From: Candidatus Poribacteria bacterium
GTDB taxonomy: Bacteria; Poribacteria; WGA-4E; WGA-3G
NCBI GenBank assembly: GCA_021295715.1
Contig: JAGWBV010000013.1
Location: 1 to 44,465 of the forward strand
Direction of reading: 5' to 3'
Length of the DNA: 44,465 nucleotides
In this document: positions 1 through 44,465 of the stretch, in pieces
Layout of the letters: each line of letters begins with the position of its first letter
How positions within the stretch are numbered: position 1 is the first letter of the stretch
Made by a program: the position numbers and the translations under genes
The notes under the pieces: model-generated
Database searches by the model: none
The model's input: the letters and a program-made list of their open reading frames with translations, nothing else
What the model was told of the DNA's origin: nothing

Positions 1-1
1 T

Positions 2-595
2 CAAGAATCGCTGTTCCCGGATATAGAGAATCTTCCTGCTGTTGCTGTGGAACTTGTGCAAGCGGAGATTGATCGGAAGGTGGCACTGCAGATCGCCGCT
101 GCGGAGTGGGATTTCGTGACTCCCGAAAAGTTGCCGGTGCCGGGGAGTTATGCCGATTTTCTGGGGTATGTCTGTGAGAAACTTGAAATGTCGGTGGATG
201 CGGCGAGTGTGAAGAATCGTGCGGGGTATATCGTTGAAGCGATCCGTGAGAACTATCAGGATCCGGAGCTCCAAAAGCAACGGCAGATACGCGCCGAAAG
301 AGCCACAGAAAAGGAGTTGGAGGATCTGACGACAGAATTCACCGCCAAGCGGAATACGCTTCTCCGACAAGCTGTCCATGCGGAGCCAAAACTTGTTGAA
401 CGCGCCGCGGTGCGTGTCCACTCTTATATTGTCCGTCAACGTCTTGAAGCACACGATACGGCTCTGGCGGCGTATCAGAAAGGTGGTATGGTGACGGCAG
501 AGATCAACGCTATTCTTGCTGCGGAGTTCTGTCAGGAGTTGCTTGCGCCGGTGGTTGCGGCGTATGAAGATGAGAGGGACAGGATATTGGGATAG
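2..595 (+). CDS. Rep_3-type replication initiator, C-terminal part (5' end outside window)
   Basis: The reading frame is open from the first bases of the window to a TAG at 593-595, so the gene starts upstream. The visible roughly 197 residues align end to end with the C-terminal third of the complete initiator at 2082-3389: both contain QESL(F/Y)PDI, VKNR(A/G)G(Y/F)IVEAIR, a charged coiled stretch, and LAPV..AYEDE..RILG. This tail follows the winged-helix DNA-binding part in the longer copy. A GTG at 47 could be read as a start but lies inside the conserved block, so it is not the real start. The gene points towards the complete copy, so the two rep genes are in inverted orientation around the toxin-antitoxin and recombinase genes. 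Whether this copy is complete upstream cannot be seen. Confidence 0.75.
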   Translation, partial: QESLFPDIENLPAVAVELVQAEIDRKVALQIAAAEWDFVTPEKLPVPGSYADFLGYVCEKLEMSVDAASVKNRAGYIVEAIRENYQDPELQKQRQIRAERATEKELEDLTTEFTAKRNTLLRQAVHAEPKLVERAAVRVHSYIVRQRLEAHDTALAAYQKGGMVTAEINAILAAEFCQELLAPVVAAYEDERDRILG

Positions 596-669
596 TTGTC
601 GGAAATCGTCGGTAGTCGGTTCTCCATCAGTTCTATTTTAGACCCCTGGCGTGTGGGTGTATAACCGCG

Positions 670-984
670 TTAGAGTTTCAGCCACTGACGCACCGCATCC
701 TCAACTGCGGATAACTGTTCAGGCTGAAGATTTCCCAATTTTCTCAAGAACTTCGCTTCCGAGACTGTGACCAGACTTTGTGCATCGAAAGCCCCGGTGT
801 CCAGAAATCTCGTTTTTATAGGGATTTCAAACCTTGAGCCGCGGGTACTCGTTGTATGCGTGACAACGGTGACAAGGGCGCGATCCTGGAGGCGAGCAGG
901 TGTGCTGATGACGAGGCACGGTCTGACTTTGGCTACCATCCCGAGATCAACGAGCCAGACTTCCCCTCGATTTTGTCTCGGCAT
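670..984 (-). CDS. MazF/PemK-family toxin
   Basis: A 104-residue protein beginning MPRQNRGEVWLVDLG and containing KVRPCLVIS and a SRFEIPI strand, the usual pattern of the MazF/PemK endoribonuclease fold: an N-terminal GEVWxVDLG, then RPxLVIS. Family members cleave mRNA, often at short specific sites, and are held inactive by a partner antitoxin. The frame extends upstream to 1047, but the ATG at 984 is preferred: it has GGAGG seven bases upstream and starts directly at the conserved block. It overlaps the antitoxin gene by 38 bases in another frame, which supports coupled expression. The length is normal for the family. Catalytic competence cannot be judged by eye. Confidence 0.85.
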   Translation of the reverse strand: MPRQNRGEVWLVDLGMVAKVRPCLVISTPARLQDRALVTVVTHTTSTRGSRFEIPIKTRFLDTGAFDAQSLVTVSEAKFLRKLGNLQPEQLSAVEDAVRQWLKL

Positions 985-1168
985 CCTCTGCCTCCGTTTT
1001 GTCGTGTTCACCGAAAAGTGCGTCCGCAATTTCGGTGAGTGCCTCATCTGTCAAGGGTGGAATATCCAGCAGAACGACTTGCTTTATGATTTCAGAGGCG
1101 AGGGCATGTTTTTCTATCTCAGGAAGTTGGTTGAATGCTTCCAATATGTTTTGTGGGGTTGCGTGCAT
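947..1168 (-). CDS. Antitoxin of the MazF-like toxin
   Basis: A 73-residue acidic protein immediately upstream of, and overlapping by 38 bases, the MazF-like toxin gene. It starts with ATG at 1168, with GGAGG six bases upstream. The N-terminal half is helical (ILEAFNQLPEIEKHALASEIIKQ); the middle has DIPPLTDEALTEIADALF; the C-terminal part is charged and probably disordered, as expected for the toxin-neutralising tail of an antitoxin. I do not recognise a MazE AbrB-type DNA-binding fold with certainty, so the role is inferred mainly from size, position and overlap. A strong promoter lies just upstream at 1207-1235. Confidence 0.7.
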   Translation of the reverse strand: MHATPQNILEAFNQLPEIEKHALASEIIKQVVLLDIPPLTDEALTEIADALFGEHDKTEAEDAETKSRGSLAR

Positions 1169-1206
1169 CCGGGACCTCCGTGTGGCAAGAAGATAAAGTT
1201 ATCCAA

Positions 1207-1235
1207 ATTATACGCCATGTTCTGACGAAATTCAA
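1207..1235 (-). promoter_or_regulatory. Sigma-70-type promoter of the toxin-antitoxin operon
   Basis: Read on the minus strand: -35 TTGAAT (1230-1235), 17-base spacer, perfect -10 TATAAT (1207-1212). Transcription would begin near 1200, about 30 bases before the antitoxin ATG at 1168. Confidence 0.65.
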
Positions 1236-1281
1236 GTTTTTCTTTAGCGGTGTTTAGGATCATCAGATTTTGCTCTTCCGT

Positions 1282-2031
1282 TTATCCGATTTTGATTATA
1301 TCCGGTTCGGCTTGAGTTTTGTTATCGCGTAGACTCGGGAGGTTGTACCCGCGGTGTGTGAGTTCGAAAAATAGGGTTTCGTCTGGCGTGTTTTTCAGCG
1401 AGTTATACGTTTTCTGACTTCTGTAAGACTCACCATCGAGCGTGATCGCTTCCACCGCAGCACGCGCATCGGCATAGTTGACACCCAAATAGGATTGCGT
1501 CGTCGCGACGTTGCGATGTCCGAGTAACTCCTTCACCAGATAGATGTCCCCGCTGTGTTCGTAAACCCGCTGTGCAAACGACTTCCGAAGGCTGTGCGTT
1601 GCGATCTTGCCGTTCAAGCCTGCCGCGATAAACGCCTTTTTCAACATCTGGTGAGCAGATTGCCGGTGTAAAGGCACACTCCCCGAATTGTGGCGAGACG
1701 GGAACAGCGGACGATCGGATTCAGTGTTTTTATACCGCTCACGATGCCAAGCGATAATCGCATCAATTGCGGCTCTGCCATCGGCGTTCACTGGAACGGC
1801 TCTCGATACCTCACCACCTTTGACGATGTTCTTCTCAAAAAGGAGGTCGCTGACCGCAGAGCCATTCTGCCATACATCTCCGATCCGAAGCGATAGCAAC
1901 TCACTGATACGCCCGCCAGTCGAAACGCCTAACAGGAAAAGCCCGCGGTTGCGGACTTCAAACGTGTTTCCGGTAAAGCAAGCAGAAACAAGTCGTATTT
2001 CGTCGTTATCAAGCGGTCTTGTGCCTTTCAT
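1282..2031 (-). CDS. Compact tyrosine recombinase (Xer/phage-integrase type)
   Basis: A 249-residue site-specific recombinase of the tyrosine family, which cuts and rejoins DNA through a covalent 3'-phosphotyrosine. The catalytic set is visible: Arg41 in TGGRISELL, Lys71 in the beta-hairpin (IVKGGE), His146-x-x-Arg149 in HSLRKSFAQ, His172 in LLGHRNVATTQSYL, and Tyr181. The catalytic domain fills residues 1 to about 195. The usual N-terminal SAM-like core-binding domain is absent, so this is a catalytic-domain-only form, shorter than XerC/XerD (about 300). About 50 residues without recognised features follow the catalytic domain. It sits between the toxin-antitoxin pair and the rep gene, where it could resolve multimers or integrate the element. 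Its start codon is the end of a leader repeated at 11850. Confidence 0.9.
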   Translation of the reverse strand: MKGTRPLDNDEIRLVSACFTGNTFEVRNRGLFLLGVSTGGRISELLSLRIGDVWQNGSAVSDLLFEKNIVKGGEVSRAVPVNADGRAAIDAIIAWHRERYKNTESDRPLFPSRHNSGSVPLHRQSAHQMLKKAFIAAGLNGKIATHSLRKSFAQRVYEHSGDIYLVKELLGHRNVATTQSYLGVNYADARAAVEAITLDGESYRSQKTYNSLKNTPDETLFFELTHRGYNLPSLRDNKTQAEPDIIKIG

Positions 2032-2077
2032 TTTTTAATTGTTCCTTGCGGGTCAGTAAAGCCAGTTTGAACTTTGG
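2029..2077 (-). repeat. Leader repeat ending at the recombinase start codon (copy 1)
   Basis: This roughly 49-base segment matches 11850-11898 with about six mismatches. In both places, read on the minus strand, it carries the Shine-Dalgarno-like AAGGAA and ends exactly at the start codon of a gene (the recombinase here, the flavoprotein there). The two proteins are unrelated, so the similarity is in the leader only. Confidence 0.7.
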
Positions 2078-2081
2078 TATC

Positions 2082-3389
2082 CTATTCACCTAAAATTCGT
2101 GCCTTTTCGTCTTCATAGGCTTCGTAGACGGGGGCGAGCACCTCGGCACAGAAGTCTTCAGCAAGAATGCCTTTCAGGATACCGGCAATCATGCCTCCGG
2201 CTTGATACGCGGCTTGGACAGACGCATAGTCGTCAAGCCGTCGGCGTGCGAAGGCTGGCAGGTGGGGTGCGGCTTTTTCGAGAAGTTCTGGGGTCTGACG
2301 GACGGCTTGCTGGATCAACACCGCCACTTTCTCATCGCGTTCGGACTTGAGCGTGTTGAGAAGTGCTTGTTGTTCGCGGGCTTTCTCTGCTTGGCGGCGT
2401 GCCTCGGCTTCGGGGTCGATATAGTGTGCGCGGATGGCTTCGACGATAAACCCGCCTCGGTTTTTAACATCTCTGGCATGGTGTGAGAGCTGAATTTTTT
2501 CAACAACGTAGGTATCAAAGTCGGGGTATGTGCCGGGGGGTGGCACCTTTTCGGGCACAACGAACCCCCAGTCCCGTTCGGCGATGTGGACTGCCATGTT
2601 CCGATCAACGCCAGCTTGGACGAGTTCCAAGGCAACCCGTGGTAAATCTTGTATGTCGGGGTAGAGGGACTCTTGGATCGGTTCGGCCCCTGTTATTCGT
2701 TTGGGTTTAGAGATTCTGAACTTCAGTTCGCCGACCTTGCGTCCAATGCGTTTGAGTTCAACCTCAACGTGATAGTCTGTGAGTTTATTGATTTCCTGGA
2801 TGGCGGGTTTGATGACCCATTGGTTCAGAGATTTGAAGGCGGGATATTCATCAGGTGCCATCCCTATGAGGTCCCTGAACTTATCGAGCAGGATGAAGGG
2901 GGTTTCACCTCGATTTCGGCTCATATCAAAGTAATCAAAACAGACTTCCCACAAAATCAAGGCGTATTGGCTCCTAAACTTATTTTGGAGACGGAGGTTC
3001 AACTTGGCGTAGATGCGGGGGTTGTAGAGTTTATAGCGAAGTTCGGGGGCAAAACTATAGGTACAGATACCGTCCCGTATCTTTGCGTTCGCCAAGAGGC
3101 TAGCAACGCCCCATTCCACTTCCTTGTCTTTCTCCAAAATGTTCCATTTCACTGTGCAATCGACGAGTGCTTCTAATACCTCTTTGAGGTACGCAAGGTT
3201 TCCGCTATTAAAATCAAGTTTTGCGGCGAGTTCAACCATACTCACACTATGGATGTCCGTGTGTGGAAGTTCATCGTAAGCATTTGCGAGCAGCACATTC
3301 CATGTCCGGTGCTGCAAAAGCATCATCTTGCTCTGGATTTGGATGGCCGGACTTGCCTTGATAAATTCTTTGCGTTCCATCAAGTCCAC
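2082..3389 (-). CDS. Rep_3-type plasmid replication initiator
   Basis: A 435-residue initiator of the RepB/Rep_3 type, which binds iterons and opens the origin. Residues 1 to about 230 carry two winged-helix-like modules, with features such as KMMLLQHRTWNVLLANAYDEL near the start, SVSMVELAAKLDF, and RSQYALILWEVCFDYF with a following ..DLIGMAPDEYPAFKSLNQWVIKPAIQEIN block that is very typical of the family. The C-terminal 200 residues are a helical tail shared with the partial copy at 2-595. The frame is open to 3560, but GTG at 3389 is chosen because AAAGGAG lies seven bases upstream; an ATG nine bases further in is badly spaced. The 170 bases upstream hold an inverted half-iteron, and full iterons lie at 3605-3647. 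It is either on a plasmid or a chromosomally integrated replicon. Confidence 0.88.
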   Translation of the reverse strand: MDLMERKEFIKASPAIQIQSKMMLLQHRTWNVLLANAYDELPHTDIHSVSMVELAAKLDFNSGNLAYLKEVLEALVDCTVKWNILEKDKEVEWGVASLLANAKIRDGICTYSFAPELRYKLYNPRIYAKLNLRLQNKFRSQYALILWEVCFDYFDMSRNRGETPFILLDKFRDLIGMAPDEYPAFKSLNQWVIKPAIQEINKLTDYHVEVELKRIGRKVGELKFRISKPKRITGAEPIQESLYPDIQDLPRVALELVQAGVDRNMAVHIAERDWGFVVPEKVPPPGTYPDFDTYVVEKIQLSHHARDVKNRGGFIVEAIRAHYIDPEAEARRQAEKAREQQALLNTLKSERDEKVAVLIQQAVRQTPELLEKAAPHLPAFARRRLDDYASVQAAYQAGGMIAGILKGILAEDFCAEVLAPVYEAYEDEKARILGE

Positions 3390-3422
3390 TCGTGTTCTCC
3401 TTTCTGGGTCGTTGTCTAAAGG

Positions 3423-3435
3423 TGTAGGTTTATGG
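3423..3435. promoter_or_regulatory. Inverted half-iteron in the rep leader (possible operator)
   Basis: TGTAGGTTTATGG matches the reverse complement of the last 13 bases of the iterons (TATAGGTTTATGG) at 12 of 13 positions. It lies 34-46 bases upstream of the rep start codon. In iteron plasmids inverted iteron halves at the rep promoter are commonly used for autorepression by Rep dimers; the role here is inferred. Confidence 0.5.
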
Positions 3436-3604
3436 GAAAAAAGGCGCGCGTTTTTGGGAATACCAATCAATATTCGGCTGTCCGAGAAACAAAAGCACAG
3501 AAAAATCAGGAATTCTGTCGCGGTTTTTGAGTTTTTTGCACTATTTTTCCATAAAATCAAATTTTATTATAATAAAATTTTCTTTTAATAACAAAAACCG
3601 ATAC

Positions 3605-3647
3605 CTTTCATACCATAAACCTATAACTTTCATACCATAAACCTATA
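3605..3647 (+). repeat. Iterons of the Rep_3 origin
   Basis: Two identical 21-base copies, at 3605-3625 and 3627-3647 (core TACCATAAACCTATA), lie with a 22-base period, and CCTTT at 3648-3652 begins a third, incomplete copy. A 22-base period equals two helical turns, the usual spacing for iterons bound by RepB/Rep_3 initiators. Immediately next to them (about 3535-3597) is a very A+T-rich tract suitable as an unwinding element. No clear DnaA box was found. Confidence 0.7.
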
Positions 3648-4003
3648 CCTTTAAATCCGAAAACGTAGGTGTGGCGTGGGTTTATAGCCCCCTTAAAACA
3701 TTTAAAACTCTTAAAAATATTAAAATAGGTAAACAACATAGGCTCAAAGGGCATATTTGGAGAGAGGGCCCCGCTATTTTTGTAGCATAGACTGTTAGTC
3801 TGTGCATAAGGAGGGGCAACCATAGGTGTCAATTTATGGTGCATAAGGGTGCGCAACCTAACAAGATACGCTACAAAACCCGCGGATCCTCAACGACTTT
3901 CAATGAAAACGGTCTCTACATACCTAAAATCTTATACGCATCAACTCGGGTTATTGATAATTGTTTTGGAAAAAAACGATTTCCGAAATGAGAAACTTAC
4001 ACT
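3648..4003. other. Non-coding stretch between the iterons and the first glycosidase-like gene
   Basis: About 350 bases without a convincing gene. It holds a hairpin at 3785-3805 (nine-base stem GCATAGACT paired with AGTCTGTGC, three-base loop, one G-U pair). It also has two 20-base direct repeats at 3802-3821 and 3839-3858 (GTGCATAAGG core, three mismatches, 37-base period). The minus-strand frame across 3608-3856 is repetitive and not a credible protein. The repeats may be further replicon control sites or dispersed genomic repeats. Confidence 0.5.
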
Positions 4004-5464
4004 ATGAAAAGAATTTTATCTCTCACCACTACCTTTCTCCTCCTAATTTCAATAGCGCAAGCTGAACTTTCGATTAGGGAAAAGATCGAAACCAAAAGTA
4101 TGCCCTCTATTTTTGCTGCATGGGCTAACTGGTTCGTCAACAAACCTAATATGGCATACGCAGAAATGACAGCTGCTCACGATCTTTTTTGGTCACCTTC
4201 ATTTGGACTCCGTTTCGAGATAATAGATGGGAAGGTTGAACTTCTTGGAGATTTTCAAGAAGCAAAAAGACAACGAGATGAACTCCTTGAACTCAACCCG
4301 AATATGATCTTTTTGCTTCAAATAAATATGAGAGGGGCATCTCCAAAATCTTGGCATCTAAAGGGGCTTTATAAAGATGATTTCCCTTGGCTCAGGTCGA
4401 GTGATGGAAGTCAGGTGTTGGGCTCGCCTCCAGAGCAGTACGTCGACCTTCTCATAGATTTCACACACCCGAAAGCACAAGATGTCATTGTCGGACAGGT
4501 GGTTGCTGTTTATGAACGTGGGTTGTGGGATGGTATCTTCTTCGATTTCTGGACTGAGAAAGGCATCGTTCTTGGAGGGTATCGTACTCACGAAGAAGAA
4601 CGACAAGCACGTATAGAAATACTCAAACGTATACGTGCTGCTGTCAGTGATGATTTTCTGATACTCGTGAATGGGTCGCCTACCGAAAATACTTTTAGGG
4701 CAAATCGTAACATTAAAAATTACAATTATGAAGGTCTCGAGGAACTGGGAAATAAGTTATTATGGGCAGAAGAAAGTCTACGTAAACCTCGAATCAATTG
4801 TTTGGAGGCGGAAGGGATAGGTAGCGAACTTCCTACAAGCCCAAATAACTTACGCGACATGAGACTCCTAACAACGCTCAGCCTTACACATTCTGATGGG
4901 TTTGTCCTCTACACAATGGGTGTTGGGTGGGATGAATCACATCCACATGATAGCACTTATTTGGATTATCAAGGAGCAGCTTTCCATAGGAATCCTCAGT
5001 ATTGGATAAGACACAGAGAGCAGCATGATACATTATATCATATTCATCACCATGAGCATTACTGGAATGATTTTTGGGATGCCGAGCTGGGTCGTCCTAT
5101 TGGTGAAAAAGCACAACTGTATGAGGAGCGAGAAGGTCTGTTTATCCGGGAATTCACCAATGGCTGGGTGGTCTATAACCGAAGGGGTACGGAACAGACA
5201 ATCGAGTTCCCAGAAGAAATGTCAGGGGTTGCCAATGGTATCACCGCCAGACGACACATCCTCCCAGATTTAGATGGCGAGATCTATTTGAAAGTCCCTG
5301 TTGTGGTGGCGGATCTCAATGGTGATGGGGTGGTGAATATCCTTGACTTGATTATCATTGCTGGGGCGTTCGGGGTGGAAAAACACTCCAACGCAGATGT
5401 CAATGGCGATGGGGTGGTGAATGTATTAGACTTAATTTTTGTGGCACAGAAAATAGGTGAATAA
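4004..5464 (+). CDS. Secreted glycosidase-like TIM-barrel protein with dockerin tail
   Basis: A 486-residue secreted protein. Residues 1-20 form a signal peptide ending in AQA. The body resembles putative glycoside hydrolases of the GHL15-like type: GLWDGIFFDFW supplies a buried Asp at the end of a beta strand, and FLILVNGSP and DGFVLYTMG look like later barrel strands; no substrate can be named. The last 60 residues are a type-I-dockerin-like pair, DLNGDGVVNILDL and DVNGDGVVNVLDL, each with the D-x-N-x-D-G calcium loop. In cellulosome bacteria such tails dock onto cohesins, but no cohesin is visible here. The start ATG at 4004 has only a weak ribosome-binding site. The two following genes carry the same tail, so the three look like one secreted set. 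Confidence 0.75.
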   Translation: MKRILSLTTTFLLLISIAQAELSIREKIETKSMPSIFAAWANWFVNKPNMAYAEMTAAHDLFWSPSFGLRFEIIDGKVELLGDFQEAKRQRDELLELNPNMIFLLQINMRGASPKSWHLKGLYKDDFPWLRSSDGSQVLGSPPEQYVDLLIDFTHPKAQDVIVGQVVAVYERGLWDGIFFDFWTEKGIVLGGYRTHEEERQARIEILKRIRAAVSDDFLILVNGSPTENTFRANRNIKNYNYEGLEELGNKLLWAEESLRKPRINCLEAEGIGSELPTSPNNLRDMRLLTTLSLTHSDGFVLYTMGVGWDESHPHDSTYLDYQGAAFHRNPQYWIRHREQHDTLYHIHHHEHYWNDFWDAELGRPIGEKAQLYEEREGLFIREFTNGWVVYNRRGTEQTIEFPEEMSGVANGITARRHILPDLDGEIYLKVPVVVADLNGDGVVNILDLIIIAGAFGVEKHSNADVNGDGVVNVLDLIFVAQKIGE

Positions 5465-5501
5465 CGATACACAGTGAACAGAGTCGTAAGGAGATAAAGT
5501 T

Positions 5502-7381
5502 ATGAGAAAGTTCTGTGCGAAATGTGTTTATATTTTGATATTAGAGTTCGTTTTAGTCGCCGTTGGGCTGGCAAACACTTTAACGCTGGGGGAACACGGC
5601 GAAGTTTTCGCGGAGACGGATCGGTATAGTGTCCGCTTTAGAGATGGCGTGCTGATACACTTCCATAATAAACTCACGCAGGAGACGTATACACTCCCAC
5701 CGCAAGACGATCCAAGATTCCAACTCGAATCAAATGAGCGAAGTGGTATCTCAATACAATATAACGAAGGAGAATATGGAAAGGATATCCTTATAGATGA
5801 ACATTGGGAAGTAGTAGAATCGAAAAGGTTGACACCTCTGAGTGTAGAAGTTGCGTATTATTCTGATTATAGAGTAGATAAAACGGTTCGGATCCGCATC
5901 AGTATAGATGCCGACGGCATTTCAGAGCGTGTTGTAAGCATTATGTGGGGGTGTGGACATTTGGATAGCCGTCAAATTGATGTCATTGTACCGGGCAATT
6001 GTGGTGAAATCGTTGATGCCGCCATTGATACCTATAAGAGGGGTTACGAGTATCCAGAGAGATGGGAGGCACAACTCGCCATCCTGCAGGGTGGAGACGG
6101 GGGCTTTTTTGTGCGCAGCACCGATACAACTTTTCGGTTCAAAAAACTCAGGTATGTACCGAGTGGCGAACATTTCGGCATCAGTTTTCAGACAGACAAT
6201 CCCGCCCCCTTCGGCGAGAAAAAAGAGATTACATCTGTTGCTTGGCGGTTGAACGCATACCGAGGCGACTGGCAGGTTCCGGCACACATTTACCGAGACT
6301 GGATGGAAAACACTTTCCAACCCAAGCAACCGCCAACATGGGTCAAAGAACTTGAAGTAGTCATTTACCTTAATTTAGACTTAGAGGTTCTAATCCGTCA
6401 ACGACCTTGATATATCTACTGGGTTGGCGAAATCCAAGTTCTGACGGAAGTGAGACGCTCCCGGATCACACACCCGGACCTGAATTCGGTACTTTTCTCG
6501 AAGTCGCGCACAGTTATGGATTTCGAGTCATGCCCTATGCCAATTTTGTAAGCTGTGAACCGAACCATCCACTGTATCCAGAAGTTGAGAAATTTAACCT
6601 TCGACATCCAATCAGAGGACACAAACTCGGCTATAGATGGGATGATCCCTCATACCCACATTCAACGGCTTATATTAATCCAGCATCAAGCACTTGGAGA
6701 AAATATGTCGTTGGGCAACTAAAAGAGGTGTATGAAACCTATCCGATAGATGGATTCCACTTGGATATCAATACACTTTTTAGAAATGATCCAAATGGGC
6801 TTGTAGAAGGATTAACCTTTCCAGAGGGAAACATCCTGATGCATCAGGAATTAAGGGAGGCGATGCCGGGGATTGTGCTCGGTGGTGAAAATGTTCATGA
6901 AGGCACATTCTTCAATACGAACTTAGCGCAACGGTGGAGTCATGGTAATAAACAGCCACATCCCATCAGTTCTTTTCTATTTTCACCTTGGATAACCCCC
7001 TACGGTTTTCATGTCCCAAACCCAGACGGAGAGCCTGAACTCTATCAAAAATTTCAGGAGGCTTACGTAGTATGGAATGTTTTACCAACCATTCGGATCC
7101 GCGCACCTTGGATGCTGAGGGATCCACTCTTGGTTAAAACACACGGTTTCTTAAAAAGCGTCCGAAAGGGACAGAGTTGGGAACAGACGTGGAACATAGA
7201 TATAGTAGGTATAGAGGTCCTAGCCGATATCAATGTCGATGGCGTTGTGAATGTGCTGGATATGGTGATGGTGGCACAACATATTGGCAGAGAGAAACCC
7301 GGCAATCCGAGGGTCGATGTCAATGGCGATGGTGTCATCAACATTTTGGATCTGGTAATCGTCGCACAACATATCCAGTAA
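5502..7381 (+). pseudogene. Broken first copy of a dockerin-tailed glycosidase-like gene
   Basis: This is a tandem duplicate of 7424-9340, with the same leader (AAGGAGATAAAGTT then ATG). The frame is open from 5502 to TGA at 6408-6410, then the homologous sequence continues in another frame to 7381. Comparison with the intact copy shows why: around 6393 (after GTTCTA) 22 bases are missing that are present at about 8319-8340 in the intact copy, which shifts the frame. The first half keeps the signal peptide and the beta-sandwich-like N-terminal region. The second half keeps the PIDGFHLDIN and GGENVHE barrel motifs and two dockerin repeats (DINVDGVVNVLDM, DVNGDGVINILDL). The second frame has no proper start of its own, only a TTG overlapping the stop. 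Most likely inactive, though two polypeptides are not excluded. Confidence 0.8.
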
Positions 7382-7423
7382 ACAATGAGAACACTTCTGA
7401 CACAACACAAAGGAGATAAAGTT

Positions 7424-9340
7424 ATGAGAAAGTTTTGTGCGAAATGTGTTTATATACTGATATTACAGTTTGTCTTAGTGGCTGCTGGGTTGGCAAACAC
7501 TTTGACGGTTGATGAAGCGGGCAATGTCCTCGCGGAGACGGATCGATATCAGGTGCGCTTTAGAGATGGCGTGCTGATACATTTTCACAACAAACTCACA
7601 CAGGAAACGTATACGCTACCATCTCAAGGTCCTTCAAATACACGAAGGGGTCTATTAATACAATATGAGGAAGGACGCTATGGAAGGGATGAACCTATAA
7701 ATGAGCAGTGGGACGTAGAAACCAGAAGATTAGCACCCTTGGCTGTAGAAGTCGCGTATCACTCTGATTATAGAACAGATAAAACCGTGCGCCTGCGTAT
7801 AGCAATAGATCCAGGGACCCAAGATTTAGTGATCCATCAGACTGGCACCTCGGCGTTTGGTGGGCTTATAGGTGTTATGTGGGGATGTGAATATCTCAAT
7901 AGCCAGCAGGTTGACGTGATACTACCTGCCCATGGTGGTGAAGTCATTGATGCCTCCACTGAGATTCGTGATTGGGGTTTTAAGTATCCAGGGAAGTGGG
8001 AAGCACAACTTGCTATCCTGCAAGGTGGAGATGGTGGGTTCTTTGTGCGCAGCGCGGATACAACATTTCGGTTCAAAGAGGTCCGTTATCGGCGGAGTGC
8101 CGAACATTTTGGTGTCAGTTTTCAGACGGACAATTTCGCCCCCTTCCGAGAAAAGAATGAGATCACATCCGTTGAGTGGCAGTTGAACGTCTACCGAGGT
8201 GATTGGCATGTCCCGGCAGAGATTTACCGCAAGTGGATGGAAACTACTTTCCACCCCAAGCAGCCGCCGGTATGGGTGAGAGAACTTGAATTGGTTCTTT
8301 ACCTGAATTTGAACGTAGATATTCTACCGATAGTAGCAGAGCATGTAAATCCTTCAACGACCTTGATATATCTGCTGGATTGGCGGCAGTTAAATCCAGA
8401 CGGGAGTGAGATTCTCCCTGAGCACACACCCAAACCCGAATTTGGTGATTTTCTGGAAGCGGCGCATAGCTATGGGTTTCGGGTCATGCCCTTTGCAAAT
8501 CCTGTAAGCTGTGAACCGAATCATCCGCTGTATTCAGAAGTTGAGCAGTTTCACCTTCGAGATCCAATCACAGGAAACAAACTTGGCTATAGATGGAATG
8601 ATCCCTCATACCCATACTCAATGGCTTATATCAATCCAGCGTCAAGTATCTTCAGAAAGTATGTCGTTCAGCAACTAAAAACGGTGTATGAGACCTATCC
8701 TATAGATGGATTCCACTTGGATATCAATACACTTGTTAAAAATGATCCAAATGGGCTTATAGACGGATTAACCTGTGCAGAAGGTAATATCCTAACGCAT
8801 AAGGAATTAAGGGAAGCAATGCCGGGAATTGTGCTCGGTGGTGAAAATGTTCATGAAGTCACGTTCTTCCATACGAACTTAGCACAACGGTGGAGTCGCC
8901 ATAATAAACAACCGCACCCCATCAGTTCTTTTCTATTTTCAACTTGGACGATCCCCTACGGCTACCATGTGCCAAACCCAGACGGAGAACCTGAACTCTA
9001 CCAACCATTTCAGGAGGCTTACATAGTATGGAATGTTTTACCAACCATCCGCATCCGCGCACCTTGGCTGTTGAGGGATCCACATATGGTTAAAACACAG
9101 GGTTTCTTGAGAAGTGTCCGAGAAGGGCAGAGTTGGGAACAGACGTGGAACATAGATATAGTAGGTATAGAGGTTCTAACCGATATCAATGTCGATGGCG
9201 TTGTGAATGTGCTGGATTTGATAATGGTGGCACAACATATTGGCAGAGAGAAACCCGGCAATCCGAGGGTCGATGTCAATGGCGATGGTGTGGTGAATAT
9301 TTTGGATCTGGTCGTTGTCGCAAACGCTTTTGACCAGTAA
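7424..9340 (+). CDS. Secreted glycosidase-like protein with dockerin tail (intact copy)
   Basis: A 638-residue secreted protein, the intact partner of the broken tandem copy upstream. Residues 1-24 are a signal peptide (cleavage near GLA/N). Residues about 25-290 form a beta-rich region (RFRDGVLIHFHNKLTQETYTLP, ending VPAEIYRKWME). Residues about 300-570 are a TIM-barrel-like region with FRVMPFANPVSCEPNHPLY, ETYPIDGFHLDINTL (candidate catalytic Asp) and PGIVLGGENVHE (candidate Glu). This arrangement resembles uncharacterised glycosidase-like families such as DUF6259; that label is tentative. The tail has two dockerin repeats (DINVDGVVNVLDL, DVNGDGVVNILDL). The ATG at 7424 is chosen over the upstream start at 7385 because GGAGA stands nine bases before it and the same leader precedes the other copy. 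Confidence 0.8.
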   Translation: MRKFCAKCVYILILQFVLVAAGLANTLTVDEAGNVLAETDRYQVRFRDGVLIHFHNKLTQETYTLPSQGPSNTRRGLLIQYEEGRYGRDEPINEQWDVETRRLAPLAVEVAYHSDYRTDKTVRLRIAIDPGTQDLVIHQTGTSAFGGLIGVMWGCEYLNSQQVDVILPAHGGEVIDASTEIRDWGFKYPGKWEAQLAILQGGDGGFFVRSADTTFRFKEVRYRRSAEHFGVSFQTDNFAPFREKNEITSVEWQLNVYRGDWHVPAEIYRKWMETTFHPKQPPVWVRELELVLYLNLNVDILPIVAEHVNPSTTLIYLLDWRQLNPDGSEILPEHTPKPEFGDFLEAAHSYGFRVMPFANPVSCEPNHPLYSEVEQFHLRDPITGNKLGYRWNDPSYPYSMAYINPASSIFRKYVVQQLKTVYETYPIDGFHLDINTLVKNDPNGLIDGLTCAEGNILTHKELREAMPGIVLGGENVHEVTFFHTNLAQRWSRHNKQPHPISSFLFSTWTIPYGYHVPNPDGEPELYQPFQEAYIVWNVLPTIRIRAPWLLRDPHMVKTQGFLRSVREGQSWEQTWNIDIVGIEVLTDINVDGVVNVLDLIMVAQHIGREKPGNPRVDVNGDGVVNILDLVVVANAFDQ

Positions 9341-9449
9341 AGGATACAATCATTCACACTGGTATCAGTTTCAGGCTACACACAAGAAACCCCTGAACAT
9401 CGGTATTGCCCTGCGGTACCTGACACTCACAGATTGCAAGTTGTGCCCT

Positions 9450-10691
9450 TTACGAATCTTTCAAATTCCCTAATAGGTCGGTTATTTCCTCATGAATCTG
9501 TTCTTCAACTGACGGCAACAGTGCTAACCGATAGGGACCACTGAGGGCATGGTTCCGAGGTCCCGCTTCATAACCTGCCTTCAGCCCCAACTCGTAAGCG
9601 GCTCTGGTCGCAATATAGACCTCACTGCCGTTCGTGTATCCAAAAACGAAGGTGTGTGAGAACGGTGAGGTTTCGTCCGCAAAAAGTTGATACTCGGAAA
9701 AGAGTTCATGCGATACGGATAGGAAACAGAGCGTATCGCCGACAGCAAATGCACTTATTGGGAAGGGTAAGGTGCGTTTGTCGCCACTCTTAGCGACTTC
9801 TAACAGGGCAACAAAGCGTTCATCGTCAGGGAATTCTTTGATTAATTGCTCGCATTCCTCAACGGATGGCGGATCCCGGAACGGTAAACTGACCAGTTTT
9901 GAACACGCTTTCAGGGGGGCAGCAGGAACTTCCGTTGCTGTCTTTAACGCTTGGTGTGTTGCGAACGCGAGTGTGAATCCGGCGACATCGCACGCATCGA
10001 AACCCCCTCGTAACGGATACCCGTTGATGTCTGCGGCGCAGCCTTGTGCGAAGAGTAAAATGCTTTTCGGCTTTAACGCCAAGAAATTGCGCAGATGTTC
10101 AACGGCATAGCCGGGAAAATCTGCACCTATCTCCTCGCTCGACCAGTGGACAATCACTGGGTGCGCCGCATGAGAGAACAGCACTGCAATGATGTCTCCA
10201 TTTGCGTCGTAAGCCCCTAACACGTCAACCCACGGCACAACGGAACCTTCTGGGTTGGGTGCCATGGTAATATAGCCCTCGTCATTCATTATGCGACGGT
10301 TATAGCCGACTTGGACAGGCGCACGTCCAACGCGTAAGGTCGCAGGCTCAAGCTTACCCACCGCATCTTTCACCAATTCAGCGAGACAGGTCGCCAACCA
10401 TGCCTCAGATGCCTCTCTCATCTCCCGTCCGTCAACCCCGGGCGCGTTATGCGTATGGCTACAGTTAATGACAACATGCTCTGGCGGTATGCCTGTGGCA
10501 CCTTGGATTGCTTCAAGCAGGATTTTGTTGTACTGGAGTGTAAACTGACCGTAGTCCGCCGTTACGATAGCAAGCTGTTTTTCACCATCGGCGAGCACCA
10601 GCACGCGCGAATACAACTCTGCGTAAACCTCAGGTCTGTCCTTAATGGAGGTAATGACAGTTTCTGCGGCACCCGCCATTAGGGTAGTCAT
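9450..10691 (-). CDS. Neutral/alkaline ceramidase-like protein
   Basis: A 413-residue protein of the neutral/alkaline non-lysosomal ceramidase N-terminal-domain family. It begins MTTLMAGAAETVIT, which leads directly into the domain, and contains the zinc motif NCSHTHNAPG (His79, His81), FSHAAHPVIVHW and FAQGCAADINGYP. True ceramidases, which split ceramide into sphingosine and fatty acid, are about 650-700 residues with an extra C-terminal domain and a signal peptide. This one has neither, so it is a cytoplasmic short relative whose substrate is unknown. The ATG at 10691 has GGAG seven bases upstream. It lies divergent from nothing and is followed upstream by two hairpin repeats (10735-10794) that separate it from the flavoprotein gene. 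Confidence 0.85.
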   Translation of the reverse strand: MTTLMAGAAETVITSIKDRPEVYAELYSRVLVLADGEKQLAIVTADYGQFTLQYNKILLEAIQGATGIPPEHVVINCSHTHNAPGVDGREMREASEAWLATCLAELVKDAVGKLEPATLRVGRAPVQVGYNRRIMNDEGYITMAPNPEGSVVPWVDVLGAYDANGDIIAVLFSHAAHPVIVHWSSEEIGADFPGYAVEHLRNFLALKPKSILLFAQGCAADINGYPLRGGFDACDVAGFTLAFATHQALKTATEVPAAPLKACSKLVSLPFRDPPSVEECEQLIKEFPDDERFVALLEVAKSGDKRTLPFPISAFAVGDTLCFLSVSHELFSEYQLFADETSPFSHTFVFGYTNGSEVYIATRAAYELGLKAGYEAGPRNHALSGPYRLALLPSVEEQIHEEITDLLGNLKDS

Positions 10692-10734
10692 TAGAAGTCT
10701 CCAGGTTCTGGCTGCGACGAGTCGTAAAGGGCAA

Positions 10735-10794
10735 CGGCACGCGGAGTGTGCCTACTACCTTTAAGTTTCACGGCACGCGGAGTGTGCCTGCTAC
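10735..10794. repeat. Two direct copies of a small hairpin repeat
   Basis: A 24-base sequence (CGGCACGCGGAGTGTGCCT core) occurs at 10735-10758 and again at 10771-10794 with one difference. Each copy can fold through GGCAC/GTGCC. The second copy runs up to the stop codon of the flavoprotein gene. This has the character of a dispersed REP-like element. Confidence 0.6.
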
Positions 10795-11852
10795 TATGTC
10801 AGATCCGCCAATTGCGGCATCACTTCGTTCTTGAGGAGTGTCATTGAGTTCAACCACTGTTCCTTGGGTTCCCACTCGTGTCCCATGGCGAGTAATACTC
10901 CAAAACCACCGACTTCGTCGTAGAGTTCACGTAAACGGTTTGCAACGTGATCTGGACTTCCAACAATCCACAAGGTATCTAACAGATGTTCAAGGCTCAT
11001 GTCGGCGTCGTCCATATCGGGATCCGGTTTGAAGTTTCCTGGGCTAAATAAGTTAAACCAATAGTCCCTAAAATCGCGTCCGAGCGTGCCTTCAAGCGCC
11101 TCTTTGCGCGCCTGTTCGGTGGTATCCGCAACGTAGACTTCGCGGGCGATACGCCATGTGGAACGAGACGGCGATAACCCCGCCTTTTCCGCTCCCTCTT
11201 CAACCGCATCCCAATGCGTCTTGATAATAGGAACATGTGCGAGATTAATACTCATGGGGATCCAACCGCGTTCGCCAGCAAGCACGAGCGTATCGGATTT
11301 AGCAGACGACCCCGCCATTGCGATCGGCGGATGCGGTTTCTGGTAAGGCTTCATGTGGACACTGACAATGTTCGGACGGTCTTGGGGAATTTTAAATTCC
11401 CAGAAATCGCTCTTGTAGTGTCCGGGTTCCGGGTCTGTCCAAATCTTGAGTACGGCTTCGATTCCCTCCCGGGTCGACTGCCGTCTGTCCCCGTCCGCCA
11501 AGAACATCTCCGCATCGCTGGGTGTTGAACTCGATCCAACGCCCCAATGAAAGCGTCCGTGCGTTTGATGGTCAAGTTGCGCGATGCGATGCGCGACAAC
11601 TGCAGGATTGTGTATCGGCATACAAGTAATCCCGGTGCCGAAGACGATGTTCTCTGTCATCGCAGCTGCTTTTGCGATAAAAAGGTCTGGAGACGGAATA
11701 TTCTCCCACGTGAACGTAAAATGCTCACCAACATAAGCTTCTTTATAGCCCAACTCGTCCAGGACCACCATCTGCTCAATATCATGATCAAGCGTCTTGG
11801 TTGTATCACTGCCGGGTGGATGCAAAGGCATTGTGAAAAAACCGAGTTCCAT
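10794..11852 (-). CDS. Luciferase-like flavin-dependent monooxygenase (LLM class)
   Basis: A 352-residue cytoplasmic enzyme of the bacterial-luciferase-like family: a TIM barrel using reduced flavin (FMNH2 or F420-type) and oxygen. Seen in the sequence: the start MELGFFTMPLHPPG; LDELGYKEAYVGEHF (the typical EH..F after strand 2); IVFGTGITCMPIHNPAVVAHRIAQLD; GRFHWGVGSSS; and KPHPPIAMAGSS. Length fits the family. The oxidised substrate cannot be inferred. Its leader shares about 49 bases with that of the tyrosine recombinase at 2031, including the AAGGAA ribosome-binding site. It is transcribed in the same direction as the ceramidase-like gene, about 100 bases upstream of it, and could share a transcript. 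Confidence 0.88.
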   Translation of the reverse strand: MELGFFTMPLHPPGSDTTKTLDHDIEQMVVLDELGYKEAYVGEHFTFTWENIPSPDLFIAKAAAMTENIVFGTGITCMPIHNPAVVAHRIAQLDHQTHGRFHWGVGSSSTPSDAEMFLADGDRRQSTREGIEAVLKIWTDPEPGHYKSDFWEFKIPQDRPNIVSVHMKPYQKPHPPIAMAGSSAKSDTLVLAGERGWIPMSINLAHVPIIKTHWDAVEEGAEKAGLSPSRSTWRIAREVYVADTTEQARKEALEGTLGRDFRDYWFNLFSPGNFKPDPDMDDADMSLEHLLDTLWIVGSPDHVANRLRELYDEVGGFGVLLAMGHEWEPKEQWLNSMTLLKNEVMPQLADLT

Positions 11853-12067
11853 TTTTTAATTTTTCCTTGCGGGGCAGTAACGGCATTTTGAACTTTGACG
11901 GTTTTCGCGTTAGAGTCGCCTGCGCCGTTGTTGCAGGCTTTCTAATTTTTCCTTGCGGAGGAACAGCGTGCGTTTAGACGTTGACGGTTTTCGAGTTAGA
12001 GTTGAAGAAACACCCAAGCAATACGCAGAAATACCTATCAAAAATACCCTGCGCCGTTGTTGCAGGC
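11850..12067. repeat. Cluster of dispersed leader repeats and a repeated hairpin
   Basis: Three kinds of repeated sequence are mixed here. The leader repeat (TTTTTCCTTGCGG core) occurs at 11850-11898 and partly at 11942-11957. TTGACGGTTTTCG(C/A)GTTAGAGT occurs at 11895-11916 and 11981-12002. The hairpin CCTGCGCCGTTGTTGCAGGC occurs at 11919-11938 and is identical at 12048-12067. The arrangement looks like successive insertions or slippage of a dispersed element next to two decaying genes. Confidence 0.65.
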
Positions 12068-12104
12068 TACGCGCTTTGGATTACTTTTTCGTATGTTTCT
12101 AAAT

Positions 12105-12133
12105 TTGACAAAATTGGTAGTGTCTGTTATTGT
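12105..12133 (+). promoter_or_regulatory. Sigma-70-type promoter of the substrate-binding lipoprotein
   Basis: Perfect -35 TTGACA (12105-12110), 17-base spacer, -10 TATTGT (12128-12133). It lies about 80 bases upstream of the ATG at 12215. Confidence 0.5.
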
Positions 12134-12214
12134 TTTTATTGGGTAAGAGATTACCATAAACCCAAATATTTTTCAAATATTTTCTATTTTTTATCAAAAG
12201 GAGAAAACCTCAGT

Positions 12215-13352
12215 ATGCATGCGAGAATTTTCGCTTTAACGTCGGTTATTCTATCCGCTCTTCTAAGTATTTATCTATTAGGTTGCGAGCGTATCAGTTT
12301 CAACCGAAACGACACTAAAAATTGGCGTAATTCAACCGTCAAACACTTTCACTACTTTCAGTCAAGGTGCTGAAACTGCCCGCGTTCAGATTAATGAAAA
12401 AGGTGGCATGCTCGGTATGCAGGTAGAATTCATCAGTCGAAACAACCAACCTGTTGCAACTGAACCACCAACACCGGAAGCAAGCGTTCATGCGGCGAAG
12501 GAACTCATTGAGATAGAGAACGTTTTCGCACTCCTCGGTCCGATTTATTCCACGAATTCCGTCGAAGTCGGTCCAATCGCGCAGCAGGCACAGCGGCTTA
12601 TGCTTCCCGGCTCCAGTGGCGCAAATGTACCAGCCGCAGGAGATCACATCTTTTTAATCACCGTCCCTAACCCATTCCAAGGAAAAGTGATGGCGAGTTT
12701 TGCGATGAATCCTGACGAACTCGGTGCCACAACAGCAGCGACAATTTATGAGGAACAGGCGTTTGAGGCGGCTTTTCAGGAAATCGGTGGAAAAATCGTC
12801 CACAACGGTGCCTATTCCGTTGGTGCGACCACATATAATGAACTCCTCACAGAGATTCAAGAGGTCTCCCCTGACGTTATCTTCTGTCCGGGTTTTCAGC
12901 CAGAAGTTCCACTATTGATAAAGGAAGCGCGAGAGATTGGCATCACAGCGACGTTTCTCGGTGGCAGTGCTTGGGACGATCGGGAACGCTTTCTTAGCAT
13001 CTTAGATGATAACACTATATTGGACGGCAGTTATTATCCGACGAATTTCTCTGTAGCGACACAAGACGCAGATGTTCAAGAATTTGTAGGAAGTTACACG
13101 GCACTGTTCGGAAGTCCACCGGATGGCATCGCAGCGTCAGGTTACGATGCGATGCGACTTTTGGCAGGCGCGATAGAAAAAGCGGGTTCACTCGACCGTG
13201 TTGCCGTTCGCGATGCGTTCGCGGCAGTCAGTGGGTACAAAGGTGCTACAACCATTTCACATTACGATGAAAACCGTCACCCTGTCAAAAGCCTCACGAT
13301 CCAAACAATCAGTGGTGGACAGATAGAGCACTATAAGGTTATAGAACCGTAA
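12215..13352 (+). pseudogene. Branched-chain-amino-acid-type ABC substrate-binding lipoprotein, frameshifted
   Basis: Periplasmic-binding-protein family 6 type (LivJ-like). The ATG at 12215 follows AAGGAG and encodes a lipoprotein signal with lipobox YLLGC. After ERIS the frame runs into unrelated sequence and stops at 12373. From about 12300 the correct sequence continues in another frame: LKIGVIQPSNTFTTFSQGAE, then VEFISRNNQP, AKELIEIENVFALLGPIYS, the second-lobe motif PDVIFCPGFQPEVPLLIKEAREIG, and SGYDAMRLLAGAIEKAGS. One extra base, most simply in the TTT at 12298-12300, explains the break. Either the gene is dead or this is an assembly error. If repaired it would be a roughly 378-residue receptor for amino acids, amides or similar small ligands. 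No permease or ATPase gene lies nearby. Confidence 0.75.
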
Positions 13353-13367
13353 CGCCTGAAGGATACA

Positions 13368-14119
13368 ATGCCGCAACTGAACCCAACACGCCCAAAGGCT
13401 TTTTTGATTGACATGGATGGAACGCTCTATTTTAAGGGAAAACCTTGCCCCGGAGCGATCGAAACCGTCAACTACCTGCGTCAGGAGAAGTATCAACTCC
13501 GATTCCTGACGAACACGACCGCTAAAACCCCAAAGATGCTTCACGTCTATGAAGACGAAATTTTTAATGCGACGTACGCGTGTCTCCTCCACCTACGCTC
13601 ACAGCCTGAAGCAAAGTGCCACTTTATGGTCGATGATGCCGTCAAAGCGTTTTCAAGGAGATTCCTATAGACGACGAGACTCCCGATTTTGTCGTAGTTG
13701 GGGACTACGGTGAAGGCTTTGATTTTCACGCCTTAAATCACGCTTTTCGCCTGCTGATGAACGGCGCGGAACTCATAGCACTACAGAAGGGTCTTTATTG
13801 GTTCTCTCCCGAAGGGATACGCTTAGACTGTGGGGCGTTCGTGACGCTTCTGGAGGCTGCTGCCGACAAAACAGCGACAATCATGGGCAAGCCGAGTGAA
13901 ACGTTCTTTAAAACCGCGCTCGGTAATCTGCAACTCATCCCAAAGGATGTAATTGTGGTGGGCGATGACATTACCACCGACATCGTTGGGGCGGAAGGAA
14001 TGAAGACGCGGAGTGTCCTTGTAAAGACTGGAAAATTTAAACCTGATCATTTGGAAAATCCCACTGCGAAACCGACGTGGGTGCTTGATAGTATCTCAGA
14101 GTTGCCGCAACTGTTTTAG
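13368..14119 (+). pseudogene. HAD-superfamily (IIA, NagD-like) phosphatase, frameshifted
   Basis: The start is ATG at 13368, 15 bases after the receptor gene. The first frame has the HAD motif I FLIDMDGTLY (nucleophile Asp15, Asp17) and motif II FLTNTT, then stops at 13670. The second half continues in another frame from about 13654: IPIDDETPDFVVVGDYGEGFDF, MNGAELIALQKG.YW, GKPSETFF and motif IV VVGDDITTDIVGAEG. One missing T in the run at 13650-13653 would restore one protein of about 250 residues, close to the HAD-IIA group. A stretch between TAKTPKML and EDEIF also looks shorter than usual, which would be a second lesion. Together with the broken receptor gene upstream this suggests decay, or local sequence error. 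Confidence 0.75.
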
Positions 14120-14233
14120 CATAGTGTTCATCGCTTATTCCAAAGGTGTATTGAAGGCAGAACTTATGAAGCATCAATGCGTTCTTATCTTTAACCAAAG
14201 CACGTAGCCTGTAATGAAATGGAGGGTGGATTT

Positions 14234-15319
14234 ATGGAAAGTACGCCAAATTTGAGACCCACGTTGGGTAACCGCAAGGAAAAATTAAAGTTCATTCAAA
14301 TCGGACTCGTTGGGTGTGGGTGGGCAGGTTGTCGAGCTATCGAAGCTGCTAATGCGACCTCTCGACTGAATGTTATCGCTATCGCGGACCGTGATCCAAC
14401 CCGTCGCGAACAAGCAGGTAATGACAACGCCGTGCCACATCGCTATGCTGACTATCGTGAACTCCTTGACAATCCCGACGTTGAAGCCGTCTATCTCGCG
14501 ACTTCTCCTGATGGTAGGCTGCAGCAAGTTCTGGATACACTCAGTGCTGGTAAACACGTCTTAGTGCAAAAACCGCACGCAATCCGCGCCCCCGAAATAT
14601 TAGAGATGGAGATGGCAGCACAACACGCAGGGAAAACACTGCAATTCTGCTACTTTATGCGCCACTTCCCGAACAACCGAAAGATTCGGCGCGCTGTGCT
14701 GAACGGGACGATCGGAGACTTGTATCACGCTCGCGTCTTCGGGAAATATAACTTCATACCACAGTTCGATGCCAACAGTCGATGGCTACACGTTTACGGA
14801 CAGAAAGGCGGTTCGTTAGGGCAACACTATTCGCACGAACTCAATCTCACGTGGTGGTGGATGGGATGCCCGAAACCGATGTGGGCGTTTGCTGCGAAGC
14901 ACGTGCTGTATCCGCAATATGATGGACCGGAGGGAGCGGCAGAGGACTATTTCACCGGCATCCTCGGATGCGAAGGCGGAAAAACCATCCAGATCGATTG
15001 TTCTCGGATGAGCCACTCCGACTCCGCCAGTGTCGTTGAACTTTACGGGACCACCGGTGCAATCACAAACGGCGGCATATCCCGATTTAAAGATGGCGAA
15101 TTCGTTCGAGAAACTGTTGATGAACCGCTTGACATCGATCACGGTGAACTCCCTGAAGAGGTCCACGTCTTCTACTATGAACTCAACCACTTCGCCATGG
15201 CGATAGCAGGCGAAGTCGCACCAGATGTCTCAGCACCCGATGCGTACACCTTTATGCAAATCTTGGATGCGTTTTACGACAGTGCGAAAAGTGGCGAGAA
15301 AGTTTATATCGTCTCTTAA
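14234..15319 (+). CDS. Gfo/Idh/MocA-family oxidoreductase
   Basis: A 361-residue NAD(P)-dependent dehydrogenase of the glucose-fructose oxidoreductase/inositol dehydrogenase family. Rossmann motif IGLVGCGWAG (GxGxxG at residues 27-32), ADRDPTR at the end of strand 2, and VLVQKPHA with the conserved catalytic-type lysine; a C-terminal alpha/beta domain follows (RWLHVYGQKGGSLGQHYSHELN). Such enzymes oxidise sugars, inositols or sugar acids. A first ATG at 14219 exists, but the sequence GGAGG right after it is better read as the ribosome-binding site for ATG at 14234, eight bases further on. It is distant in sequence from the four tandem paralogues at 20304-24680, so it is not part of that array. 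The defence-type operon points towards its 3' end. Confidence 0.88.
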   Translation: MESTPNLRPTLGNRKEKLKFIQIGLVGCGWAGCRAIEAANATSRLNVIAIADRDPTRREQAGNDNAVPHRYADYRELLDNPDVEAVYLATSPDGRLQQVLDTLSAGKHVLVQKPHAIRAPEILEMEMAAQHAGKTLQFCYFMRHFPNNRKIRRAVLNGTIGDLYHARVFGKYNFIPQFDANSRWLHVYGQKGGSLGQHYSHELNLTWWWMGCPKPMWAFAAKHVLYPQYDGPEGAAEDYFTGILGCEGGKTIQIDCSRMSHSDSASVVELYGTTGAITNGGISRFKDGEFVRETVDEPLDIDHGELPEEVHVFYYELNHFAMAIAGEVAPDVSAPDAYTFMQILDAFYDSAKSGEKVYIVS

Positions 15320-15345
15320 CAGCAATTACGGAAATCGGGGAATCA

Positions 15346-16155
15346 TCAAACTGGGAGGACACCACTATGCTGGAGTTTTCTGCGAATTAGCCTATAGCAC
15401 TCATCTACAAAACTTACTGTTTCTTTAAATACGCTGTTGCAAAAGGCCGTTAGTTCGGTATTCCCACGAGGGACATTGGCGGGAAAAAATTCAGGATTGA
15501 AATGTAACTTGAAACTTGAGCCCTCCAAGGGACCTGAGAGGTCAAAAATAGTCGGAAAATCCACCAGATCGTTTATGTGATCATGTGTTAATTGATTCCT
15601 AATTTGCTTCGCAACATTGAAAGAGAAACCTATTTGGTCCGAATTGCCACTCCGGCTCACCAGATGAAAATTGCGTAAATATCGAGTCAGAAAGCCATTT
15701 GGTATTTTGTTTCCTAACGCCTGACGTATTTTTGAACCGTCACGATCATTTTTAAGCAGACCATAAACGATGTTAATGACTTTTGCGACACAATCGTCGG
15801 AACCAACGATATTAGAAAAGAAACCATGCAGAAGAATAAAAACAACCAACGGAAAAGTGTCAGGGCTCAACAGGTTAATTTGAACATGGAGGTTGTTATC
15901 CGAAAAATCAATTAACGGTTTCTGCTCTGTGGATCGAGAAAATCTGCTCATAATATAGGGAGTATAGTCCATACTCGCCATCAGATCCAGATAAAATCTT
16001 GCAGCGTTGAGTCGTTGATGGGTTGTTGGAATCAACTTTTGAATTTTGGTTTCGGCATCTTGAGCGGTTAAACCTACCGAGTCTTGGATTTTTCCATTTG
16101 TAGCAAGTTCCTCAATTTTTTGAAGGAGACTGGCTTCGTGCGTTAAATTTACCAT
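15346..16155 (-). CDS. HEPN-motif protein, partner of the STAND nuclease
   Basis: A 269-residue protein whose start codon overlaps the end of the STAND gene by seven bases (ATGGTAA), so the two are translationally coupled. I do not recognise the whole protein, but residues 182-191 read AKQIRNQLTH: Arg186-Asn-Gln-Leu-Thr-His191 fits the R-x4-6-H motif of HEPN ribonucleases and toxins, in a helical context (FSFNVAKQIRNQLTHDHINDL). The rest is mostly alpha-helical with a conserved-looking hydrophobic stretch LVVFILLHGFFSNIV near residues 103-117. HEPN proteins commonly act in toxin-antitoxin and abortive-infection systems by cutting RNA. The most likely job is a second effector or regulator of the STAND protein. 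Alternatively it could be a non-catalytic helical adaptor. Confidence 0.65.
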   Translation of the reverse strand: MVNLTHEASLLQKIEELATNGKIQDSVGLTAQDAETKIQKLIPTTHQRLNAARFYLDLMASMDYTPYIMSRFSRSTEQKPLIDFSDNNLHVQINLLSPDTFPLVVFILLHGFFSNIVGSDDCVAKVINIVYGLLKNDRDGSKIRQALGNKIPNGFLTRYLRNFHLVSRSGNSDQIGFSFNVAKQIRNQLTHDHINDLVDFPTIFDLSGPLEGSSFKLHFNPEFFPANVPRGNTELTAFCNSVFKETVSFVDECYRLIRRKLQHSGVLPV

Positions 16156-19100
16156 TCTTCCCCTTCAAGAAATTCTTCATCTTCTTGTGCTAACCACTCA
16201 ATTTCCCGTTGGGTCATATCTATAAGCCCTTCAGCAAACTGTTTAACAATCGGTGAATCCGTTCTGTCGCGCCACGCCTTGAGGTCGTTGATGCGTTTCA
16301 CAAGATGTGGTGCTGGTTCGCCGAGATTTCTCGTGGAGACCCCCGAGGAGAGTGCAGTAGTGATTTCACCTCTTACTTGTTCATCTTCGTTACTCTTTAT
16401 GAGAGCCAACTTCGCGAGAGAATAAAAGACCATATCTGCGTCGAATCCTCTCATCAGATAAGTAGCTTCCCTTATTAGTTCTAGGTCTCCTGAGTCCATC
16501 CATTCCTCAAAGAGTTTCCGCATTGCCGGATTAATTTTGACTTTGCTGCTACGCGGATCATCTCCACCGACCATAGATGTAAGCAATCTGGGTGCCTCAA
16601 ATCTCAGCAGATTTGAGGACGTAAGGACCCAATCTCTTACGCGTTTCAAAGCTGCCAGTGCATTTTGATCACTCCAATCCACACCCTCAAACAGATAGTG
16701 TGGGCGATGCGGAACAGCATCATACTTAAACGATTCAGTATTATACTCGAACTTTTCAGAGCGATTAGATGCCGCCACTTTATAAGCAATTCGCTTCTCA
16801 AAAAATTTGATAACCCAGATCGGATCGTTCTTGAAGATGGCGTGGAGTGCTTGTTCAGCACCATAATCAATGTGTTCTAAATGCACACAATTAAACATTA
16901 CCTGCTTGTATTTTTTCAGGTGTTCTTGTGGTGAGAACTTGAATTCTTGGTGGGTGAGCGCGTGGACGACCTGCCTCATAACCATAGGTGATTCATCGCT
17001 TGATAGTTTCACCAAAATCTCAAGGACAGTGTTTGCATCAACAGCATAGAAATTCGGAAGACTTTTGGTTATATCCCCCCGCAAGAGTTCATCTGGCGTT
17101 TTAGACAATTGATCTAAAATAGACAGATCTTCTTTTCCAACGCATCCGTCTGTTTTAATTCTCGATAGATAACTCCTTGCAACAATGCGTTTACCAAAGA
17201 TGGTGTCCCGATTCAAGAGACTGTGAGTTGCCTCACTCGCTTTACCTTTGTCGACGTGGCGAATACCGCTGAGCAGTCCAGAGGCACAATGCGATTTTTC
17301 TGTCTGCCACTCAACAATGGAGTCCAGTAGATCAGAACCATAGGTAGGGTCGAGTTCACCGATGGACAGAAGCAGCGATGTCGCAGTTCCCGGATCCCAC
17401 CCTTTTTCTGCCCAGATGCTGTCTCTGGAACTGCGGTGCTCCTTTCCTTTTTCGGCAATCTGTATACATTCCTGCATTAATTTTGAGAGTTGTGCGGGTG
17501 TGTATTTCTGAATATATTTTCTCAAGAACGCTTGGTTTTTTTCACGACTTTCACTCAGATCCCAGTCAGGGAATTTTCCAGTAAATTGGCGATAGAAGCA
17601 GTACCTTTCGTAATTTTCATGTTCGTGGAATTTCGCACGTAATTCCGCTGCCCGTTCTTTTGGAAATTCATTCACATATCTGTTTTCTGCATATCCCCGG
17701 AGACACTGATCCATTGCATTAAGAACAGTAAAATCGGACTCTTCTGAGATCCGATTCGCTAATATGTTGAAGAGTCGCTCTTGTTCTTCTTGTAATAGAT
17801 CCTGGTCATTTTTTGACATTTCTCGCCGAGATGTGATTTCCAAAGGATTTATCGCTCGATTAATAGAATCTATTGCCTCTACTCTAATGGTACTATGTTG
17901 AGATATTCTCAGGCAATGCTCGATTAGGTCGATCGCCTTCGCTCTGAGTTGACTCAATTCAGGTGTATAATTTAAATGGCACCAACCAAACTTCAAAGAA
18001 CTGCCTTCACTGAAAGTTTCACTGAAGTCCAGCACGAGAAGCGAATCAAGCGCGTTGAGTAGTGCCAAACTTAGCTTCGGGTTATCTTCTGTTTCCCACA
18101 CCTCAAACACTCCAAGTGCTTTCGTTTGGAATACACTGGGTTTGCTCGTTTGGAAGCCTGTCATCCTTTTTAATAACTCTTGCGGTGAGTCATAATTGGG
18201 AACCTCCAAATCATCCATCAGAAGGAGCTTTTGGACTACCTCCAGCGTTTTCATAAACCCAGATAGTGTATTGACTGTTTTCTGCGCTTCTTTGGCAATT
18301 TTCCTTACCACGTCTTGATGGGTCCGTGTGGAGGTCCACCCGGTATAATGCTTTACATAGTCTTTCTTAGGATTATCCAAGATAATATTGAAAATTTGAG
18401 TCGCATCATCCGGACGAAAGTAACTGATACCTTTCATCTGGTCAAGGATATCCTCTCGAACAGCATTATCACCTTCCTGTGCTCGAATTTTAAGAGAAGC
18501 GACATGCTCATCAAGGAGACTTTTTTCACCAGTTATATTTTCCACGCGAGCAAGATTGATCACTACTTTGATGGGAAGAAGAGGCAAAAAATCATCCAAC
18601 AGACTTTTGTGGAAAGAAGACGGTCTCCCATCGGAGAGAAAACACGCTTTCCGTAAGATATAATCACTGAGCACATCGGGAAAGACACGCTGTTTTCGCC
18701 CAAACTGAAGAAGCAAGCCGTATGCTCGCAGATCATCACGGTATTGCTCTATCTCATAAGGCTCCACTTTTAAGATTTCAGCCAATTTATCGCGTATTCG
18801 GTTGTCTTCTGTGTCAATGGATGCAATCCCGCTAAGCCAGTCCAGCAATTTTCGGTGCCGCTTGTCGGATCTTGGCAGATGTTTGCTGAAGATATCATTA
18901 AGATAGGATTCAAACGTAAGTTCAATCAATTCGTCTTTTGTTAAGTTTCTCAGCTCGACTCCCATATTGAGTAGATCTATCACCATGACAGCAATTAATG
19001 GCGTATCCCGTCCAATCCGTGTTAATCCAGCCAAGAGGGATCCGTCGGGTATCTGCGCGTAAGTGCGGATAAATTCCTTGGTTTTCTCCAATGAAAGTTT

Positions 19101-20069
19101 CGTTATTTTGAGATCTTCAATGGCACCATCTGGTAAGGCAGCCAAGAAATTGCCCTTCAGAGTGGCTTTAAACGGCTCCCGTGTTATGAGAACGACTTTT
19201 GATTCGCTGTATTCAGAACTATTCATTACTATTCTGATACCACCGAGGTTATCAAGAAAATCGTGAGCATCATCTACAAAAAAGATGTACTTACGATTGG
19301 GCGGAATGTCCGCTAAGGCACTTTCAAAACTGTCCGCAGCCATTTGAACAAAGAGAGGCTCATAATCTATGTGCTCTTGTTCGACTGTCTTTGCAAACTC
19401 AATAGCGATCTTGGTTTTTCCAATGCCGCCGCTACCGTATACCATGAATAGTCTTTTCTCTGGATCTTGAACAAAGGTTTGGAATTGACTAATTTCATCC
19501 TCTCGTCCGAAAGTTTCATAGTCGTATCTTAACAGTTGATGTTTACCTGCAATTTGACTTCGGAACATGTCCTGCCAAGAAAGAAACACAGGTAGATGGG
19601 GATCTCGAAATGAATTTAAGAGGTATGAAAACTCATCGGTCATCGTGATGAGGTCTTCTGCATCCCAACAGATTAACGAAAAGGTGTATCCTTTCTCGTT
19701 TTTAATGTCCTCAATTTTACGCTTGTTACCAGCAGTAAGCAAAGTACTGGTCATGAGGACATAGTGATCACACTGCAACGCATCGGCTTTGTCAAGTTCG
19801 CCTTTTTTGTATTTGCTACCTTTCATTTGGGAAATGAGTTGGTTACGGGCACGCCCCTTATCCATCGTTGGGTCAAAGAATTTATACTGGAAGATCCAGG
19901 TACCATCTTTTTCCTTATAATGCCCAGTATAATCCGCGTCAATGCCACCATCGCGTCCCGGCGCGTCGTAGACTTTTACGAAGGAGGACACTTCCTTTTT
20001 CAGGAACAGGTTGCAGAATCGATCAAAGTCTGCTTTTGTTTTTATGTAGTCTGATAACACTTTTTTCAT
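16149..20069 (-). CDS. PD-(D/E)xK nuclease-STAND NTPase-repeat protein (Avs-like defence candidate)
   Basis: A 1306-residue protein in three parts. Residues 1 to about 155 resemble Mrr-like restriction nucleases: GRDGGID (39-44, candidate catalytic Asp44) and WIFQYKF (Gln61-x-Lys63). Residues about 185-480 are a STAND-type NTPase: FGREDEI entry, Walker A GSGGIGKT (212-219), Walker B YIFFVDDAHD (261-270), VVLITR sensor (292-297) and a winged-helix-like region after it. Residues about 480-1306 are helical repeats, probably the ligand-sensing part. The layout nuclease-STAND-repeats is that of Avs antiphage proteins, in which phage protein binding triggers oligomerisation and nuclease activation. 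A frame start at 20114 exists, but ATG at 20069 is chosen because AAGGGGGAA lies just upstream and the domain begins there. It is followed by the HEPN-motif gene. Confidence 0.8.
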   Translation of the reverse strand: MKKVLSDYIKTKADFDRFCNLFLKKEVSSFVKVYDAPGRDGGIDADYTGHYKEKDGTWIFQYKFFDPTMDKGRARNQLISQMKGSKYKKGELDKADALQCDHYVLMTSTLLTAGNKRKIEDIKNEKGYTFSLICWDAEDLITMTDEFSYLLNSFRDPHLPVFLSWQDMFRSQIAGKHQLLRYDYETFGREDEISQFQTFVQDPEKRLFMVYGSGGIGKTKIAIEFAKTVEQEHIDYEPLFVQMAADSFESALADIPPNRKYIFFVDDAHDFLDNLGGIRIVMNSSEYSESKVVLITREPFKATLKGNFLAALPDGAIEDLKITKLSLEKTKEFIRTYAQIPDGSLLAGLTRIGRDTPLIAVMVIDLLNMGVELRNLTKDELIELTFESYLNDIFSKHLPRSDKRHRKLLDWLSGIASIDTEDNRIRDKLAEILKVEPYEIEQYRDDLRAYGLLLQFGRKQRVFPDVLSDYILRKACFLSDGRPSSFHKSLLDDFLPLLPIKVVINLARVENITGEKSLLDEHVASLKIRAQEGDNAVREDILDQMKGISYFRPDDATQIFNIILDNPKKDYVKHYTGWTSTRTHQDVVRKIAKEAQKTVNTLSGFMKTLEVVQKLLLMDDLEVPNYDSPQELLKRMTGFQTSKPSVFQTKALGVFEVWETEDNPKLSLALLNALDSLLVLDFSETFSEGSSLKFGWCHLNYTPELSQLRAKAIDLIEHCLRISQHSTIRVEAIDSINRAINPLEITSRREMSKNDQDLLQEEQERLFNILANRISEESDFTVLNAMDQCLRGYAENRYVNEFPKERAAELRAKFHEHENYERYCFYRQFTGKFPDWDLSESREKNQAFLRKYIQKYTPAQLSKLMQECIQIAEKGKEHRSSRDSIWAEKGWDPGTATSLLLSIGELDPTYGSDLLDSIVEWQTEKSHCASGLLSGIRHVDKGKASEATHSLLNRDTIFGKRIVARSYLSRIKTDGCVGKEDLSILDQLSKTPDELLRGDITKSLPNFYAVDANTVLEILVKLSSDESPMVMRQVVHALTHQEFKFSPQEHLKKYKQVMFNCVHLEHIDYGAEQALHAIFKNDPIWVIKFFEKRIAYKVAASNRSEKFEYNTESFKYDAVPHRPHYLFEGVDWSDQNALAALKRVRDWVLTSSNLLRFEAPRLLTSMVGGDDPRSSKVKINPAMRKLFEEWMDSGDLELIREATYLMRGFDADMVFYSLAKLALIKSNEDEQVRGEITTALSSGVSTRNLGEPAPHLVKRINDLKAWRDRTDSPIVKQFAEGLIDMTQREIEWLAQEDEEFLEGEEW

Positions 20070-20164
20070 TGGAGTTCCCCCTTGATAGCGGCAGAAGGTT
20101 GAACAGCGGGACAAGTATGTTTTCTCAAAATCATTTTAGTACACCAACAATGCTTGATAGCAAT

Positions 20165-20193
20165 ATGTTAGCATATTTTATTGCAGAGGTCAA
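20165..20193 (-). promoter_or_regulatory. Possible promoter of the STAND-HEPN operon
   Basis: On the minus strand: -35 TTGACC (20188-20193), 17-base spacer, -10 TAACAT (20165-20170; four of six consensus bases). It would start transcripts about 90 bases before the STAND ATG. The divergent first oxidoreductase of the array starts at 20304. Confidence 0.4.
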
Positions 20194-20303
20194 ATTGTTT
20201 TCGCTGATGAGGTTCAAGAATTTAATAACATTTGACAAAAACGCACCCCTCTGATAATCTATGGCAAAACTGATGATAGATACCACTAATAGGGAACACT
20301 CCG

Positions 20304-21347
20304 ATGTATAAAACAGCGATGTTAGGGTGCGGGGGGCGTGCCCGTGGGCACGCAGATGCGTATCGTTTCGTCAAACGCGGGAAACTCGCCGCAATCTGCG
20401 ATATGGACGCAGAACGACTTAACAATTTTGGGGAGGAATTCGGTATCTCTTCACGCTACACTGACTTCGACGAGATGCTTGAAAAAGAGAAGCCCGATGT
20501 CCTCCACATCGTCACAAGCCCCGTGGTTCCAAATGGCAGCGAACGGATCCGGTATCCGTTGATGAAACAGGCATCCGACCACGGTGTTCCTGCGGCGATT
20601 ATTGAGAAGCCCGTTGCTGTTGAAGGCGAGGATTGGAAACAGATTGCGGGATTAGCGGAAGAGACACAAACGAAATTTGTCGTCAATACACAACTCGACT
20701 TCCACCCGAAAAACTTGGAATTGAAACGGGATGTCGCGGAAGGACGTATCGGCGAAATTAAGTTTATTGACGCGAGCGCACGTAGTAGAACTGCCGAGCA
20801 AGGAGGACATGTACTACAGTTAGTGTCCTCATACATTGACAACTCCCGCCCCGTCCGTGTTCTCGGACAAGTCGCTGGAAGCGAGGATTTAGATTCTACC
20901 GCTGGGCATCCGTCTCCGACACATGCTGTCGGGCATGCTCTGTATGAGAACGGTGTCCACGTCTCTCTTGCATTTGGAACAGGGATGGCACAAAAGGTGT
21001 CCGACGATTCGGGTATCTACGGGCACAAACGTGTTTTTGTTGCTGGGACGAAAGGCTTTGTGCATTGGCGGTTCAGCAGTTGGGAACGCTCAACGTTGGA
21101 GGGTGGTTATGAGGGCGGTCCGCTTAACTATGGAGAACAAGATGTTGTTGCGCAGGGTAACTTCACCGAAGCCATTTTTGATTGGTTAGCCGATGAGAAC
21201 AGTGTGCATCCGACGCATCTCAAGCAATCGCTCGCTGAGTCTAACCTTATCTTAGGGATGTACTACAGCGGGATAACAAACGAGATTATCGAACTCCCGT
21301 TTGAACCGCCCGATGGACTCATGGACATGCTTCAAGAAAAGTTGTAA
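20304..21347 (+). CDS. Gfo/Idh/MocA-family oxidoreductase, array copy 1
   Basis: A 347-residue dehydrogenase, first of four tandem paralogues. The Rossmann start is MYKTAMLGCGGRARGHADAY, with G8-C-G10-G-R-A13 in place of the strict GxGxxG, then AICDMDAERL at the end of strand 2 and EKPVAVEGEDWKQ with the conserved lysine. The second domain contains NTQLDFHPKNLELKRDVAEG, RIGEIKFIDASARS, HVLQLVSSYIDNSRPVRVLGQVAG and FVHWRFSSWERST. The HVLQLVS His and the invariant surrounding block probably line the substrate pocket. The substrate is unknown, presumably a sugar, inositol or derivative. This copy differs most from the others (SRTAEQGGH in place of STPVDQAPH). It starts a run with short gaps (109, 43 and 61 bases) that is likely one operon. 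Confidence 0.88.
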   Translation: MYKTAMLGCGGRARGHADAYRFVKRGKLAAICDMDAERLNNFGEEFGISSRYTDFDEMLEKEKPDVLHIVTSPVVPNGSERIRYPLMKQASDHGVPAAIIEKPVAVEGEDWKQIAGLAEETQTKFVVNTQLDFHPKNLELKRDVAEGRIGEIKFIDASARSRTAEQGGHVLQLVSSYIDNSRPVRVLGQVAGSEDLDSTAGHPSPTHAVGHALYENGVHVSLAFGTGMAQKVSDDSGIYGHKRVFVAGTKGFVHWRFSSWERSTLEGGYEGGPLNYGEQDVVAQGNFTEAIFDWLADENSVHPTHLKQSLAESNLILGMYYSGITNEIIELPFEPPDGLMDMLQEKL

Positions 21348-21456
21348 TTTTGAAATAAATTTGTACTGGATGGGTCGAAGTTTCCGTGCTTTGTCCCGCC
21401 TTATGTTTTGGTGCGCTGCTGGCGTGCCATCGTTAAATATTAGAGGAGACAACCTC

Positions 21457-22494
21457 ATGTATAAAACTGCGTTCTTAGGGTGCGGCGGTCGTGCCCGTGC
21501 GCACGCGAGTGCTTACCGCTACGTCAAACGCGGCAAAATCGCCGCGATTTGTGATATGAACACAGAGTTGCTCAACAATTTTGGAGACGACTTCGGTGTC
21601 TCTTCACGCTACACCGACCTTGACGAAATGCTTGAAAAAGAGAAACCCGATGTTCTCCACATTGTTACGGCACCGGTGTTACGGGGCACCAGCGAACGGA
21701 TCCGGTATCCACTGATGAAACAAGCCTCGGATGCCAGGGTGCCAGCAGCGATCGTTGAGAAACCGATTGCCGTTGAAAGCGAGGATTGGAAACAGATCGC
21801 AGGTTTGGCAGAAGAGACAGAAACCAAATTCGTCGTCAATACACAACTCAACTTCCATCCACAAAACCTCGAATTAAAAGCGGATGTCTCGGCAGGTCGT
21901 ATTGGTGAAATTAAATTTATTGATGCCAGCGCACGCAGCACGCCGGTCGACCAAGCACCCCACGTGCTTCAGTTGGTATCCTCATATATCGACAATTCGC
22001 GCCCCGTCCGCGTCCTTGGACAGATCGCAGGGAAAGAGCAGTTAGATTCGGCACAACCTTCTCCGATGCATGCCGCTGGCCACGTTTTGTATGAAAACGG
22101 GTTGCATGTCTCTGTTGCGTTTGGCACGGGTATGGGCACATTAGCGTCCGACAGTGAGAGCACTGTCGCACACAAACGGGTCTTCGTCGTAGGAACGAAA
22201 GGATTTGTGCATTGGCGGTTCAGCAGTTGGGAACGCGCAACACCGGAAGGTGGTTATGAAGGCGGTCCACTCAACTACGGAGAACAGGACATCGCCGCAC
22301 AAGGGAACCTCACCGAAGCCGTTTTCGACTGGCTTGCTGATGAGAATAAGGTGCATCCGACGCATCTCCAGCAATCCCTTGCGGAATTCAATCTGCTTCT
22401 GGGTATTTACTATAGCGGAATAACAAACGAAATTATCGATCTACCTTTTGAACCCCCCGACGGATTAATGGATTCCCTCCGGGAAAAATTGTAA
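21457..22494 (+). CDS. Gfo/Idh/MocA-family oxidoreductase, array copy 2
   Basis: A 345-residue paralogue. The frame is open from 21301, but the ATG at 21457 matches the start of the other copies (MYKTAFLGCGGRARAHASAY) and has AGAGGAGA just upstream. Same domains as copy 1: Rossmann dinucleotide site, EKPIAVESEDWKQ lysine motif, NTQLNFHPQNLELKADV, SARSTPVDQAPHVLQLVSS and HWRFSSWERATPEGGYEGGPLNYGEQD. The STPVDQAPH block is shared with copy 3, and nearly so with copy 4 (STPVDQGPH); copy 1 lacks it. The NAD-binding domain is distinct (RYVKRGKIAAICDMNTELL). The variable segment lies around residues 205-245 (GKEQLDSAQPSPMHAAGHV; MGTLASDSESTVAHK), the likely substrate- or interface-tuning region. 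Confidence 0.88.
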   Translation: MYKTAFLGCGGRARAHASAYRYVKRGKIAAICDMNTELLNNFGDDFGVSSRYTDLDEMLEKEKPDVLHIVTAPVLRGTSERIRYPLMKQASDARVPAAIVEKPIAVESEDWKQIAGLAEETETKFVVNTQLNFHPQNLELKADVSAGRIGEIKFIDASARSTPVDQAPHVLQLVSSYIDNSRPVRVLGQIAGKEQLDSAQPSPMHAAGHVLYENGLHVSVAFGTGMGTLASDSESTVAHKRVFVVGTKGFVHWRFSSWERATPEGGYEGGPLNYGEQDIAAQGNLTEAVFDWLADENKVHPTHLQQSLAEFNLLLGIYYSGITNEIIDLPFEPPDGLMDSLREKL

Positions 22495-22537
22495 ACCCAC
22501 TCCGAATTCAGACGGAATCTTTAGAGGAGACCTTTCC

Positions 22538-23581
22538 ATGTATAAAACTGCAATGTTAGGCTGCGGCGGTCGTGCCCGTGCGCATGCAGATGCCTATCGC
22601 TTCGTCAAAAACGGCAAACTCGCCGCAATCTGTGATATGAACACAGAGTTGCTCAACAGTTTCGGTGAGGATTTCGGTATCCCTTCACGCTACACCGACC
22701 TCGATGAGATGCTTGCAAAAGAGAAACCCGATGTCCTCCATATCGTCACGGCACCGGTGTTACGGGGCACCAATCAACGGATTCGGTACTCGCTGATGAA
22801 ACAAGCCTCGGATGCCGGGGTGCCAGCGGCGATCGTCGAAAAACCGATTGCTGTCGAAAGCGAGGATTGGAAGCAGCTTGCAGGCTTAGCAGAGGAGACA
22901 GAAACCAAATTCGTCGTTAACACACAACTTAACTTCCATCCGAAAAACTTGGAGTTGAAACGGGATGTCGCAGAAGGTAGAATCGGCGACATCAAATTCA
23001 TTGATGCCAGCGCACGCAGCACGCCGGTCGACCAAGCACCGCATGTATTGCAACTCGTCTCTTCCTATATCGACAATTCGCGTCCGGTGCGGGTACTCGG
23101 ACAGGTTTCTGGTGCTCAGGATTTAGACTCTACTCAGCCTTCACCTATGCACGCTGCTGCTCAGGCACTCTATGCAAACGGTCTTCACGTCTCTCTCGCA
23201 TTCGGGACAGGTGTAGGGCAGAAAGTGCCGAAAGAGCCGGATGCGGGGAATCACACCCACAAACGGGTCTTTGTCGTCGGCACGAAAGGCTTCGTGCATT
23301 GGAGATTTAGCAGTTGGGAACGCGCAACACCAGCCGGTGGTTACGAAAGCGGTCCATTGGAGTACGGGGAACAGGATGTCGTCGCACAGGGTAACCTCAC
23401 CGAAGCCGTTTTTGATTGGCTCGATGATGAGAACAATGTGCATCCGACGCATCTCAAGCAATCCCTTGCAGAGTTCAACCTACTTTTGGGAATTTACTAC
23501 AGCGGGGTAACGAACCAGATTATTGACCTCCCGTTTGAACCGCCCGATGGGTTGATTGATATACTCCGAGAGAAACTATAA
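22538..23581 (+). CDS. Gfo/Idh/MocA-family oxidoreductase, array copy 3
   Basis: A 347-residue paralogue, 43 bases after copy 2, with AGAGGAGA before the ATG. The first 40 residues are identical to copy 4 (MYKTAMLGCGGRARAHADAY, RFVKNGKLAAICDMNTELL), while the middle block STPVDQAPHVLQLVSSYID matches copy 2. This patchwork suggests gene conversion within the array. The variable segment (SGAQDLDSTQPSPMHAAAQ; VGQKVPKEPDAGNHTHK) is longest here. All dinucleotide and lysine motifs are present (EKPIAVESEDWKQ), so it is expected to be active. Confidence 0.88.
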   Translation: MYKTAMLGCGGRARAHADAYRFVKNGKLAAICDMNTELLNSFGEDFGIPSRYTDLDEMLAKEKPDVLHIVTAPVLRGTNQRIRYSLMKQASDAGVPAAIVEKPIAVESEDWKQLAGLAEETETKFVVNTQLNFHPKNLELKRDVAEGRIGDIKFIDASARSTPVDQAPHVLQLVSSYIDNSRPVRVLGQVSGAQDLDSTQPSPMHAAAQALYANGLHVSLAFGTGVGQKVPKEPDAGNHTHKRVFVVGTKGFVHWRFSSWERATPAGGYESGPLEYGEQDVVAQGNLTEAVFDWLDDENNVHPTHLKQSLAEFNLLLGIYYSGVTNQIIDLPFEPPDGLIDILREKL

Positions 23582-23642
23582 TCAGATGATTAAAATTTCA
23601 TTTATCTTGAGTTGACTTTAGAATATTAAAGGAGACATTTTT

Positions 23643-24680
23643 GTGTATAAAACCGCAATGTTAGGGTGTGGTGGCCGTGCGCGCGCACACGCAGATGCCT
23701 ATCGCTTCGTCAAAAACGGCAAACTCGCCGCAATCTGTGATATGAACACAGAGTTACTCAACAAATTCGGGGATGACTTCGGCATATCATCTCGTTACAC
23801 CGACTTGGACGAGATGCTCGAAAAAGAGAAGCCCGATGTCCTTCATATCGTCACTGCGCCAGTGCTACGGGGTAGCAACGAGCGTATCCGCTATCCGTTG
23901 ATGAAACAAGCCTCGGATGCTGGGGTACCAGCGGCGATCATCGAAAAACCGATTGCCGTCGAAAGCGAGGACTGGAAGCAAATTTCGGGGCTTTCCAAAG
24001 AAACGAAAACGAAATTCGTTGTCAACACGCAACTCAACTTCCATCCACAAAATCTGGAATTAAAGCGGGATGTTTCAGATGGTCGCATCGGCGATATCAA
24101 GCTCATTGATGCGAGTGCAAGGAGCACCCCTGTCGATCAGGGGCCGCATGTGCTGCAGTTGGTATCTTCCTATATCGATAACTCCCGTCCGGTGCGAGTT
24201 CTCGGACAAATCTCCGGTGCCGAACACTTAGATTCAGCGCAACCCTCTCCGCAATATGCGAGTGCGCGTGTCCAGTACGAGAACGGACTTCATGTCTCCG
24301 TTGCGTTCGGGACTGCCATCGCACCGACTGCCTCCGACGATCCGGTTGTCTTTTTCCACAAACGCGTCTTTGTCGTTGGAACAAAAGGTTTCGTGCATTG
24401 GCGGTTTAGCAGTTGGGAACGCTCAACTCCAGAAAATGGTTATGAAGGGGGTCCACTTAGCTACGGAGAACAGGATGTCGTCGCACAGGGCAATCTTACA
24501 GAGGCAGTCTTTGATTGGCTCGACGACGAGAGCAAGGTGCATCCGACCCATCTTGAGCAATCCCTTGCAGAGTTCAATCTGCTTTTGGGAATTTACTACA
24601 GTGGTATCACGAACGAAGTGATTGAGCTTCCCTTCGATCCACCGGATGGGCTCATGGATAAACTGAGAGCCAAACTATAA
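23643..24680 (+). CDS. Gfo/Idh/MocA-family oxidoreductase, array copy 4
   Basis: A 345-residue paralogue starting at GTG (23643), with AAAGGAG upstream; the other three start with ATG. All family motifs are kept (LGCGGRARAHADAY, EKPIAVESEDWKQ, NTQLNFHPQNLELKRDV, STPVDQGPHVLQLVSS, HWRFSSWERSTPENGYEGG). The variable part is ISGAEHLDSAQPSPQYASAR and IAPTASDDPVVFFHK. It is followed after 94 bases by the first LamG gene, with a hairpin (24727-24747) in between that may separate the transcripts or merely be a dispersed repeat. Confidence 0.88.
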   Translation: MYKTAMLGCGGRARAHADAYRFVKNGKLAAICDMNTELLNKFGDDFGISSRYTDLDEMLEKEKPDVLHIVTAPVLRGSNERIRYPLMKQASDAGVPAAIIEKPIAVESEDWKQISGLSKETKTKFVVNTQLNFHPQNLELKRDVSDGRIGDIKLIDASARSTPVDQGPHVLQLVSSYIDNSRPVRVLGQISGAEHLDSAQPSPQYASARVQYENGLHVSVAFGTAIAPTASDDPVVFFHKRVFVVGTKGFVHWRFSSWERSTPENGYEGGPLSYGEQDVVAQGNLTEAVFDWLDDESKVHPTHLEQSLAEFNLLLGIYYSGITNEVIELPFDPPDGLMDKLRAKL

Positions 24681-24726
24681 GGCAGATTTTGTCCTTTTTG
24701 GCACCTCATGCTCCTTTCCACGCGAA

Positions 24727-24747
24727 GGCGAGGCTTTGTGCCTCGCC
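24727..24747. repeat. Perfect GGCGAGGC hairpin
   Basis: GGCGAGGC (24727-24734), five-base loop TTTGT, GCCTCGCC (24740-24747). No T-run follows, so a classical terminator is doubtful. A related imperfect hairpin (GGCGAAGAT/ATCCTCGCC) lies at 35574-35594 inside the MITE-like element. Confidence 0.6.
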
Positions 24748-24774
24748 ATACACTCGCTAAACGGAGGCATAACC

Positions 24775-25503
24775 ATGTCCCTTTCAAAAATTGTGTGTCT
24801 AACCTATCTCCTGTTTGGCATCGTCAATCTCACAGCAAATGCCGAATTGGTAGCCTACTGGTCTTTTGACAAGGCAGACGGTGTAGATGACCTAACCGGA
24901 AACGGTCACGACGGCAACATCCACGGGAATCCGAAGGCAGTCGCCGGAAAGTTCGGTGAAGCGTTAGCGTTTAACGGTAGTACCGACTACGTTGAGATTC
25001 CCGACGCGCCAGCAATCTCCGAACTCGAAGCGTTGTCTATGGCTGCGTGGATTCAGCCACTAAAACTCGGTTCATGGGTCGCGGTTGCTGAGAAGGGTAT
25101 TCACCTTAACTGGAGTTACGGATTCTTCATTGAACCCGACGGGACACTCTCCTTTGAAGTCTCTACCGGTCCCGGCAACAATCTCGTCTGTTGCGTCGGC
25201 AATGTCGCCCTTGAAATTGGAAAATGGCACCACATCTTCGGTTCATACGACGGCAAATCCGTAAAGGCTTACGTTGACGGAAAACTGGAAGGTGAGATGC
25301 CGGGTGCTGATGCCGTCCATATGACTGAAGGGTTGCCTTTCACCATTGGCAGTCGCAACGGTCAGAACCATTTTGGCGGTGCCGTTGATGAAGTGGCATT
25401 CTGGGACGAAGCCATCTCTGTTGAGGACTCTATGGACCCGCTCCCTGTGAAACCGGGACGCAAACTCACAACGACTTGGGGAGTAATAAAAAGACTCCGT
25501 TAA
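24775..25503 (+). CDS. Secreted LamG-domain protein with W-G C-terminal tag
   Basis: A 242-residue exported protein. Residues 1-23 are a signal peptide ending TANA. One LamG/concanavalin-like beta-sandwich fills residues 24 to about 220: LVAYWSFDKADGVDDLTGNGHDGNI start, KFGEALAFNGSTDYVEIPD, MAAWIQP, KWHHIFGSYDG.SVKAYVDGKLEG and GGAVDEVAFWDEAIS. These are the usual LamG strand signatures for glycan or laminin-like ligand binding. The last residues are GRKLTTTWGVIKRLR, the C-terminal motif shared by seven reading frames in this window. The ATG at 24775 has GGAGG seven bases upstream and is preferred to the track start at 24736. The stop is five bases before the PhyH gene, so the two are probably co-translated. 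Confidence 0.88.
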   Translation: MSLSKIVCLTYLLFGIVNLTANAELVAYWSFDKADGVDDLTGNGHDGNIHGNPKAVAGKFGEALAFNGSTDYVEIPDAPAISELEALSMAAWIQPLKLGSWVAVAEKGIHLNWSYGFFIEPDGTLSFEVSTGPGNNLVCCVGNVALEIGKWHHIFGSYDGKSVKAYVDGKLEGEMPGADAVHMTEGLPFTIGSRNGQNHFGGAVDEVAFWDEAISVEDSMDPLPVKPGRKLTTTWGVIKRLR

Positions 25504-25508
25504 AAACA

Positions 25509-26360
25509 ATGGAAACGAATCCTGAAAAATTTGCGGAACAGGGTTACCTTGTTGTTGAATCAGCACTACCTGAATCAGACCTTGCTCCGTTAATCACTGC
25601 TGTCTCTGAAGTCGTCAATACACGAGCCATCGAACTCTATAAAGAAGGGGTTATCTCGGATACTTATGAAGAGATGCCTTTTGAACGTCGTTGGCATGCT
25701 GTTCTAAAGGCGTGCGGCAGAGAAAATGAGGTATTTGGTTGGCATACACTCGTTTTTAGCGAAGCACTCTTCAATCTGATAACCCATCAGAAAGTACTGG
25801 ATGTCTTGGAATCGCTCATCGGAAGTGATATTCAGTTCAACGGCGATTTTTGGGTGCGTCCGAAACTCCCGAACGAAAAACTGACGACGCTCCCTTGGCA
25901 TCAGGACAGCGCGTATATGCCCGATACCGAAAACGACACACATTTGACTGTTTGGCTCCCGCTCGTGGATGTTAAATTGGAGAATGGTCCCCTACAATTC
26001 CTACCGGGAAGCCATAAGTCAGGCTTACAAACCTATCACAGGGTGCCGGGCGAGACATTTGCTGTCCCAGTCCTCTCTCCCACCTCATCTGATACCGACA
26101 TCGATACCTTAGAGATGCAGAGAGGTGATCTGCTCGTTTTTAACAATCTGGTCTTCCATCGGTCATTAGTCAATCATAGCGACAGCATCCGCTGGTCGAC
26201 AGATTTTCGGTTCAGCCGCACTGGTACTCCGCTAAACGGACTCTGGCACGAAGCGATAGCCTGTTCAGTTCGCGAGCGTGAAAGCAGACAGTGCCCTACG
26301 TCATGGCAGATGTGGCGCGCCCAATGGGTAGTCAGTCCCCACAAAGACAGATTCGTTTAA
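25509..26360 (+). CDS. Phytanoyl-CoA dioxygenase-family (PhyH) protein
   Basis: A 283-residue Fe(II)/2-oxoglutarate-dependent oxygenase. Iron ligands are visible: LPWHQDSAYMP gives His131-x-Asp133, and NLVFHRSL gives His217; Arg228 in SDSIRWSTDFRF is the candidate 2-oxoglutarate anchor. The double-stranded beta-helix spans about residues 105-245. PhyH enzymes hydroxylate lipids, amino acids or natural products; the substrate here is unknown. The start at 25509 lies five bases after the LamG stop, with no strong ribosome-binding site, so translation probably depends on the upstream gene. A frame start at 25476 (TTG) would lie inside the LamG gene. Confidence 0.88.
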   Translation: METNPEKFAEQGYLVVESALPESDLAPLITAVSEVVNTRAIELYKEGVISDTYEEMPFERRWHAVLKACGRENEVFGWHTLVFSEALFNLITHQKVLDVLESLIGSDIQFNGDFWVRPKLPNEKLTTLPWHQDSAYMPDTENDTHLTVWLPLVDVKLENGPLQFLPGSHKSGLQTYHRVPGETFAVPVLSPTSSDTDIDTLEMQRGDLLVFNNLVFHRSLVNHSDSIRWSTDFRFSRTGTPLNGLWHEAIACSVRERESRQCPTSWQMWRAQWVVSPHKDRFV

Positions 26361-26397
26361 TTCTCCGATCAAGATTTCCAGTCTTAAAAAAATGAGG

Positions 26398-26426
26398 TTG
26401 TTTCTCCAGATTTTTTATGCTATAAT
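26398..26426 (+). promoter_or_regulatory. Sigma-70-type promoter before the second LamG gene
   Basis: -35 TTGTTT (26398-26403), 17-base spacer, perfect -10 TATAAT (26421-26426) with an extended TG two bases upstream. Transcription would begin about 80 bases before the TTG start at 26516. Confidence 0.6.
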
Positions 26427-26515
26427 TTAAAGTATACACAGAGTAAGAAATGTCTTGGAAGAATCGGGAATACCTAAGGCTTATCGGTTCTTCTGGCAAC
26501 ACATAGGAGGTTGCT

Positions 26516-27274
26516 TTGTTCAATCCAAGAGTTATTACAGTTATCCTCAGTGCGCTGCTCATATTGGGTAGCAGCATGCTGAGTTACGCAGAAATCACCG
26601 AAGATATGATTGCGGCAGCATGGCTGTTTGAGGGCGATGCCGCAGATGTGTCTGGAAACGGGTTTGATGGTGAGGTAGAAGGTGGAAACTTTGTCGGCGG
26701 GAAATTCGGTGACGCAATCGAACTCGACGGCGCAGGCGACTGGGTCGAAATCCCGAAACGGATCGGTGAATTTGAAGAAATTACCTTCGCACATTGGGTC
26801 AAATCTACTGGACGTGAGGGAGCATGGCGTGTTTTCTTCAACGTCAACGGTTGGAAAGCCGGGGACATCCACTACCAGATGCACCCGAATAATAAAGTCG
26901 AGTTCTCGATTCACAGTAATCCGGGTGGGAACGATACCTTTGCAAACTATATGTTAGCAGGCGATGAGATGGACAAATGGGTCCATATCGCAACCGCCTA
27001 CAGTGCAAAGGAAAAGAAAATCCGCTTTTTCGTTAACGGCGAACTCGATATTGAAAACGATTGGGGTGGAAACCCGGGTGTACTCGATCCTGCCCGAATC
27101 GGCGACTGGAACCAATCCCGGCAATGGGAAGGGCTGCTCGACGAGTTCATCATCTTCAATACTTTCCTTGACGAAGATGACGTTCAAGCGGTCATGAATG
27201 ATGGATTTGAAACGACGCTCGCCGTAGATGCCAAACAGAAGTTGGCTATCACGTGGGGCAGTCTGAAAAAGTAG
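26516..27274 (+). CDS. Secreted LamG-domain protein with W-G C-terminal tag
   Basis: A 252-residue exported protein. It starts at TTG (26516) with AGGAGG a few bases upstream; no ATG gives an intact signal peptide. Residues 1-25 are the signal (ending LSYA). A LamG sandwich follows: DMIAAAWLFEGDAADVSGNGFDGEV, KFGDAIELDGAGDWVEIP, FAHWVKS, KWVHIATAYSAKEKKIRFFVNGELD and GLLDEFIIFNTFLDEDDV. The ending is LAVDAKQKLAITWGSLKK: the same C-terminal motif as its neighbours, preceded by the usual LAVD. It is a binding protein rather than an enzyme by appearance; no catalytic residues are seen. Confidence 0.87.
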   Translation: MFNPRVITVILSALLILGSSMLSYAEITEDMIAAAWLFEGDAADVSGNGFDGEVEGGNFVGGKFGDAIELDGAGDWVEIPKRIGEFEEITFAHWVKSTGREGAWRVFFNVNGWKAGDIHYQMHPNNKVEFSIHSNPGGNDTFANYMLAGDEMDKWVHIATAYSAKEKKIRFFVNGELDIENDWGGNPGVLDPARIGDWNQSRQWEGLLDEFIIFNTFLDEDDVQAVMNDGFETTLAVDAKQKLAITWGSLKK

Positions 27275-27318
27275 GGGAGAAGCGATCACTGAATCGCGCC
27301 TCCTAAAAGGAAATAAAT

Positions 27319-28161
27319 ATGTTTATGGCAAAACGGTATCTGAATTACACACTCACTGCAATTATTGCCATAACGCTCAGCTTCGCGATGACAACAGCAA
27401 GCTATGCGGCGTTTGATGAAGGCGATATTGCGGGGATGTGGACCTTTGAAGAAGGTAAAGGTAAAGAGGTAAAAGATCTTTCCGGTAACGACACCCACGG
27501 TGAATTTGTCGGCGATCTGAAATGGGTGGATGGCAAATTCGGCGGTGGATTGGAATTTGACGGGGCAGACACTTGGGTTAAACTCGGCACGAAGGGCGAA
27601 GATAAAACATTAGCCGCCTTGGATTTCAAAGACTCCGATGGGTTCTCAATCCATTCTTGGGTCTACGCAGCAGAGGACCCGACTGGCAAATGTGTGGTAT
27701 GGAAAGGGCTTGGTTGTTCAACCTGGTCGCAGTTTTTACTTGGAACAGGTGCCCATGAAAACGGTGAAAATAGCACGCAGGCAGCGTTCCACATCCGTGT
27801 TGCCAACGGTGGCGCGAAACTTGAAGTCCTCGGAGATAAACTTCAAGGTAGAGAGTGGATCCACCTTGTGGGTACATGGGACGGATCGCAACTGCATGTC
27901 TACGTCAACGGTAAACTACAGAACTCCGAAGATGCAAAAGGACCGCCGTGGGCATCTCCCGAAGAGGTCTACATCGGTGCGGACCCGGGCTGTGGCAAAC
28001 GCTGTCAGTGGAACGGTATCATTGACGAAGTTGTTATCTTCGACACGGTGCTCTCTGATGATGACGTGACAAAACTCGGTGAAGGCATTGAAGGTGCGTT
28101 AGCCGTTGATGCCGCTGGAAAAATAGCGACGACTTGGGGTTCACTCAAATCCTCCCAATAG
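27319..28161 (+). CDS. Secreted LamG-domain protein with W-G C-terminal tag
   Basis: A 280-residue exported protein starting 45 bases after the previous LamG gene, with AAAAGGAAAT before the ATG. Residues 1-30 are the signal peptide (ending ASYA). The LamG core is IAGMWTFEEGKGKEVKDLSGNDTHGEF, KFGGGLEFDGADTWVKLG, FSIHSWVYA, EWIHLVGTWDGSQLHVYVNGKL and GIIDEVVIFDTVLSDDDV. Four cysteines (in KCVVWKGLGCS and GCGKRC) could form disulfides after export. The ending is LAVDAAGKIATTWGSLKSSQ. It probably shares a transcript with the previous gene. Confidence 0.87.
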   Translation: MFMAKRYLNYTLTAIIAITLSFAMTTASYAAFDEGDIAGMWTFEEGKGKEVKDLSGNDTHGEFVGDLKWVDGKFGGGLEFDGADTWVKLGTKGEDKTLAALDFKDSDGFSIHSWVYAAEDPTGKCVVWKGLGCSTWSQFLLGTGAHENGENSTQAAFHIRVANGGAKLEVLGDKLQGREWIHLVGTWDGSQLHVYVNGKLQNSEDAKGPPWASPEEVYIGADPGCGKRCQWNGIIDEVVIFDTVLSDDDVTKLGEGIEGALAVDAAGKIATTWGSLKSSQ

Positions 28162-28202
28162 ATACGCCTCGAAAAGCGCACTATACACAGTAGATTGAAC
28201 AT

Positions 28203-28257
28203 GAGATGTCCACCAAGCTGAGGTGGGCATCTCCTCCTTCGTTATATCCCGAAGGAG
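28203..28257. repeat. Two consecutive hairpins inside a LamG gene remnant
   Basis: First hairpin: GAGATGTCCACC (28203-28214) pairs with GGTGGGCATCTC (28222-28233), seven-base loop and one G-U pair. Second: CTCCTTCG (28234-28241) pairs with CGAAGGAG (28250-28257), eight-base loop. Both precede the orphan W-G tag and could be a REP-type insertion or a double terminator for the LamG gene ending at 28161. Confidence 0.55.
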
Positions 28258-28376
28258 AATCTCAATCTGAAACCCTCATTGACGATGTGGAAGTCTTTGA
28301 TACAGGTGGTTCAAGTCTCGCCATCGAACCACGCGACAAGCTTACGATCACATGGGGAAGGTTGAAAGCACCATAG
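28206..28376 (+). pseudogene. Remnant of a W-G-tagged secreted protein
   Basis: A 56-codon frame whose second half reads LIDDVEVFDTGGSSLAIEPRDKLTITWGRLKAP and then stops. This matches the last LamG strand (IDEVxxFD) plus the shared C-terminal motif of the neighbouring genes. There is no signal peptide and no LamG body, so it is the tail of a gene lost by deletion or recombination. It was too short to be listed as an obvious frame. It shows that the tag region is conserved even in debris. Confidence 0.65.
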
Positions 28377-28430
28377 TAGTTTCCCATACCCCATTAAAAA
28401 ACCAGAGACAGCGTAAAGGACGCACGAAAC

Positions 28431-29219
28431 ATGGATTTAGGATTGCGTGGCAAACGTGCAATCGTTACCGGCGGTAGCCGAGGCATAGGTAGGCAGTGTG
28501 CCCTCGCACTCGCACGAGAAGGCGTTCACGTCTGCATTGCTGCCCGAACTCACGACGCACTCAATCAAACACTCTCGGCACTTGAGCAGGCTGGATCCGA
28601 GGGACATGCTGTCGCAGGCGATCTAAATATACCCGCGAATTGTGAGAAGGTGGTGCAGGAGACAGTGGATCGCTTTGGCGGTATTGACATCCTCGTCAAT
28701 AATGTCGGTGCCGCTCGGAATGCCGATATTTTGGAACTGACACCTAACCTGATTGATGAAGCTCTTTCACTGAAAACCTATAGTTACCTTCGAATGTCTC
28801 AATTGGTTATTCCTTACATGAAGGAAAACCGATGGGGACGCATCATCAATGTCGCAGGTTCAGCCGGTACAAGCCCGACTCGTGGCAACATACCGACTGG
28901 GGCTGCTAACATCACTATTCTTAACATTACACGTGCGCTCTCTGATGCTGTCGCAGGTGACGGCATTTTGGTAAATACCGTTTGTCCGGGATTGACGAAC
29001 ACCGGTCGAGCACGCACGCAGCAAGGTGTAAGAGCGGAGCGTGAGGGACGCGATGTTGAAGCGTTGTTGGCGGAACTCGGACAAGAACTCCCTGCGGGGC
29101 GGATTGCAGAACCCGAAGAGGTTGCAAATGTTGTAACCTTCTTAGCCTCTGACGCCTGCTCCTACATGTTTGGGAGCGCGCTTTATATGGATGGTGGTAA
29201 ACGCCGTTCAACACCATAA
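28431..29219 (+). CDS. Short-chain dehydrogenase/reductase without the canonical Tyr-x3-Lys
   Basis: A 262-residue Rossmann-fold protein of the SDR family. The nucleotide-binding motif TGGSRGIG (residues 14-21), the NNVG motif (DILVNNVGAA) and IINVAGSAG (Ser position) are present, as is the C-terminal PEEVANVVTFLASDACSYMFG. Where YxxxK is expected, before ITRALS, the sequence is NIPTGAANITILNITRALS: Thr and Asn stand in the Tyr and Lys positions. Some SDR subgroups have a GGAAN-type sequence there, so this is a divergent subgroup rather than plain damage. Activity as a standard oxidoreductase is doubtful. ATG at 28431 has AAGGA ten bases upstream. Confidence 0.85.
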   Translation: MDLGLRGKRAIVTGGSRGIGRQCALALAREGVHVCIAARTHDALNQTLSALEQAGSEGHAVAGDLNIPANCEKVVQETVDRFGGIDILVNNVGAARNADILELTPNLIDEALSLKTYSYLRMSQLVIPYMKENRWGRIINVAGSAGTSPTRGNIPTGAANITILNITRALSDAVAGDGILVNTVCPGLTNTGRARTQQGVRAEREGRDVEALLAELGQELPAGRIAEPEEVANVVTFLASDACSYMFGSALYMDGGKRRSTP

Positions 29220-29303
29220 GGGTATCAAAATCTGGACAGAGACGATTGCTTTCCCGACATCAGGTCAAACAAAAAAAGAATTACTGTGAAGGAGGTTGTT
29301 GAA

Positions 29304-30077
29304 ATGAAAACTGTTAAGAGTTTATCAACCCACAAATCTCTCCTCTCCATACTGGTGTGTGTTGCTATTTTCGCATGGACTTCCACCAGTTTTGGCGAAG
29401 TTTTATACCTCGACGATTTTGAAGACGGGAAAATTGACGGAAAATATGAATTTAAAAACCATGACGGCGATTGGGTAGAAAAAGGGGGCGTTATCAGTCA
29501 AACGCATGAAGCACCTGGAGATCACACTTATCTCGTTCTTGATGGTGGTTTTCCAGAACCACATACCGGTTTAGTGATGATTCGCGTTGATGATTGGGGA
29601 GACGGCGACCTTGCCCGGTGTGGACTCGGATTCCGTCTTGATCCAGGAGATGCCTCCGGTTACGCCTTCCTGATCCATCATTTTCTCAACAACATGGAGT
29701 TCCTCAATGACCATCTCGCCTGGAAACAGAATGACACCGAACCGCCTTTCGGAGAAATAGAACTCGGTACATGGTACTGGATGAAGGCTGAGATATCCGA
29801 TAAAGGGTTTACCGGTAAAATCTGGGAAGAAGGCAAAGATGAACCCAAAGACTGGCTTCTTGAAAGTAAACTTGACTTTGGAAACGTCAGACCTGAGAGC
29901 GGGCAAGTTGGGCTCAACGGTGGTTCAAGCAGAGGCGCGCCTGCGCTGACCATTGTCTCATTTGACAATTGGGCTATCTGCGAGACTGCTGACGAGTGTA
30001 CACCGGACGAAATCCTCGCTGTTCAAGCCACTGGCAAACTTCCAACCGTTTGGGGCGCGCTCAAAGCACGCTACTAA
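29304..30077 (+). CDS. Secreted 3-keto-disaccharide-hydrolase-like protein with W-G C-terminal tag
   Basis: A 257-residue exported protein. The start is ATG at 29304, eight bases after AGGAGG, rather than GTG at 29286. Residues 1-31 are the signal peptide. The mature part begins EVLYLDDFEDGKIDGKYEF and continues with WVEKGGVISQTHEAPGDHTYLVLDGGF and LGTWYWMKAEISDKGFTGKIWEEGKDEPKDW, the pattern of the concanavalin-like DUF1080/3-keto-disaccharide hydrolase superfamily. It is not the LamG pattern of its neighbours. The ending is LAVQATGKLPTVWGALKARY, again the shared tag. That a different fold carries the same tail is the best evidence that the tail is a separate signal. The role is probably binding or modifying an extracellular glycan. 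Confidence 0.82.
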   Translation: MKTVKSLSTHKSLLSILVCVAIFAWTSTSFGEVLYLDDFEDGKIDGKYEFKNHDGDWVEKGGVISQTHEAPGDHTYLVLDGGFPEPHTGLVMIRVDDWGDGDLARCGLGFRLDPGDASGYAFLIHHFLNNMEFLNDHLAWKQNDTEPPFGEIELGTWYWMKAEISDKGFTGKIWEEGKDEPKDWLLESKLDFGNVRPESGQVGLNGGSSRGAPALTIVSFDNWAICETADECTPDEILAVQATGKLPTVWGALKARY

Positions 30078-30101
30078 TATAATTTACTGGTTATCGGTAA
30101 C

Positions 30102-30130
30102 AAGAGGGTTCTGTTAACCAGAGTCCTCTT
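30102..30130. terminator. Possible stem-loop after the DUF1080-like gene
   Basis: AAGAGG (30102-30107) pairs with CCTCTT (30125-30130), with an inner TCTG/CAGA pairing across a two-base mismatch. Only a short T-run follows, so termination is likely but weak. Confidence 0.35.
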
Positions 30131-30211
30131 TAACTGATAACTGACAACCGAAGACAATTAACGCTGGCAACTACTTATAACGTGGATTCATATCCACATA
30201 CACACTAATGT

Positions 30212-30379
30212 ATGGGAACAATTTTACTTGTCATTTTCGGGATCGTCATCTTTGTTGCATGTATCCTGATTTTCTTCCAAATTTTGCAAGCAATTTTCGT
30301 CTTCCTATTTTCCGTCGCCTTGTTCATCATTGTTGTTGGCGGCGCGTTTCTGATTCTCAGGAAAATCTACAGAGGATAG
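30212..30379 (+). CDS. Small two-helix membrane protein
   Basis: A 55-residue frame (start ATG 30212, stop TAG 30377-30379). It is almost wholly hydrophobic from residue 4 to 49 (ILLVIFGIVIFVACILIFF, then FVFLFSVALFIIVVGGAFL), with a positive end RKIYRG. That fits two transmembrane helices, or one long hairpin, with a cytoplasmic C-terminus. No ribosome-binding site is obvious; a short inverted repeat GTGGAT/ATCCAC lies upstream at 30182-30197. An overlapping 62-residue frame in another register is cysteine- and arginine-rich and not credible. The function is unknown, and a chance frame in T-rich DNA cannot be fully excluded. Confidence 0.45.
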   Translation: MGTILLVIFGIVIFVACILIFFQILQAIFVFLFSVALFIIVVGGAFLILRKIYRG

Positions 30380-30450
30380 AAGATACTCCCACGTAAGGAG
30401 ACCTCGCTTGCACGTTTCCCACACATAAAAGTATCAAAGGAGATTCACTA

Positions 30451-31245
30451 ATGCTGAAAAAGGTTCTTCTTTTTTCACTAATTCTGACTATCAGTTTTAT
30501 CGGAACTCACCTCTCCGCTCAAATCGTCGAAGATGGACTGGTCAGTTATTGGAGTTTCGATGCCAACAATGTTGACGGAAAAACCGTTAAGGACGGAACC
30601 GGCAATTATAACGGCTCTATCAAGGGAAATGTGAAAAAAGTCGCTGGTAAAATCGGCGATGCATTGGAGTTCGACGGAAACGAGACAAATTTTGTCGAAA
30701 TCGACAGTCCAGAAGCGTTTGATTTCAACGCCGATTTCACTTGGTCGGCATGGGTAAAAACCGATAATTCTGGTCCCGGCGTCATCTTCGCCAAAACAGG
30801 CGGTCCCGGTACTGATGATAAGGGTCCCAAAACCTTATGGCTTCGCAATAGCGTCCTTAACCTCGACACCGGCTGGGTCGGCAACGTCGAAGACTTAGGA
30901 AATACCATCGACGATAACAAATGGCATCACATCGCTGTCGCAGGGACACCCGAAGATAGTAAGGTTCAATTTTTCGTTGATGGCGAAGCAACGACCGAGG
31001 GCGTGCTTAACCTCGCCCAATTCCCAGAAGATGAATGGGCAAGTATTCACATGTTTATCGGTTTAGATGGGAGAGCCGACGGTGAATTCGGTGTTTTCAC
31101 CGGTATCATAGACGAATTCAGCATCTATGATCGAGTCCTTGACGAAGCCGAAGTCGATCAGAATTTTAAATCTGATACGGGACTTGCAGTTGAACCCAAC
31201 GACAAACTTGCTGTGACATGGGGGACTCTCAAAGCACACCGATAA
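30451..31245 (+). CDS. Secreted LamG-domain protein with W-G C-terminal tag
   Basis: A 264-residue exported protein; AAAGGAG precedes ATG at 30451. Residues 1-23 are the signal (ending LSA). The LamG body reads DGLVSYWSFDANNVDGKTVKDGTGNYNGSI, KIGDALEFDGNETNFVEID, FTWSAWVKTDNSGPGVIF, NKWHHIAVAGTPEDSKVQFFVDGE and GIIDEFSIYDRVLDEAEVDQ. The ending is LAVEPNDKLAVTWGTLKAHR, close to the consensus of the set. A perfect 26-base palindrome lies 15 bases after its stop. Confidence 0.87.
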   Translation: MLKKVLLFSLILTISFIGTHLSAQIVEDGLVSYWSFDANNVDGKTVKDGTGNYNGSIKGNVKKVAGKIGDALEFDGNETNFVEIDSPEAFDFNADFTWSAWVKTDNSGPGVIFAKTGGPGTDDKGPKTLWLRNSVLNLDTGWVGNVEDLGNTIDDNKWHHIAVAGTPEDSKVQFFVDGEATTEGVLNLAQFPEDEWASIHMFIGLDGRADGEFGVFTGIIDEFSIYDRVLDEAEVDQNFKSDTGLAVEPNDKLAVTWGTLKAHR

Positions 31246-31260
31246 GACACTATACACTTC

Positions 31261-31286
31261 GTAGGCACGTCTCCAGACGTGCCTAC
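31261..31286. repeat. Perfect 26-base palindromic hairpin
   Basis: GTAGGCACGTCT (31261-31272), a two-base CC centre, then AGACGTGCCTAC (31275-31286). TTTTTT follows six bases later (31292-31297), so it may end transcription of the LamG gene. It may equally be a dispersed repeat: the short GGCAC/GTGCC hairpins at 10735-10794 share its core. Confidence 0.65.
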
Positions 31287-31311
31287 CCGACTTTTTTATA
31301 CAGGCAGCAAA

Positions 31312-32646
31312 ATGAATGTCGAGAACCGAACCATCTTTGAAGGTGACAATTTGCATGTGCTTCGCGGTCTTGACGCTGATACGATTGATCTGATTTATCT
31401 CGACCCACCTTTCAACTCCAACCGAACTTTTGAAGCACCGACAGAGAGCGAAGCAGCAGGCGCAGCATTCAAAGACTCCTGGACGCAAAATGATTTAGAT
31501 AGCGCGTGGCACGGTGAACTGGCAGAGAAAGCACCCGATCTTTACCACGCCATCAGTACCACTGAATTCACTCACGGAAAGTCCATGAAAGCCTATCTGA
31601 TTATGATGGGTATCCGGATGCTGGAGATGTATCGAATCCTGAAACCGACAGGAACCCTCTATCTCCATTGCGATGACAACGCCAGTCACTACCTGAAAAT
31701 GATGATGGATGGCATTTTCGGGAGAGACAATTTTAGGAACGAGATCGTTTGGCAAAGGGCTGTAACCAGCAAAGGGAATCTCAAAAAAGGATTGGCGCGA
31801 GACTCCGATCTTATTCTCCGGTATTCAAAAAGCAACGATTTCGTGTGGAATCCTGATGCTGTCACGATCCCCTACGATATGCGGGACCTCGACGAAAAAA
31901 CCAAACGTCAATATTATTACGTTGAACCCGGCACCGGACGCCTTGTATCGCATACTTCTATCACCGCTCAGACGCAGGACCCCGATTCTCATCTCACCTA
32001 TGAGGTGATGGGCATCACCCGAACATGGCGGTGGGCAGAACCGCGGATGCGAAAGGAGATCGAAGCCGGACGCGTCGTGCAAACACGCCCCGGAAACGTT
32101 CCCCGATACAAACGGTATCTTGATGAACAGAAAGGTAAAACGCTGAATAATATCTGGGTAGATATTCCTAACTTAACGGCACGAAATAAAGAACGAATCG
32201 GGTATCCCACACAGAAACCTATCGCTTTGTTGGAGCGAATTATTCGTGCCAGCAGTAATCCGGGGGACATGGTGCTCGATCCTTTCTGCGGATGTGCTAC
32301 CACATGTATTGCCGCAGAACGACTACAACGCCACTGGGTCGGTATCGATTTAAGCCCTAAATCTTTCAAACTGGCGAAAACTCGTCTTGAACAGCACGGT
32401 ATTATCAAGGAGATCATCCACCAAAAGGGTGCTCCTAAACTTTACCAGCAGGATCGAACCTGTAAACACAGGCTGTTTGGACTTCAGGAAGGCAAATGCA
32501 ACACCTGTCAAACATTATCCCCTTTTCGCAATATGACAATCGACGCTATTGTAGCGCAATCCAAAGGAGACACTGATACTCCTGATAACCTTCAGTTGTT
32601 GTGCAGCGCGTGCAAATGGATGAAGAGGCGCGGCACACAGGATTAA
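31312..32646 (+). CDS. Site-specific DNA methyltransferase fused to an HNH-like domain
   Basis: A 444-residue protein. Residues 1 to about 365 are an amino-methyltransferase of the beta type: catalytic DPPF (31-34, in IYLDPPFNSNRTF) comes before the AdoMet-binding region DPFCGCATT (323-331) followed by WVGIDLSP. TQKP (300-303) is the usual lead-in. It probably makes N6-methyladenine or N4-methylcytosine. Residues about 395-440 look like an HNH nuclease: CNTC (396-399), MTIDAIVAQSKGDTDTPDNLQLL (long-form motif, residues 408-430) and CSAC (431-434). The expected first histidine (D-H-I-V) is replaced by alanine (D-A-I-V), so cleavage may be lost. The start ATG at 31312 is chosen; GTG at 31279 would begin inside the palindrome. 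No separate restriction gene is adjacent. Confidence 0.85.
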   Translation: MNVENRTIFEGDNLHVLRGLDADTIDLIYLDPPFNSNRTFEAPTESEAAGAAFKDSWTQNDLDSAWHGELAEKAPDLYHAISTTEFTHGKSMKAYLIMMGIRMLEMYRILKPTGTLYLHCDDNASHYLKMMMDGIFGRDNFRNEIVWQRAVTSKGNLKKGLARDSDLILRYSKSNDFVWNPDAVTIPYDMRDLDEKTKRQYYYVEPGTGRLVSHTSITAQTQDPDSHLTYEVMGITRTWRWAEPRMRKEIEAGRVVQTRPGNVPRYKRYLDEQKGKTLNNIWVDIPNLTARNKERIGYPTQKPIALLERIIRASSNPGDMVLDPFCGCATTCIAAERLQRHWVGIDLSPKSFKLAKTRLEQHGIIKEIIHQKGAPKLYQQDRTCKHRLFGLQEGKCNTCQTLSPFRNMTIDAIVAQSKGDTDTPDNLQLLCSACKWMKRRGTQD

Positions 32647-32681
32647 CTGGTTCAGACATTGAAAAACGAAGGAATGTTACC

Positions 32682-33464
32682 ATGAAAAAACTTATGAATT
32701 TCGGTAAGGTTGCAGGCAGATTGATAGCAGCTGCTACGCTGATATTCTTCTTAACGCACCTTACAGCGGTTGCAAAGCGTGATAAACAGTACGTCGCCAA
32801 ACAAATCACGAACCTTAAAGTAGACGGCAATCTCGGTGAATGGGAACGTGCCGAAGCCGTTGCCTTTGATGAACTGAAAGATGTGGGGGCAGGTCTTCCT
32901 AAAGCCAGTGATTTCACGGGACAAGGCAAAGTCGCGTGGAGTGCCAAAGATCCAACCCGTATCTATTTCGCTGTTGAAATCACAGACGACAAACTCCAAG
33001 ATATTAACCCCCCTGATGCCACCTGGTGGAACGATGACAGCGTCGAATTTATGTTTGATTTTGACAATGGTATGGTCAGAGAGAGCCTCGTTCAGTGGAC
33101 GCTCGGCGCGAATGGCAAGGACTTATCCGCTGCAGCAGGCAAGGAAAATACCGAATGGGTGCTGGTCAATAAAGGAAACGATTACATCTATGAAGTTGCT
33201 ATCGATCCGACGAAGCCGCGGGGTAACCCGCAGTTTGCTAATCCCGGGAAAGGTAAAGATTTCAAAGCGAAAGATGGATTGACCATCGGACTTAGCTTCC
33301 ACGCGAACGATTGTGAGGGCGGTAGCCGCGAACATCAGATCGGATGGATGCCGGGCGGTGCCTGGGATGCCCTCTTCTACGGCGACCTAATTTTTGACGA
33401 CGAAGTATTAGCCGTTGAACCTTCAGGTAAACTTGCTTTAACGTGGGGTGCCTTAAAACAGTAA
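32682..33464 (+). CDS. Secreted CBM9-like protein with W-G C-terminal tag
   Basis: A 260-residue exported protein starting at ATG 32682 (CGAAGGAATG upstream), 35 bases after the methyltransferase gene. Residues 1-31 are a signal peptide. The mature domain starts KQITNLKVDGNLGEWERAEAVAFDEL and has KVAWSAKDPTRIYFAVEITDD and WWNDDSVEFMFDFDNG, which is the usual sequence of family-9-type carbohydrate-binding (DOMON-like) domains. HQIGWMPGGAWDALFYGDLIFDDE completes it. The ending is LAVEPSGKLALTWGALKQ: the same tag on a third fold. The role is presumably carbohydrate binding at the surface or outside. Confidence 0.85.
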   Translation: MKKLMNFGKVAGRLIAAATLIFFLTHLTAVAKRDKQYVAKQITNLKVDGNLGEWERAEAVAFDELKDVGAGLPKASDFTGQGKVAWSAKDPTRIYFAVEITDDKLQDINPPDATWWNDDSVEFMFDFDNGMVRESLVQWTLGANGKDLSAAAGKENTEWVLVNKGNDYIYEVAIDPTKPRGNPQFANPGKGKDFKAKDGLTIGLSFHANDCEGGSREHQIGWMPGGAWDALFYGDLIFDDEVLAVEPSGKLALTWGALKQ

Positions 33465-33588
33465 GGTTACAAGCGGATCAAGTGTACCTACAAAGCATCC
33501 GTATCAACACTCTAACTAAGACACCGAGCCTAATCAGAAACCGTAATTCTTTCTAATTGCTTGGACCACGCTTGGCGACATATTAAAT

Positions 33589-35517
33589 ATGCCAAAACCT
33601 AACGCTTCTTTTACATCTGGAATTACGTTCCGCGCGCTCCTGATTGGCACCCTCCTCGTTATCGGGAACGCCTACTGGCTCGCCTACGCGGCGGAAATGA
33701 TCCAGCCGCAGTTCCTCCTCAACTTCGTCTCGCTTTTTTTTAACGCGCTTTTCACTCTTTTCGCCGTTATCGCTTTCAACCTCGTTTGGAAAAAACTTTC
33801 GCCGCGCAACGCGCTGACTGCACAAGAACTCCTCGTTATCTATATTATGGTCGTCATGGTATCAACGATCGGCGGTCATTCCATGATGACGTTCCTGATC
33901 GGCACACTCGCCCATCCGTTCCGGTTCGCTACTATCGAAAACGAATGGTCATCTCTCTTTTGGCGTTACATTCCGACATGGTTTGTGCCTGAAGACTATG
34001 CACTGGATGCCTACTTTAAGGGAGGCTTGAGTTTTTATCTTCCAAAGCATCTACGCGGCTGGATGGTTCCGATCCTCGTCTGGACAGGATTTGTCGCGCT
34101 CCTCTGGTTCACACTAATATGTCTCAATAGCATCATCCGCGTTCAGTGGACGGAGCGCGAAAAGTTGGCATACCCGATCATCCAACTACCGCTTCAGATG
34201 GCGCAGGGTCGGAAAAGTTTTTACAGAAACAGCACGATGTGGATAGGCTTTTCGGTCGCTGCGTTTATTGAACTCCTTGCAGGATTAAGCCACCTATTCC
34301 CTCAAGTTCCCGCTATTCAGTTGAGTTCTTATTCTATTACGCACTTGTTCACGGACAAGCCTTGGAACGCTGTCGGGTGGGTGCCTTTATCTATCTATCC
34401 GTTTATTATAGGACTCACATTTTTTGTCCCGTTGGACATCTCGATGTCCGCATGGTTCTTCTACCTGTTTGGTAAAGCGGAACGAGTGGTTCGCATGGGG
34501 ATGTTAGGTGAAGGTGAACTCTATTTTGCAGAGCGGGCAGGTGGCGCATGGCTTGCAGTCGGTATCTTGGCACTGTGGGGAACCCGGAGACATCTCCGTG
34601 ACGTTATCCTGAATTGCTTGATGACCAAAAAAGCGTATGATGATTCAAACGAACCGATGCCTTACCGTGTTGCTGTCGCTGGATTAATCCTCGGAAGCAT
34701 CGGACTCACCCTATTTTCGGTAAAGGCAGGTATGTCCTTGGGCGGTGTACTCGGCTTTATTGTCATTTTCACCTTAATGGCACTCGGTGTTACCCGCGTG
34801 CGTGCCGAATTCGGTCCGCCATCACATGAGATCCTCGCGCTCGATCCAGCACGATTGATGGTGGTCACCTTTGGGGCGCGATTCGTCGGGACGGGTAATC
34901 TCACAATCATCTCCTTCTACTACTGGCTCAATCGACTCAACGTTTCCCATCCGATGCCGAATCAATTGGAGGGATTTAAACTTGCAGAACGTGCCGGTAT
35001 CAACAGTCGAAAACTGGTTTGGGTGATGATGTTCGCGATTATCATCGGTACACTTGCTTCATTTTGGGCGTTCCTCTATCTCCTTTATGAGACCGGGGCA
35101 TTTGCTGTACACGGTTACATCATCGGTATCGGCGAGGAGGTATTCGGTAGACGTTTAGAACGGTGGCTCAACAATCCGACCGGCCCGAATTGGGATGGGA
35201 CACAATCCATGAGTATCGGCGCAGGGATGACGTGGATTCTCTATTTTCTGCGGCATAAATTTATCTGGTGGCCCTTCCATCCGATCGGATACGTGATGAC
35301 AGCTGCAACGTGGGGTGGGCTCGCTGATTTCTGGTTCTCCGTGTATATCGGTTGGATGATAAAAGCCATTATTGTTTCAATCTTCGGTCTACGTGCACAT
35401 CAACGCGCTATTCCGTTCTTTCTGGGATTGGTAATGGGCGACTATGTGTTCGTAGGGGGGTGGGCACTCATCGGCACCCTGTTCGATATGCCGACTTATG
35501 TGCTCTGGTCGCCTTGA
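33589..35517 (+). CDS. Multi-pass membrane protein, DUF6785/DUF6784-like
   Basis: A 642-residue integral membrane protein with about a dozen hydrophobic segments: FRALLIGTLLVIGNAYWLAYA near residues 14-34, LFTLFAVIAFNLVW, LLVIYIMVVMVSTIGGHSMMTFLIG, VLVWTGFVALLWFTLICL and others. Conserved-looking loops include REKLAYPIIQLPLQM, FFVPLDISMSAWFFYLFGKAE and GVTRVRAEFGPPSHE. The pattern is that of the DUF6785/DUF6784 pair and reminiscent of oligopeptide-transporter-like proteins; transport of an unknown small molecule is the best guess. No ribosome-binding site is obvious before ATG 33589. It may be co-transcribed with the preceding W-G-tagged gene. Confidence 0.75.
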   Translation: MPKPNASFTSGITFRALLIGTLLVIGNAYWLAYAAEMIQPQFLLNFVSLFFNALFTLFAVIAFNLVWKKLSPRNALTAQELLVIYIMVVMVSTIGGHSMMTFLIGTLAHPFRFATIENEWSSLFWRYIPTWFVPEDYALDAYFKGGLSFYLPKHLRGWMVPILVWTGFVALLWFTLICLNSIIRVQWTEREKLAYPIIQLPLQMAQGRKSFYRNSTMWIGFSVAAFIELLAGLSHLFPQVPAIQLSSYSITHLFTDKPWNAVGWVPLSIYPFIIGLTFFVPLDISMSAWFFYLFGKAERVVRMGMLGEGELYFAERAGGAWLAVGILALWGTRRHLRDVILNCLMTKKAYDDSNEPMPYRVAVAGLILGSIGLTLFSVKAGMSLGGVLGFIVIFTLMALGVTRVRAEFGPPSHEILALDPARLMVVTFGARFVGTGNLTIISFYYWLNRLNVSHPMPNQLEGFKLAERAGINSRKLVWVMMFAIIIGTLASFWAFLYLLYETGAFAVHGYIIGIGEEVFGRRLERWLNNPTGPNWDGTQSMSIGAGMTWILYFLRHKFIWWPFHPIGYVMTAATWGGLADFWFSVYIGWMIKAIIVSIFGLRAHQRAIPFFLGLVMGDYVFVGGWALIGTLFDMPTYVLWSP

Positions 35518-35535
35518 GGCGGACGCAAAACCACA

Positions 35536-35654
35536 TTATAGTAAAGTTTAGAATTAATGAGACACTCTAAAGAGGCGAAGATACAATCCTCGCCAGCAGC
35601 GGGACGGGTTGTTTCGCTATGCAACAGTCTACATATTTTTCGACTTTACTATAA
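35536..35654. mobile_element. MITE-like element with 12-base terminal inverted repeats
   Basis: TTATAGTAAAGT (35536-35547) is exactly inverted as ACTTTACTATAA (35643-35654), bounding 119 bases with no gene. Inside lies an imperfect hairpin GGCGAAGAT/ATCCTCGCC (35574-35594). The size, perfect termini and intergenic position (between the membrane protein and the SDR) fit a miniature inverted-repeat element. A target-site duplication is not clear. Confidence 0.6.
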
Positions 35655-35687
35655 ATGACACAGGTTAGGTAAAGGAGTTATATCTGA

Positions 35688-36524
35688 ATGTACAACTTAA
35701 ATGGAAAAGTCGCCTTAGTGACGGGAGCAGGCGGCAAAAACGGTATCGGACGTGCCACTGCGACACGCTTGGCGAAAGAGGGTGCCGATGTTGCCGTCAA
35801 CGACATTACCGAACACCCCTACGCCGCAGACCAAGCGGATTGGCAAGGCGTATCCGATGTCGTTCGTGAAATAGAGGCGATAGGACAACGCGCCATCAGC
35901 GTTGTTGCAGACGTTTCAGATGCGGCACAGGTAAAAGAGATGGTGGACCAGACCGTCGCACACTTCGGCAAAATCGACATCCTCGTCAACAATGCCGGGA
36001 CGATGGCTGGTAAGGATCGTGTGCCTGTCGTAGATCTGGCTGAAGAAGATTGGGATAGAGTCCAGCGGGTCAATGTGAAAGGCGTATTCCTCTGTTCACA
36101 AGCAGTGGCACGTCATCTCATCGCACAGGGAACCGGAGGCAAAATTATCAATATGTCTTCTGTCACTGGGAAACGGGGATCGGCGCGCTTCGCTGCCTAC
36201 AGTGCCTCGAAATTCGCTGTGATCGGCTTCACACAATCGCTCGCGTGTGAACTCGCACCCTATCAGGTGAATGTCAATGCTATTTGCCCTGGGCTTGTCG
36301 ACACGGAGCGATTTGGACATCTTGCATCTGTGCTAATGCCTGAGAATCTTTCCGCTGATGAACAGCTCGCGGAATACGCACGCCGCTCTGAAGCAGCCGT
36401 ACCCATCGGGCGACTCGCCGAGGGAGCAGATGTCGCCAAGATGGCTGCTTTCCTCGCCTCAGACGAAGCCGCCTACCTATCAGGGGTTTCCATCACCGTC
36501 TCAGGCGGGACAGTGATGGATTAA
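35688..36524 (+). CDS. Short-chain dehydrogenase/reductase
   Basis: A 278-residue SDR. Nucleotide-binding motif TGAGGKNGIG (residues 12-21), a longer insertion (NDITEHPYAADQADW), NNAG (DILVNNAG), IINMSSVTG (catalytic Ser) and YSASK (catalytic Tyr and Lys) are all present, so it is a classical active oxidoreductase, unlike the SDR at 28431. AAAGGAG lies ten bases before ATG 35688. It faces the acetoacetate-decarboxylase-like gene, with only three bases between the two stops. The substrate is unknown; sugar or polyol oxidation fits the surroundings. Confidence 0.88.
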   Translation: MYNLNGKVALVTGAGGKNGIGRATATRLAKEGADVAVNDITEHPYAADQADWQGVSDVVREIEAIGQRAISVVADVSDAAQVKEMVDQTVAHFGKIDILVNNAGTMAGKDRVPVVDLAEEDWDRVQRVNVKGVFLCSQAVARHLIAQGTGGKIINMSSVTGKRGSARFAAYSASKFAVIGFTQSLACELAPYQVNVNAICPGLVDTERFGHLASVLMPENLSADEQLAEYARRSEAAVPIGRLAEGADVAKMAAFLASDEAAYLSGVSITVSGGTVMD

Positions 36525-36527
36525 GCA

Positions 36528-37373
36528 TTAACGCAAGATGCGTTGATCACTGAGATCTTTCCCACCGACACTCTTGACGATAGATGCCCCACGCCACTCT
36601 TTGACTTCCAATTCGTGGAAGGCGTTAACAATGTTATACTGCGTCGGAAGGTCTTCCCAACGCGCTTTGTGGAATTCGACGGTGCCCTCGCCGCGCCACT
36701 GCTCCTGCACAACTCTGTTCGGTGTATGCGATGGCGTTAGCACGGCATAGGCGATATCCTCGGTGCCCCATACACCCGTTCTCGGCATATATTTATAATG
36801 TAGTGTGCCAGTGAGCGGTTGTTCATCACTCGCCTGCGGCGGAGGCGACGCGGGGGGTATCGTGACCTGTTCCGTCGCTCTCACGCGCATGTCCATGAAC
36901 TTAAAACCGAGCCAACTGGCGGTGCAGTGTGTCTCACCGTTAAAAGTTATCGGATCTGGAAGTGCGCAATAGATTTTGGAGAATCCTAACTCCTCACGTC
37001 CTGTCAAAATCGGATCTGTCAGATTTTCCCACAGCACCGTCAACAGAGACCCCGTCGCTCTGTCTACTTCACCTTCATATACCACTGGAAAACTAACGCC
37101 GAGGGTATTGTAACCCCGTCCTGCGAGCCACTCGATTTCCTTCATATAGCCACCAGATACAGACACAACCGGCTCGCCGTTGAGTGCGAAGCCTGGCGGT
37201 AGAAAAGCCTCAAGTTGCTCGCTATTTGTCAGGAAACTCACCGAAACTGACGTTGATTTCGGGTTATCCTTACACTCAAATTTTCTACCATCGGGTCCGT
37301 ATCTCGGTCCCGTCCTCGGTCCAAAATGTGTCGGCATCCGATACATCGCGTTCGGATCTAATTTATAGCCCAT
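36528..37373 (-). CDS. Acetoacetate decarboxylase-family protein
   Basis: A 281-residue member of the ADC family. The key sequence GREELGFSKIYC (residues 125-136) corresponds to the GREELG(F/Y).K block, in which the lysine (Lys133) forms the Schiff base and the Glu residues tune it. SVSVSFLTNSEQLEAFLPPGF and NTLGVSFPVVYEG are further family features. True ADC makes acetone from acetoacetate, but many homologues are hydratases, dehydratases or aldolase-like enzymes, so the reaction is open. It is convergent with the SDR. Confidence 0.82.
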   Translation of the reverse strand: MGYKLDPNAMYRMPTHFGPRTGPRYGPDGRKFECKDNPKSTSVSVSFLTNSEQLEAFLPPGFALNGEPVVSVSGGYMKEIEWLAGRGYNTLGVSFPVVYEGEVDRATGSLLTVLWENLTDPILTGREELGFSKIYCALPDPITFNGETHCTASWLGFKFMDMRVRATEQVTIPPASPPPQASDEQPLTGTLHYKYMPRTGVWGTEDIAYAVLTPSHTPNRVVQEQWRGEGTVEFHKARWEDLPTQYNIVNAFHELEVKEWRGASIVKSVGGKDLSDQRILR

Positions 37374-37469
37374 CTCATTCCCTCCATGTCTCGGATAGTA
37401 TGTCTCTATTGTATCAATATAGGACGGAATGTCAAGTCCTAATCGCAGTTTTTGAATCGTGAGACTTGA

Positions 37470-37498
37470 TTGATTTCAGGACTAAAGTGTAATATAAT
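37470..37498 (+). promoter_or_regulatory. Sigma-70-type promoter of the SOD-like lipoprotein
   Basis: -35 TTGATT (37470-37475), 17-base spacer, perfect -10 TATAAT (37493-37498). Transcription would begin near 37505, about 25 bases before the coding start. Confidence 0.6.
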
Positions 37499-37527
37499 AC
37501 TTTCAATGCCACGTTGAAAGGAACAAT

Positions 37528-38232
37528 TTGACCTCTATGGACTTTAAACGCGACATGTGCAAAGTAATCATAACTTTTATCACCGCTACATGCCTTGTAA
37601 CGGGTTGCGAAAAAATTCCAACCCAGATGATTACGACGGAACCTATTGACAAAGTCGCTGTTGCGACTATTTCTGAAATAGAGGGTAGTGGTTTGACCGG
37701 CACAGCAACCCTCACGGAAACGGATGGAGTGGTTCACGTTGTCATCGAAATTCAGAACGCCACTCCGGGTCTACATGCTATGCATCTTCACATCGGTAGC
37801 AGCTGCAATGACATAGGACCGCATTGGCATCCGATGGGAGTTCCAGCAGGGACGCCCGGCATCCCCGTTGTTCAAGCAACACTCGATACGCCACCTATCG
37901 GCGTAGGCGAAGTCGGGAACATCTCTGTCGGTGAGGATGGCACGGGTATTCTGGAATTTAAGACCCCATTCTGGTCCATTGGAGGAGATTCAGAGACTGA
38001 CATCCTCGGTAAACTGATTATGGTTCACGAAACCGGAGACACCTTCCTAACCAATCCGCATGCACAACACATGAACATACAGATGGATATGAATATGGAG
38101 ACAGTCCAACCGCATTTCCACCCAGCGGGGACACCCCCACACTCCCATGCCAACCCACAGACGACGACACCTCCAATCCAACCGGGAGGCGGTGCCAAAA
38201 TCGGCTGTGGCTTGATAGAACTTATGAAATAA
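37528..38232 (+). CDS. Cu/Zn superoxide dismutase-like lipoprotein with altered zinc site
   Basis: A 234-residue protein. Lipobox LVTGC puts the lipid on Cys27. The SOD fold follows: LHAMHLHIGSSC (copper ligands His86, His88; disulfide Cys93), GPHWHP (His99/His101 region), VGEVGN, ILGKLIMVHETGD (copper ligand His167) and KIGCGLIEL (Cys227). The zinc loop deviates: where HVGDLGN is usual, GVGEVGN stands, so one zinc His is Gly and the zinc Asp is Glu. Residues 178-207 form an inserted His/Met-rich loop (HAQHMNIQMDMNM, PHFHP, HSH) likely to bind copper. TTG at 37528 has AAAGGA five bases upstream; ATG at 37537 is the alternative. The role would be superoxide removal or copper handling in the envelope. 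Confidence 0.8.
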   Translation: MTSMDFKRDMCKVIITFITATCLVTGCEKIPTQMITTEPIDKVAVATISEIEGSGLTGTATLTETDGVVHVVIEIQNATPGLHAMHLHIGSSCNDIGPHWHPMGVPAGTPGIPVVQATLDTPPIGVGEVGNISVGEDGTGILEFKTPFWSIGGDSETDILGKLIMVHETGDTFLTNPHAQHMNIQMDMNMETVQPHFHPAGTPPHSHANPQTTTPPIQPGGGAKIGCGLIELMK

Positions 38233-38600
38233 ACTCCGCCGTAAGAGCGAACTGTGCTTGTGATTCCACTAAATGGTAGATGCGATTTCATCAAGGTTTA
38301 GAATTTAATTAGGTAATGTGGAATGGTAATTGTCTGAATCAGGATTTTCAGGATTCAAGGATTCTCAGGATTGCAGACGCGTCTCGGTTGAGAATTCTCC
38401 TGTATAGAATTACCGAAATATTTATTGAAACTTCATCCAACCACACCTATTTATTACACTTCACCTGCTTCTCTTAACGCATAAGCAATAAGCGATTCAT
38501 TTAGATATATCCTGTTTTCCTGCAACACAATACTTCTATATAGAGATCTCGCAACAAGGAAAGACGGTCCAAGTGCCAAAGTGCAACAAGTGGACTATTA
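38233..38600. repeat. Non-coding stretch with an AGGATT repeat
   Basis: About 370 bases without a gene. At 38341-38372 AGGATT occurs four times with steps of 9, 8 and 9 bases, preceded by TCTGAATC. This looks like a dispersed repeat. The rest (38380-38600) is A+T-rich and shows nothing I can interpret. Confidence 0.5.
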
Positions 38601-40049
38601 TTACTGATGACTGGCTTTGTGGGCATTCTCAAGTTCCTCTTGGAGATCTTCAGCTGTACCAAACAGAGAAAGCCCGTAATCCGCCATCAGATACCAGAAA
38701 TCTTCACGCGACACACCTGCAAGACGGGCAGCGAGGCCGCTGCTGAGTTCTTCGTTTTCGTAATACTTCATCGCCAGCGCGACACGCGTTTCCTTATCAA
38801 TTTCAAAGGGTTCTTGCCGTGGAGTCAGTAGTTCTACGATGCCTTCCGGCAATTTGACACCTGTTTTCTTTTCAAACGCCTCAATACTGCCGTATGTATT
38901 ATGAAACTTATCTGCGATGTCTACACCTTGAAGTATAGCAGCGGTCAGATCCCGTTGTGCTTCCTCCCATTTTTCAATGCGTAACCACGCTTTACCCCGC
39001 GTATAGTAGGACTCGGCGACCTTTGGTTTCAGGCCTATCACTTGACTATAGTCAGCAATCGCCTTTTCCATTTCGCCTTTGTAGCGATAGGCGTTACCGC
39101 GATGACTATACGCCTCTGTATAGTCCGGGTTCAACTCTATCACCGTAGTAAAGTCTTTGATCGCTTGGTTAAAATCGTGCTTTATAAGGTAAGTCCCACC
39201 GCGATTGTAATAAGCACCGACATGGTCAGGTTTACGCTTTATCGATTTGTCAAAGTCTTTAATGGCAAGATCAGTTTTGCCTTTGATGCCGTAGGCAGCA
39301 CCGCGATTATAATATGCTTCGGCGTAATTAGGCTTTTGATTAATGGCTTTGTTATAGTCTTTAATTGCCCGGTCCCGATCACCCTTTAGGCAGTAAGCAA
39401 GCCCACGATTGTTGTAAACTACAAAATGATCCGGATTTAACTCTATCGCCCTGTTATAGTCGTTGATTGCAAGGTCATATTTTCCTTTGTTGTGGTATGC
39501 TACACCACGATTGACATACGGACTGGAATAATTTGGAGCCAATTGTATTGCAGTGCTGTAATCCTCAATTGCTATGTCAATCTCATTTTCGGAGTGAACA
39601 AGCCCACGATTGTTATAGGCGTTAGCATTGCATGGGTCAAGGGCAATCGCTTTCGTGAAATCTTCAATTGCCTTATCATGTTCCCCTTGACTACCATAGG
39701 CAGCACCACGGTCATTATAGATAGTAGCATAGTTTGAATCATGTGGAGTCTCTAAAGCCAGAGTCAGTTTAATCGCTTCATTATAGTCCTCAATTGCTTT
39801 TTCATACTCGCCTCTGTAGAAATATGCAATACCGCGATTGCAGTAAGAGCCTGCATACTCTGGATCCAATTCTATCGCTGCGCTGAACTTGTTGACAGCA
39901 AGATTGTACTCGCCATTTTCGGCGTGCTCAATGCCAGAGGCATTGAGCAACTCAACACTGTCCTGCTTTGGGGATAGTGTATTGTCGGTATAAGCAGAAC
40001 TGGAGTTGTAATATACAAGAGTAGGTTCTTGACTCAGTTGTTGCCCCAC
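38601..40049 (-). CDS. TPR-repeat protein with C-terminal UPF0175 domain
   Basis: A 482-residue protein starting at GTG 40049, with GGAGG six bases upstream. Residues about 35-390 hold some ten tetratricopeptide repeats, many of the form AIEDYNKAI.L.P..A.AYYNRG.AY, forming a helical scaffold for protein contacts. Residues about 420-465 read ETRVALAMKYYENEELSSGLAARLAGVSREDFWYLMADYGLSLF, the UPF0175 signature, a small ribbon-helix-like antitoxin family. Free UPF0175 proteins are about 80-100 residues and partner with a PIN-type toxin; none is next to this gene. The fusion may be a regulator that uses the TPR part as sensor. No signal peptide is present, so it acts in the cytoplasm. Confidence 0.85.
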   Translation of the reverse strand: MGQQLSQEPTLVYYNSSSAYTDNTLSPKQDSVELLNASGIEHAENGEYNLAVNKFSAAIELDPEYAGSYCNRGIAYFYRGEYEKAIEDYNEAIKLTLALETPHDSNYATIYNDRGAAYGSQGEHDKAIEDFTKAIALDPCNANAYNNRGLVHSENEIDIAIEDYSTAIQLAPNYSSPYVNRGVAYHNKGKYDLAINDYNRAIELNPDHFVVYNNRGLAYCLKGDRDRAIKDYNKAINQKPNYAEAYYNRGAAYGIKGKTDLAIKDFDKSIKRKPDHVGAYYNRGGTYLIKHDFNQAIKDFTTVIELNPDYTEAYSHRGNAYRYKGEMEKAIADYSQVIGLKPKVAESYYTRGKAWLRIEKWEEAQRDLTAAILQGVDIADKFHNTYGSIEAFEKKTGVKLPEGIVELLTPRQEPFEIDKETRVALAMKYYENEELSSGLAARLAGVSREDFWYLMADYGLSLFGTAEDLQEELENAHKASHQ

Positions 40050-40236
40050 TTTTTACCTCCACAATGCTGGTTACTTGAGCGTAATGATAACATACTTGAT
40101 TAGTAGATGTCAAATGAAAAACCGAAAATTGAGAATTAAGGAGCAAAACGAAATAACCCGTGTTGCTTCCATCAAATCCCTTGAATTAAACACAGAATCG
40201 CGGTATCATGCGACAAACCTCGAACGGAGCCAGATG

Positions 40237-41409
40237 ATGAAAATCAAAGACATACAAACAGTCCGAATCAACGTACCACCGCGTGATATCAAACGGACGG
40301 AACCTCGCCGTGAGCCGTGGAATGTCCACGCCGAAGTCGCCAATCCGATGTCGCGCTACCCACAATACAAGCGCCACCGTTCCAGTTGGATGCCGAAGAC
40401 ATGGGATCAGGTCTATGTCAAAGTCACCGCTGAGGACGGCACTTGGGGGATAGGAGAGACCTCTTTCGGCACACCCGTCGCTGCAATCATTGATGAACAC
40501 TTCGCACCGATGCTGATCGGTGAAAACTGCTTTGCCGTTGAAAAGATCTCGGATATGATGTTCCGTATGTCCAAACCTTACGGTTCACAAGGCTTAACGA
40601 GTTGCGCGATGAGCGGCGTTGACATCGCTTTGTGGGATCTGAACGGCAAAATTAAGAACCAACCCGTCTATGAGCTGCTTGGCGGACCGTTGCGTGAAAA
40701 AATGTTCGCTTACGCCACCGGCAACGATACCGATTGGCAGTTGGAACTCGGATTCAAAGCCGTGAAATTGGCGTGTCCCTACGGACCGGTAGACGGCGAA
40801 TGGGGCTTGAAAGAGAACGAAAAACTGGTCGCGAAGACCAGAGAGACAGTCGGTGACGACGTTGAAATTATGCTCGACTGCTACATGGCTTTCGATGTCG
40901 ATTATACCATCCGCTTAGCACATCGCCTCCGTCCGTATCGTCTCAAGTGGATTGAGGAGTTTCTCATTCCAGAGGATATTGATGGCTTAGTAAAAGTCAG
41001 AGAGGCTGTCGATTGGGTAAGCTTAGCAAGTGGCGAACACCACTACACCCGTTTCCCATTTCAGCAGATTATCGAAAAACGGTGCTTGGATATTCTGCAA
41101 CCCGATACCTTCTGGGTAGGTGGAATCACAGAATGCGTTAAAATCTGTCATCTCGCAGATGCCGCTGGACTCACCGTTATCTTCCACGGAGGCGGACTTC
41201 GGCAATCTGGACTCCATCTTTCCGCTGCTATGCCGAATACGCCTTGGGTAGAATACTATCTCGGCACCCCACCGGGTGTTCCGTTAGAGGAAACAAAACT
41301 ATTTGAAGGCGAATCGTTCCCAACGGATAGCTACATTTCTCCAAACGACGGTCCTGGACTCGGTTTGCACATTGAAGAGGCGTGGCTAACGCCGAGGAAT
41401 CCGCGATAA
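40237..41409 (+). CDS. Enolase-superfamily dehydratase (rhamnonate dehydratase-like)
   Basis: A 390-residue member of the mandelate racemase/muconate lactonising enzyme family. Catalytic K-x-K (GFKAVKLACP, Lys174 and Lys177), metal ligands Asp214 (IMLDCY), Glu240 or 241 (KWIEEF) and Glu267 (ASGEHHY), and His317 (IFHGGGLRQSG) are all visible. The order and the capping domain (TWGIGETSFGTP, EKISDMMFRMSKPYG) resemble L-rhamnonate dehydratase, which removes water from a sugar acid to give the 2-keto-3-deoxy acid. The exact substrate is not certain. The frame is open from 40075, but ATG at 40237 has GGAG seven bases upstream; ATG 40234 is nearly as good. The stop is one base before the next ATG. 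Confidence 0.87.
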   Translation: MKIKDIQTVRINVPPRDIKRTEPRREPWNVHAEVANPMSRYPQYKRHRSSWMPKTWDQVYVKVTAEDGTWGIGETSFGTPVAAIIDEHFAPMLIGENCFAVEKISDMMFRMSKPYGSQGLTSCAMSGVDIALWDLNGKIKNQPVYELLGGPLREKMFAYATGNDTDWQLELGFKAVKLACPYGPVDGEWGLKENEKLVAKTRETVGDDVEIMLDCYMAFDVDYTIRLAHRLRPYRLKWIEEFLIPEDIDGLVKVREAVDWVSLASGEHHYTRFPFQQIIEKRCLDILQPDTFWVGGITECVKICHLADAAGLTVIFHGGGLRQSGLHLSAAMPNTPWVEYYLGTPPGVPLEETKLFEGESFPTDSYISPNDGPGLGLHIEEAWLTPRNPR

Positions 41410-41410
41410 T

Positions 41411-42385
41411 ATGATCCGCTACATCACCTTTCTGATCTTATTCTGTATCGGTGGTAACGCGTCTGCCCAAACGCTCATTGATTCTATCATCGCGGTCGTC
41501 AACGAGGATGCGATCACACGCAGCGAACTCGAAGATGAATTTCGGATCGCTACAGTCTTTTTGGGAACACGCCCGGATGCGCCACCAAGTGCTGGCGAGA
41601 AACGCGCGACACTCAATACCATTATCAACCGCAAATTCGTCCTACAAGAAGCCGAACGACGCGGCATCGTTGTAACCGAGCGTGAAACACAAGTCGCCGC
41701 AAAAACAGCAGAAATTTCCGCCAAATATGCTTCGGAGACAGCGTTCCAAAACGCTTTGGAGCAGTCCGAATTGGAAAAAGCGGCAATAGAAGCATGGGTC
41801 TACGAGCAGTTGATTTACGATGAATTCTTTCGCCGCATCTTCTTCAACGCCATCAACAGCGAAGAGGTGGCGAGGTTAGCCAAGTCATATTACAATGCCA
41901 ATGGTTCTGAGTTTATTGTGCCACCGACAGTTACCTTCAAATCATTACTTATTTCTATCCCGAAAGATGGATCCGAGGTAGAAAAACAGGCGGACGAGGA
42001 CCTGGTGCGAAAACTCAATGAACGTTTACAACAGAACGAGACCTTTCAGGCAGTACGTGAAATTTATGAAAAACAGTTAGAACTCAGATTCGAGGTCGCA
42101 ACGCTTGAAATTGATACCCCCTTAGGGGCTATCGTAACGAAATTACAAGTTTCTGAACGGAGTACACCCCTCCGCCTCTCGGAGGGATACCAAATCGTTG
42201 AACGCATTCGGAATAACTCAGCGTATCAAAAAACGTATGAAGAAGTCAGTGAGGAAATCACAGAGCGGATTCGGCAGAATTTGGCAAACGAACAGTTTGA
42301 GGCGTGGTTAATCAGACGGAAAGAAGAGGAAACTTGGCATATTTTGGATGATGAACTTGCCCAGGAAGAGAGCGAGGAGAGGTAA
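41411..42385 (+). CDS. SurA/PpiD-like periplasmic chaperone
   Basis: A 324-residue exported protein. Residues 1-19 are the signal peptide (ending ASA). The mature start TLIDSIIAVVNEDAITRSELEDEF is the classical SurA N-terminal sequence (VxVVNDxxITxSEL), followed by RATLNTIINRKFVLQEAERRGI, and helices to about residue 170. The rest (TVTFKSLLISIPKDGSEVEKQ, LRLSEGYQIVERI) resembles a single parvulin-type rotamase region that is poorly conserved, so isomerase activity is uncertain. SurA helps outer-membrane proteins fold. The gene starts one base after the dehydratase stop and ends four bases before the TPR gene, so they form an operon. Confidence 0.8.
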   Translation: MIRYITFLILFCIGGNASAQTLIDSIIAVVNEDAITRSELEDEFRIATVFLGTRPDAPPSAGEKRATLNTIINRKFVLQEAERRGIVVTERETQVAAKTAEISAKYASETAFQNALEQSELEKAAIEAWVYEQLIYDEFFRRIFFNAINSEEVARLAKSYYNANGSEFIVPPTVTFKSLLISIPKDGSEVEKQADEDLVRKLNERLQQNETFQAVREIYEKQLELRFEVATLEIDTPLGAIVTKLQVSERSTPLRLSEGYQIVERIRNNSAYQKTYEEVSEEITERIRQNLANEQFEAWLIRRKEEETWHILDDELAQEESEER

Positions 42386-42389
42386 ACGG

Positions 42390-44033
42390 ATGCGGTGCAA
42401 TCTACCTCGAAAACGTGATACAGGGAGAAAAAACACAACTGGATGGGGACCTTTTGTCATTGTTACGCTTCTGTTTATGCTCGCTGCGTTGGCATCTGGA
42501 GACGATATAGCGGACTACCCTAAAGAATTCCAGAAGCAGTTGAAAGATGCCCAACATGCATTTCAAGCGGAGGACTGGCACGAGGCACTCCGTTTATATC
42601 AGGCACTCGCCAAAAAGGCACCAGATTTTCCGATTGTCTATATCGGCGCGGGAGATGCTGCCGCAAAACTGCCGGATTATCCCTCCGCTATCACTGCTTT
42701 CCAACATGCCTTGCGACTCCTTTCAACACACCCCCAAGGTGATATTACAATATCCCGCCTACAACTTACAGTGCAAGGCAAACTCGCTGCTGCATATCAT
42801 CGCAATAAACAACTCGATGAAGCCGACACATGGTTCCAAAAAGCCGTTAAAAGTGCAGGCGAAGATGCCCCCGTGGCATGGTATCTTGCCTTAGGACAGA
42901 TTGAAACTGAGCGTGGAAACTTAGAGCAAGCACGCAGATACTATATCGTTGCTGTGCAGCTACATCCAGAAACGACCGCTGCCTACAATAACCTTGGGCA
43001 CATTCTTCTCAAACTCAACCGTATCGACGAAGCCGATGCCGTATTTCGGGAAGCACTCACGCAAGACGAGACACTTGCAAGTGCCGCCTTCGGGCGCGGT
43101 GAAATTGGTGCCAGACGCGGACACTACGCCGTCGCCCAACGTTTCTATGAACGTGCCATCCGATATACCCCAGATGAACCTATCTTTTACAAATCGCTCG
43201 CAGATGTTCTCCGTAATATGGGGAACAATGGAGACGCTGAAGTTGCCGAAGCACGTTATCGCCGCACGCTGGCGGAACGCTACCGTCGCCAAGCACACTG
43301 GTTCCTTGAAAAAGGACAACCACAGAATGCTTTAACACCCTTACAAAAGGCATTTGAAACGGATGAAACCTTTAGTCCCGCTTTGAAAGATTACGCCTAC
43401 GTCCAGATGCAACTCGGCAAGTTCGCAGATGCAAAGCAAATGTACCAACGTGTCCTCACGATAGAGCCTGCTTCACGTCAGGCACTTCTGCACCTCGGCA
43501 TGATAGAAGATAGACTCGGAAACCAAGCCGCAGCGGTTTCACACTATCTCTCGCTTATCCGACACGAACCGGATTTTATGGACACCTACGTTCAACTCGC
43601 AAACTTGCACGAGAGGTCGGAGGACTTACAAGCTTCCGTAAACGCGCTCACGATGGGGATACAACACGAACCGACATGGGCACCCGGATACTTGTGGCGT
43701 GGAAAGATTTACCAAAAACAGAATGAATCCAGCATAGCAGAAACCGATTTCCGTCGCGCCATTCAACTCGCGCCAGATGTCCCGTTTCCGAAAGCGGCAT
43801 TAGCGTCGCTACTTGCAACGGAAAATAGGGAACTTGACGAGGCACTCACCCTTGCCGAAATCGCCGTTAAAAGCGAAGACCAACCGACACATCGCGCCAC
43901 ACTTGCTTTCGTCTATTATCGTCTCAACCGAATTTCTGATGCGCGTCGTGAAATTGAAACTGCTTTCGCACAAGCTCCGAAAAACCCCTATATTTTGAGA
44001 ATTCGGTCAGAAATCCTAAAAGCCGATCCATAG
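42390..44033 (+). CDS. Envelope TPR-repeat protein
   Basis: A 547-residue protein. ATG at 42390 follows AGAGG by seven bases and begins four bases after the SurA-like stop. An N-terminal basic stretch and a hydrophobic segment (WGPFVIVTLLFMLAALASG, about residues 20-38) form a signal peptide or membrane anchor. Residues about 45-545 are a long series of tetratricopeptide repeats (AFQAEDWHEALRLYQALAKKAPDFPIVY, YNNLGHILLKLNRIDEADAVFREAL, LWRGKIYQKQNESSIAETDFRRAIQLAP). It is probably a periplasmic scaffold, and its linkage to SurA suggests a role in envelope assembly. No catalytic domain was seen. Confidence 0.83.
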   Translation: MRCNLPRKRDTGRKNTTGWGPFVIVTLLFMLAALASGDDIADYPKEFQKQLKDAQHAFQAEDWHEALRLYQALAKKAPDFPIVYIGAGDAAAKLPDYPSAITAFQHALRLLSTHPQGDITISRLQLTVQGKLAAAYHRNKQLDEADTWFQKAVKSAGEDAPVAWYLALGQIETERGNLEQARRYYIVAVQLHPETTAAYNNLGHILLKLNRIDEADAVFREALTQDETLASAAFGRGEIGARRGHYAVAQRFYERAIRYTPDEPIFYKSLADVLRNMGNNGDAEVAEARYRRTLAERYRRQAHWFLEKGQPQNALTPLQKAFETDETFSPALKDYAYVQMQLGKFADAKQMYQRVLTIEPASRQALLHLGMIEDRLGNQAAAVSHYLSLIRHEPDFMDTYVQLANLHERSEDLQASVNALTMGIQHEPTWAPGYLWRGKIYQKQNESSIAETDFRRAIQLAPDVPFPKAALASLLATENRELDEALTLAEIAVKSEDQPTHRATLAFVYYRLNRISDARREIETAFAQAPKNPYILRIRSEILKADP

Positions 44034-44069
44034 AATCAACTTCCAAATAATGACTCCTGCGTTTTTTTC

Positions 44070-44098
44070 TTGAAAATTAAAGCAGAAAATAGTATAAT
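44070..44098 (+). promoter_or_regulatory. Strong sigma-70-type promoter of the repeat lipoprotein
   Basis: -35 TTGAAA (44070-44075), 17-base spacer, perfect -10 TATAAT (44093-44098). Expected start near 44105, giving a leader of about 150 bases before ATG 44255; that long leader holds no other gene. Confidence 0.65.
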
Positions 44099-44254
44099 TC
44101 ATCAAGATTGTATGGTACATGAACTTGGAGAGTCATATTCTAACCTGAACAGGCTTTATTGTCTCGAAGCTGCATCATGAGATTCATGGCTCTTCCATAA
44201 CTATTTACTTTAGTATATAGAATAAGGAAGTATTCAGTATAAGGAGCACTAACA

Positions 44255-44465
44255 ATGTTAAAGTTTCAGATGATTTTAATCGCCATTTTGGTTTGTTGTT
44301 TTGCCTTTGTATCCTGTGACAGAGCTCAGCAGATCATGACACCGGTTACGGATGACATGATGACAGAAAGTGACTCGGAAATGATGGACGGCACCATGAT
44401 GGATGACGGCACCATGATGGATGACGGCACCATGATGGATGACGGCACCATGATGGATGACGGCA
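44255..44465 (+). CDS. Lipoprotein with Met/Asp repeats (3' end outside window)
   Basis: A partial gene: ATG at 44255, eight bases after AAGGAG, open to the window end. Residues 1-21 are a lipoprotein signal (LIAILVCCFAFVSC, Cys21). Then comes an acidic, methionine-rich segment (DRAQQIMTPVTDDMMTESDSEMMDGT), and from 44396 an exact hexapeptide repeat MMDDGT encoded by an 18-base unit. The Asp-Gly-rich repeat might bind calcium or copper. No family is recognised. Repeat number may vary between strains. Confidence 0.65.
   Translation, partial: MLKFQMILIAILVCCFAFVSCDRAQQIMTPVTDDMMTESDSEMMDGTMMDDGTMMDDGTMMDDGTMMDDG
44381..44465 (+). repeat. 18-base tandem repeat in the lipoprotein gene
   Basis: The unit ATGATGGATGACGGCACC occurs exactly at 44396-44413, 44414-44431 and 44432-44449, with 16 bases of a fourth unit before the window ends. 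A 15-base shortened unit (ATGATGGACGGCACC) precedes them at 44381-44395. The frame is kept (18 = six codons), so the array can lengthen or shorten without breaking the protein. Confidence 0.9.

Follow-up and report, generated by a model that had tools for sequence, protein, structure and literature searches.

A nuclease-STAND gene coupled to a HEPN-like gene in Poribacteria: a candidate two-effector defence cassette

To our knowledge, each Avs-type sensor described so far has a single kind of output. A gene pair in a Candidatus Poribacteria assembly raises the question of whether a sensor of this kind might command two, as it joins a predicted DNA-cutting STAND protein to a putative HEPN ribonuclease encoded by an overlapping gene. 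Poribacteria are a sponge-associated phylum, and we are aware of little work on their defence genes. The window referred to below is the whole stretch of DNA that was analysed, 44,465 nucleotides representing contig 13 of genome G000.

Gene layout and architecture of the large protein

The large gene (16149–20069, minus strand, read from an ATG) encodes a 1306-aa protein composed of an Mrr-like nuclease domain, a STAND NTPase and HEAT-type repeats; an alternative in-frame TTG start would extend it to 1321 aa. The small gene (15346–16155, minus strand) is an open reading frame for a 269-aa HEPN-like protein, recognised by HEPN profile matches. A check of the reading frames found both where the first-pass annotation had put them, on the minus strand and overlapping by exactly seven bases (ATGGTAA, 16149–16155, minus strand), and the same junction is present in most Poribacteria loci. 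The 3' end of the large gene (codons EFLEGEEW) holds a GA-rich ribosome-binding stretch together with the start codon of the small gene. Retention of this junction in most relatives fits translational coupling of the two genes, and it would also explain the conserved C-terminus EFLEGEEW of the large protein. A consensus scan picked up a promoter-like site (TTGACC-17-TAACAT with TG before the second hexamer, 20165–20193, minus strand) about 96 bp upstream of the large gene, in a scan whose number of hits was not above that of shuffled sequences; a similar sequence was found in most other occupied loci.

The motifs named by the first-pass annotation (GRDGGID, WIFQYKF, GSGGIGKT and YIFFVDDAHD in the large protein, R186-N-Q-L-T-H191 in the small one) were all recovered in the translations. 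They represent more than chance resemblance, since the aligned homologues show no variation at R186 and H191, at D40, G42, D44, Q61 and K63, or in the Walker A residues. The PD-(D/E)xK active-site stretch D44...Q61-x-K63 spans 19881–19940 (minus strand), and within the GRDGGID motif, which also occurs as GPDRGID, GPDGGSD and GRDKGID, full conservation is limited to D40, G42 and D44. When the N-terminal domain was searched in isolation, the sole Pfam family matched was Mrr_cat, in 2 of 10 members (best E 0.0017), and one plasmid relative gave an Mrr_cat match with E 3.8e-6. The domain thereby displays both features of an Mrr-like PD-(D/E)xK enzyme, the D...(E/Q)xK active site and an Mrr profile match.

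The STAND signature is complete. Walker A (GSGGIGKT, residues 212–219, 19413–19436, minus strand) is invariant among the aligned relatives, and the STAND-type Walker B (YIFFVDDAHD, residues 261–270, 19260–19289, minus strand) has D266, A268, H269 and D270 invariant. Together with ITR (295–297) and RDTPL (354–358), also conserved across the aligned relatives, these motifs provide the Walker A, the hhhhDD Walker B, the downstream sensor arginine and the conserved P of the class. Pfam assigned AAA_16 to residues 187–248 (E 1.4e-6), nSTAND3 (E 0.0011) and HEAT_2 to residues 984–1039 (E 3.8e-5, just short of the cut-off), all three matches being below the Pfam gathering score. The helical HEAT-type region to which the latter match belongs, presumably the sensor, extends over approximately 16200–18422 (minus strand), and residues 1201–1300 are the least conserved part of the protein. 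The PADLOC candidate PDC-S73 matched residues 13–267, i.e. nuclease plus NTPase, with E 1.1e-10. An AlphaFold model of the nuclease and STAND part reached a pLDDT of 40, too poor for a fold search. Because the profile matches coincide with conserved catalytic and STAND motifs, the large protein is most simply read as a complete STAND ATPase bearing an active Mrr-like PD-(D/E)xK domain, and the nuclease–STAND–repeat architecture proposed earlier is thus supported by Pfam, PADLOC and the conserved motifs.

The small protein as a probable HEPN ribonuclease

The motif R186-N-Q-L-T-H191 lies at 15583–15600 (minus strand). All 16 sequences compared, one of them at only 31% identity, have R186 and H191, and the residue following R is either N or H. 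Active HEPN RNases carry a conserved Rx4-6H in which a polar residue follows R (PMC3710099), and the Rx4H of the small protein, with its N or H, agrees with this pattern. In Pfam searches of the small-protein family, HEPN_Cthe2314 was matched by 4 of 9 members and HEPN_Apea by 2 of 9; the matches were weak, and all HEPN matches of the small protein were below the gathering score (27.1 bits is the curated cut-off for HEPN_Cthe2314). The best-supported one came from the distant homologue in genome G002 (E 4.2e-4, 20.8 bits, positions 51–171 of 174). When 83 genomes of the phylum were searched with the PF18730 profile, a single match emerged at E<=0.001, namely the small gene of this distant pair.

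An AlphaFold model built from nine sequences was mostly helical with a mean pLDDT of 67. In this model the motif sits at the end of helix 178–188 and the start of the next loop, and an invariant acidic residue, D121, is located in the long helix preceding the motif helix; both the position of the motif and the placement of D121 appear as expected for HEPN. A Foldseek search of the same model against PDB returned no HEPN match, only helical bundles with E>=0.15, and we counted this result neither for nor against the assignment. The poor structure match and profile scores under the cut-offs leave some room for RNxLxH being a structural helix motif of a protein that is not HEPN and has another role. 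We consider this quite unlikely, as the few Pfam families matched repeatedly include two different HEPN families, the distant member reaches E 4.2e-4, and the motif is placed at a helix end with an invariant acidic residue in the preceding long helix. The conserved Rx4H accordingly bears out the claim of a HEPN-type motif, as does the match to the HEPN_Cthe2314 profile, which is weak but specific, and the small protein is likely, though not proven, to be a HEPN protein.

Conservation, exchange and genomic site of the pair

In ten related loci from named Poribacteria assemblies the large protein is 63–85% identical, and the small gene is coupled to it in every one of the ten. Across the phylum the distribution is patchy: full-length large genes, 17 in total, occur in 16 of 85 genomes, G079 having two, and all 17 are directly followed by the small gene or its decayed remains. 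A distant lineage, G002, has a pair with 44% (large) and 31% (small) identity that is split over contig ends. The two genes are hence kept together in all full-length loci and in the distant pair, a point that the first-pass annotation had asked to be examined; far from always lacking the small gene, the homologues of the large gene all have it or its remains. The two copies in G079 (contigs 24 and 32, L062 and L074) are complete loci with both flanks, so that this assembly either contains an extensive duplication or is a mixed bin.

The tight overlap and constant co-occurrence of the genes might also be those of a toxin–antitoxin-like pair, either a HEPN toxin with a large regulator or a nuclease with the small protein as its antidote. 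HEPN toxins are common in toxin–antitoxin pairs. Two genomes speak against such an arrangement: G059 has an in-frame TAG in the small gene, and an internal deletion in the small gene of G043 removes the HEPN motif, yet the large gene is open in both (an assembly error is possible in either case). The small protein is therefore no required antidote, and we rejected that role for it. No orphan small gene, i.e. one without the large gene, was found among the 85 genomes of the phylum, but this is equally expected for an effector, and we know of no antitoxin type resembling a 1306-aa nuclease–STAND–repeat protein. Altogether, a toxin–antitoxin-like pair seems improbable. The same two genomes indicate that the HEPN protein can be dispensed with in some cases.

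Purifying selection acts on both genes (dN/dS about 0.15–0.3 for almost every pair), and the small protein evolves faster than its large partner. Synonymous divergence differs strikingly between the genes: 0.39 for the large and 1.15 for the small gene between G000 and G077, and 0.21 and 0.06, respectively, between G077 and G083. Four-fold sites along the large gene form near-identical blocks beside highly diverged ones, and the trees of the two genes disagree. These three observations show that alleles have been exchanged by recombination, the small gene in part independently of the large one. Fast evolution and separate exchange are what a recognition or regulatory subunit might show, and some lineages lose the small protein and keep the nuclease. 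The pair could thus be a defence system whose small protein has the HEPN fold but serves as a non-catalytic or regulatory subunit (an adaptor, an inhibitor of premature oligomerisation or a specificity factor) and only the Mrr nuclease kills. R186 and H191 persist even at 31% identity, and R is followed by a polar residue (N or H) as in active HEPN RNases (PMC3710099). This argues against the possibility, which we regard as rather unlikely but the one to be taken most seriously beside a catalytic role.

The pair lies between two genes for Gfo/Idh/MocA dehydrogenases (14219–15319 and 20304–21347). The inserted cassette extends over approximately 15325–20250, as judged by a shift in GC content and by genomes without the cassette, in which the flanks are adjacent. 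The same two flanks surround the cassette in 12 genomes from three genera (in G055 the site spans two contigs and was inferred). In at least 30 relatives without the cassette at this position, the left flank adjoins the right flank gene or its close paralogue; the flanks of these empty sites are 64–280 bp apart, mostly 64–130 bp, and the promoter-like sequence of the right gene is preserved. The GC content of the cassette is 0.42–0.45 compared to about 0.50 in the flanks, and no integrase gene was seen inside the inserted segment. We infer that the cassette moves by homologous recombination through its conserved flanks.

Three copies lie elsewhere. G038 and G047 have an empty usual site and carry the pair at another position, and in G043 it is on a contig other than that of the left flank. 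The relocated pair is followed by a type III methyltransferase and a restriction gene in G038 (PADLOC MTase_III 6.6e-169, REase_III 3.1e-156), by a gene sharing its N-terminus with the G038 methyltransferase in G043 (by eye), and by a TIR effector in G047 (PADLOC PDC-S35, 2e-64). The expectation that the pair resides near defence genes consequently holds for these three copies, but not for the usual site, which lies between metabolic genes and in no defence island. This usual location, which lies on the upstream side of a dehydrogenase gene with its promoter-like sequence intact, might indicate that the pair regulates the adjacent dehydrogenase genes in symbiosis or housekeeping and has no part in defence. 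However, most relatives are without the cassette and have their dehydrogenases unchanged, copies elsewhere are beside defence genes, and the nuclease–STAND architecture speaks against it as well, making such a role very improbable.

Some further features of the site were recorded. Tandem Gfo/Idh/MocA dehydrogenase paralogues (about 75–85% identical) beside it, at 20304–24680 of the window, are conserved across the family. An in-frame TGA suspected to interrupt the left flanking gene in some relatives was dismissed, as five genomes showed no internal stop in the aligned part. Another long gene is found next to the left flank in G056 and G057 (L078 and L076), the G056 copy having a metalloprotease-like HELGHAFGL, which suggests that the site takes other inserts. 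In several occupied sites a gene encoding WD40 repeats and a C-terminal Trypsin_2 domain is directly downstream of the small gene (L005 14804–17137; L006 13096–15459, 7 bases from the small gene; and in G076 and G082, L072 and L084). This gene was considered as a third component because nuclease–protease pairs are known (PMC12799240), and was set aside given the apparent signal peptide of its product in G076 and G082 and its presence in some copies only. At the left end of the window (1282–3560) a phage-type integrase gene (1282–2031) is next to one for a Rep3 plasmid-type replication initiator (2082–3560), possibly marking an integrated element.

Possible mode of action and relation to known systems

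The explanation we favour, with about even confidence, is that the pair constitutes a two-gene NLR-like antiviral defence cassette, consisting of a nuclease sensor and a HEPN RNase as second effector. A product of a phage or other intruder would bind the C-terminal HEAT repeats of the large protein, the STAND ATPase would then adopt an ATP-bound, oligomeric state, and the Mrr-like domains clustered at its N-termini would cut DNA, so that the large protein would act as both sensor and first effector. The small protein, presumably made from the same message by translational coupling, would be a Cthe_2314-type HEPN ribonuclease. Once the oligomer had recruited or activated it, it would cleave RNA and so open another way of aborting the infection.

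The case for defence draws on the domain, motif and HEPN evidence, the constant pairing and the patchy distribution, as well as on the empty and occupied versions of one site, the AT-rich cassette, the mosaic alleles and the exchange of the small gene. It is strengthened by the relocated copies beside a type III restriction–modification system and a TIR effector, by plasmid relatives that share the Mrr–STAND–repeat plan, and by the nuclease effectors through which the published Avs1–Avs4 act (PMC12931631). Against it, no match in phage records or viral contigs ties the cassette directly to phage conflict, the usual site is outside a defence island, and the HEPN matches are below the gathering score. 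The low pLDDT of the models (67 for the small protein, with no HEPN match, and 40 for the nuclease–STAND part) also counts against the explanation, and the broken small genes of G059 and G043 beside an intact large gene count against the need for a second effector.

A more far-reaching proposal, which we offer tentatively, is that of a two-polymer sensor: a bound ligand would bring about oligomerisation of the STAND protein, the Mrr-like domains of the oligomer would cut DNA and the oligomer would also switch on a separate, interchangeable HEPN RNase, and the cassette would have no mobile element and would spread among Poribacteria by homologous recombination via the flanking genes at one chromosomal docking site. 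If true, bacterial NLR-like sensors would be able to enlist an additional effector that acts on RNA. In addition, the same site occurs with and without the cassette, which provides a clean natural record of how such a cassette is gained and lost and how its alleles are exchanged. Moreover, the conserved pairing would give the Cthe_2314 HEPN family its first biological context, as no domain or operon association was detected for this family when it was listed in 2013 (PMC3710099). The small protein resembles that family by its Rx4H motif and by the profile match (PF18730) of the distant member, and differs from the family as listed in being tied to a nuclease–STAND gene.

The large protein follows the Avs-type plan of an N-terminal effector, a STAND NTPase and C-terminal repeats. 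Avs4 (AVAST type IV) is composed of an Mrr-like nuclease, STAND and repeats. The resemblance to Avs1–Avs4 thus lies in the nuclease, NTPase and helical repeats being present in one long protein and in the sensor–effector logic, which is presumed for the Poribacteria pair. What sets the cassette apart is its HEAT-like repeats and the constant small HEPN-like partner gene. No Avs or AVAST model was among the PADLOC matches to the large protein at E<=1, and a PDB sequence search gave no match to Avs structures. The available models therefore recognise no membership in Avs1–Avs5, the comparison suggested by the first-pass annotation; we rejected Avs membership and file the cassette as an Avs-like (NLR-like) nuclease sensor, the name being used by analogy. 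PDC-S73, a single-gene candidate by its PADLOC name, resembles the nuclease and STAND part, but its model is 752 aa compared to 1306 aa and only the first third of it was matched.

HEPN domains have been linked to ATPases before, in the Npun_F6454 group, where HEPN is fused to STAND-ATPase/TPR proteins (PMC3710099), and in HEPN-DUF499 ATPases, where a HEPN RNase is joined to an ATPase (PMC12839542). In both, HEPN is within the ATPase protein, whereas here it is a separate gene and the ATPase carries a predicted DNase. The pairing of a sensor containing one effector domain with a separately encoded second enzyme recalls Avs1, Hachiman and Lamassu systems with nuclease–protease pairs, in which a separate MBL nuclease is activated by a fused protease (PMC12799240); the separate enzyme is there an MBL nuclease and here a HEPN-like protein. 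In the open-access literature, to which our search was confined, we found no nuclease–STAND protein paired with a HEPN gene.

Plasmid relatives of the large protein (22–26% identity) were found in cyanobacteria, proteobacteria, haloarchaea and Leptospira. They have a similar STAND–repeat plan and differing N-termini (EAD10, Mrr or HTH-Mrr). The Rhizobium etli and Xanthobacter plasmid proteins, both with Mrr_cat and STAND (and HEAT in Rhizobium), have a homologous NTPase at about 22–25% identity, but differ in that no HEPN-like partner was seen there. No obvious HEPN-like partner was present beside the plasmid relatives inspected, and no relatives of the small protein were found on plasmids. 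Phage records contained no relatives of the large protein, and neither protein was found in viral contigs.

Two plasmid loci have gene neighbours of their own. In Rhizobium etli (L056, 4260–9515) an HTH-Mrr–STAND–HEAT gene is followed 7 bases downstream by a TIR-like gene with a weak match to CAP12-PCTIR (E 0.009), possibly a parallel two-effector arrangement; this single case hints that second effectors may be exchangeable. In Aulosira laxa (L052, 4168–8384) a STAND–repeat relative with a weak N-terminal match to the effector-associated domain EAD10 is preceded by a 147-aa gene with shared GDNN-containing segments.
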